This document shows positions 1 through 35,683 of a DNA stretch of 35,683 bases, in pieces; positions within the stretch are counted from its first letter, which is position 1, and each line of letters starts with the position of its first letter. The position numbers and the translations under genes were made by a program. The DNA lies in the NCBI GenBank assembly GCA_900290295.1, contig OMSW01000253.1, forward strand, positions 8,290-43,972. The letters run 5' to 3'. Source of the stretch: Burkholderiales bacterium. GTDB taxonomy: Bacteria; Pseudomonadota; Gammaproteobacteria; Burkholderiales; Burkholderiaceae_F. Under the pieces are notes generated by a model. That model made no database searches and had not been told where the DNA came from. It was given only the letters and a program-made list of their open reading frames with translations.

Positions 1-1041
1 TATCTTCCCTATGACCTGCCGTTTGCCGTGCGCCGCTTCCTGCGGCAGGTTGATCCCAGCATCGGCATATTGATGGAGACCGAGATCTGGCCCAACCTGC
101 TGTATGCGGCGCGCGAGCGTCACGTTCCGGTCGTGCTGGCCAACGCCCGGCTGTCGCAGCGCTCGCTCGCCAAGGCGCTGCGCTACCGTGAGCTGATCCG
201 CGGTGCTTCGGCCTGCGTGACGATCGTGGGCGCGCAGACCCAAGCCGATCGCGGGCGGGTGGCGCAACTCTATGACGGCCCGATCCGCGTGACCGGAAAT
301 CTGAAATTCGATCTTGTTCCCGACCCGGAGCAGGTCGAGCAGGGCAAGGGCCTGCGCGCGCGCTTTCGTGAGCGCTTCGGCGAGCGCCCGCTGTGGCTGT
401 TTGCCAGCACGCGCGAGGGCGAGGAGCGCTTGATCCTGGACGCGCTGCGGACCCGGGGCTTGGCTGACGGGGGCAGCGGGCCGGCCTCGCCAGCGCCCTT
501 GCTGCTGTTTGTGCCGCGCCATCCGCAGCGCTTCGACGAGGTCGCGGCCTTGTTGCAGGAGCGTGGCAATGCGGTTCTGCGTCGCGCGCACTGGGGTGTG
601 CCGCCGGATGCGCGGCCGGACGTTGCGGCCTCGCCGAGGTCGTCCGCGGCGCCCTCCTCGGCGGTGTTGCTGGGCGACTCCATGGGTGAGATGCCCTTGT
701 ACTACGGCATGGCCGATGTTGCCCTGATCGGCGGCAGTCTGCTGCCCCTGGGAGGGCAGAACCTCATCGAAGCCTGCGCCTGCGGCTGCCCGGTTGTTCT
801 GGGTCCGCACATGTTCAACTTTGCGCAGGCCGCCGATGACGCCGAGGCCGCCGGCGCGGCCCGGCGCGTGCGCGATGCGCAGCAGGCCCTGGGTGTTATG
901 CACGAAATCAGCATCTCGGCCGCAGCCCGCCAGCGAATGGCGGCCGCGGCGCTGGCGTTTTCCAGCATGCATCGCGGCGCCACCGTGCGCACGCTGGCCC
1001 TGATCGACGATGTACTGGCTAGCGCTGCAACAGGGCGTTGA
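1..1041 (+). CDS. waaA: 3-deoxy-D-manno-octulosonic acid (Kdo) transferase, 5'-truncated by window edge
   Basis: Transfers Kdo from CMP-Kdo to lipid IVA at the inner face of the cytoplasmic membrane, an essential step of lipopolysaccharide core assembly. The reading frame is open from base 1, so the gene starts outside the window. About 346 residues are visible against roughly 420-430 for the family, so the N-terminal membrane anchor and start of the first GT-B lobe are missing. Visible hallmarks are METEIWPNLL near the left edge and, in the C-terminal nucleotide-sugar lobe, the LLGDSMGEMPLYYGMADVA and GGSLLPLGGQNLIEA stretches typical of WaaA/KdtA. The stop (TGA, 1039-1041) lies inside the 3' end of the convergent tolC-like gene, a 23-bp tail-to-tail overlap. 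Identification is firm; the number of Kdo residues added cannot be read from sequence. Confidence 0.95.
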   Translation, partial: YLPYDLPFAVRRFLRQVDPSIGILMETEIWPNLLYAARERHVPVVLANARLSQRSLAKALRYRELIRGASACVTIVGAQTQADRGRVAQLYDGPIRVTGNLKFDLVPDPEQVEQGKGLRARFRERFGERPLWLFASTREGEERLILDALRTRGLADGGSGPASPAPLLLFVPRHPQRFDEVAALLQERGNAVLRRAHWGVPPDARPDVAASPRSSAAPSSAVLLGDSMGEMPLYYGMADVALIGGSLLPLGGQNLIEACACGCPVVLGPHMFNFAQAADDAEAAGAARRVRDAQQALGVMHEISISAAARQRMAAAALAFSSMHRGATVRTLALIDDVLASAATGR

Positions 1042-2428
1042 CGGTCTCGATATCCTCGTCCCGCAAGGCGCCCGCGGATGCCTTGAGCTTCAGACCGTTG
1101 ACCAGGAAGTCGTAGCGCGCTTTCTTCAGATCGCGCTGGGTGTTGAAGAGCTGCGTGTTGGCATTGAGCACATCGAGGTTGATCCGCACGCCCACGTGAT
1201 AGCCCAGCAGGGTCGAATCGACCTGAGTCTTGGCCGAAATCTCGGCCGACTCCAGCGCCTGCACCTGCGCCAAGCCATAGTCGACCCCGGTGTAGGCCTG
1301 GCGCGCGGCCTGGGCGGCGGTGCGGCGCGCGAGTTCCAGGTTCTGGTCGGCTTGATCTTCGCGGGCATGCGCCGCACGCACGTTGCTTTGGATCGCACCT
1401 CCCGTGAACACCGGGACCGTGAGCGTGATGCCCAGGGCCGAGCCAGTGGTGTTGTTGCCCACGGGGATATATATGTTGCCGGTGGACTTCTGGTACTGGA
1501 TGCCGCCGGTGATGTTCACCGTGGGCTGGTAGGCGTCGCGCGCGCGCTGGGTCTCATGGCGGGCGATTTCGGTTGCGGCGCGGGCCGCCAGAACGGAGTA
1601 GTTCGAATCCTCCGCATCGCGCGCCCAGGTATCGACGTCGTTCGGTTGCGGCGGGATCAGCTGCACGGGATCGCGCAGCGCCTGCAATTCCCCGGCATCG
1701 TGGCCGACGATCGCGCGCAGCGCACTTTGCTTGACCGCCAGGTCGCCACGGGCGACCTGCTCCTGCGCGTCGATCTGGTCATAGCGCGCCTTGGCCTCGT
1801 GCGTATCGACGATGGTTTTGGTGCCGACCTCGAACTCGCGCTTGGCCTGCGCGAGCTGCTCCGAGACCGCCTTCTTGTTTTCCCGCAACGCCGACAGCGC
1901 ATCCTGCGCGGCCAGGACATCGAAGTAGGCCTGCGCAACGCGCACGACCAGGTCCGAGCGAGCCTGCGCCAACTGCGACTCGCTTTGCTTGATCGTGAGC
2001 TTGGCCTCGGTCAGGCTTTCCCATAATGGGGCGCTGTAGACCGGCAGCGTGAAGTTCAGCGCCGGCCCCCAGGAGTTGAACGTCTTCTCGAAGCTGGGCA
2101 AGAGCGCGTCGTTTTGCGAGCGAAAGTCGTAGCGGTTGGCCGAATCGCCGATAGAAGCAGTTACATTCGGCAGCAGGTTCGAGCGCGCCTGTGGCTCCAC
2201 CTCGGCCGTGGCAACTTGCGCAAAGCGCGCCGCGGCGTAGCTCGGGTCGTTGATCAGCGCCTCGCGCGTCAGCGTGAGCAGATCGGTTCCGCTGGCAAAG
2301 GCCGGCGCGCCACCGGCGAGCGTTGCCAGTACGCCCAGCCGTGCCAGGGCGCGACCGACGACAGCAGCTAGCGCGCCCGCGCCGCCTGGCGCCGGCGTAC
2401 CGACCCCGATGCGCAGAGGCGCGCGCAT
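1019..2428 (-). CDS. tolC: TolC-family outer membrane efflux/secretion channel
   Basis: Predicted outer-membrane channel of 469 residues that, as a trimer, connects type I secretion or tripartite efflux pumps to the outside. The N-terminus is basic and followed by a hydrophobic stretch ending near PAFASG, a plausible Sec signal peptide with cleavage after Ala. The mature part starts with the family-typical helix around LTREALINDPSYAAARF and carries two repeats of long heptad-rich helices, e.g. AQAYFDVLAAQDALSALREN and the later AQAARQAYTGVDYGLAQVQAL. The ATG overlaps the TGA of the upstream methyltransferase gene as TGATG, so translation is probably coupled. Its 3' end overlaps convergent waaA by 23 bp. 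A partner exporter lies 14 kb away (16088-19047), but pairing with it is only inference. The class is clear, the substrate unknown. Confidence 0.9.
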   Translation of the reverse strand: MRAPLRIGVGTPAPGGAGALAAVVGRALARLGVLATLAGGAPAFASGTDLLTLTREALINDPSYAAARFAQVATAEVEPQARSNLLPNVTASIGDSANRYDFRSQNDALLPSFEKTFNSWGPALNFTLPVYSAPLWESLTEAKLTIKQSESQLAQARSDLVVRVAQAYFDVLAAQDALSALRENKKAVSEQLAQAKREFEVGTKTIVDTHEAKARYDQIDAQEQVARGDLAVKQSALRAIVGHDAGELQALRDPVQLIPPQPNDVDTWARDAEDSNYSVLAARAATEIARHETQRARDAYQPTVNITGGIQYQKSTGNIYIPVGNNTTGSALGITLTVPVFTGGAIQSNVRAAHAREDQADQNLELARRTAAQAARQAYTGVDYGLAQVQALESAEISAKTQVDSTLLGYHVGVRINLDVLNANTQLFNTQRDLKKARYDFLVNGLKLKASAGALRDEDIETVNALLQR

Positions 2429-3123
2429 CAGAAGCGAAAGGCCGATGCGTGCTGCGCATTGCGCAGCGGCTTGACGCAGGTCTCAAATAGCGACAAGGGT
2501 TCGAAGCTATCCTTGGTCGCGCGCGTGATGATCTTGGCACTCATCGCCGGGGCGGTGCCGACGATGGCAGCCATGCGCCCGCCGATCTTGAGTTGGTCGA
2601 GCAAGGATTCCGGCAGCATTGGCAAAGAGCCCGACACGATGATGACATCGTATGGCGCGTGCGCCGCCCAGCCCCGGGCAGCGTCGCCTCCCTCCACGCG
2701 CGCGTTGCGCACGCCGGCGCGCGCCAGGTTGGCTGCGCCAAAGGCCTGCAGCCGAGGCTCGATTTCGATCGTCCAGACGGTCTGCGCCTTGTGGGCCGCC
2801 AGCGCCGCCATGTAGCCCGAACCAGTACCGATTTCCAGCACCTGCTCGTGCGGGTGTATCCCAAGCTCCTGCAGCAGTCGTGCCTCGACCTTGGGAGCAA
2901 GCATGGATTCACCGGTAACGACGCCGTCGATATTCAGTGGCAGCTCGAAATCGACGAAGGCCAGCGCGCGCAGGTGGGGCGGGACGAAATCCTCGCGCCG
3001 CACCCGCATCAGCAGGTCCAGGACCGACTGGTCCAGCACCTCCCATGGTCGGATCTGCTGCTCGATCATGTTGAAGCGCGCCTGTTCGAGGTCGGCCTCG
3101 GAGAGCATGGCTTGCACGGTCAT
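2428..3123 (-). CDS. pcm: Protein-L-isoaspartate O-methyltransferase family protein
   Basis: SAM-dependent methyltransferase of the PIMT family, 231 residues, which in characterised members methylates isoaspartyl residues in damaged proteins. Visible signatures are the N-terminal NMIEQQIRPWEVLD stretch, the SAM-binding motif I VLEIGTGSGY at about residues 95-104, and the pre-motif DGVVTGESMLAPKVEARLLQ region. This is the divergent PIMT-like branch that often sits directly upstream of tolC in betaproteobacteria, so repair of isoaspartate should be treated as a family-level inference. It is first in the pair with the tolC-like gene, whose ATG overlaps its stop. It is divergently transcribed from yceH across 192 bp that must hold both promoters; I could not pick convincing -35/-10 elements there. 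Confidence 0.87.
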   Translation of the reverse strand: MTVQAMLSEADLEQARFNMIEQQIRPWEVLDQSVLDLLMRVRREDFVPPHLRALAFVDFELPLNIDGVVTGESMLAPKVEARLLQELGIHPHEQVLEIGTGSGYMAALAAHKAQTVWTIEIEPRLQAFGAANLARAGVRNARVEGGDAARGWAAHAPYDVIIVSGSLPMLPESLLDQLKIGGRMAAIVGTAPAMSAKIITRATKDSFEPLSLFETCVKPLRNAQHASAFRF

Positions 3124-3315
3124 GGTTTGGACTCGATTGAGGGGTGGAAGGAATTGTGTTGTGCTTAGGGTTCGCTGGAGCGGATATTATCAATCGGGGC
3201 CCGGTTGCCGCTCGCGCTTCCCGCGACGAAGCTTGCCGTTTGTCAAATGCGAGTCGGCAATTGCGGACAGTTTTCGGAACGCGTGGTTGCGGCGCGCGTT
3301 TAGCATCTACTGCCT

Positions 3316-3987
3316 ATGACAAATCTTGCTCCGCTTTCGCTGCTGGAAGCCCGCGTACTCGGCGTGCTGGTTGAGAAGGAACGCACGGTTCCGGACACCT
3401 ACCCGTTGTCGCTCAAGGCCCTTACCGGTGGGTGCAACCAGAAGAACAATCGCAATCCGCTGATCGAGGTCGTAGATGGCGAGGTCCAGGCGGCGGTCGA
3501 TTCCTTGCGTACGCGTACGCTGGTGATCGAATCGAGCGGCGCGCGGGTGACGCGCTACTCCCAGAACATCGGCCGCGTGCTGCGCATTCCGGACCAGGCC
3601 GTTGCCTTGCTCGCCGTTTTGCTGCTGCGCGGGCCCCAGACAGCGGCGGAGCTGCGGACCGCAAGCGAGCGCATGCACCGTTTTGCCGATGTTTCCTCGG
3701 TCGAGGCCTTCCTGGACGAGCTCTCGCAGCGCAGCAGCGAAAATGGCGGTCCCCTGGTGGTGAAGCTGGCGCGTGCTCCGGGAGAGCGCGAGGCGCGCTG
3801 GGCCCACCTGCTTGCGGGTCCGGTGGAGCCGCGCCAGAGCGACGCTTCCCCTTCCGTAGCTGCCGCCGAGGTATCCCTGGCCGAGATCGCGGCATTGCGA
3901 TCCCACCACGCCCAGCTCGCAGCCGAGGTCGCCGAGCTGCGCACCAAGTTGGAGCGCATGGCCGCGGAATTGGGACTCCGACTATAG
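3316..3987 (+). CDS. yceH: YceH family protein (DUF480)
   Basis: Soluble 223-residue protein of the YceH/DUF480 family, which folds as tandem winged-helix-like domains; its cellular role is not established. Recognition rests on the highly characteristic N-terminal block: LSLLEARVLGVLVEKERTVP, then YPLSLKALTGGCNQKNNRNP at about residues 37-56, followed by the RVTRYSQNIGRVL and RGPQTAAELRTASERMH segments. The C-terminus (about residues 190-220) is a heptad-rich helix with repeated AELR/LAAE units, probably a short coiled coil also common in the family. No clear Shine-Dalgarno sequence precedes the ATG. It is transcribed divergently from pcm and is followed by about 200 bp before the diguanylate cyclase gene. 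Confidence 0.93.
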   Translation: MTNLAPLSLLEARVLGVLVEKERTVPDTYPLSLKALTGGCNQKNNRNPLIEVVDGEVQAAVDSLRTRTLVIESSGARVTRYSQNIGRVLRIPDQAVALLAVLLLRGPQTAAELRTASERMHRFADVSSVEAFLDELSQRSSENGGPLVVKLARAPGEREARWAHLLAGPVEPRQSDASPSVAAAEVSLAEIAALRSHHAQLAAEVAELRTKLERMAAELGLRL

Positions 3988-4127
3988 ATTTTGCCCTAGC
4001 GGCGGACCAGGATTTTCTATACCATTGGTCCGGATTGTGCAACGCACCAACCAGAACGCGTTTCATTTCCGTAGGCTATTTTCGCCAAATAGATGCGCGG
4101 GGCTACAAAGAAATAGTGGGGGTATTC

Positions 4128-4147
4128 CAGGAATTGAACGATTCCTG
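4128..4147. repeat. Small perfect inverted repeat between yceH and the diguanylate cyclase gene
   Basis: CAGGAAT (4128-4134) is followed after 6 nt by its perfect complement ATTCCTG (4141-4147). No T-tract follows, so it is not a convincing intrinsic terminator. Its place about 40 bp upstream of the probable cyclase start would also fit an operator or a leader hairpin. Confidence 0.35.
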
Positions 4148-4188
4148 CTTCCCTAGGATGGCGTTTGTGGAGTGTGCAATGGAGCAGT

Positions 4189-5241
4189 GTGTCCCGAAAT
4201 CTTGCGAACGTGAAGCCCAACCTAATTGATGCGGTAGCACTCGCGACCTCGCATCGCGACCGGGACGAACTCGATCGCGCGGTGGCGCGCATGCTCTTTG
4301 ACCATGTGCACCCCAATTGCGTCAAGGTCTACCGGGTGCTGGGCGAAGAAGGTCGGCAGCGGGTGCAACTGCGCGTTTCCATCGATTCGGACGGAATGCG
4401 CGATGGCGGCGCCCCGAACGATCCTGCGCTGTTGCCGCTGGTGTCGGAAAAGGCCCATTGGCTCGAGTGCGCGCTGCTCTCGGATGCGGTGCATTACCTG
4501 CCGCAAGGCTATTTGGGCGAGCGCTTCGACAGCGTCTTTCCGCTGCTGGGAAATCGCGGCCTGATCGGTCTTATCGAAGTCGAGTTTTCCGGAACCCGCG
4601 CAGCAATCCGTCCGCACGATGCCAACCTGGTGCAGGGGGTGCTGCGCATACTGCGCAATCACTTGAGCGCGCTCGACTACGGCGAGCGCGATACCTTGAC
4701 CGGCCTGCTCAACCGGCGCACGTTTGAAGCGACCTTCGCCAAGCGGCGCGGGGCCGTCGTCGGGGCCGCGGCGCCGGAGCCGGAAACGCCGGGGAGCTGG
4801 CTTGGGGTCATCGATATCGACCGCTTCAAAACGATCAATGACACCTTCGGGCACTTGTTTGGCGACGAAGTGCTGCTGCTCGTGGCTCGGCTGATGTTCG
4901 ATACCTTCCGCAGCACCGAGCTGGTCTACCGATTCGGAGGCGAGGAGTTTGTCGTGATCGTCGACGGCGCCAACGAGGAAGGCGCCGCCATCGCCTTCGA
5001 GCGCTTCCGCCAGGCCGTGGCCGCGTACCGCTTCCCCCAGGTCGGCCAGGTCACGGTGAGCATCGGCTACACGCGTGTGGCTCCCACCGACATCCCGGCC
5101 TCGACCGTAGATCGTGCCGACTGCGCGCTTTATTACGCCAAGGAGCATGGTCGCAACAGCACCCGGTGCTACGACACGCTCCTGCGCGCAGGCGCCATCA
5201 CCAGCAAGAAGACCGCCAACGCGGAACTCGAGTTGTTCTAA
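4189..5241 (+). CDS. Diguanylate cyclase with N-terminal GAF-like sensor (GGDEF)
   Basis: Synthesises c-di-GMP from two GTP. From this start the protein is 350 residues. An N-terminal GAF-like sensor (about residues 10-155) leads through a short helix into a GGDEF domain with the entry motif DTLTGLLNRRTFE, the metal-binding DIDRFKTINDTFGH, and the active-site GGEEF at about residues 250-254, an accepted active variant. The inhibitory I-site position reads RSTE instead of RxxD, so feedback inhibition by c-di-GMP may be weakened. The start is uncertain: a frame-open TTG lies at 4165 and GTGs at 4174, 4189 and 4210. I chose 4189 because GGAG sits 4 nt upstream; family similarity begins near KPNLIDAV just after 4210. 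No transmembrane segment is visible, so it is cytosolic. It converges on the hydrogenase-like operon with 19 bp between stops. Confidence 0.9.
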   Translation: MSRNLANVKPNLIDAVALATSHRDRDELDRAVARMLFDHVHPNCVKVYRVLGEEGRQRVQLRVSIDSDGMRDGGAPNDPALLPLVSEKAHWLECALLSDAVHYLPQGYLGERFDSVFPLLGNRGLIGLIEVEFSGTRAAIRPHDANLVQGVLRILRNHLSALDYGERDTLTGLLNRRTFEATFAKRRGAVVGAAAPEPETPGSWLGVIDIDRFKTINDTFGHLFGDEVLLLVARLMFDTFRSTELVYRFGGEEFVVIVDGANEEGAAIAFERFRQAVAAYRFPQVGQVTVSIGYTRVAPTDIPASTVDRADCALYYAKEHGRNSTRCYDTLLRAGAITSKKTANAELELF

Positions 5242-5260
5242 GGCTCGCGCAGCGGTTTTG

Positions 5261-5782
5261 CTAGCGCAGCGCGCGCAGTATCCCGCGCAGCATCTCCAGC
5301 GGTGGCGGTGGACAGCCCGGTATCTCCACATCGACGGGCAGCACGTTGGCGATGCGGCCGCGGCTGGCATAGCTCTCGCCGAAGACTCCACCATTGCAGG
5401 CGCATTCGCCGACGGCAACTACGCGCTTGGGTGCCGGCATGGCCTCGTAGGTGCGCAGCAATGCCGCTTCCATGTGCGCCGAAACGGGGCCGGTCACCAG
5501 CAGCAGGTCGGCATGTCGTGGGCTGGCCACAAACTTGATGCCGAGTCCCTCGATGTTGTAGTAGGGGTTGTTCAGGGCCTGCATCTCCAGCTCGCAGCCA
5601 TTGCACGAGCCGGCGTCGACCGCGCGTATTGCCAGGGCGTGCCCGAGCACCGACAGGATGTCCTGGGCTATTGCGCGCAGCTCGGCCTGCGCTTCCGGCA
5701 CTGCCCCGGGGGAAGTCGCATCGGGCGCCGGTTCGGTGATCGTGCCGACGCGCGCGATTTGTCGAAGTTCGCGCCAGGGCAT
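5261..5782 (-). CDS. Hydrogenase-4/complex I NuoB-like small subunit (HyfI-like)
   Basis: Peripheral iron-sulfur subunit of a complex I/group 4 hydrogenase-type membrane complex, 173 residues. The proximal [4Fe-4S] cluster ligands are present: CxxC in GSCNGCE (Cys60, Cys63), GEC at Cys127, and GCPPPP at Cys157; an extra Cys129 follows. In the family this subunit docks against the NuoD/HyfG-like large subunit at the quinone- or [NiFe]-site interface. It is the last gene of the six-gene minus-strand operon and its ATG overlaps the stop of the large-subunit gene as TGATG. The first 40 or so residues are an unusual Pro/Ala/Glu-rich leader with no signal peptide. The cluster is intact here although the large subunit has no [NiFe] ligands. 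The specific electron donor is unknown. Confidence 0.88.
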   Translation of the reverse strand: MPWRELRQIARVGTITEPAPDATSPGAVPEAQAELRAIAQDILSVLGHALAIRAVDAGSCNGCELEMQALNNPYYNIEGLGIKFVASPRHADLLLVTGPVSAHMEAALLRTYEAMPAPKRVVAVGECACNGGVFGESYASRGRIANVLPVDVEIPGCPPPPLEMLRGILRALR

Positions 5783-7401
5783 CAGAGATCCTGCCCGGAA
5801 TAGCTCAGGTTGAAGGACTTGTTGATCAGCGGGAAGTCCGGGACGATGTTGCCGATGACGGCATGCTCCAGCGCGGGCCAGTTCTGCCAGGACGGATCGT
5901 GGCAGTGCGCGCGCAGGATCTGGCCGCGCTCGTCGAGCTCGATCGCGACCAGCAATTCACCGCGCCAGGCCTCGACCCAGCCGGCGCCCCAGCCGTGCGC
6001 CTGCGGCGCAGCGAGCGCGGTGATGGTCGGTCCGGCCGCAAGCTCGCGTGTGATGATCCGGATCAGGCGCAGCGATTCGTAGATTTCGGCAAAGCGCACG
6101 GCAACGCGGGCCGCAACATCGCCGGCCGTGGCATGCGCACCGCGAACCTGCAGCGCTTCATACGGTACGCCGCCGAAATCCACGCGCAGGTCCGCGCCCG
6201 TTCCGCTGGCGCGGGCCGCCATGCCCGTGAGGTTGAGTTTGCGCGCCAGTTCCGCCGCGATGCAGCCCGTGCCGACGAAGCGATCTTGCAGTCCGGCATG
6301 CGCATCGTATATGGACTCGATGATGCGGACCTGCCCTTCGACGGCCTCGCAGTCGGCATGGATGGTCGCCAAGGCCGCCGTCGACAGGTCGCTCGCCACT
6401 CCGCCCGCAACGATCCAGTCCATGAGCAGTCGATGCCCCAGCAGTTCGTGATTGCGGCGCAGCCAGTCCTCGCGCAGGCGCGAGAACTGGGCCAATCCGA
6501 AGGCAAAGGCAGCGTCGTTGCCCAATGCCCCGAGATCGCCCAGGTGATTTGCGATGCGCTCGCGCTCCAGCGCCAGCGCGCGCAGCCACTGCGCGCGCGC
6601 CGGCGCCTCGGCGCGACACAGCGCCTCGGCCGCTGCACAGTAGGCCCAGCTGTAGGCGACCGTGCTGTCGCCGGAGACGCGCGCGGCCAGGCGCGCGCCC
6701 TGGGCCAAGCTCATGCCCTCGAAGCGCTTCTCGATGCCCTTGTGCGTGTAGCCCAGGCGCTCTTCGAGGCGCAGCACCTTTTCTCCCACCACGGAGAACC
6801 GGAAGTGTCCCGGCTCGATAATCCCCGCGTGCACCGGACCGACCGCGATCTCGTGCACCCCGTCGCCCTCGACTGTGACAAAGGCGTATTGCTCATCGAG
6901 CGCGTCGTAGCGTTCCCGCCCACTGGGCTCGCGGCGCAAGGGGTAGTAGTCCCTAGGCCAAGCCGCGTGGCGCAGCCAGGGCCGGGTATCGCCTGCCCCC
7001 TCGGCCACCAGGCCGCTGAGGTCGGCGACGGCACGCTGCATGCGAACCGCGGAGGGAAACGTGGCGCTCAGGTCCGGGTAGTTCGGAAGGGCCGCTGCCG
7101 CCTCCGCTAGCGGCAGATCCAGCCATACCAGGCCCGAGTTCAGGGCATAGGCGGCCGCGACCGCAAAATGCCCCTCGCTCGTGCGCCGGTCGGTCCCCCA
7201 GATCGAGATCAGGCGACCGCCGAGGCTGCGAACCACGCTGGGCGCAGCGCGCCACTGGGACCGGGTGACTCGCGCCCTATGGATTGGCATCGGGCCGCGC
7301 AGGCGCGCGAGCGTGCAATCCAATCCCGGCAGCCGCAGCTCCCGTGGCGTCTTGCGCCGCTCCGTGACCCTTGCCTCCTCGTGTGGCGCATCGGGCCCCA
7401 T
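5782..7401 (-). CDS. HyfG/NuoCD-like large subunit lacking [NiFe] cysteines (Ehr type)
   Basis: Fused NuoC-like (about residues 40-160) plus NuoD/hydrogenase-large-subunit-like (about 175-539) protein, 539 residues. Similarity to HycE/HyfG is clear in EPGHFRFSVVGEKVLRLEER, GYTHKGIEKRFEG (218-229) and ALERERIANHLGDLGAL. The L1 motif, RxCGxC in real [NiFe] hydrogenases, reads RVSGDS here (241-246), and the C-terminus ends in PLINKSFNLSYSGQDL with no DPCxxC motif. No Ni or Fe ligation is therefore possible as in hydrogenases, and no C-terminal maturation peptide is expected. This matches the Ehr (energy-converting hydrogenase-related) class. I start it at ATG 7401, giving TGA-GC-ATG spacing to the HyfF-like gene; the open frame further upstream overlaps that gene and is rejected. 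Catalysis is unknown. Confidence 0.87.
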   Translation of the reverse strand: MGPDAPHEEARVTERRKTPRELRLPGLDCTLARLRGPMPIHRARVTRSQWRAAPSVVRSLGGRLISIWGTDRRTSEGHFAVAAAYALNSGLVWLDLPLAEAAAALPNYPDLSATFPSAVRMQRAVADLSGLVAEGAGDTRPWLRHAAWPRDYYPLRREPSGRERYDALDEQYAFVTVEGDGVHEIAVGPVHAGIIEPGHFRFSVVGEKVLRLEERLGYTHKGIEKRFEGMSLAQGARLAARVSGDSTVAYSWAYCAAAEALCRAEAPARAQWLRALALERERIANHLGDLGALGNDAAFAFGLAQFSRLREDWLRRNHELLGHRLLMDWIVAGGVASDLSTAALATIHADCEAVEGQVRIIESIYDAHAGLQDRFVGTGCIAAELARKLNLTGMAARASGTGADLRVDFGGVPYEALQVRGAHATAGDVAARVAVRFAEIYESLRLIRIITRELAAGPTITALAAPQAHGWGAGWVEAWRGELLVAIELDERGQILRAHCHDPSWQNWPALEHAVIGNIVPDFPLINKSFNLSYSGQDL

Positions 7402-7403
7402 GC

Positions 7404-8867
7404 TCAGCCTCCGATGAGAGCGGCCGCCTGGCGGTACCACTGGCCCAGAAACGGCGGAACGAACAGCCCGAGCATCAGGGTCAATCCCAGGTGCACGAAC
7501 ACCGGCAACAGGGCCGGCCGATGGCCCAGGGCCGGCAGGTTCGTATCGCCGAACACCATGGCCTGCACTCGGCCGAACACAGAGGCAAAGGCGACCGCCA
7601 GGGCCAGGAGCAATACCGGCGTGGCCCAGGGAAGCTGGCGCATTGCGCTCGTAAGGATCAGGAATTCGCTGGCGAACACGCCGAAGGGCGGCATGCCCAA
7701 AATGGCCAGCGAGCCGATCGCAAGTCCCCACCCCAGCGTAGGACTCGCCTGCAGCAAGCCGCGAATATCGTCCATGATCTGCGAGCCGGCACGCTGCGTG
7801 GCGTGCCCCACCGCAAAGAAAATTGCCGACTTGGTCAGCGAATGCACCGTCATGTGCAGCAGTCCGGCAAAGTTGGCAATCGGCCCGCCGAGTCCGAAGG
7901 CAAACGTCATCAGTCCCATGTGTTCGATCGACGAGTAGGCGAACATGCGCTTGACGTCGCGCTGGCGGCGCAGAAAAAATGCTGCCACCACCACCGAGAC
8001 GATGCCGAAGGCAACCATTGCATGGCCCGGCAAGCCGTTGGTCATGGCACCATCGGCTAGCACCTTGCAGCGCAAAATGGCGTACAGCGCCACGTTCAGG
8101 AGCAGGCCCGAGAGCACCGCCGAGATCGGCGTCGGCCCCTCCGCGTGGGCATCGGGGAGCCAGTTGTGCACCGGCACCAGGCCCACCTTGGTGCCGTACC
8201 CCAGCAGCAGGAAGACGAACGCGAGCGCCAGAATATTTGGTTCGAGCTCCGTCTTAACCGCCGCCAGGTGTGTCCAGAGCAGCGCACCCTCGCCACCGCC
8301 GATGACCCGGTCCGCGGCCAGGTAGAGCAGCATGGTGCCGAACAGTGCCTGGGCGATACCGACGCCGCACAAGATGAAGTATTTCCAGGCGGCCTCTAGG
8401 CTGGCCGGCGTCCGGTAGACCGAAACGAGCAGCACGGTGGTCAGGGTTGCCGCCTCCATCGCCACCCAGAGCACGCCCAGGTTGTTGGTGGTGAGCGCCA
8501 TCAGCATCATCGCAATGAACAGCTGGTACATGCTGTGGAACAGGCGCATGCGCGGCGCCGTCATCTTGCCGCGTTCGCGTTCGATGCGCATGTAGGGCCG
8601 CGAAAAGACCGATGTGGTGAAGCCGACCAGGGCGGTTAAGGCGACGAGGAAGGCGTTGAGCGGATCGATGAAAAAGCGCTCGCCAAAGCCGAGCATCGGC
8701 GTGCCGAGGATCACGTCGGCGGTGAGCCAAAGTGCCGCCGCGAAGGTGGCAGCGCTGAAGGCGACATTGATTTCCGGGCCCCGATCCCGGTGGCCGTAGA
8801 GCGCGAGCGCCAGGCCGCCGCCGATCGGCACCAGCAGGGTAAGAAACAAGGGCAGGGTCGCAGGCAT
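7404..8867 (-). CDS. HyfF-like antiporter-type membrane subunit
   Basis: Mrp/NuoL-M-N-type proton-translocating subunit of 487 residues with about 14 predicted hydrophobic segments. Conserved charged residues of the family are visible: Glu138 in VLWVAMEAATLTT (TM5), Lys227 in GTKVGLVPVHNWLPDAH (TM7) with His241 just after, and the YSSIEHMGLM segment further on. Asn258 occupies the position where many antiporter subunits carry a Lys or His; I believe this is also seen in HyfF. The ATG follows the stop of the HyfE-like gene as TGA-GC-ATG, and the next gene follows in the same arrangement. It probably forms one of two ion-translocating arms of the membrane complex. The open frame extending upstream to 9605 is antisense-like noise within the preceding genes. 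Confidence 0.9.
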   Translation of the reverse strand: MPATLPLFLTLLVPIGGGLALALYGHRDRGPEINVAFSAATFAAALWLTADVILGTPMLGFGERFFIDPLNAFLVALTALVGFTTSVFSRPYMRIERERGKMTAPRMRLFHSMYQLFIAMMLMALTTNNLGVLWVAMEAATLTTVLLVSVYRTPASLEAAWKYFILCGVGIAQALFGTMLLYLAADRVIGGGEGALLWTHLAAVKTELEPNILALAFVFLLLGYGTKVGLVPVHNWLPDAHAEGPTPISAVLSGLLLNVALYAILRCKVLADGAMTNGLPGHAMVAFGIVSVVVAAFFLRRQRDVKRMFAYSSIEHMGLMTFAFGLGGPIANFAGLLHMTVHSLTKSAIFFAVGHATQRAGSQIMDDIRGLLQASPTLGWGLAIGSLAILGMPPFGVFASEFLILTSAMRQLPWATPVLLLALAVAFASVFGRVQAMVFGDTNLPALGHRPALLPVFVHLGLTLMLGLFVPPFLGQWYRQAAALIGG

Positions 8868-8869
8868 GC

Positions 8870-9529
8870 TCACTCTTCGCGCAGCCGCTCCAGGTGCCGG
8901 ATGTCGAGACTGTCGAACTGCTCGCGGATCTGGAACATGAACACGCCCAGTATCAGCACGCCGACCAGCACGTCCAGTGCTATGCCCAGCTCGACGATCA
9001 TCGGCATGCCGTTGGTGGCCGAGGTGGCGGCGAAGAACAGCCCGTTCTCCATAGCCAGGAAGCCGATCACCTGGGGGATGGCCTTGGCGCGCACGATCAT
9101 CATCATGAAGGACAGCAATACGCAGGCCAGCGCGATGCCGAGCGTGGAGCGCGCGATCGACGACGACAACTGGGCGATCGGAAGCGCGAGGTTGAAGGCG
9201 AACACCACCAGGACGATGCCGATGAGCATCGTCGTCGGGATATTGATCAGCGGCTCGACGTCCCAGCGCACATCGAGCCGGTCGATGACCCGGTGCAGCA
9301 GTATCGGGATCAGTACGACCTTCAGTACAAACGTGATCGCAGCCGAGGCGAACAGGTGCGGCTGGTTGGTCAGGTAGGCCACGGTCACGGTCGCCAGGAC
9401 CAGTGTCACACCCTGGGTCGTGTACAGGTGCACGAGGCTTAAGATCCGGCGCTGCGAGATCATCGCGAACGAGACGATGAGCAGGAAGGCGGCGTACAGA
9501 TTGATGCTTTGACCGAGCAGGGCGCGCAT
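8870..9529 (-). CDS. HyfE-like membrane subunit (NuoK-like C-terminal half)
   Basis: Very hydrophobic protein of 219 residues with about seven predicted transmembrane helices, close to the usual HyfE length. The C-terminal half contains a NuoK-like pair of helices with buried acids: VIGFLAMENGLFF and MPMIVELGIALDVLVG. In complex I and group 4 hydrogenases this type of subunit links the antiporter arms to the NuoH-like anchor and carries the proton wire. The start is ATG 9529, which overlaps the TGA of the upstream NuoH-like gene as TGATG; a longer open frame to 9796 overlaps that gene and is rejected. It ends with a charged cytosolic tail (IRHLERLREE). The family assignment is good; function depends on the unresolved role of the whole complex. 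Confidence 0.87.
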   Translation of the reverse strand: MRALLGQSINLYAAFLLIVSFAMISQRRILSLVHLYTTQGVTLVLATVTVAYLTNQPHLFASAAITFVLKVVLIPILLHRVIDRLDVRWDVEPLINIPTTMLIGIVLVVFAFNLALPIAQLSSSIARSTLGIALACVLLSFMMMIVRAKAIPQVIGFLAMENGLFFAATSATNGMPMIVELGIALDVLVGVLILGVFMFQIREQFDSLDIRHLERLREE

Positions 9530-10485
9530 CACGCTTCCAGGAGCTGGTGCACCAGCAGACCGATGACCGCCAGCAAAAAGGCGGTGGCGAGAAACTCGGG
9601 GACACGGAAAATGCGCATCTTTGCGCTGGCGGTCTCGATCAGCGCCAGGCTGACCCCGCCGATGGCGAGCTTGAACACCAGCATCGGCACGGCGACCAGC
9701 ATCACCAGGGGGGAGTCGATTTCCGCAATGCCCCAGGGAAAGAAGAGCGCCAGGCCGATGCAGGAATAGGCAAAAAGCTTCAAGGACGCGGCCCACTCCA
9801 TCATCGCCAGGTGCCGGCCGGAATATTCCAGGATGAGGGCCTCGTGGATCATCGTCAGTTCCAGGTGGGTTGCCGGGTTATCCACGGGCACGCGCGCATT
9901 CTCCGCCAGGGAAACGATGGTGAAGGCGATGCCGGCAAATGCCAGGCTGGGCTCCAGGACGTACGGGCGGTGGACTACGGTCTCGACCATGTTGGCGAGC
10001 GAGGTCGAGTGAGTGATGAGCGAGGTGCAAAACAAGCTCATGAGCAAGGCCGGTTCGGCCAGGAACCCGATCAGCATCTCGCGCCGCGCGCCCATGGTTC
10101 CAAACGCGGTGCCGATGTCCATCGCTGCGAGGGCGAGAAAGGTGCGTGCCAGCGCAAACAGCCCCACCAATGCGATCGCGTCGGCGGCGGTGGCCAGCGG
10201 CAGGTCGGTGGAGATGGTGGGCACGATCGCGCAGGCCAGCGTCATGCAGCCGAACATGACGTAGGGCGCCAGCCGGAACAGCGGCGAGGCCGAATCGGCA
10301 ACGACCGATTCCTTGTGAAAGAGCTTGCGCAGCACCCGGTAGGGCTGCGTCAGGGGAGGGGCTGCGCGGTTTTGCAGGCGCGCACGCCACTGGTCGACCC
10401 AGCCCAGCAGCAGCGGTGCGGCCGCCAGGGCGAGGACGACTTCGAGCAACTGCGCCAGGATGCCGGTTCCGCTAATTCCGTTCAC
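9529..10485 (-). CDS. HyfC/HycD/NuoH-like membrane anchor subunit
   Basis: Integral membrane subunit of 318 residues with about eight predicted helices, homologous to NuoH, which anchors the peripheral arm and lines the quinone-binding chamber in complex I. The family-defining segment AENARVPVDNPATHLELTMIH and the following EALILEYSGRH give the conserved acidic loop. Near the N-terminus, YRVLRKLFHKE is the amphipathic region seen in HycD-like proteins. The start codon is GTG (10483-10485), overlapping the stop of the HyfB-like gene as GTGA. Its own stop overlaps the HyfE-like start. A NuoH-type anchor without HyfH/NuoI is unusual and is discussed as a finding. Confidence 0.9.
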   Translation of the reverse strand: MNGISGTGILAQLLEVVLALAAAPLLLGWVDQWRARLQNRAAPPLTQPYRVLRKLFHKESVVADSASPLFRLAPYVMFGCMTLACAIVPTISTDLPLATAADAIALVGLFALARTFLALAAMDIGTAFGTMGARREMLIGFLAEPALLMSLFCTSLITHSTSLANMVETVVHRPYVLEPSLAFAGIAFTIVSLAENARVPVDNPATHLELTMIHEALILEYSGRHLAMMEWAASLKLFAYSCIGLALFFPWGIAEIDSPLVMLVAVPMLVFKLAIGGVSLALIETASAKMRIFRVPEFLATAFLLAVIGLLVHQLLEA

Positions 10486-12482
10486 AGTCGCACCAGCATG
10501 AGCATGACAATCAGGGTGACAAAGCTGTACAGCAAGTAGATCGAGATGCGTCCTTGCTGCAGCAGCCCCACGCCGCGTGCGGCCAGGTCGACCAAGCGCC
10601 CGATCGGCAGGTAGACCCCGTGCCAGATCCGGTCCTCGATCAGGACCCGGTAGTGCGGGCGAGCGTCAAACGGCGAGGGCAGATCGCGCTCAAGGCGAAA
10701 GAACGGCTCGAAGATCTGCCGTATCGGTTGGCCGAAGCCCTCGGCGGTATCTTGCATGCGCGCGGTCCCGCCCGCGTAGCCGCAGGCCCACGGCGGCGCG
10801 CGGCGAAGCGTGCCCCGGTAGAGCCGACGCGCGATCAACAGGCCCAAAAACGTTCCGGCGGCGACCCCGCCCAGAAATGCGACCGGACTGTAGCTGGCGC
10901 GCTCTACGCCCGTGGGCGCCAGCAGTAGCCAGCCGTTGGCGTGCACGGTCTGTGCGAGTCCACTGCCTACCAGGCGCTGCGTGACGCGGTCGACCAGGTC
11001 GATCACGGGCACCGGGAACAGTCCCAGCGCCAGTGAGCCGACGGCAAACCAGGCCAGGCCGATGCGTTCGAACCCAGTGGCGTCGTGCGCACGCAGCAGT
11101 TTTTCCTCGCGCGGCTGCCCGAGAAAGACGACCCCGAAGAACTTCACCATCGCATACCCGGCCAGGGCCACGACCAGCGCGACGGCCGCGGCCACGAGCG
11201 GGATCAGCATGTCGAGAAACGAATTGGGCAGGACGGTGGTGAACAGGAAGCTTTGCAGCAGCAGCCACTCGGATACGAATCCGGCCATGGGTGGCAGCCC
11301 CGAGCCCGCCAGCACACCGACCAGCACCAACCAAGCCACCCAGGGCATCGACCGGATCAGCCCGCCAAGCTTGCCCAGGTTGCGCTCTCCCGTGGCGTGC
11401 AGTACTGCGCCGGTGCCCAGGAAGAGCAGGCTCTTGAAGAAGGCGTGCGCCAGCACGTGCACCAGTGCAGCGCTCAGCGCCAAGGCCGCCAGGGTCGACA
11501 TGCCGTACGCGCGAAAGATCAGCGCCAGTCCCAAGCCGGTGACGATGAGGCCGATGTTTTCGATTGAGGAATACGCCAGCAGGCGCTTCATCTCGGTTTG
11601 CACGGTGCTAAAGACGACCCCGAGCAATGCGCTGGCCAGTCCCAGGCCCAACAGCACTTCGCCCCACCACCACTGGCCGCCGTGCAGCAGGTCAAAGGCG
11701 ACGCGCAGCAGTCCGTAGATCGCCGTCTTGAGCATGACGGCGCTCATCAGCGCGGAGACCGGCGAGGGGGCCGCGGGGTGCGCCTCCGGCAGCCAGACGT
11801 GCAGCGGCACCAGGCCGGCCTTGGCGCCGAAACCAAAGACGGCAAAGCCGAATGCGATCGAGGACCAGAGCGGACCCAGCTGTTGGGCGCGCAGGTTGGC
11901 AAACGTGTAGTCGCCGGTATTGGCCTGCAGCACGCCGAAGCAAAGGAGAATCGCTATGGCACCGACGTGCGCTACCAGCAAGTACAGGTAGGCCGCCTTG
12001 CGCACCGCGGCAACGCGATGGTTCGCGGTGACCAGGAAAAAGGAGGCCAGCGCCATCGTCTCCCACATGACCATGAAGGCGTAGCCATCGTCGGCCAGCG
12101 CAACCATCGCCATTGCAGCCAGGAAGACGTGGTATTCCAGGCACAGCAGGCCGGGCGGGGTGCCTTCGCCCGTGCGAAAGTAGCCGGCCGAGAACATCGA
12201 CGTGCCGAAGGCTCCTGCACCGATCACCACGAGGAAAAACGCCGAGAGCGGATCCAGGCGCAGGTGAAACGGCAGTCCGGGCAAACCGATGACGAGCTCG
12301 GCAACTTCGGGCGTGGAAAAGGTCGCGTCCAGCGCTACGCCGGCCAGCGCCAGTCCCAGCAGGGCACCGAGCGGGAACAGACGCCGCGCAATGAACTGCA
12401 TGTGCTTGAGCACGAACAGCGCCCAGATTCCCAGCGTCAGCCAGCCGGCGACGATGATCAAGATCCAGTCGATATGGATCAT
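10482..12482 (-). CDS. HyfB-like antiporter-type membrane subunit
   Basis: First gene of the hydrogenase-like operon; 666 residues and about 15-16 hydrophobic segments, homologous to HyfB/HycC and to NuoL. Key residues are present: Glu141 in MVMWETMALASFF (TM5), Lys221 in KAGLVPLHVWLPEAH (TM7) with His235, and Lys252 in VMLKTAIYGLLR (TM8). The C-terminal region contains a long loop (HyfB-like RRAPPWACGYAGGTARMQ, then ERDLPSPFDARPHYR) before the last helix, as in HyfB. It starts at ATG 12482, 153 bp downstream of trmB; a run of eight T residues on the coding strand (12516-12523) lies in that gap but no good hairpin precedes it. It probably provides the larger ion-translocating arm. Confidence 0.9.
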   Translation of the reverse strand: MIHIDWILIIVAGWLTLGIWALFVLKHMQFIARRLFPLGALLGLALAGVALDATFSTPEVAELVIGLPGLPFHLRLDPLSAFFLVVIGAGAFGTSMFSAGYFRTGEGTPPGLLCLEYHVFLAAMAMVALADDGYAFMVMWETMALASFFLVTANHRVAAVRKAAYLYLLVAHVGAIAILLCFGVLQANTGDYTFANLRAQQLGPLWSSIAFGFAVFGFGAKAGLVPLHVWLPEAHPAAPSPVSALMSAVMLKTAIYGLLRVAFDLLHGGQWWWGEVLLGLGLASALLGVVFSTVQTEMKRLLAYSSIENIGLIVTGLGLALIFRAYGMSTLAALALSAALVHVLAHAFFKSLLFLGTGAVLHATGERNLGKLGGLIRSMPWVAWLVLVGVLAGSGLPPMAGFVSEWLLLQSFLFTTVLPNSFLDMLIPLVAAAVALVVALAGYAMVKFFGVVFLGQPREEKLLRAHDATGFERIGLAWFAVGSLALGLFPVPVIDLVDRVTQRLVGSGLAQTVHANGWLLLAPTGVERASYSPVAFLGGVAAGTFLGLLIARRLYRGTLRRAPPWACGYAGGTARMQDTAEGFGQPIRQIFEPFFRLERDLPSPFDARPHYRVLIEDRIWHGVYLPIGRLVDLAARGVGLLQQGRISIYLLYSFVTLIVMLMLVRL

Positions 12483-12635
12483 CGTCGCGGCGCTTGGTCA
12501 GGCAAGAGCGGCAGCAAAAAAAATGTCGGTGGCATTCGAATAATTCGCGGTCCGCCGTCGCGAGACTGGCGTTGCGCAGTGCGAAGGATACAAGGTGTCG
12601 CGCAGCACCGGGAAATGCCACGCGGAATCAGCGGG

Positions 12636-13373
12636 TTAGATGCGCTCGAAGACCAGGTCCCAGACGCCGTGACCGAGGCGTTGGCCGCGCGCGTGGAACT
12701 TGGTGGTCGGCCGCTCGCTGCGGGGGTTGCGCGCTTGCGGAGCGTAGCCCGCATGAAGATTACGCAGGCGCGGCTCCTGCGACAGCACTTCGAGCATCTG
12801 TTCCGCGTAGTTCTGCCAATCCGTCGCGCAGTGCAAAAACCCGCCAGGTACCAGGCGCTCGGCCAGCGCACCGACGAAGGGCTGCGCGATAAGACGGCGC
12901 TTGTGATGGCGCGCCTTGGGCCAGGGATCCGGAAAGAAGACATGGATACCGTGCAGGCTGGCGGGCGTGATCATGGCGTGCACGACCTCGACGGCGTCGT
13001 GTTCGATGACGCGCACGTTGCCCAAGCCGGCCTCGTGCGCGCGCCGCGCCAGCGCGCCGATGCCGGCAACGAACACCTCGACGCACAGAAAATCGATATC
13101 GGGGTGCTGGTGCGCGATGGCCGCGGTCGTCTCACCCATGCCAAAGCCGATCTCGAGCACCAGCGGGGCGTCGCGGCCGAAAAGCGCGCGCGGATCGACG
13201 GGTTCGGTACCGAAGGGGACGGCGATGGCGGGCAGCAGCTCCTCGTAGGCGCGCCGCTGCGCCTGGGTCACGTGCCCGCGCCGCATCGCGAAGGAGCGGA
13301 TATGGCGCGCGGGCGGACCCACGAGCTGAGTCTTAGCCGGCGCCGTGTCGGCGCAATGGGAAGCTTCGTCCAT
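12636..13373 (-). CDS. trmB: tRNA (guanine-N7-)-methyltransferase
   Basis: Methylates guanine 46 in the variable loop of tRNAs using SAM. The 245-residue protein has the N-terminal RHIRSFAMRRGHVTQAQ block of the family, SAM motif LVLEIGFGMGETTAAIA (71-87), and the signature VFFPDPWPKARHHKRRL (145-161). TDWQNYAEQM at about 184-193 is also family-typical. I start at ATG 13373; the open frame continues about 50 codons upstream into the GC-rich hairpin region with no similarity, so the longer form is unlikely. It lies between uppP and the hydrogenase-like operon on the same strand; a strong hairpin just upstream suggests separate transcription from uppP. Confidence 0.95.
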   Translation of the reverse strand: MDEASHCADTAPAKTQLVGPPARHIRSFAMRRGHVTQAQRRAYEELLPAIAVPFGTEPVDPRALFGRDAPLVLEIGFGMGETTAAIAHQHPDIDFLCVEVFVAGIGALARRAHEAGLGNVRVIEHDAVEVVHAMITPASLHGIHVFFPDPWPKARHHKRRLIAQPFVGALAERLVPGGFLHCATDWQNYAEQMLEVLSQEPRLRNLHAGYAPQARNPRSERPTTKFHARGQRLGHGVWDLVFERI

Positions 13374-13421
13374 CCAGCCAGTGTACCCAGGGCCGAGCCA
13401 GCCCCGCGGCCCCGGGATCGT

Positions 13422-13457
13422 TCGCGCCCCCGGCTCGCCGGCCCGCCGGGGGCGCGA
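13422..13457 (-). terminator. Strong hairpin between uppP and trmB, probable uppP terminator
   Basis: Perfect 13-bp inverted repeat, arms 13422-13434 and 13445-13457, with a 10-nt loop; the stem is nearly all G-C. It starts 23 bp past the uppP stop on the minus strand. There is no T-tract after it, so it may act as an mRNA 3' stabiliser or a rho-assisted terminator and not a textbook intrinsic one. It lies just upstream of the trmB start, so it could also influence trmB leader structure. Confidence 0.6.
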
Positions 13458-13480
13458 GAGAGTCGACGCCCGGGCGCCGG

Positions 13481-14332
13481 CTAGCGCAGCAAGGTCAGCA
13501 CGCCCGCCGACGCAGCCAGGCAATAGAACCCGAAGTAGTGCCAGCGGCCGTGTTCCAGCCAGCGGGACAGCCAGCGCAGCGCCACTAGCCCAGCAAGAAA
13601 GCTCAGCAGCATTCCCAGCGCGCTGGGCCAGGCCAGCTGCAGCAGGCCCGGCGCGTCAAATCCGGCAGCCGAACTGGTCTTCAGGAAGCGGTGCAACTCC
13701 TTGGCGACGACGGCCGGCGTCAGCACGACGGCCAGGGCGAAACTGAATTCTTCGGCTTTTTGCCGGGAGATGCCGAGGAAAAGGCCGGAAGAAATCGTTG
13801 CGCCCGAGCGCGAGAACCCGCGAAACGGCAGGCACAGCCCCTGGACGATTCCGATCGTGGCGGCCGCGGGAGCGCCGAAACCGGGCCGCCCCGGCCGGGA
13901 CCGGGTCAGCAGGCCGGACGTCACGATCATCAGCCCCGCGGCAGCGAGCCCAGCGGCGATCAGGCGCGGGTCGCCGAAGATCCGCTCGATTTCGAAGCTC
14001 TCGCGGTCCACGCCCAGGAAGCCCGGAATCAAACGCAGCAGGGCGAGTCCGACGATGCCGGTGGCGATAGTGGCCACCACGATCAGCGCGGCATTGCGTC
14101 GAAACGCTTCCCCCGAGGAGAAGTAGGTGGCCTTCCACTCGCGCCAGAAGTACGCGATCACCGCGAACATCGTGCCGGTGTGCAAGGCGACGAGCAACAA
14201 GGTCATGCTCGGGGCGGTCGGGTCGAGTCCCATGAGCTTCTCGGCCACGATCACGTGCGCCGAACTCGAAACGGGCAACAACTCGCAAAACCCCTGCACG
14301 ACGGCGAGGATGAGGATCTGTAGAAAGGTCAT
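13481..14332 (-). CDS. uppP: Undecaprenyl-diphosphatase
   Basis: Polytopic membrane phosphatase of 283 residues that dephosphorylates undecaprenyl diphosphate to recycle the lipid carrier for peptidoglycan and surface glycans; overexpression gives bacitracin resistance in characterised members. Diagnostic motifs: VVQGFCELLPVSSSAH at about residues 13-28 (normally QGxTEFLPVSSSGH; here Cys and Leu and Ala substitutions), and the second block GAPAAATIGIVQGLCLPFRGFSRSG with the catalytic PxRxxSRSG. The E in FCELLP and the arginine of the second motif are kept. It is the start of a minus-strand run and diverges from lpxO across 310 bp. Length and motifs match the BacA/UppP family. Confidence 0.93.
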   Translation of the reverse strand: MTFLQILILAVVQGFCELLPVSSSAHVIVAEKLMGLDPTAPSMTLLLVALHTGTMFAVIAYFWREWKATYFSSGEAFRRNAALIVVATIATGIVGLALLRLIPGFLGVDRESFEIERIFGDPRLIAAGLAAAGLMIVTSGLLTRSRPGRPGFGAPAAATIGIVQGLCLPFRGFSRSGATISSGLFLGISRQKAEEFSFALAVVLTPAVVAKELHRFLKTSSAAGFDAPGLLQLAWPSALGMLLSFLAGLVALRWLSRWLEHGRWHYFGFYCLAASAGVLTLLR

Positions 14333-14642
14333 GAGACAGTGCTTAGTGGCTGGATATCCTTGGTTCCGGGCGCAAAGCCGGGCCCGATTCTGCCAGACCT
14401 GGACGACGGACCTGCGTCGCGATCCGGGCGATGGGCACGGTCAGCCCCATCGATGCGGCGGGCGGGGCGATTACGATGACCTTCCGCAGTTAGGGGAAAT
14501 ATTGACCAAAAACAATATCTTGCCTGTGGGCACCGTAGAATGGTGCACTCGGGGAGACTGGGCCGCGGGACATCGCGCGCAGCCGCCGAAATATAAAAAA
14601 GCAAGCTTGCGGCAGGGAACATCGAATTCATCGGGACAATCA
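14333..14642. promoter_or_regulatory. Divergent uppP-lpxO intergenic region with two dyads
   Basis: This 310-bp region must hold the promoters of both uppP (minus) and the hydroxylase gene (plus). Two perfect dyads stand out: CGATGGG/CCCATCG (14429-14435 and 14446-14452, 10-nt loop), about 100 bp before the uppP ATG, and the AT-rich ATATTG-N8-CAATAT (14499-14518), about 130 bp before the lpxO ATG. The second has the spacing of a helix-turn-helix dimer site. A TTGACC hexamer overlaps it (14502-14507) but no -10 box at 16-18 bp was found. No open frame here looks coding. Confidence 0.35.
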
Positions 14643-15563
14643 ATGAGCGTTAATTTCCTGGCACCCAAATTTCTCATCCTGTACCTGTTCGTGTTTTCTT
14701 CCTTGTACATGCATTTTCGGGGACGCCTGCGCCTGCCGATCCTGCGCCAGATCGGCAATCACTCGACCCTGCTTGCGCCGTACAACGTGCTGATGTATGC
14801 CTTCTCCGCGATACCCAACCGTCCGTACCTGGATTTGAAGAATTTTCCCGAGATGGCCGCGCTGCGTGACAATTGGGAGACGATCCGCGACGAGGCGCGA
14901 GTTCTGCTCGGTGGTGGCGGCCTGAAGGCGGCCAGCGATCACGTCGATATCGGCTTTAATTCCTTTTTCCAACGCGGGTGGCGACGCTTTTACCTGAAGT
15001 GGTATGACGTGCCGCCGCCCTCCGCGGTCGCGCTGTGCCCAAAAACGGTAGCGCTGCTGCAGTCGATTCCCTCGGTCAACGCCGCGATGTTCGCGCTCCT
15101 GCCGCCCGGCGCCCGCCTGAACGAACACCGCGATCCGGCCGCGGCGTCGGTGCGTTATCACCTGGGCATCATCACGCCCAACAGCGACGACTGCTTCATC
15201 AACGTGGACGGGGAGAACTACTCCTGGCGGGACGGCAAGGACGTGATGTTCGACGAGACTTACCTGCACTTTGCCGAGAACCGCACGGACCAGGCGCGCC
15301 TGATCCTGTTCTGCGACGTGGAGCGTCCCTTGCACGGCGCGCCGATTCGGGCCCTGAATCGCCTGTTCGAGCGCGTGTTCTTGCGGGCGGCCGCTACCCA
15401 GAACAACGACTCCGAAGATATCGGCTGGATCAACCGCGCGTACAAGCCGATCGGCATTCTCAAGGAATGGCTCAAGCGCCTCAAGCAATTCAACAAGCCG
15501 CTGTTCAATGCCTGCAAGTACGTGTTGATCATTGCGCTGCTGTACTGGATCTTCTTTTCCTGA
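14643..15563 (+). CDS. lpxO: LpxO-type Fe(II)/2-oxoglutarate lipid A hydroxylase (aspartyl/asparaginyl beta-hydroxylase family)
   Basis: Inner-membrane-anchored dioxygenase, 306 residues, close to the length of characterised LpxO (about 300). LpxO hydroxylates the C2 position of the secondary acyl chain on lipid A. An N-terminal hydrophobic helix (about 8-24) and a C-terminal one (about 292-305) frame the catalytic domain. Iron ligands are visible as HRD (His162, Asp164) in ARLNEHRDP and the distal His209 in DETYLHFAEN, with Arg219 for 2-oxoglutarate in DQARLILFCD. I start at ATG 14643; an open frame extends upstream to 14127 through the uppP gene but has no similarity. Nearby waaA and uppP fit an envelope role. 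The alternative is another asparaginyl/aspartyl hydroxylase, but membrane anchors at both ends favour LpxO. Confidence 0.83.
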   Translation: MSVNFLAPKFLILYLFVFSSLYMHFRGRLRLPILRQIGNHSTLLAPYNVLMYAFSAIPNRPYLDLKNFPEMAALRDNWETIRDEARVLLGGGGLKAASDHVDIGFNSFFQRGWRRFYLKWYDVPPPSAVALCPKTVALLQSIPSVNAAMFALLPPGARLNEHRDPAAASVRYHLGIITPNSDDCFINVDGENYSWRDGKDVMFDETYLHFAENRTDQARLILFCDVERPLHGAPIRALNRLFERVFLRAAATQNNDSEDIGWINRAYKPIGILKEWLKRLKQFNKPLFNACKYVLIIALLYWIFFS

Positions 15564-15680
15564 GCTTGCCGGGATCGTACCGACAAAACTTTGCACCTTT
15601 GTCCGGGAATTCGCGCCATCAGCGCGGCGGCCTCGAACTTGGAATTCTCGTAGTCACCAACTGCCTATCATGCGGACGAT

Positions 15681-15866
15681 GGTGCAGCCACAACGTCCGC
15701 GATCACCCATCCGTTCTACCCGCTTCGTGGCCGTCGCTTCGTGCTAGCCGCGCGCAAACAGAGCTGGGGCGAGGACCGGCCCATGTACTAGGACGCGCAC
15801 GGGCGTCCGCGCCCGCTGCTCGCGTCCCGGGCGAGCGTCGAGGAGGCTGATGCATGTCGCCAGGTG
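15681..15866 (+). pseudogene. Decayed DUF5372-like IS-associated gene
   Basis: Reading the plus strand in the frame of base 15702 gives ITHPFYPLRGRRFVL, then KQSWGEDRPMY, a TAG stop, and DAHGRPRPLLASRASVEE. This matches the pattern I recall for short DUF5372-type proteins found next to transposases (THPFxPLxGRxFxL, WGEDRVxxxD, GxLxSLPxSWT). An in-frame stop (about 15768-15770), the loss of the SWT part and the lack of a start mark it as broken. No intact transposase or clear IS ends are visible nearby. The rest of 15564-16087 holds nothing else I can support. Confidence 0.55.
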
Positions 15867-16087
15867 GCGGCACTGCAGCATATGATGACGGCAGGTCGCC
15901 ACGCCGTCGCGTTCGGCATCCGAGCGGATACTGCGCAATTTCCAAACCTAGAAACTGTGGCCGCCACGCGCAACGCGCTCATGACGATCGATAACGGAGC
16001 CCGGCCCGCCGTGCGAAACTTCCTCGCTGTGCCCAATTTGTCGATCGGCAGCGGCTGGTTGCGGCCACAGCTACGGATGATTTGGCA

Positions 16088-17113
16088 GTGACAAGACGAC
16101 ATTGGGGTTGGACCGCGGCGACGGTTGCTGCGGCAGCGCTGGTTGCCCTTGCCGCGTGGCGTCTCGGACCAACGAGGGTGCAGGTGGTGCAGCCGACACG
16201 GTCGACTGCGGTCGAGGCGATCTATGCGACCGGATCCGTGGAGCCGACGGTGATGCTGCCGATTGCCCCGCGCGTTGCCGGAACGCTGGCCTCGCTGGAG
16301 GCCGATGAAGGCAGCCAGGTACGTAAGGGCCAGGTACTGGCCCGGCTCGAGGATACCGACCTCAGCAGTACGGTCGATGAACTGAGCGCGCGCGCACGCT
16401 ACGCGCGCGAGCAGTTCGAGCGCACGGAAGATCTGGTACAGCGCGGCTTCGTCTCGTCAACCGAGCTGGACCGTACGCGTTCGGACTTGGATGCGGCGGA
16501 CGCCTCGCTACGGCGTGCGCGCACGCTGCGCGATTTCACCGCGCTGCGTGCGCCGGCCGACGGGGTGATCATCCGGCGCGATGGCGAGATCGGCCAGTAT
16601 CTTGCCGCCGGGCAGGGCCTTTTCTACCTTTCTTGCTGCGCGCCGCTACGGGCGAGCGTGGAGGTTGACGAGGAGGATATCGTGCGGGTGCATGTCGGGC
16701 AGAAAGTGGTGCTGCGTACCGATGCGCTGCCGGGGCGCACGCTCGATGGCGAAGTCTCGCAGGTTACGCCCAAGGGCGATCCGGTTGCGCGCAGCTATCG
16801 TGTGCGCATACGCCTGGCGGATCCGGCGGCACTGAAGGTGGGCATGACGGTCGACGCCAACCTGATTGTTGCCGAGCGCGCCAACGCACTGCTAGTGCCC
16901 AGCGCCGCGGTCCAGGGCGGGCACGTATGGATCGTGCGCGATGGGCGGCTGCACCGCCAGAGCGTGCGAACCGGCGTCTTGGGAGCCGAGCGCACGGAAA
17001 TCCTGGAGGGCTTGGATACGGACGCACACGTGGTCCTGGATCCCAACGAGGGCCTGCACGAAGATCACCGCGTGTTCGAGCGCATGGCCGTGACCGCGCC
17101 CAAGAACCCTTGA
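16088..17113 (+). CDS. Periplasmic adaptor / membrane fusion protein of an ABC exporter (HlyD/MacA/DevB-like)
   Basis: Adaptor subunit, 341-342 residues, that links an inner-membrane ABC transporter to an outer-membrane channel. After a short basic N-terminus, one hydrophobic helix (about residues 9-27) anchors it. The barrel-sandwich half-motif ATGSVEPTVMLPIAPRVAGTL and its partner RAPADGVIIRRDGEIGQYL flank a helical hairpin (about 90-150), and a beta-barrel segment with PxGRTLDGEVSQV follows. Start: GTG at 16088 preferred, with TTG at 16082 possible; neither has a strong Shine-Dalgarno. It is first of a three-gene operon, 9 bp from the permease gene. The order adaptor-permease-ATPase is that of DevBCA-type systems; the substrate is unknown. 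Confidence 0.88.
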   Translation: MTRRHWGWTAATVAAAALVALAAWRLGPTRVQVVQPTRSTAVEAIYATGSVEPTVMLPIAPRVAGTLASLEADEGSQVRKGQVLARLEDTDLSSTVDELSARARYAREQFERTEDLVQRGFVSSTELDRTRSDLDAADASLRRARTLRDFTALRAPADGVIIRRDGEIGQYLAAGQGLFYLSCCAPLRASVEVDEEDIVRVHVGQKVVLRTDALPGRTLDGEVSQVTPKGDPVARSYRVRIRLADPAALKVGMTVDANLIVAERANALLVPSAAVQGGHVWIVRDGRLHRQSVRTGVLGAERTEILEGLDTDAHVVLDPNEGLHEDHRVFERMAVTAPKNP

Positions 17114-17122
17114 TGCGCGCCG

Positions 17123-18367
17123 ATGGGAATCTCGCTCTCGGTCGCAACCACGCACCTCACCGGCCGCTTGCGGGCGACGCTGGTCTCGCTGGGCGGAATC
17201 GTGCTTGGGGTGGCCTTCTTCCTGGCGGTGTCGTCGCTGATGCGCGGCTCGGAACGGGACTTTCTCAAGCGCTTGATCGATAACAATCCGCACATCACCG
17301 TTTACGACGAGTACCGTAACCCCGAAGTGCAGCCCGCACAGCTGCGTTGGGCCGACGGCGCGGTCCAGGTCAGCCACGTCAAGCCGCACGCCGAACCGCG
17401 CGGCATCCGGGCCTATCGCCAGAAGCTCGATTTCATCGAGTCGCTGCCCGGAGTACGCGTGGCGCCGGTATTGACCGACTCCGCCGTACTGTTGTTTGCC
17501 GGCCACCAGGAGGGCGTGATCATTTCCGGCATCGTGCCGGCGAAAATGAAGGCCGTGACGACGATTGAGGAGAAGATCGTCGAGGGTTCGCTGGACGCAT
17601 TGGCGGCCGATTCCAATGGCATCGTACTGGGAACCGGGCTGGCGCAGAAGTTCAACCTGCATCTGGGCAGTACGGTAAGCCTGGTCACCGCCAGCGGCAC
17701 GAGCCATGCGCTGCGGGTCGTCGGGCTGTTTCGCACCGGCAACGCCGCCTACGACGAAGGCCAGACGTTTGTGGTGCTCAAGCGCGCGCAAGCCCTGCTC
17801 GAGCGACCCGATCGCGTCAACCGATTCGTCATCCAGCTGCAGGACGCCACCTCGGCGCGCACCGTTGCCGAGCGGATTGAAGCGGCGAGCGGCTACAAGT
17901 CGGTTTCGTGGATCGAGGCCTCGGAGGACATCCTGAGCCTGCTGCTGGTGCGCAATATCATCATGTACAGCGTTGTATCGGCGATCCTGATCGTGGCCTC
18001 GTTCGGCATCTACAACACGCTCTCGACCATCGTGATCGAAAAGACACGCGATATCGCCATCCTCAAGTCCATGGGCTTCCACGCTCGCGACGTCCGCACG
18101 ATCTTTCTTCTCGAGGGCCTGATCATCGGTTGCGTTGGCAGCGTTTTTGGTCTGGCCGTCGGCGCCGGATTGATGAGGGTCTTGGCCGAGGTTGCGCTCC
18201 GGCCGCCGGGCGTGACGGAGATCGTGCATCTGCCCATCTGGTGGGGGCTGGATCAGTTCGCGCTGGCCGCGACGTTCGCACTGTGCTCCTGTCTTGCCGC
18301 CGCCTATCTGCCGGCGCAGCGCGCCAGCCGGGTCCATCCGGTCGATATTTTGCGCGGTGCCACGTGA
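17123..18367 (+). CDS. ABC exporter permease, FtsX/MacB-type
   Basis: Membrane component of 414 residues. Topology is that of FtsX/LolC/MacB permeases: one N-terminal helix (about 22-42), a large periplasmic domain (about 45-275), then three C-terminal helices, with the family block NTLSTIVIEKTRDIAILKSMGF before a helix and the terminal PAQRASRVHPVDILRG. Unlike MacB it has no fused ATPase; that is supplied by the next gene, whose GTG overlaps this stop as GTGA. Such transporters usually act by mechanotransmission, pushing substrate from the periplasm or outer leaflet through a TolC-type channel. The substrate cannot be inferred. Confidence 0.9.
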   Translation: MGISLSVATTHLTGRLRATLVSLGGIVLGVAFFLAVSSLMRGSERDFLKRLIDNNPHITVYDEYRNPEVQPAQLRWADGAVQVSHVKPHAEPRGIRAYRQKLDFIESLPGVRVAPVLTDSAVLLFAGHQEGVIISGIVPAKMKAVTTIEEKIVEGSLDALAADSNGIVLGTGLAQKFNLHLGSTVSLVTASGTSHALRVVGLFRTGNAAYDEGQTFVVLKRAQALLERPDRVNRFVIQLQDATSARTVAERIEAASGYKSVSWIEASEDILSLLLVRNIIMYSVVSAILIVASFGIYNTLSTIVIEKTRDIAILKSMGFHARDVRTIFLLEGLIIGCVGSVFGLAVGAGLMRVLAEVALRPPGVTEIVHLPIWWGLDQFALAATFALCSCLAAAYLPAQRASRVHPVDILRGAT

Positions 18368-19047
18368 ACGCGATCCTGCGCGCGGAGCACATCACGCGCC
18401 GGCTGCGCGGCGATGTCCCTGTCACGCTGATCGAAGACGTGAGCCTGGAAATCGGGCGCGGTGAATTCGTCTGCATCATGGGGCCTTCGGGCTCGGGCAA
18501 ATCCTCGCTGCTGTACTTGTTGGGCTTGCTCGACGTCCCCGACGAAGGGCGGATCCGGCTGGCGGGGGAGGACACCACCGGCTTTGGCGAGAAAGAGCTT
18601 GCCAATTGCCGGCTCGAACGCCTGGGCTACGTATTCCAATATCACTTTCTGCTGGCCGAATTCACCGTCCGGGAAAATATCACCCTGCCGATGCGCCGGC
18701 TCGGCCGGCTGAGTCCGGTCCAATGCGTCGAGCGGGCCGAGATGCTGCTCGATCGGCTGGATGTGGCGGACCAGGCCCGCAAGCGGCCACACCAGCTCTC
18801 CGGCGGACAGCGTCAGCGGGTTGCCGTGGCGCGTGCGCTTGCCAACGATCCCTTGGTTGTACTTGCCGATGAGCCGACGGGCAACCTTGATTCGGCATCC
18901 GGCGCCAATGTGCGCCAGCTGCTGCGCGAGCTCACGCGGGAGATGGGCAAGAGCGTGGTCGCGGTGACGCACGATGCCACTTTTGCCGCCGTTGCTGACC
19001 GACGCATCGAGATCGTCGACGGCCGTATTCACGGCCCGGGCACCTGA
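18364..19047 (+). CDS. ABC exporter ATP-binding protein (LolD/MacB-type)
   Basis: Nucleotide-binding subunit, 227 residues. Walker A GPSGSGKSS (40-48), Q-loop in VFQYHFLL (Gln92), signature LSGGQRQRVAVARAL (145-159), Walker B VVLADEPTGNLDS (165-177) and switch His203 in VTHD are all present, so it should hydrolyse ATP. The GEFVCIMGPSGSGKSSLLYLLGLLD pattern and the tyrosine-rich Q-loop are typical of the LolD/MacB/FtsE class that pairs with FtsX-type permeases. The start is GTG overlapping the permease stop by 4 bp. It ends the operon and converges on the chemoreceptor gene, 26 bp away. Confidence 0.93.
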   Translation: MNAILRAEHITRRLRGDVPVTLIEDVSLEIGRGEFVCIMGPSGSGKSSLLYLLGLLDVPDEGRIRLAGEDTTGFGEKELANCRLERLGYVFQYHFLLAEFTVRENITLPMRRLGRLSPVQCVERAEMLLDRLDVADQARKRPHQLSGGQRQRVAVARALANDPLVVLADEPTGNLDSASGANVRQLLRELTREMGKSVVAVTHDATFAAVADRRIEIVDGRIHGPGT

Positions 19048-19073
19048 GCGGCGGCCTCGCAGCTAGGGCCCGC

Positions 19074-20636
19074 TCAAGCGTTGACGGTGTATTGCCCGGT
19101 CCCGGTCATCTTGAATACCGACATCGCGGTTGCGAGATGGTCGGCGTGCCGGCTCAGCGACTGCGCCGCGGCAGCCGACTGTTGCGCTAGTGCGGCGTTT
19201 TGCTGGGTCATGGAATCGAGTTGCTCCACGGCTTCGTTGACCGCACCAGCATCGCTGGTTTGTACGCGTGTCGCGGTGGTGATTTCGGCGATGAGGTCGG
19301 TGACCTTGCGCACCTGGGATACGATCTCGGTCATCGTCTGGCCGGCACTGTTGACTAGCCGGCTGCCGGACTCCACCTTCTCGACGGAGTGGGATATCAG
19401 GTCCTTGATCTCCCGGGCGGCGTGCGCGCTGCGCTGCGCCAGGTTGCGCACTTCGCCGGCAACGACTGCAAATCCGCGGCCCTGGTCCCCTGCGCGCGCC
19501 GCCTCGACCGCTGCATTGAGCGCAAGGATATTGGTTTGGAACGCGATGCCGTCAATGACGCTGATGATCTCGGCGATCCTGCGGCTCGACGACTGGATCT
19601 CGCTCATCTGCTGGACGACCTCGCCCACGACTTCGCCGCCGCGTGCGGCAACGGCCGTGGCCGAGCTCACTAGCGATTCGGCTTGCCTGGCGTGACCGGC
19701 GCTGCGCTCGATGGTGCTCGCCATCTTTGTCATTGACGCCGAGGTGGTATCCAGGCTGGCGGCCTGTTGCTCGGTGCGGCGGCTCAGGTCGTCATTGCCC
19801 TGCGCGATCTCGCGGGTAGCGCTGGTCATGGATTCGATACCCGAGCGCACTTGGCCGACGACCTCCCGCAAAGATGTCTTCATCTGTTCGAGATTGGACA
19901 GCAGTTCACCCATCTCGTCGGTATGCGATGTGACCGATGCCCCGGACAGCTCGCCGCGGGCCACGCTATCGGCAAGGCGCGAGCACTGGCGGATGTCTTG
20001 CGTGATCCTTCGTATGCCAAGGAGCGTCAGGACCAGCGTGGCGGCGGTCGCCGCCAGCGTAACGACCAGGTCGACCGCTCCCATCTGCGTGCGGGTTTCG
20101 CCAATGGAGGCAAATGCCGACTGCAGGGCGGCGTTGCCATCGCTGACGATCTTGTCCAGGTGTGCGGCATTGCGGTGAAAGATCTCGTCCGCCGTTTGCA
20201 TCGACGCGATGCCGGTATTGGGATCGACGCTTGCCATGTCGACGGCCTGGTCGGCCACGTGACCATATTTCTCCAGGTCATTCATGGTGGCAGTGACGGC
20301 CTCGGCAATTGCCGGTTCCTGGTCCGCGGCCCGTTGCAGGGTCTGCAGTTCTTGTCGTTGCTCGCTGACCTGGGTGGCAATCTTGGCACGCGCCTGCTTG
20401 ATCTGGTCGGCGGTCAAGCTGTCGGCAAGCGTGACCTGGCGGTAGACGAAGGCCTGCAATTCGCCCAGGGAGCCTTTGAGCCGCAGGGCCCGGCTGTAGG
20501 TCGCCAGTTCATGCTCGGTGCTCGACTCGAGCATGCTGCCGATCGTATGCATGGCAAGGACGCTCGTTGCGCCCACGGCGATGGTCGAGGCGAGGCAAAC
20601 CCCCGCCGGTATCAGGATGCGGGCCTTGAGCTTCAT
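19074..20636 (-). CDS. Methyl-accepting chemotaxis protein
   Basis: Transmembrane chemoreceptor of 520 residues. TM1 about residues 9-29; a periplasmic, wholly helical-looking sensor (about 31-187) compatible with a four-helix-bundle ligand domain; TM2 about 188-207; HAMP region about 208-262 (RRITQDIRQCSRLADSVARGEL); then the long cytoplasmic coiled coil. The hairpin tip with the CheA/CheW contact, IDGIAFQTNILALNAAVEAARA (361-382) and GRGFAVVAGEVRNLAQRSA, is fully conserved. There is no C-terminal NWETF-type pentapeptide, so CheR/CheB tethering through that route is absent. It lies 79 bp downstream of a secreted Cache-domain gene on the same strand and is probably co-transcribed. The ligand is unknown. 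Confidence 0.95.
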   Translation of the reverse strand: MKLKARILIPAGVCLASTIAVGATSVLAMHTIGSMLESSTEHELATYSRALRLKGSLGELQAFVYRQVTLADSLTADQIKQARAKIATQVSEQRQELQTLQRAADQEPAIAEAVTATMNDLEKYGHVADQAVDMASVDPNTGIASMQTADEIFHRNAAHLDKIVSDGNAALQSAFASIGETRTQMGAVDLVVTLAATAATLVLTLLGIRRITQDIRQCSRLADSVARGELSGASVTSHTDEMGELLSNLEQMKTSLREVVGQVRSGIESMTSATREIAQGNDDLSRRTEQQAASLDTTSASMTKMASTIERSAGHARQAESLVSSATAVAARGGEVVGEVVQQMSEIQSSSRRIAEIISVIDGIAFQTNILALNAAVEAARAGDQGRGFAVVAGEVRNLAQRSAHAAREIKDLISHSVEKVESGSRLVNSAGQTMTEIVSQVRKVTDLIAEITTATRVQTSDAGAVNEAVEQLDSMTQQNAALAQQSAAAAQSLSRHADHLATAMSVFKMTGTGQYTVNA

Positions 20637-20715
20637 GTCGAATTCCGAAACCTTCTCGATTCTTGCCCGATGGTTGCGGCTTGCCGTCGTCTGCCGGCCG
20701 GGCGTATTCTTATCG

Positions 20716-21168
20716 TTACTTGTAAACGCCGCCGCAAAGCACGTTCTTATCGATACGCTCGCAGTAACTCTGCTTGGGTTCGATCTTCTTGGTCAGCGGA
20801 TCCGTCATCTTGTATTCCTGCCAGAACGTGTTCTGCTTCTGGGCCATTTCAACCCGCTCCTTGACCCAGGACTTGCCGTCGACGTCCTTGAGGTCGATCA
20901 GATTCTTGCCGACCATCTTTTCGTTGTTCCCATGTGCCAGGACGGTTCCATCGAGACCGTAGACCACCAGGTACAGGTCGCGGTCGTGAAACTGCCCGCC
21001 CTTGGCGGTTATCGCGGCAAAGGTCTTTTCGTCCCCGTTTTCCTTCCAGTAGGCGACGGCCTTGTTGACCATCGCGACGGCTTCGTCCCGGCTCGCGTGT
21101 TCCGCGGCAATAGCAACGTGGGCAAGGGCGGATGCGATAACGGCAAGAGCTAAGCGTCGAAGAGCCAT
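20716..21168 (-). CDS. Secreted single Cache-domain protein
   Basis: Periplasmic protein of 150 residues. An N-terminal signal peptide (about 1-21, hydrophobic core ending AHVAIAA) precedes a small-molecule-binding Cache_2-like domain: VNKAVAYWKENG, FHDRDLYLVVYGLDGTVLAHG, MVGKNLIDLKDVDGK and the closing YCERIDKNVLCGGVYK. Cache domains are usually the sensor part of chemoreceptors or kinases; here the domain is free, with no membrane anchor after cleavage. Two cysteines near the C-terminus (in SYCER and LCGG) could form a disulfide. The Shine-Dalgarno GAGG lies 5 nt before the ATG. It precedes the chemoreceptor gene by 79 bp, so it could present a ligand to that receptor, which is inference. 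Confidence 0.88.
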   Translation of the reverse strand: MALRRLALAVIASALAHVAIAAEHASRDEAVAMVNKAVAYWKENGDEKTFAAITAKGGQFHDRDLYLVVYGLDGTVLAHGNNEKMVGKNLIDLKDVDGKSWVKERVEMAQKQNTFWQEYKMTDPLTKKIEPKQSYCERIDKNVLCGGVYK

Positions 21169-21333
21169 GGTGACCTCGTCGGTTTGGGAGGGAACTGCGC
21201 GATTGGGCGTGCCTTGCGCGCGGGGACATTCTTGCCCGCGTTATAAAAGAGAAGCCACCTTAGCGTGCGGTTTCCCGGCCGATCGCGGGAAAAAGCTTGG
21301 GAAATCGGACTCGGAGCGCGGAAGGGCGATGAA

Positions 21334-21391
21334 CGCGCCCTTGCAGGGCGCGACAAATGCCGCAGGGCCTTGGCTCGCGCAGCCAAGGGCC
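21334..21391 (-). terminator. Two tandem hairpins after the dienelactone hydrolase gene
   Basis: Reading the minus strand just past the stop at 21395, the first hairpin has arms 21368-21375 and 21381-21388 (8-bp perfect stem CCTTGGCT/AGCCAAGG, 5-nt loop, extendable with one bulge). The second has arms 21334-21340 and 21346-21352 (CGCGCCC/GGGCGCG, 5-nt loop). Neither has a clean T-tract. Their placement directly behind the gene supports a terminator or mRNA-end function. Confidence 0.55.
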
Positions 21392-21394
21392 GTG

Positions 21395-22261
21395 TCAGCC
21401 CACCCCATTGGCCTTCAACCATGCCACGCAGCGTTTCCACCCGTCCTGCGCCGCTTGCTCGCGGTAGTTGGGCCGGTAGTCGGCGTGGAAGGCGTGGGGC
21501 GCGTCGGGGTAAACGATGAACTGGGACTGGGCTCCCGCCCCAGTGTTGGCGGTCAGCGCCAGCTTCATGCGCTCGATGGACTCGACCGGGATGGCGCTGT
21601 CGGCCCCTCCGTAGAGTCCGAGTACCGGCACGCGCACCCGAGCGGCAAGGTCGAGCGGATTCGATGGCGTCAGCGTGGTGGTATCGCCCACCAGCCGTCC
21701 GTACCAGGCTACTGCCGCCTTCAGATTCGGGCTGTGCGCGGCGTACAGCCAGGTGATGCGTCCGCCCCAGCAATATCCGGTTACGCCCAGCTTGCCGCCA
21801 TCGCCGCCGTTTTTTGCCGCCCAGGAAGCGCTCGCGTCCAGATCGCTCATGACCTGGGCATCGGGCACCTTGGAAACAATCTGGGAGACGAGCGTAGGGA
21901 TGTCGCTGATCTTGCTCGCGTCGCCCTGGCGCGCATACAGCTCCGGCGCCACTGCAAAATAGCCGAGCTTGGCAAAGCGCCGGCAGACGTCCTTGATGTG
22001 CTCGTGCACACCGAAAATCTCCTGCACGACAAGAATGATCGGCGCCTTGCGCAGGCCTGCCGGAAAAGCACGGTAGGCGGGCATCGTCCCGTCGCCGACG
22101 GGAATTTCGACTTCTCCAGCAACCAGCCCGTCGCTGTCCGTGGTGATGGCCGTCTGCGCCTGCACGGGCAAGACGGCGGCGGCAAATCCCGTTCCCAGCG
22201 TTGTGCGGGCAAGTTCGCGCTGCCGCGGGCCACGGGTCCCCTGACCTTGTTCTACATGCAT
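21395..22261 (-). CDS. Dienelactone hydrolase family protein, probably exported
   Basis: Alpha/beta-hydrolase of 288 residues from ATG 22261, chosen because GGGAG lies 7 nt upstream; an open frame extends 15 codons further. The catalytic triad is visible: nucleophile Cys164 in VTGYCWGGR, Asp221 in YGGADSAIP and His256 in DAPHAFH. Residues [26 protein letters not shown] fit the DLH fold. The N-terminal leader ([27 protein letters not shown]) resembles the Tat leaders of secreted DLH relatives, but the twin arginine is interrupted (RQR), so export is uncertain. Known DLHs open dienelactone in chloroaromatic degradation; no other such genes are here, so the substrate is open. It lies 108 bp downstream of the kinase gene on the same strand. 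Confidence 0.9.
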
Positions 22262-22296
22262 CGCGCGGCTCCCGGAAGACAAGCCTGATGGAGATT

Positions 22297-22333
22297 GCGC
22301 GCGCAAGCGTAAACCTATTGTGCTTGCCCGCGC
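22297..22333 (-). terminator. Inverted repeat between the kinase gene and the hydrolase gene
   Basis: GCAAGC (22303-22308) pairs with GCTTGC (22322-22327) over a 13-nt loop, and flanking G-C runs extend the stem imperfectly. It sits in the 108-bp gap after the kinase stop and before the hydrolase Shine-Dalgarno. No T-run follows on the minus strand, so it may be a weak terminator or a leader structure. Confidence 0.35.
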
Positions 22334-22369
22334 GAAACCCCCTAGGAGCCCAAACGCATGGCCTCCCGG

Positions 22370-24943
22370 TCAGGCAAGCTGCCGCATGGCCAGTACCGCC
22401 TGGTTGCGCAGCGTCTTGAGCAGACTCAGCTCCTCGGCGCTGAAGTGCAGGATTGCCGGCGAATCGCTGTCGGCGTAGATCAGTCCCAGGGTGCGTTTGC
22501 GATTGACGATCGGCAGCAGGACCATGCCGCGCGCCCCGATCGCGCTCCGGTACCATTCCGGGACGTGCTGGCGCACTTTCCCGGCCTCCAGGTCATCGAT
22601 ACACAGGTCGACCCCCATTACGACCGCCGCGTAGAACAGGTCACGGGCCCCGTCCAGCGGTGCCGCGACGCCGTTTTGCACGATCGTTTCGGCATCGGCG
22701 CCGAAGCCGAAGCGACAGCGCAGCGCCTGCTGCCGCGCATCCCGAACGAACAGCAACACCCGCTGAAATCCGATCGCGCGGTACATGGTTTCCAGGATGA
22801 TGCGCAACACGTCGTTGAGGCTGTGATCGCCTACCAGCGTGTTGGTGATGTCCTGAACCCCTGCGGCCAGTGCCGCCTGGCGCCGCCCCGGTTCTGCGTG
22901 CCCGCTAGCCGGGATCCTCCTCGCGTCCGCGCTCCCGAGCCGGGCGTCGGCCACCAACTCCTGGGTCTGCGCGACCAGTTCTACCGCAGCCGGTCCAGCA
23001 CAGGGCGCCGCAGCTGCCTCGGCCGGCGCTGCTTGCCCAGCCGAGGGCGGCGCCGACGGCTCGCTGGCGCCGATGCTTGCGGTTCCGCCCGAAACAGGGC
23101 CCAGATGGCCCGCATGCGCCGACCTGTTGCGCTGCGGGTCGGCGACCGGCGCTCGCTCCGATGGCAGCTGCCAGCTGCGCGCGCTGCGGAAAAAGTCGTT
23201 GCGCGAGACACCATGACCCAGAGTATCGGCGTCGCGCATCAGCGCATTGGCCGACGATTGCACGGCCGCGATCAGCGAGCGCTCGCTGATGCCGGTCGCA
23301 GCGCCGTAGCGAGCAACCAGAGCGGCGAGTTGCTCCTGGCGTTTTTCTTCGTCTGCGCTTGCAATGACGTCGGCCAGTTCATTGGCCAGGCCGGCAAGCA
23401 TGCGCAATTTCTCGCCTTGTTGACCCGGACATTTTTTCACCGTACCGGTGATGACCCGCATGCTGTCGGTGATTTCCTCGGGAAAATTCCACGCCTTGCC
23501 AACGCCGATCCCGAGCTCCTCGTAGCTGATTCCGAGGACCTCGCGCGAGGCGCGCTGCTCGTCCCAGCCGCGGCTGCGCAGGTGGCGTTCGATGATCTGC
23601 GCCTCGTCATGCAGATAAAACGTTGCCAGCAGCTTTCCCAGCCGGTGAAACATTGCGCAAATGAACGCCTGTTCGCCGTCGCGCAGGTCGGCGCGGCCAT
23701 GGAGTTCGCGCGCCAGCAGGCCGCTGAAGTAGATCGATACAACCTGGTCCTTGAGCGCGGCGGCGTTGGCACGGTCGTGCATGTGTTCGAAGAGAACGAG
23801 CGACATCGAGACATTGCGCACCGCGTCGTAGCCTAGTATCGAGATGGCACGCGACACGGTGCTGATCGAGCCGCCGAACTGGCCGAGATGGGAAGCGTTG
23901 ACAATCTTTAGCAGCCGGTTGGTGAGCGCGAAATCCTTCAGGATGGAATTGCACAGAACGCCGACGGGCTCGCGGTCGGAGGAGGCGGCACGATTAACCG
24001 CGCTGATGGTTGCCGACAGTGCCGGAAAATCGCCCTTGTGTCGGATTCGCCGCAACAGGTATTCGAGTGTTCCCTGGGTGGCCCCCGCAGCCTCCGGCGC
24101 ATCCGGGTGCAAATAGGCAGCCAGGGCGGCGGCCATGTCGGCCGCGCTGCCAAAGCGCTGCGCCGGGGATTTTGCCAACGCTTTCATCAGCAGGCCATCA
24201 AGGCGCTCGTCGACGTTGGCGGTATGTCGCGAGGGCGGCAAGAAGTCTTCCTCGACGATGCGCCGGACGGTTTCGCGAGGATCGCTGCCAACGACCGGAG
24301 GCGCGCCGGTGAGCATTTCGTATAGGACCACCCCTAGGGAAAATACGTCGCTCGCCGGCAAGCAGATGCGCTCGGTGATGTATTCGGGCGCCATGTAGGA
24401 CGGGGTGCCGACGATCGTCGGGCCGTCCGTGTCCGGAGCAGCAATGCGGCGGGCAATCCCGAAGTCCATCAGCCGGGCCATTCCCTCGCGCGTAATCATC
24501 ACGTTGGCGGGTTTGAGATCGCGATGCACGATGTTGCGTTCGTGTGCGTAGGCCACGCCCTGCGCCAGTGCGATGGCAATTTCCACGGCGCGATCGACCT
24601 CGAGTTTTCCTCGCTCGGCGATCAAGCCCGCCAGCGTCTGGCCCTCGACATATTCGAATACCAGGTAAGGCGCACCATTCTCCTCGCCGGCGTCGTACAA
24701 GGTTACGATATTCGGGTGGGAAAGCGTGCTCACGATGCGCGCTTCGTCCAGCAGCGTGGCGACCCCGGCCTCGCCTAGGCCTGGACCGTTGGCGACCGCC
24801 ATCGTCTTGAGTGCCACCGCGCGTCCCAGGCGGGTGTCCGTCGCCAGATAGACGGTGCCCTCGGCGCCCTTGCCCAGGGTGCGCGAAATGGCAAACCGGC
24901 CGATTTGCGGACTGGTCTTTCGGGCGGCAGACGGCAGGAACAT
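22370..24943 (-). CDS. Ser/Thr protein kinase fused to HDOD and GAF domains
   Basis: One continuous 857-residue frame. Residues about 15-280 form a eukaryotic-like kinase: glycine loop GKGAEGTV (24-31), ATP lysine in ALKTM (Lys46), catalytic HRDLKPANVM (140-149), DFG (160-162), GTPSYMAPE (179-187). Residues about 295-500 form an HDOD domain (LCNSILKDFALTNRLLKIVNAS, AISILGYDAVRNVSMSLVLFEHM, MFHRLGKLLATFYL). After a proline/alanine-rich linker (about 590-685) comes a GAF domain (about 690-850). All kinase catalytic residues are kept, so activity is expected. No membrane helix is seen. HDOD proteins are HD-like but non-catalytic and often mediate regulation. The gene begins 33 bp after the GGDEF-EAL gene, so the two are likely co-transcribed. 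Inputs and targets are unknown. Confidence 0.93.
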   Translation of the reverse strand: MFLPSAARKTSPQIGRFAISRTLGKGAEGTVYLATDTRLGRAVALKTMAVANGPGLGEAGVATLLDEARIVSTLSHPNIVTLYDAGEENGAPYLVFEYVEGQTLAGLIAERGKLEVDRAVEIAIALAQGVAYAHERNIVHRDLKPANVMITREGMARLMDFGIARRIAAPDTDGPTIVGTPSYMAPEYITERICLPASDVFSLGVVLYEMLTGAPPVVGSDPRETVRRIVEEDFLPPSRHTANVDERLDGLLMKALAKSPAQRFGSAADMAAALAAYLHPDAPEAAGATQGTLEYLLRRIRHKGDFPALSATISAVNRAASSDREPVGVLCNSILKDFALTNRLLKIVNASHLGQFGGSISTVSRAISILGYDAVRNVSMSLVLFEHMHDRANAAALKDQVVSIYFSGLLARELHGRADLRDGEQAFICAMFHRLGKLLATFYLHDEAQIIERHLRSRGWDEQRASREVLGISYEELGIGVGKAWNFPEEITDSMRVITGTVKKCPGQQGEKLRMLAGLANELADVIASADEEKRQEQLAALVARYGAATGISERSLIAAVQSSANALMRDADTLGHGVSRNDFFRSARSWQLPSERAPVADPQRNRSAHAGHLGPVSGGTASIGASEPSAPPSAGQAAPAEAAAAPCAGPAAVELVAQTQELVADARLGSADARRIPASGHAEPGRRQAALAAGVQDITNTLVGDHSLNDVLRIILETMYRAIGFQRVLLFVRDARQQALRCRFGFGADAETIVQNGVAAPLDGARDLFYAAVVMGVDLCIDDLEAGKVRQHVPEWYRSAIGARGMVLLPIVNRKRTLGLIYADSDSPAILHFSAEELSLLKTLRNQAVLAMRQLA

Positions 24944-24976
24944 GCGGCCTAGATTTCTCGACAGCGCATCCGCGTC

Positions 24977-27900
24977 TTACCAGTCGACGTCCGGCAGTTC
25001 GCGCAGGGTCGAAAGACCGCCTTGCAGCAGTGCGTCGAATTCCTCCGGTGGGACCGGATGCGAAAAAAGGTAGCCTTGCGCAAAGTCGCAGCCGGCGGCG
25101 ACCAGGAATTCGAGCTGTTCCGCGGTCTCCACGCCTTCGGCAACCACGGTCAGGCCAAGTTTGTGCGCCATCGCGATGATCGATTCCGACAGTGCCTTGG
25201 CGCTGCGCTCGGCCTGGAGATTGCGGGTAAAGGACTGGTCGATCTTCAGGCAATCGATCTGGAATTTGTGGAGGTAGGAAAGCGAGGAATAGCCGGTGCC
25301 GAAATCGTCTATCGCAACCCCGATGCCGTCCTCGTGCAAGCGGCGCAGCACGTCGGTGATCCCCGCATCGGCGTCGAGCAACAGGCCCTCCGTGATCTCG
25401 ACGCTCATGTTCTTGCCCGGCAGATCGATTGCGCGCAGGTAATCCAGCCAGGACAGGATGTTGGTGCCGTCGCGAAACTGTATGGGCGAATTGTTCACTC
25501 CGACCCGAAAGTTGCCCGCAACTTTTTCGGACCAGCGCTTGGCCCAGCGCGCCGCTTCGCGAAAGACCCAATCACCGATGCCGATGATGAGTCCGGTTTC
25601 CTCGGCAAGCGTGATGAATTCACCGGGCGCAACTATCCCTCGGGTGGGATGGAGCCAGCGTAGCAGGGCTTCGGCGCCACAAATCTGCCGCGTAGCCAGG
25701 TCGATAACCGGCTGGAAGTACACCCGGAATTGGTCTGCGACCAGGGCGCCACGCAGGTCGTTGATAAGGCGAAGCCGGTTCTGCGCTGCCGCCTGTAGTG
25801 TGACCGTAAAGTAGCCGATGCGATTGCGACCTTGACGCTTGGCGACGTACATCGCCTGGTCGGCGTTCTTCAGCAGGTCGTCCACGGTTCCAGCGTCCGA
25901 CGGGAAGTACGTGATGCCGATGCTGGCAGAGAGGAAGATTGCTTCGCTGCGCACGTTAAAGACCTCGCCCAGCCGCGCGATGATGCTCTGGGCCGCTACC
26001 TCGGCACTACCCGGGTCGCTCAACTGCGGAAGAATGACGGTGAACTCGTCGCCGCCGAGCCGGGCCACCGTGTCCGATTCACGCACGCAGGACGTGATGC
26101 GTTGCGCCACCTCGACGAGCAGCGCATCGCCGGTTTCGTGGCCCAGGGTGTCGTTGACCTCCTTGAAGTAATCGAGGTCGATGAACAGCAGTGCTAGCAT
26201 CGTGCCGGCGCGACGCGCCTTCTTGACTTCCTGCGCCAGGCGATCCTGGAACATGTAACGGTTGGGTAGACCCGTCAGGATGTCGAAGTTGGCCTGCCTC
26301 CAGATCAACTCCTCCGAGCGTTTCTTTTCGGAGATGTCGCGGGTGATCCCCAGCAGCGCGCTAACCGCACCGCTGGACTCGCGCAGCGGCGTCGCATGGG
26401 TTTCCAGCCAGCGCACGACCCCGTCGTTTCCCCGCACCTCGAACTGCAGCACTCCATTGCCACCCTTGCAAACCGTGGCATGCAGCTCCAGGAATGCCCT
26501 GCGATATTTCGCCAGTACAAAGCTGAGCAGCCCGGAGCGTTGGGCCTCATCCACGTCGCGGGCACCGAGCATCCTCAGACCGGCGTGGTTCATCTGCAGC
26601 AGCTGGCCGTCGAGGCCCACCACCATCACGCATTCGGGCTCGCTTTGCAGGATGGAATTGAGAAATTCGTTTTTCTCGCGCAACGCCCGCTCGGCGCGCT
26701 TGCGCTCGGTGATGTCTTCGATCAGCGCGACGATGTAGTCAATCTCGCCCGTGGCGGTGCGCACCACGCGTGCCGCGACGTGCGTGTCGACCGGGTGGCC
26801 ATCCTTGTGTAGGTAGCGCTTGTCCGTTTCGTACTCGTCGGTATCGCCGTTGCGCACGCGCTCCCAGTTCTTCTCGTTGACTGTCAGGTCGTCCGGGTGG
26901 GTCAGCTCGGCCCAGGTCCGGGAGAGCAATTCCTCCCGCGTGTATCCCAGCATCGCGCACAGGGCATCATTGACCTCGATCCAGCGTCGATTCGAGTTGG
27001 TGGCTGCCATGCCCACCATCGAGCGCTCGAAGTAGGCGCGGAAGTGCTGCTCGCTGCGGCTCAGGGCCTCGAGCGCCGCCTTGCGCTCGCGCGCCTTGTC
27101 AAGGCCGTCGAGCGCAAAGCCCACGTCCTTGGTGATTTCGCGCAGCAGGCCGATGGCATCCGAGTCGAAGGAGCCGGTACGGTTGCTGTAAACCGATAAC
27201 ACGGCGAACAGCCTTTCGGCATGGTGGATGGCGAAGCACGCCGCCGATCGGAATTCGTGTTCTTGTGCGCGTGCCCGCCAGGGCGCGGTGGAGGCATTTG
27301 TCTCGAAGTTGTTGACGATCACGCAGTCGCCGTTGCGAAACGTGCGGCCAGTCGGCCCGCGGCCCTCGGGAACGTCGGCACTCGTCGCAATGGTCAGGCC
27401 GTCCAGATAGGCTAGGCCCTCTCCGTATCGAGCCACTGGCTCAATTCGTTTCGCAGTTTCATTGGCCCTTCCGATCCAGGCCATCCGCATTCCGCCAAAC
27501 TCCACCGCGACCCGGCACACCGCCGACAGCAATTCGTCTTCGTCGGTCGTGCGCACGATGAACTGGCTGATTTCGCTGCGCGCCCGGGAAAGATTCGTAA
27601 GCCGGGCAATGCGCTCTTCGGCTCGCTTGCGCTCGATTGCGATGCTGGCGAGATTGGCAGCGTCGACAATGGTGCGCAGTTCGACCTCTTCGGGGGCGCG
27701 AATGCTGCGGTAGTACACCGCGAAGGTGCCCAGCACGCCCCCGCCGCTGCAGTGGATTGGCTCCGACCAGCAGGCACGCAGCCCGTGCCGGAGGGCAAAA
27801 TCACGGCATCCGGCCCAAAGAGGATCCGTGGCGATGTCGCTGACGATGACGCGTTCGTCCCGGAAGGCCGCCGTCCCGCAGGAACCGGCGTTGGGACCGA

Positions 27901-28240
27901 TAGCGATCCCTTCCATGGCCTGACGATATTCCCCGGGCAGATTTGGGGCGGCAGCCACGTGGAGGTAGCGACCTGTCTCGTCGAGCAAAAGAATCGACGC
28001 CAGCGTGCCGGCGTGGTCGAACTCCATTTCGCGCACGAGAAGATCGAGGATTTCCTCCAGCGCGGCGCCTTTGGATAGTCGTTCCATAACCTTGTTGCGG
28101 ACCTGTCGGGCTCGCTCGACAGGCGCCTGCTCCCGATCGGTGGCCTGACTCGGGTTTTCGACCGGCAACGCAGATTCACCCCCGAGCGCATCTGAAGCCT
28201 CGGGGCACGTCGTTGCGGCGGCTCGAAGTGGCGCACCCAT
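24977..28240 (-). CDS. Multisensor c-di-GMP enzyme: GAF-GAF-PAS-PAS-GGDEF-EAL
   Basis: Large soluble protein, 1087 residues, no transmembrane segment. Domains in order: GAF (about 50-205, with GPNAGSCGTAAF), GAF (about 220-380), PAS (about 395-515, with the AYFERSMVGMA and LGYTREELL blocks), PAS (about 525-640), GGDEF (about 645-810; RLGGDEFTVIL, site 729-733, entry DILTGLPNRYMFQ), EAL (about 825-1075; AEALLRW at 856-862, DDFGTGYSS 978-986, LKIDQSF, EGVET 1035-1039). The I-site RESD (720-723) before GGDEF is intact. EAL metal-ligand motifs are kept, so both cyclase and phosphodiesterase activities are possible; which dominates is unknown. ATG 28240 was taken because it begins the frame and gives a natural N-terminus. 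The kinase-HDOD-GAF gene follows by 33 bp. Confidence 0.95.
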   Translation of the reverse strand: MGAPLRAAATTCPEASDALGGESALPVENPSQATDREQAPVERARQVRNKVMERLSKGAALEEILDLLVREMEFDHAGTLASILLLDETGRYLHVAAAPNLPGEYRQAMEGIAIGPNAGSCGTAAFRDERVIVSDIATDPLWAGCRDFALRHGLRACWSEPIHCSGGGVLGTFAVYYRSIRAPEEVELRTIVDAANLASIAIERKRAEERIARLTNLSRARSEISQFIVRTTDEDELLSAVCRVAVEFGGMRMAWIGRANETAKRIEPVARYGEGLAYLDGLTIATSADVPEGRGPTGRTFRNGDCVIVNNFETNASTAPWRARAQEHEFRSAACFAIHHAERLFAVLSVYSNRTGSFDSDAIGLLREITKDVGFALDGLDKARERKAALEALSRSEQHFRAYFERSMVGMAATNSNRRWIEVNDALCAMLGYTREELLSRTWAELTHPDDLTVNEKNWERVRNGDTDEYETDKRYLHKDGHPVDTHVAARVVRTATGEIDYIVALIEDITERKRAERALREKNEFLNSILQSEPECVMVVGLDGQLLQMNHAGLRMLGARDVDEAQRSGLLSFVLAKYRRAFLELHATVCKGGNGVLQFEVRGNDGVVRWLETHATPLRESSGAVSALLGITRDISEKKRSEELIWRQANFDILTGLPNRYMFQDRLAQEVKKARRAGTMLALLFIDLDYFKEVNDTLGHETGDALLVEVAQRITSCVRESDTVARLGGDEFTVILPQLSDPGSAEVAAQSIIARLGEVFNVRSEAIFLSASIGITYFPSDAGTVDDLLKNADQAMYVAKRQGRNRIGYFTVTLQAAAQNRLRLINDLRGALVADQFRVYFQPVIDLATRQICGAEALLRWLHPTRGIVAPGEFITLAEETGLIIGIGDWVFREAARWAKRWSEKVAGNFRVGVNNSPIQFRDGTNILSWLDYLRAIDLPGKNMSVEITEGLLLDADAGITDVLRRLHEDGIGVAIDDFGTGYSSLSYLHKFQIDCLKIDQSFTRNLQAERSAKALSESIIAMAHKLGLTVVAEGVETAEQLEFLVAAGCDFAQGYLFSHPVPPEEFDALLQGGLSTLRELPDVDW

Positions 28241-28300
28241 GTTGCTTTCTCAGATTCGGGCTTGCACGATGAAGTTGCGGTTATCCGTTTCCAGGGCGAT

Positions 28301-28326
28301 TGCTGCGCGATTGGCGCAGCGCAGCA
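28301..28326. other. Hairpin in the leader of the GGDEF-EAL gene
   Basis: TGCTGCGC (28301-28308) and GCGCAGCA (28319-28326) form a perfect 8-bp stem with a 10-nt loop. It lies 60-86 bp upstream of the ATG at 28240 on the minus strand. I compared the region by eye with the c-di-GMP (GEMM) riboswitch consensus and found no match; the hairpin's role is unknown. The rest of 28241-28445 has no coding sequence I can support. Confidence 0.35.
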
Positions 28327-28445
28327 GATTATCTTTTGGTCCAAAGGGGCTGATATTGCTGCCTTTTTGTGCAGGTCGATGACCGGTATTGGCATGCATT
28401 CCGGTTGCATACGGGTGTTTTGGGACAGGGGCGGGTATACGAGCG

Positions 28446-28516
28446 AGCCGGTCAAGGGCATCGGACCCTCGTTTGCAGCTTGGGAAGCTGCCTTTCTACC
28501 ATTGAACTACACCCGC
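28446..28516 (-). pseudogene. Degenerate tRNA-Gly(CCC) gene
   Basis: On the minus strand, bases from 28516 to 28446 align over the full 71-nt length with a betaproteobacterial-type tRNA-Gly. The anticodon arm is perfect (GCAGC-TTCCCAA-GCTGC, anticodon CCC). The acceptor stem has two mismatches (third and seventh pairs), the first D-stem pair is broken (G-A), the T-loop reads TCCGATG (expected TTCGANT), and no CCA end is encoded. A TAGAAT -10-like box (28529-28534) within a TCGTAGAAT context resembles that of the intact tRNA-Gly at 33730-33804. Non-functional as far as base-pairing shows. Confidence 0.75.
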
Positions 28517-28638
28517 GGCAGGGGACGGATTCTACGACGCCCCCTGCTATTGTCTGGAATGACAGTTCCAGTCATAGAGACAACGGTGCAGCCTCGCCGC
28601 CGGCGAGATGTCGTGGCGATTTTCTTCGGCGTTGCTGG

Positions 28639-28893
28639 CTAGGTCTCCAGATGATCTCGGAGGTATCTGCCGAAGTACTTCGCCAAATTTGGTGGGACAG
28701 CATTACCGGCCAACTGGGTGGTGAAATCCAATCGTTCCTCCGGTTGAAACACATGACTCTGGGGAAACGTCTGCAAGAGTGCTGCCTCTCTGGGCGTAAT
28801 CGCGCGATTCTGCTTCGTATCGAAATGACTGAATCGACCGTTTGAAATCGACATCGACATTGTTGTGATCGTCGGCGCCGAAACGTCATGCCC
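28639..28893 (-). pseudogene. C-terminal remnant of a cytosine-5 DNA methyltransferase
   Basis: The minus-strand frame ending at TAG 28639 encodes the end of a C5-MTase: APTITTMSMSISNGRFSH, then AITPREAALLQTFP (motif IX region) and QLAGNAVPPNLAKYFGRYL (motif X). Only about 85 codons remain; the catalytic PCQ and ENV motifs and the target-recognition domain are absent. Similarity stops at about 28893, exactly where the GNAT-like gene ends (stop at 28886), so the fragment was cut by a rearrangement that brought the GNAT gene in. Without a start or catalytic core it cannot work. No partner restriction gene is visible. Confidence 0.75.
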
Positions 28894-29920
28894 AAAATTG
28901 CGCGTGGCCGTGATGATGGTATGCCGAATCGTTGTCGAGCATCTGCACGCGCGGACATTCGGGCGGACCGTCCTGTCCTTTGCGGGTGAGCATTTGAACG
29001 GCCGACTCCATTCGCGCGTGAAAGCCGGATTGACGCAGGCAGCTCGACAGTATCGGATCGCTGGCCACCGTGACCAACTCGGCGACGCCCGGGGCCTGTC
29101 GGGCGACGTGAACTGCGCACTGCACCAGGGCCTGCCAATCGTCCGGCTCGCTCGAATCGATCCAGCAGTCGACCAGGCGTGCTTGCCCCGGTACGAACGC
29201 CAGCAGGAAATAGCCCCGAATGTGGCCGGCTTTCTCGACACTGTGCAGGGTCACGGTGGCGATGGGACAGTCCAGGACATATGTGAACAGCGCCGTGCTT
29301 CGCTCCAAGACAACCTGATTGGCGCCGGCGCTGGGCAGTACGGCCGCGATGCTTTGCACCTGCTCCGGCGTGAGTCGGCGCGTAACCCAATCACCGCATT
29401 GGACGGCCGGCGCGGCGAGGGCCCAGACCACGCTGCGGAGGAACTTTAGCGGCGTCTTCCAGCTCCATCGCGCGGAAAGCGTGAGACAGAGCAATGGATG
29501 AAGCGCTCGCACGTATAGGGTCGCGGTGCCATAGCGTCGAAAACCGAGGACCGGTAGCAGTCGCAGCGTGTCCGGGCTGCCGTCCATTGCGATCATGGCG
29601 TCAGCGAGCGCACGCGCGTGCTTCATTAGCGCGACGCCGGCGCCAGCCGCGCCCGCCGAGGCTGCCCAGTCGATGATGTGAACTACTGTCGCGCGCTGGT
29701 GGCCCCAGGCACAGGTGCCCGGGACAAGGGCCACGTGCCCGAGGATCTGGCTGCCATCCGATAGAACGAAGGAGCGATGGCCGGGCCAGTCGGCGCGCTC
29801 CTGCCAGTACTTCCAGTGTAGCCCTGGCTCCTGCCAGATGGGATTCAGCCCGGCGTTGCGTAGCAGCGCGACGATTGCCGGGCCGTCCTCCGGCGTCGAT
29901 GCGCGAATGCAATAGCTCAT
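28886..29920 (-). CDS. GNAT-like acyltransferase, N-terminal GNAT domain
   Basis: Protein of 344 residues from ATG 29920; a GTG at 29953 in the same frame is an alternative. The N-terminal half looks like a GNAT domain: IRASTPEDGPAIVALLRNAGL, then a VLSDGSQILGHVALVPG strand pair, and ATVVHIIDWAASAGAAGAGVALMKHA with an acetyl-CoA-loop-like Gly/Ala run. The C-terminal half (about 190-330) looks like a second, degenerate GNAT-type fold (HIRGYFLLAFVPGQARLVDCWID), an architecture I associate with acyltransferases in polysaccharide loci. Residues about 132-143 are encoded by one arm of a 36-bp inverted repeat whose other arm lies in the gene's leader. The acceptor is unknown; a role in glycan tailoring is inference from neighbours. 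Confidence 0.65.
   Translation of the reverse strand: MSYCIRASTPEDGPAIVALLRNAGLNPIWQEPGLHWKYWQERADWPGHRSFVLSDGSQILGHVALVPGTCAWGHQRATVVHIIDWAASAGAAGAGVALMKHARALADAMIAMDGSPDTLRLLPVLGFRRYGTATLYVRALHPLLCLTLSARWSWKTPLKFLRSVVWALAAPAVQCGDWVTRRLTPEQVQSIAAVLPSAGANQVVLERSTALFTYVLDCPIATVTLHSVEKAGHIRGYFLLAFVPGQARLVDCWIDSSEPDDWQALVQCAVHVARQAPGVAELVTVASDPILSSCLRQSGFHARMESAVQMLTRKGQDGPPECPRVQMLDNDSAYHHHGHAQFWA
29491..29526 (+). repeat. 36-bp inverted repeat, arm inside the GNAT-like gene
   Basis: This 36-nt segment matches the reverse complement of 29983-30018 at 34 of 36 positions (mismatches at element positions 12 and 34); similarity ends abruptly on both sides. It codes for the TLYVRALHPL part of the GNAT-like protein. 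Confidence 0.85.
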
Positions 29921-29982
29921 GGCGCAAAGCGGCTCAGATGCGACCGCGCGCACGCAGCAAGGGCTTTTTGCGCCCGCCGGAT

Positions 29983-30018
29983 CCTCGACCCTATACGTGC
30001 GAGCGCCTCATCCATTGC
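29983..30018 (-). repeat. 36-bp inverted repeat, arm in the leader of the GNAT-like gene
   Basis: Second arm, in opposite orientation to 29491-29526, lying 63-98 bp upstream of the GNAT ATG. The arms enclose 456 bp with the start codon and the first 130 or so codons. Read on the plus strand, this arm gives TLYVRAPHPL in an open frame, the same frame as the coding arm. No recombinase gene is visible in the window. Confidence 0.85.
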
Positions 30019-30220
30019 GTTCAGAATGTTCGTTCATCCAGCCGACGATGTCTTCGGCCGTGCGGTACTGCTCGGTCGGCCCTGGCGGGATTCCCAGATT
30101 GCTGATCGTCATAGTCTTCACGGTCGCAGCGCCGGATATTGTCGGTCCCGAAAAAACGACGGGTTCAGACGTATTTACGACTTGTGTCGTACCCAAGGCG
30201 GGCGCGAGCAGTTCTTGCAC
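30008..30220 (-). CDS. Hypothetical 70-residue protein upstream of the GNAT-like gene
   Basis: Open frame from GTG 30220 (weak GAGG 4 nt upstream) to TGA, ending 87 bp before the GNAT ATG and probably in the same transcript. No signal peptide or membrane segment. The last 18 or so residues (YRTAEDIVGWMNEHSERNG) faintly resemble the final helix of acyl carrier proteins, but there is no DSL phosphopantetheine motif, so an ACP function is not supported; it could be the tail of a decayed ACP gene or chance. I do not recognise it. The stop overlaps a further tiny frame (32 codons) that ends on the GNAT start as ATGA. Confidence 0.35.
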   Translation of the reverse strand: MQELLAPALGTTQVVNTSEPVVFSGPTISGAATVKTMTISNLGIPPGPTEQYRTAEDIVGWMNEHSERNG

Positions 30221-30241
30221 GGAGCCTCATTGCCTATACCA

Positions 30242-30271
30242 ATTATGCGGTATAAAGCGATATCAGGTTAA
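30242..30271 (-). promoter_or_regulatory. Candidate promoter with operator-like dyad for the 70-codon ORF and GNAT-like gene
   Basis: On the minus strand, TTAACC (30266-30271) and CATAAT (30242-30247) are 18 bp apart, a fair sigma-70 match (4/6 and 5/6). A perfect dyad TATACC-N8-GGTATA (30235-30254) lies across the -10 box, as expected for a repressor site. A start near 30235 would give a long leader that includes the 36-bp repeat arm. Confidence 0.35.
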
Positions 30272-30892
30272 TGGATTAGTCCAAAAATCTAGTCCAGCTG
30301 ACTAACTGCTTGAATAAAAATGGATTTGCCAGTGAAGACTGGTGCGCTAAACATTCGACTCTCCGTCGGCTAATTCTGGCGGCGCTATATCTTGGTTAAT
30401 GACGGGGCAGTTTTGCCGCTAGCCCATGAGCGGTCGACGAAGGAGCAATTTGTTGCTAGCAGCGTGTCATTGCGCGCTGGTTAACTGCGAGCGGGCCGAG
30501 CAGGGCCTCCCCAGATCGGCCACAAATGAGTCCAGCGGCCGATGCTGCAAAACAACGCGTTGCTCGCCCGCCACACCCAAGAACGGTGAGATGGCCGCAC
30601 TCATGAAGATAAGGTTGTTACCATCGACTCGAACCTGCGCTGGAGTTCGGGCGGTCTCGAGACCCCCTGCTGGAATGCTGGCGTCGCGCGGGTGATCTTG
30701 GTGATCAACACCTGCGACCGGGAAATCATTGAGCGGGCGGCCACGACCGACTGTTGCCTAAAAACCATGAAAATCGGTACCTCGAGCGAGTCGCGAGTGT
30801 CTAGAGAATCGGTGGCGATTCAGTGGCCCGATCGTGACCCCGTAGCGTCACGCCCCAAACTCGCGCTTGTTCGCCCGGCCCCTGTGGGATCA
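30272..30892. other. Intergenic stretch between divergent GNAT-like and ATP-grasp genes
   Basis: Locally more AT-rich than its surroundings up to about 30420. A minus-strand frame (about 30711 to TGA at 30467, about 81 codons with an internal ATG) and a plus-strand frame (30426-30695) are both open, but neither resembles a family I know; one may be a gene scrap. The plus-strand ATP-grasp frame is open from 30692, upstream of my chosen start. Promoters for the ATP-grasp gene should lie here, but I found no convincing pair. Confidence 0.3.
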
Positions 30893-32059
30893 ATGATTCC
30901 GGTCGTTGCCGTCGGCAACCAGCTCAATACGCTGGGAGTCGTGCGAAGCCTTGCGCGATCCGGGATACCGGTATTTGTGGCGTCGGACACGCGGTTTTGT
31001 GAGGTCGGCTTTTCGCGTTTTTGTACGCTCGTGCGGGTTCCGGGCCTAAGCGACCGGGCCCTGGTCGACGGGCTCAAGTTGGTCGCCCGACAGGTCGGAC
31101 AGAAGGCAGTCCTGTTGCTGAGCGGAGACCGGCAGGTGAAGGCCGTATCCGAAGCGCGCGAGGAACTCGAGCCGCTTTTTTTTCTTAGGCTTCCGCCCGC
31201 AGCAACGGTGCAGTTGCTCAATGACAAGGCCAAGTTTCAGACCTATGCCGAACAGGTCGGGCTCCCGGTGCCGCGCGCCGCAATTCTCGAATGCGGCAAT
31301 GATGGCGACGCACTCGCCAGTCTTTCGATGCCCGTCGTGCTCAAGCCGGCCGACAAGACCCTGATGATCGACGGTCCGGTCGAGCGGCCGGTGCGTGTTG
31401 AGACCCTCCCGGAGGCCACCAAGGAGGCCGCTCGCTTGCATCGCGACGCATCCTGCGTCGTGGCCCAGGAATGGATCGACGGCGAAGACGACGACATTTA
31501 CTTCACACTCTTTGTCTGTGGTTCCCAAACCGGCATCAGCGCGCTCTTTTCCGGCCGCAAGGTCATTTGCGACCCTCCCAAGGTTGGCATTACCGCACTT
31601 TGCATTGCCGCGGGCGAAGAGCACCGCCAATTGGCGGACTTGACACGGCATTTCATTGAGCAGGTGCGCTATGAGGGAATCGGCGGCCTCGAATTCAAGC
31701 GCGATCGGCGTACCGGACGCTTCGTGATCGTCGAACCGACCGTTGGCCGGACGGACTGGCAGTCGGAAATCGCGACCTTGTGCGGAATCAATATCCCGGT
31801 GATTGCCTACTGGACCGCGCTCGGACATAGCGCTCAGCCGCAAGCGCAGAACAACCATCTGGTTGCATGGCGCTCGTCGGCCGCGTATGGTCCCCGCGCC
31901 GGCGCGCTGGCGCGCGGCACGCGCGTCGTGGACGGTTACTTTCGCTGGTCGGACCCGTTACCGGGTATCTACTACTACGCCATCTCCGCGTTCCTGCTAC
32001 GCGCGCTGCGCTACGCACGCCGCTTAGTGCGTTCGGGATGGGCCTATGCCCTTCGCTAG
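30893..32059 (+). CDS. ATP-grasp ligase (carboxylate-amine ligase-like)
   Basis: From ATG 30893 (GGGAT just upstream) the protein has 388 residues; GTG 30692 and ATG 30767 in the same frame are alternatives, but the fold starts at IPVVAVGNQLNTLGVVRSLARSG, so the short form is favoured. The Rossmann-like N-domain (1-105) precedes the ATP-grasp fold: NDKAKFQTYAEQVGLPVPR (110-128), lysine in PVVLKPADK (Lys151), AQEWIDGEDDD (191-201), and GGLEFKRDRRTGRFVIVEPTVGRTDWQ (264-290) for metal and ATP. The usual ENPR-type metal motif reads EPTVGR. Such enzymes join a carboxylate to an amine through an acyl phosphate. The flavin oxidoreductase gene follows after 47 bp. The substrate is unknown; a glycan or amino-acid modification is inferred from context. 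Confidence 0.85.
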   Translation: MIPVVAVGNQLNTLGVVRSLARSGIPVFVASDTRFCEVGFSRFCTLVRVPGLSDRALVDGLKLVARQVGQKAVLLLSGDRQVKAVSEAREELEPLFFLRLPPAATVQLLNDKAKFQTYAEQVGLPVPRAAILECGNDGDALASLSMPVVLKPADKTLMIDGPVERPVRVETLPEATKEAARLHRDASCVVAQEWIDGEDDDIYFTLFVCGSQTGISALFSGRKVICDPPKVGITALCIAAGEEHRQLADLTRHFIEQVRYEGIGGLEFKRDRRTGRFVIVEPTVGRTDWQSEIATLCGINIPVIAYWTALGHSAQPQAQNNHLVAWRSSAAYGPRAGALARGTRVVDGYFRWSDPLPGIYYYAISAFLLRALRYARRLVRSGWAYALR

Positions 32060-32106
32060 CGGGAAATCGAAATGATCCAGCACCTAAGGCACTTGGAGAG
32101 CACGAA

Positions 32107-33336
32107 ATGCAGTCAATTGAAACGGCGATCGTTGGTGCAGGCCCCTACGGGCTTTCCGTATCCGCCCACCTGCGAGCGGCCGGCGTGGCGCACGAAGTCT
32201 TCGGCGATCCGCTCGAGAGCTGGAGGGACTTTATGCCGCGCGGCATGTTGCTCCGCTCGGAGCCGTTCGCATCCAATCTGTGGGACCCCAAGCGGCGCTT
32301 CACCTACGAACGCTATCTGAACGAAAAGAACATCCCGTACCGCAAGGTGCGAGATCCGGTCACCATCGAGCGCTTTCTAGATTACGCGAGCTGGTTCCGG
32401 CAACACGCTGTAGGGGCGGTGCGTAAGGTCAAAGTACGGCGCATCCGCCGCGACAACGAACTCTTTGTTTTGGAGTTGGTCGACGGCAGCGCCGTTCAGG
32501 CGCGCCGAGTCGTCCTGGCGACCGGCCACATGGCATTCCGGAACGTTCCGGCGGAACTCTCGGGCCTGCGGGAGGGCTTGTGCATCCACAGCACCGCACT
32601 CACGGATCTGCAGAGGTATGCAGGTCGCGACGTCACGGTCATCGGCGCAGGACAGTCGGCGTTGGAGTCTGCCGCATTGCTCCGGGAGAACGGCGCAACA
32701 GTGCGCCTGATCGCGCGACAGGAGCGCCTGACCTGGAACGCTGACCCGCGCCCCAAACCATCCTGGATCGAGCAGCTGCGCAATCCGGACGCTGGCCTCG
32801 GATCAGGATGGCAGTCCTGGGCCGTCTCGGAGTTGCCGTTTCTCTACCGCCGCCTCTTCCACGCAGAGAAGCGCCATCGCTTTTTCCTCAATAGCTGGGG
32901 GCCGTCGGGCGCATGGTGGCTGCGCGAACGCTTCGAGGGAAAGATCGAGGCGCTCCTTGGGCATCAACTGGAGACGGCGCGGGAGTTTGAGGGACGCGTA
33001 CGAGTCACCGTCAAAGGGCCCCAGGGACTGCGCGAGATCGTGACAGATCAGCTGGTCGCGGCAACCGGATTTCTCGTCGCCTTGGATCGCATCGATTGTC
33101 TGGACGACGGGCTCAAGAAAATCATCGCGCGGGAAGGCCCTTATCCGGCGCTCAACGCGCACTTCGAGACCTCAGTTCCGGATCTCTTCATCGTCGGCCT
33201 GGCAAGCGCTCCGGTATTCGGTCCGGTATTGCGCTTCATGTTTGGTGCGAAACATGCCGCGCCGGCCGTGACCAGACGATTGCTGCGACGCTCGTCCGGA
33301 TTGGGCAACGAGCAGCCGAGAATCGTCGCGACGTGA
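32107..33336 (+). CDS. FAD/NAD(P)-dependent oxidoreductase (flavin monooxygenase-like)
   Basis: Protein of 409 residues from ATG 32107, preceded by GGAGA at 7 nt. Two dinucleotide folds: FAD site IVGAGPYGLSVSAHLRAAG (8-26), NAD(P) site VTVIGAGQSALESAALLRENG (176-196). LATGH (137-141) matches the conserved ATG-type motif of flavin monooxygenases, and VPDLFIVGLA closes the FAD domain. Overall it resembles the class B monooxygenase/lysine-ornithine N-hydroxylase superfamily, but the substrate pocket cannot be assigned. The longer open frame from 31867 overlaps the ATP-grasp gene and is not needed. Forms an operon with the ATP-grasp gene (47 bp). Likely hydroxylates or oxidises a small molecule or its ligated product. 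Confidence 0.87.
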   Translation: MQSIETAIVGAGPYGLSVSAHLRAAGVAHEVFGDPLESWRDFMPRGMLLRSEPFASNLWDPKRRFTYERYLNEKNIPYRKVRDPVTIERFLDYASWFRQHAVGAVRKVKVRRIRRDNELFVLELVDGSAVQARRVVLATGHMAFRNVPAELSGLREGLCIHSTALTDLQRYAGRDVTVIGAGQSALESAALLRENGATVRLIARQERLTWNADPRPKPSWIEQLRNPDAGLGSGWQSWAVSELPFLYRRLFHAEKRHRFFLNSWGPSGAWWLRERFEGKIEALLGHQLETAREFEGRVRVTVKGPQGLREIVTDQLVAATGFLVALDRIDCLDDGLKKIIAREGPYPALNAHFETSVPDLFIVGLASAPVFGPVLRFMFGAKHAAPAVTRRLLRRSSGLGNEQPRIVAT

Positions 33337-33407
33337 GGCTGCCCCGCTATGTTGACAGCTCGTAAATAGAGGCGGGCCGCTTCTTGGCGGTCTGAAGGGC
33401 GCGGAAC

Positions 33408-33452
33408 AAGTCGTTCAACGGGCGCCTGCGCGACGAGCGCCTGAACAACAAC
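33408..33452 (+). pseudogene. IS3-family transposase scrap
   Basis: A short plus-strand frame reads KSFNGRLRDERLNNN, matching the strongly conserved end of the IS3-family integrase core (SFNGRLRDECLN). Only 15 or so residues are recognisable, bounded by stops upstream and by unrelated sequence downstream. No inverted repeats or other parts of the element are visible. Confidence 0.6.
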
Positions 33453-33552
33453 AGCGATACCGGGGCGAGACGAGGGAACACGGCCCCACCTAACCCAGAA
33501 GATTTTTCCAGCCTCCCGCGGGTAAATCGCAGTAGAGCTCGCAATGGGGAAG

Positions 33553-33602
33553 CGGAGCGAGTGAAGGGAATTGAACCGACATATGCGGCTTTGCGAAGCT
33601 GC
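33553..33602 (-). pseudogene. 3' fragment of a tRNA-Gly gene
   Basis: The minus strand from about 33602 to 33553 aligns with the 3' half of the GCGGGTG-type tRNA-Gly: a damaged anticodon arm (one inserted base, sequence around TCGCAAA where TTCCCAA is expected), T-loop TTCAATT, acceptor CACTCGC, and TCCG where TCCA is expected. The 5' half is missing. It lies 128 bp from the intact tRNA-Gly(CCC). Confidence 0.6.
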
Positions 33603-33729
33603 GGCATGACGGGACAGCCGTCCGACCGTTCTGAATCCGTTTCCGCAACGGTTCCGACGACGCGGCGATCGTGCTGGACCGTGGTCGGTGCGGTTGCCAT
33701 TGCTGCGGAGCAGCGTCGGGCCAACTTTC

Positions 33730-33804
33730 TGGAGCGGGCGAAGGGAGTCGAACCCTCGTCTCTAGCTTGGGAAGCTAGGGTAATAGCCGTTATACGACGC
33801 CCGC
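33730..33804 (-). tRNA. tRNA-Gly(CCC)
   Basis: 75-nt cloverleaf on the minus strand including an encoded CCA end (33730-33732 as TGG on the plus strand). Acceptor GCGGGCG pairs fully with CGCCCGC; anticodon arm CTAGC-TTCCCAA-GCTAG gives anticodon CCC; T-arm GAGGG-TTCGACT-CCCTT is regular with one G-T pair. Decodes GGG. A promoter with TTGAGC and TAGAAT spaced 18 bp lies just upstream. Confidence 0.93.
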
Positions 33805-33816
33805 TGGACTGCGGGT

Positions 33817-33846
33817 ATTCTACGATGGCGTCTCAATCACGCTCAA
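33817..33846 (-). promoter_or_regulatory. tRNA-Gly promoter
   Basis: On the minus strand, -35 TTGAGC (33841-33846) and -10 TAGAAT (33817-33822) are separated by 18 bp, with the -10 ending 12 bp before the first tRNA base. The TCGTAGAAT context recurs before the degenerate tRNA at 28446-28516. Confidence 0.5.
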
Positions 33847-34400
33847 TGTTCTCGCCGGTATTAGATGCGACAAATCTTTTGACGGCAGAAAACGTGAAAG
33901 CGAGCGTCCAGAGTACAACGCTCCTACCACCTAGGACCTCGCAACTAGAACGTCACCGCTTGGTCTACCTCAGCTCGTCCAAGAACCTGAAAATACCGCG
34001 AAAGATGCGACCACGAACGGTTGATTATTGGGTGAGATTGACCTAACCCCGGGGCGAGCTTGCCAAAATGCGGTCAGGCAACCAAACCGAAGCGGCCGAA
34101 TTCTGCGAGAAGACCGTCCAATAACGGGGGCCACTAGTGCGGTTCCGCCGTACTCTGCATCGCGGCAGCGGCAGTGTGGTCGCAGGCGGCGAAATGGGAA
34201 TTGTACCCAACACATACTCGCGGCAGGGGTATACTTAGCAACAGTTGGTTTCGACCAGTTTTTCCGCGAAAGTTATCAGTAGACCACGCTTGCTGGGTCG
34301 TCTACGATCCAAGCGTTGAATAATCGTGACGTGTTCGACTCGCCGACTTGCGCGAACACGACCGACCCGACCACCGACCTCGAGAACTTTGTCGAACGCG
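33847..34400. other. Non-coding stretch between tRNA-Gly and the XrtA-type ATPase gene
   Basis: No frame here looks coding. A TATACT -10-like hexamer lies within GGGGTATACTTAGC (about 34230), but no good -35 precedes it at 16-18 bp. CGTGTTCG (34330-34337) and CGAACACG (34353-34360) form a perfect 8-bp dyad with 15-nt spacing, 40-70 bp before the ATPase start, a candidate regulator site or leader hairpin. Confidence 0.35.
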
Positions 34401-35432
34401 ATGTTGGAAACCTTCTACGGCTTTTCCGGTAATCCGTTCCTGGTGAATCCGGACCCATCGCTTTACTTCGAGAGCAAGGGCCACCGGCATGCACACGCCT
34501 CCCTGAAGTACGGCGTGCAGCAGGGCGAAGGCTTCATGGTGATGACCGGAGAAATCGGGGCCGGCAAGACGACGCTCGTGCGGACCCTGCTCAGGGAACT
34601 CGACCCTAATGTCGTGTTGGCCGCGCAGATCGTTAGCACTCAGCTCGATTCCGATGACCTGTTGCGTGCGGTTGCGCTGGCGTTCGGCCTGCCGGTCGAG
34701 AACGCGACGAAAGCGTCCTTGCTGGGAACCATAGAGACGTTCCTGAGTTCTCTGGTACGACAACACCGTCGTGCGCTGCTGATTGTCGACGAAGCGCAAA
34801 ATCTCGGAGCACGCGCGATGGAAGAGCTGCGCATGCTTTCCAATTTTCAGCTTGGAGATCACTCGATGCTGCAAAGCATCCTGGTCGGTCAGCCGGAGTT
34901 GCGCCGTCTGATGGGCGATCCATCGATGCGGCAATTGCGTCAGCGCATCATCGCATCTTGCCACCTGGGGCCGCTGGATCCTGCTGAGACGCGCGCCTAC
35001 ATCGAGCATCGCCTTCACCAGGTGGGTTGGAAAGGCGATCCGTCGTTCGAACCAAGGGTGTTCGAGGCTGCACACCTTAGCACTGGGGGTATTCCGCGCC
35101 GCATTAACCTCTTGTGCAGCCGTATGTTGCTGAGAGCATACCTTGCTCGTGAGCATAAGATCGGTCTGGCGAATGTCACCGAGGCCGCAAATGAGGTGAG
35201 CGAAGACATTGGAAACGAAACGCCGGTGTCCAACGTACCCGCATCCCCCTCGGCTACTGAGCTTCGCACCGGTGATGTCGTGCGACCCTTCATAGTCTCG
35301 TCGATCACGGCGCGGCTGGACCGCTTGGAAAAAAACGTGAACACCGTGCTCGAATTGGTGCGAGCAATGGCCTCCTCGGACGATCGCACCCGGGCGGGCG
35401 GTAACAACGGTAACAAGGCCAAGCGCGCCTGA
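34401..35432 (+). CDS. XrtA/PEP-CTERM system-associated AAA ATPase (ExeA-like)
   Basis: Cytosolic P-loop ATPase of 343 residues. The N-terminal LETFYGFSGNPFLVNPDPSLYF, Walker A GEIGAGKTT (50-58), VSTQLDSDDLLRAVALAFGLP, Walker B LLIVDEAQN (126-134), LRMLSNFQ, QSILVGQPELR, and LRQRIIASCHLGPL match the ATPase that accompanies exosortase A loci (the family I know as TIGR03015). The C-terminal 70 or so residues go beyond the ATPase core: a Pro/Ser-rich linker, a short coiled coil (SITARLDRLEKNVNTVLELV) and a basic Asn/Gly tail. ATG 34401 is chosen because the family begins there; upstream sequence to 34326 is open but unlike it. The rest of an exosortase/EPS operon would be expected downstream, beyond the window. 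Confidence 0.9.
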   Translation: MLETFYGFSGNPFLVNPDPSLYFESKGHRHAHASLKYGVQQGEGFMVMTGEIGAGKTTLVRTLLRELDPNVVLAAQIVSTQLDSDDLLRAVALAFGLPVENATKASLLGTIETFLSSLVRQHRRALLIVDEAQNLGARAMEELRMLSNFQLGDHSMLQSILVGQPELRRLMGDPSMRQLRQRIIASCHLGPLDPAETRAYIEHRLHQVGWKGDPSFEPRVFEAAHLSTGGIPRRINLLCSRMLLRAYLAREHKIGLANVTEAANEVSEDIGNETPVSNVPASPSATELRTGDVVRPFIVSSITARLDRLEKNVNTVLELVRAMASSDDRTRAGGNNGNKAKRA

Positions 35433-35683
35433 CGCGCTTCAGCGTGTCGCTGCTGGCACGCGGCGCCCGTACCAGGGCTTAGTCGGACACTCACGAAAAC
35501 GACCCGTACCGCCCGCCGAGATCGGGGTGCCGCTCTGTGGGCGACATTGGCGCGACTTGCGCCGGGCCCGAAAATGCAGTTCTCGGCTGCCTTGTAAGAA
35601 GGTTCACCGGCAGCCTTTATGTCCTACATTCCGCACAACGGCCGAGGCATTTTCCCGCAATTTCCGTCCTCGGGCGGAAGTTT
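35433..35683. other. Window-end non-coding segment with a hairpin
   Basis: No coding frame is supported in these 251 bp. GGCTGCC (35585-35591) and GGCAGCC (35609-35615) form a 7-bp stem over a 17-nt loop followed by TTTAT, a weak intrinsic-terminator candidate for the ATPase gene. If it ends transcription, later exosortase genes have their own promoter. Confidence 0.3.

Follow-up and report, generated by a model that had tools for sequence, protein, structure and literature searches.

A six-gene hyf-like operon of the Ehr type with a predicted remodelled [NiFe] pocket

What can a hydrogenase-4-like complex do if its large subunit carries no [NiFe] site? The question is raised by six genes on the minus strand of a 35,683-nucleotide stretch of Burkholderiales DNA (the window), at positions 5261-12482. 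In the order B-C-E-F-G-I they encode a HyfB-like antiporter-type membrane subunit of the NuoL family (10482..12482, 666 aa), a HyfC-like membrane subunit of the NuoH family with a GTG start and a match to Pfam NADHdh (9529..10485, 318 aa), a HyfE-like membrane subunit (8870..9529, 219 aa), a HyfF-like antiporter-type membrane subunit (7404..8867, 487 aa), a HyfG-like large subunit in which a NuoC-like domain at the N-terminus is joined to a NuoD/HycE-like domain (5782..7401, 539 aa), and a HyfI-like small subunit with a single [4Fe-4S] (5261..5782, 173 aa), all on the minus strand. Neighbouring genes overlap by 4 bp (B/C) or 1 bp (C/E and G/I) or are separated by 2 bp (E/F and F/G), and the ORF coordinates confirm the tightly packed order given in the original prediction. 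A chance arrangement is excluded, because the identical gene set recurs across many genomes.

Operon composition and relatives

The two antiporter-type subunits scored well with hydrogenase-4 models, HyfB with 874 bits to NCBIfam PRK06521 'hydrogenase 4 subunit B' (cut-off 667) and HyfF with 859 bits to PRK06458 'hydrogenase 4 subunit F' (cut-off 543). HyfE (96.5 bits to PRK11492, cut-off 136), HyfI (112.1 bits to its best NCBIfam model, cut-off 116), HyfC and HyfG stayed below the cut-offs of their best NCBIfam models. Of these four, HyfI, HyfC and HyfG passed Pfam cut-offs, and no Pfam match was obtained for HyfE; HyfG matched Complex1_49kDa and Complex1_30kDa, not NiFeSe_Hases.

E. coli Hyf and the window operon have B, C, E, F, G and I in common, but subunits A, D, H and J are not among the six genes. 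Of the features of group 4a (Hyf/Hyc), the RxCGxC/DPCxxC motifs, the C-terminal extension and the polyferredoxins HyfA/HyfH are missing, and Asn531 of HyfG takes the place of the canopy Asp found in hydrogenases and in complex I. With complex I the operon shares the membrane residues, the NuoC/D/B fold and the canopy residue Asn285 of HyfG, which is the same in NuoD, but it differs in having no NuoI, no NADH module (NuoE/F/G; the family-model search of the operon found the six genes only), a CxxC in the small subunit instead of the adjacent Cys pair, and Glu196 and Gly244 of HyfG in place of the quinone-site His and Tyr. The operon fits the description of the energy-converting hydrogenase-related (Ehr) complexes, reportedly the subject of Marreiros 2013, which likewise combine group-4-like large and small subunits with Mrp-type membrane subunits and have no Ni/Fe ligands: its large subunit lacks these ligands, its small subunit has one [4Fe-4S], and HyfB and HyfF are Mrp antiporter-like.

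In trees whose [NiFe] rows leave out Ech, Mbh, CooH, Eha/Ehb and HydDB 4f/4g and which hold no named Ehr (Geobacter, Mycobacterium), HyfG does not group within the sampled [NiFe] hydrogenases but branches on their side of NuoD. The Ehr rows form a separate branch (support 100/100) that is not placed among group 4a. A position inside true [NiFe] hydrogenases, which would have spoken against the original prediction, was thus not found among the sampled [NiFe] rows, and the proposed Ehr assignment agrees with the Ehr description in excerpts of PMC6349859, PMC10284858 and PMC6728331.

An excerpt of the Cupriavidus genome paper (PMC2864759) reports an operon of identical content and order in Cupriavidus metallidurans CH34 (Rmet_4666-4671) and in C. 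necator H16 (H16_A2196-A2201), likens hyfBCEFGI to an incomplete operon and calls a role in lithotrophic growth very unlikely. A large subunit of CH34 on NC_007974.2, probably the product of the Rmet gene, is 59% identical to the HyfG of the window, and no difference was found between the Cupriavidus operon and that of the window. As these genes were reported in 2010 and the Ehr description fits, the class was already known. The order B-C-E-F-G-I with the same six genes also occurs in distant lineages (for example loci L162-L170 and L209), while for L204 no HyfE match was listed.

The large subunit and its pocket

In HyfG the L1 motif RxCGxC is replaced by RVSGDS (residues 241-246; 6664..6681, minus strand), read in the ORF translation exactly where it had been predicted, and the L2 motif DPCxxC by NLSYSG (residues 531-536; 5794..5811, minus strand), in accordance with the claim that DPCxxC is missing from the C-terminus. 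The alignment pairs RVSGDS with RVCGIC and NLSYSG with DPCYSC of HycE, and all four [NiFe] cysteine positions are substituted. The cysteines of HyfG are at positions 29, 255, 262, 351, 380 and 500. None of the positions that reach at least 97% conservation in the HyfG family (n=140) is a cysteine, and a conserved substitute ligand set, the second result that would have contradicted the prediction, was looked for in this family and not seen. The C-terminal extension of group 4a hydrogenases is cleaved off by a maturation protease. HyfG ends 3 residues beyond the position of the fourth cysteine, compared with 35-39 residues in 12 [NiFe] group 4 sequences, and the loss of all four ligands together with the tail is seen in 138/138 sequences.

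The family of 140 includes the window itself and omits L023 (a fragment), L171 (same genome as L105) and L124/L167; the latter have RSCGDS, one cysteine and a long branch. L157/L160 (branch 3.9) were included in the quick tree only. The sets contain near-duplicates (for example L005/L034, L138/L162, L162/L235), and the counts given here are of sequences or loci, not of independent lineages.

The predicted model of HyfG (pLDDT 90.9) has HycE as its best PDB match (7z0s_E, TM 0.88); E. coli NuoCD reaches 0.84 at best, and the Mbx large subunit (6u8y_L) was a weaker match (E 4.7e-15). Within this fold the former [NiFe] pocket is, as judged from sequence, strongly constrained in a new form, a point overlooked in the original prediction. 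Glu196 (6814..6816, minus strand; 140/140), Asp245 (fixed), Lys528, Asn531 and Gly536 (139/140, the remaining row being a gap) are nearly fixed in the family, and Asn285/His286 and Arg480 also belong to the constrained pocket. Glu196 corresponds to HycE Glu193, Mbh Glu21 and Nqo4 His38, and its position is that of a proton donor on the beta1-beta2 loop (excerpts of PMC9474812 and PMC11228991). The proton-path residues His286, Arg397 and Glu439 are kept in 140, 138 and 136 of the 140 sequences. At least 97% conservation was reached by 26/39 pocket columns compared with 50/321 in the rest of the NuoD-like domain (Mann-Whitney p 8e-11, a value that ignores kinship and applies to pocket positions picked after conservation was seen). 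The pocket differs from that of complex I: Gly244 aligns with a Tyr that serves the quinone site there.

A related lineage retains four cysteines at the same places in the large subunit. In the quick tree with all columns it is the sister group of the Cys-less Ehr as a whole (SH-aLRT 92), but in the careful tree with masked L1/L2 columns it falls inside them (88/79), and in 0/200 bootstrap trees of the latter do the Cys-less rows form one side of a branch. As the two trees disagree, we claim only that this lineage lies within Ehr (100/100); the cysteines may have been lost twice or lost and then regained. HypD was not seen in 20/32 genomes of the four-cysteine lineage. Among the carriers of the operon (58/299 genomes with a match of E 4.4e-69 or better), HypD is missing in 20/38 that are at least 95% complete. 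It was found in 22/58 carriers compared with 59/241 non-carriers (Fisher p 0.048, kinship ignored), a weak excess that we do not read as functional. Together, ligand loss, missing tail and carriers without HypD support well the original view that the usual kind of hydrogen chemistry is not possible.

Small subunit and membrane arm

The claim that the small subunit has all four proximal [4Fe-4S] ligands held: Cys60, Cys63, Cys127 and Cys157 of HyfI are present and each kept in 136 or 137/137 sequences. They include a hydrogenase-type CxxC, not the adjacent Cys pair of complex I (N2), and the best PDB matches of HyfI are MbhJ (6cfw_J) and HycG (7z0s_G).

Also overlooked before was the missing ferredoxin-type subunit. 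Neither the window nor 116/118 related loci have an electron-entry subunit of this type. No CxxCxxCxxxC motif occurs in the window or in the adjoining 8.3 kb of the contig, and a two-motif ferredoxin stretch was present in the operons of L209 and L242 only, within the small-subunit ORF. A tblastn search of the window and the operons at 128 loci with HyfA, HyfH, NuoI, HycB and HycF gave no match, but it recovered 5/5 control loci that do have a subunit of this kind. Unlike the six-gene form, another Cys-less Ehr class (L206) has a HyfH-like subunit; its lack is therefore not general to Ehr.

The expectation that all antiporter-type Glu/Lys residues are kept was largely borne out. HyfB retains Glu141, Lys221 and Glu405 in 103/103 sequences each and Lys252 in 93/103, and HyfF retains Glu138, Lys227 and Glu401 in 161-162/162. 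The expectation failed for HyfF Asn258, at the position of NuoM Lys265 and also Asn in E. coli HyfF, and for HyfC, whose His207 and Ala205 stand at positions that are Glu in NuoH, HycD and E. coli HyfC. His207 (9865..9867, minus strand) is invariant, as are Glu144, Asp202, Glu209 and Glu220 of HyfC (109/109). The conserved residues and the constraint on the membrane subunits make ion pumping plausible.

Candidate functions of the complex

The architecture encoded by the operon is, from its sequence, hydrogenase/complex I-like, with HyfC/E/F/B as the predicted membrane arm and HyfI with one [4Fe-4S] next to a HyfG that has lost [NiFe]. We consider it most likely, with moderate confidence, that this six-subunit Ehr complex would pump ions and draw the energy for it from redox chemistry in the HyfG pocket. 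In formate hydrogenlyase (FHL) and complex I, electrons are carried by a ferredoxin-type subunit, which the window complex lacks; here, a soluble low-potential donor would bind HyfI itself, on the side where HycF/NuoI would otherwise sit. Electrons would then pass to a small substrate in the remodelled pocket, with Glu196 as the putative proton donor, and loop movements could drive H+ or Na+ transport via HyfC-E-F-B, a mechanism like those put forward for complex I and Mbh. The reaction may also go the other way, with the ion gradient powering uphill electron transfer. Quinone is our first bet for the substrate, a tentative one, though the pocket is unlike that of complex I. For a redox-driven pump we count the purifying selection, the conserved pocket, the [4Fe-4S] ligands, the antiporter and proton-path residues, the fold and the absence of a ferredoxin-type subunit. 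Against it we count Gly244, Asn531, the dN/dS order of HyfG/HyfI, the HyfH-like subunit of the L206 class, a link of Geobacter Ehr to formate, and the fact that no donor, acceptor or partner gene was found by gene neighbourhood or by co-occurrence with aerobic CO dehydrogenase.

The dN/dS values bear on an alternative in which the membrane arm is a redox-gated or redox-independent H+/Na+ transporter and the head with its [4Fe-4S] and pocket a sensor or structural cap. Compared with locus L034, all six genes are under purifying selection (0.05-0.18). In each of 4 genome pairs, which are not independent, the top two values among the six genes belong to HyfG and HyfI, though one pair is a near tie (HyfI 0.160, HyfB 0.159), and in the single comparison made for complex I, the pair G004-G003, the order of redox and membrane subunits is the opposite. 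In this pair (124 codons of NuoB, 175 of NuoH, 380 of NuoCD) the membrane subunits are constrained about like those of complex I, whereas HyfG and HyfI are 2 to 5 times less constrained than their counterparts (0.21 for the NuoD-like part of HyfG and 0.11 for NuoD; 0.22 for HyfI and 0.04 for NuoB). The faster evolution of HyfG/HyfI could mean a weaker redox role. Further points for the transporter alternative are the fast-evolving NuoC-like domain of HyfG (0.18-0.47) and the missing electron-entry subunit. A mere cap, however, needs neither a proton-donor Glu nor nearly invariant polar residues, and this over-conservation of the pocket makes the alternative rather unlikely.

We regard it as improbable that the operon encodes a formate- or other dehydrogenase-linked module on which a soluble molybdenum enzyme, encoded elsewhere, docks. 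Such an FDH-Ehr arrangement has been suggested for Riflemargulisbacteria and Saganbacteria (excerpt of PMC6349859), and Ehr abundance in Geobacter rises on formate, which the authors, in an excerpt of PMC7894505, connect with formate and H2 rather than with quinone. However, the operon lacks the Fe-S subunit through which such an enzyme would make contact, and none of the ten annotated recurrent neighbour clusters (of 40 listed) contains a molybdenum dehydrogenase. When flanking ORFs of at least 100 aa were clustered, no neighbour other than the six genes and antisense frames was found in more than 15/80 loci; opposite-strand clusters overlapping the operon ends (38 and 9 loci) are, from position and strand, interpreted as HyfI and HyfB read in antisense. 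The ten representatives run against Pfam matched methionyl-tRNA synthetase, a spermidine synthase-like protein, DUF1275, ScpA, a FAD_binding_2 flavoprotein (opposite strand, 9 loci), an ABC ATPase, a GGDEF-EAL protein and pyruvate kinase, two being without a match; no neighbour is common to most loci, and the ten were judged incidental. Aerobic CO dehydrogenase does not co-occur with the operon (over cut-off in 2/58 carriers and 10/241 non-carriers).

An FNR-type box upstream of hyfB was rejected (13/64, compared with 4.1 for shuffled sequences and 6.7 for a Markov control, four matches lying on the start codon), and sigma-54 sites were below expectation. In several alphaproteobacterial loci, though not in the window, a gene for an XRE-type regulator directly precedes hyfB.

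A degenerate, non-functional hydrogenase-4 remnant would account for the absence of A, D, H and J and for the likening of the Cupriavidus genes to an incomplete operon (excerpt of PMC2864759), but it is very improbable given six genes under purifying selection, the recurrence of the set in lineages as distant as L162-L170 and L209, and nearly invariant new pocket residues. That H2 is still acted on via an unusual metal site, as the HycE-like fold and the four-cysteine relatives might suggest, is extremely unlikely, with four ligands and the maturation tail gone in 138/138 sequences and HypD missing in 20/38 carriers at least 95% complete.

Returning to the redox-driven pump, the sulfane sulfur reductase MBS/Mbx of Pyrococcus is a case of a group-4-related pocket with another use; MBS is also named in an excerpt of PMC9474812. 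Besides complex I (quinone) and MBS (sulfur), the operon might represent another instance in which the ancient [NiFe] pocket was rebuilt to handle a different proton-coupled substrate, and the superfamily's most stripped-down redox pump, with six subunits, one [4Fe-4S] and a soluble carrier feeding it directly, a reading that we advance with clear reservation. If it is true, the four-cysteine relatives without HypD would bind a metal other than [NiFe(CN)2CO] at the same four positions.

What this analysis adds to the earlier reading is the new-form pocket, the missing tail, the absence of the ferredoxin-type subunit, the HypD counts, the contrast in rate between redox and membrane subunits, and the four-cysteine lineage. 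Ehr complexes are found in many soil, plant-associated and environmental bacteria, where they are annotated as hydrogenases or as parts of NADH dehydrogenase; plasmid-borne relatives carry labels such as 'nickel-dependent hydrogenase large subunit' and 'NADH-quinone oxidoreductase subunit C'. Models of H2 metabolism may therefore be misled. The ferredoxin-less form offers a small natural test case for the minimum redox machinery of a complex I-type pump, and concrete mutants and metal analyses can be derived from the list of fixed residues in the pocket, the lack of the tail and the relatives with four cysteines, with Cupriavidus necator H16 as a tractable host.

Operon and replaced [NiFe] ligands

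Six minus-strand genes, running from 12482 down to 5261 and joined by 1-4 bp overlaps or 2 bp gaps, have products that resemble HyfB, HyfC, HyfE, HyfF, HyfG and HyfI. A Methyltransf_4 (trmB-type) gene and a BacA gene lie upstream on the same strand; a GGDEF protein gene lies downstream on the opposite strand. The source contig, C259, belongs to a 3.06 Mb assembly that is 88% complete, and among named entries of the contig collection the closest relative is a peat-soil MAG of Burkholderiales (HyfG identity 82%). Elsewhere in the window, a multidomain protein with Protein kinase, HDOD and GAF domains (22370-24943) is encoded close to GGDEF/EAL and chemotaxis-receptor genes. It is overlapped by 187 bp by a 468 aa ORF with no Pfam match (21150-22556; start position uncertain).

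The best PDB match of the large subunit HyfG is E. coli HycE (7z0s_E, E 2e-59), whose Ni/Fe ligands Cys241, Cys244, Cys531 and Cys534 align with Ser243, Ser246, Ser533 and Gly536. Across the 140 large subunits of the family, a set that includes the window and some near-duplicates, these columns hold S 124, A 15 and C 1; S 103, T 25, A 4, M 4 and others; S 119, N 16, A 4 and one gap; and G 139 and one gap, respectively. No cysteine anywhere in the large subunit is conserved at ≥97% in this family. The C-terminus lies three residues past the fourth position in 138/138 measured members, versus 35-39 residues in 12 [NiFe] group 4 sequences, where this tail is removed by the maturation protease. 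Because the ligand cysteines are replaced and the tail is absent, normal [NiFe] maturation of HyfG is very unlikely.

Remodelled pocket, membrane arm and selection

Residue conservation indicates a HyfG pocket that is remodelled rather than decayed. Glu196, Asp245, His286, Lys528 and Phe530 are fixed in the family of 140, and Arg480, Asn531 and Gly536 nearly so. Glu196 corresponds to HycE Glu193 and Mbh Glu21 and takes the place of Nqo4 His38 (PMC9474812, PMC11228991). Its neighbor is Ile195 in 140/140, where HycE has Asp192, the acid adjoining the Glu in other membrane hydrogenases. The canopy Asp position (HycE Asp529), which appears strictly conserved according to PMC9474812, is Asn531 in 138/140. 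Columns conserved at ≥97% make up 26/39 of the pocket versus 50/321 of the remaining domain, the pocket positions having been picked after inspection of conservation in the family. The AlphaFold model of HyfG (pLDDT 90.9, pTM 0.92) is closest to HycE (TM 0.88), followed by E. coli NuoCD (TM up to 0.84).

In the membrane arm, residues of antiporter type are retained: HyfB Glu141, Lys221 and Glu405 are conserved in 103/103 sequences, HyfC Glu144, Asp202, Glu209 and Glu220 in 109/109, HyfF Glu138 in 162/162, and HyfF Lys227 and Glu401 in 161/162; HyfC His207 is family-specific. Purifying selection acts on all six genes. When the six are ranked by dN/dS in each of four genome pairs, which are not independent, HyfG and HyfI take the first two places, HyfG ranking top in three pairs and HyfI in WIN-L034 (WIN, the window); in WIN-L037, HyfI (0.160) and HyfB (0.159) are practically equal. 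Complex I shows the reverse order in the one pair compared, G004-G003: its redox subunits (NuoB 0.04, NuoD 0.11) are slower than most membrane subunits (NuoH 0.15, NuoL 0.19, NuoM 0.20, NuoJ 0.20; exception NuoK 0.06), whereas those of the window-type complex are the fastest. The NuoC-like part of HyfG evolves faster than the NuoD-like part in 4/4 pairs (dN/dS 0.18-0.47), as would be expected if the ferredoxin subunit that it normally contacts had been lost or had given way to changing partners.

Related lineages and HypD

In a tree with the L1 and L2 motif columns masked, 33 Cys-less and five four-Cys sequences form one branch (100/100), that of the energy-converting-hydrogenase-related (Ehr) complexes, a class reportedly defined by Marreiros 2013. 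It adjoins nine [NiFe] group 4 sequences (87/65), with eight NuoD-type rows set apart (100/100). The window's own family (L162 and L164-L170, with L163 truncated) shares the order B-C-E-F-G-I with L209 and with four of the four-Cys loci, L201-L203 and L205 (L204 has no separate HyfE match listed). L208, L210, L213 and L214 have I-B-C-E-F-G, and L117-L119, L206 (with an additional HyfH-like gene), L207, L211 and L212 have C-E-F-G-I-B.

Further Cys-less Ehr classes with L1 motifs RVSGTD, RFAATT and RIEGVA occur in L117-L119, L182, L184-L186, L195 and L196, L117 and L118 being from genomes of the window's own genus. L157 and L160 encode highly divergent large-subunit-like proteins (RINAVD/RINALD; tree branch of 3.9 changes per column) with an adjoining small subunit and hardly any recognisable membrane genes. 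An XRE-type helix-turn-helix gene lies directly 5' of hyfB in L286, L287, L289, L215-L217, L220-L222 and L235-L237; in L220, L235 and L236 a similar gene also lies 3' of the operon on the opposite strand.

The four-Cys lineage (loci L201-L205 and L256-L285) has cysteines at the [NiFe] positions, in L1 motifs such as RAC[GA]AC, RMCAAC, RSCGAC, RACAGC, RVCAGC and RSCSGC and L2 motifs such as ELCY[AS]C, and an equally short C-terminus. It matches at E 1e-60 or better in 32/249 genomes of one class, and all four cysteines are present in 28 of the 30 loci read (two of the 32 genomes unread); L278 has lost one, and the second pair of L271 is unreadable. In L201-L205, the five loci whose flanking sequence was covered, no ferredoxin or protease gene accompanies the operon. 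HypD has no match in 20/32 of these genomes, including G447, where the contig with the operon (3.37 Mb) spans nearly the whole genome (~3.4 Mb); in the others, for which completeness figures are not given, absence may partly reflect assembly gaps. Of the 12 matches, one is a fragment below the cut-off. If these absences are real, the four cysteines at the [NiFe] positions would have a role other than holding the standard cofactor. A thin literature search (group 4f/4g) returned no paper on this lineage.

Among genomes carrying the window-type operon, HypD was not found in 20/38 with a completeness of 95% or more in the phylum-wide sample (36/58 over all carriers there), in 6/20 among close relatives (carriers defined by ≥50% identity) and in 8/14 of the contig collection, for which completeness figures are not given. 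These absences are consistent with a lack of normal [NiFe] maturation. The window's own genome does contain HypD, explained by an ORF on contig C255 with RLCGIC and DPCLSC, by these motifs an ordinary [NiFe] large subunit. The genome of L163 (G237), with a size of 0.9 Mb and a completeness rating of 100%, has the Ehr operon (contig end inside hyfC) and no HypD match.

Electron entry and proposed function

In FHL and complex I, the proximal cluster receives electrons via a ferredoxin-type subunit (HycF/NuoI), whereas the window's operon has none. The motif CxxCxxCxxxC is absent from the window and the adjoining 8.3 kb, and tblastn with HyfA, HyfH, NuoI, HycB and HycF gave no match in the window. 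Among 118 loci with 3 kb margins, 12 contain the motif: within the operon only in L209 and L242 (twice each, small-subunit ORF), in other iron-sulfur-like ORFs in L043, L091 and L100, and elsewhere apparently by chance, as judged by eye. Over 128 loci, tblastn detected 5/5 with a known HyfH-like subunit and gave weak matches, all outside the operon, in L050, L091, L100, L105 and L106; it was blind to the L209 and L242 stretches, so divergent ferredoxins can escape it, and a [2Fe-2S] protein would escape both searches. L209 and L242 (tree rows L172 and L173) branch first within Ehr in the masked tree, weakly (75/35), and their ferredoxin stretch is compatible with an ancestral electron-entry module that was later lost. 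L206, of another Cys-less class, retains a HyfH-like gene.

We favour, at roughly even confidence, a redox-driven ion pump, in which a soluble donor would pass electrons to the HyfI cluster and on to a substrate in the pocket of HyfG; Glu196 would supply the proton, and ion transport would fall to the membrane arm. The main rival, a transporter whose head acts as a sensor or cap, seems distinctly less probable. A formate-linked function, proposed by analogy with papers on other Ehr complexes, is improbable.

The function of Ehr complexes is called unknown or unproven in PMC6349859, PMC10284858, PMC6728331 and PMC7304191, and the HydDB classifier was trained to exclude them as not metabolising H2 (PMC5037454). 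As this class is published and a 2010 paper already describes the same gene set, hyfBCEFGI, from Cupriavidus (PMC2864759), the window's operon is an additional representative of a known class.
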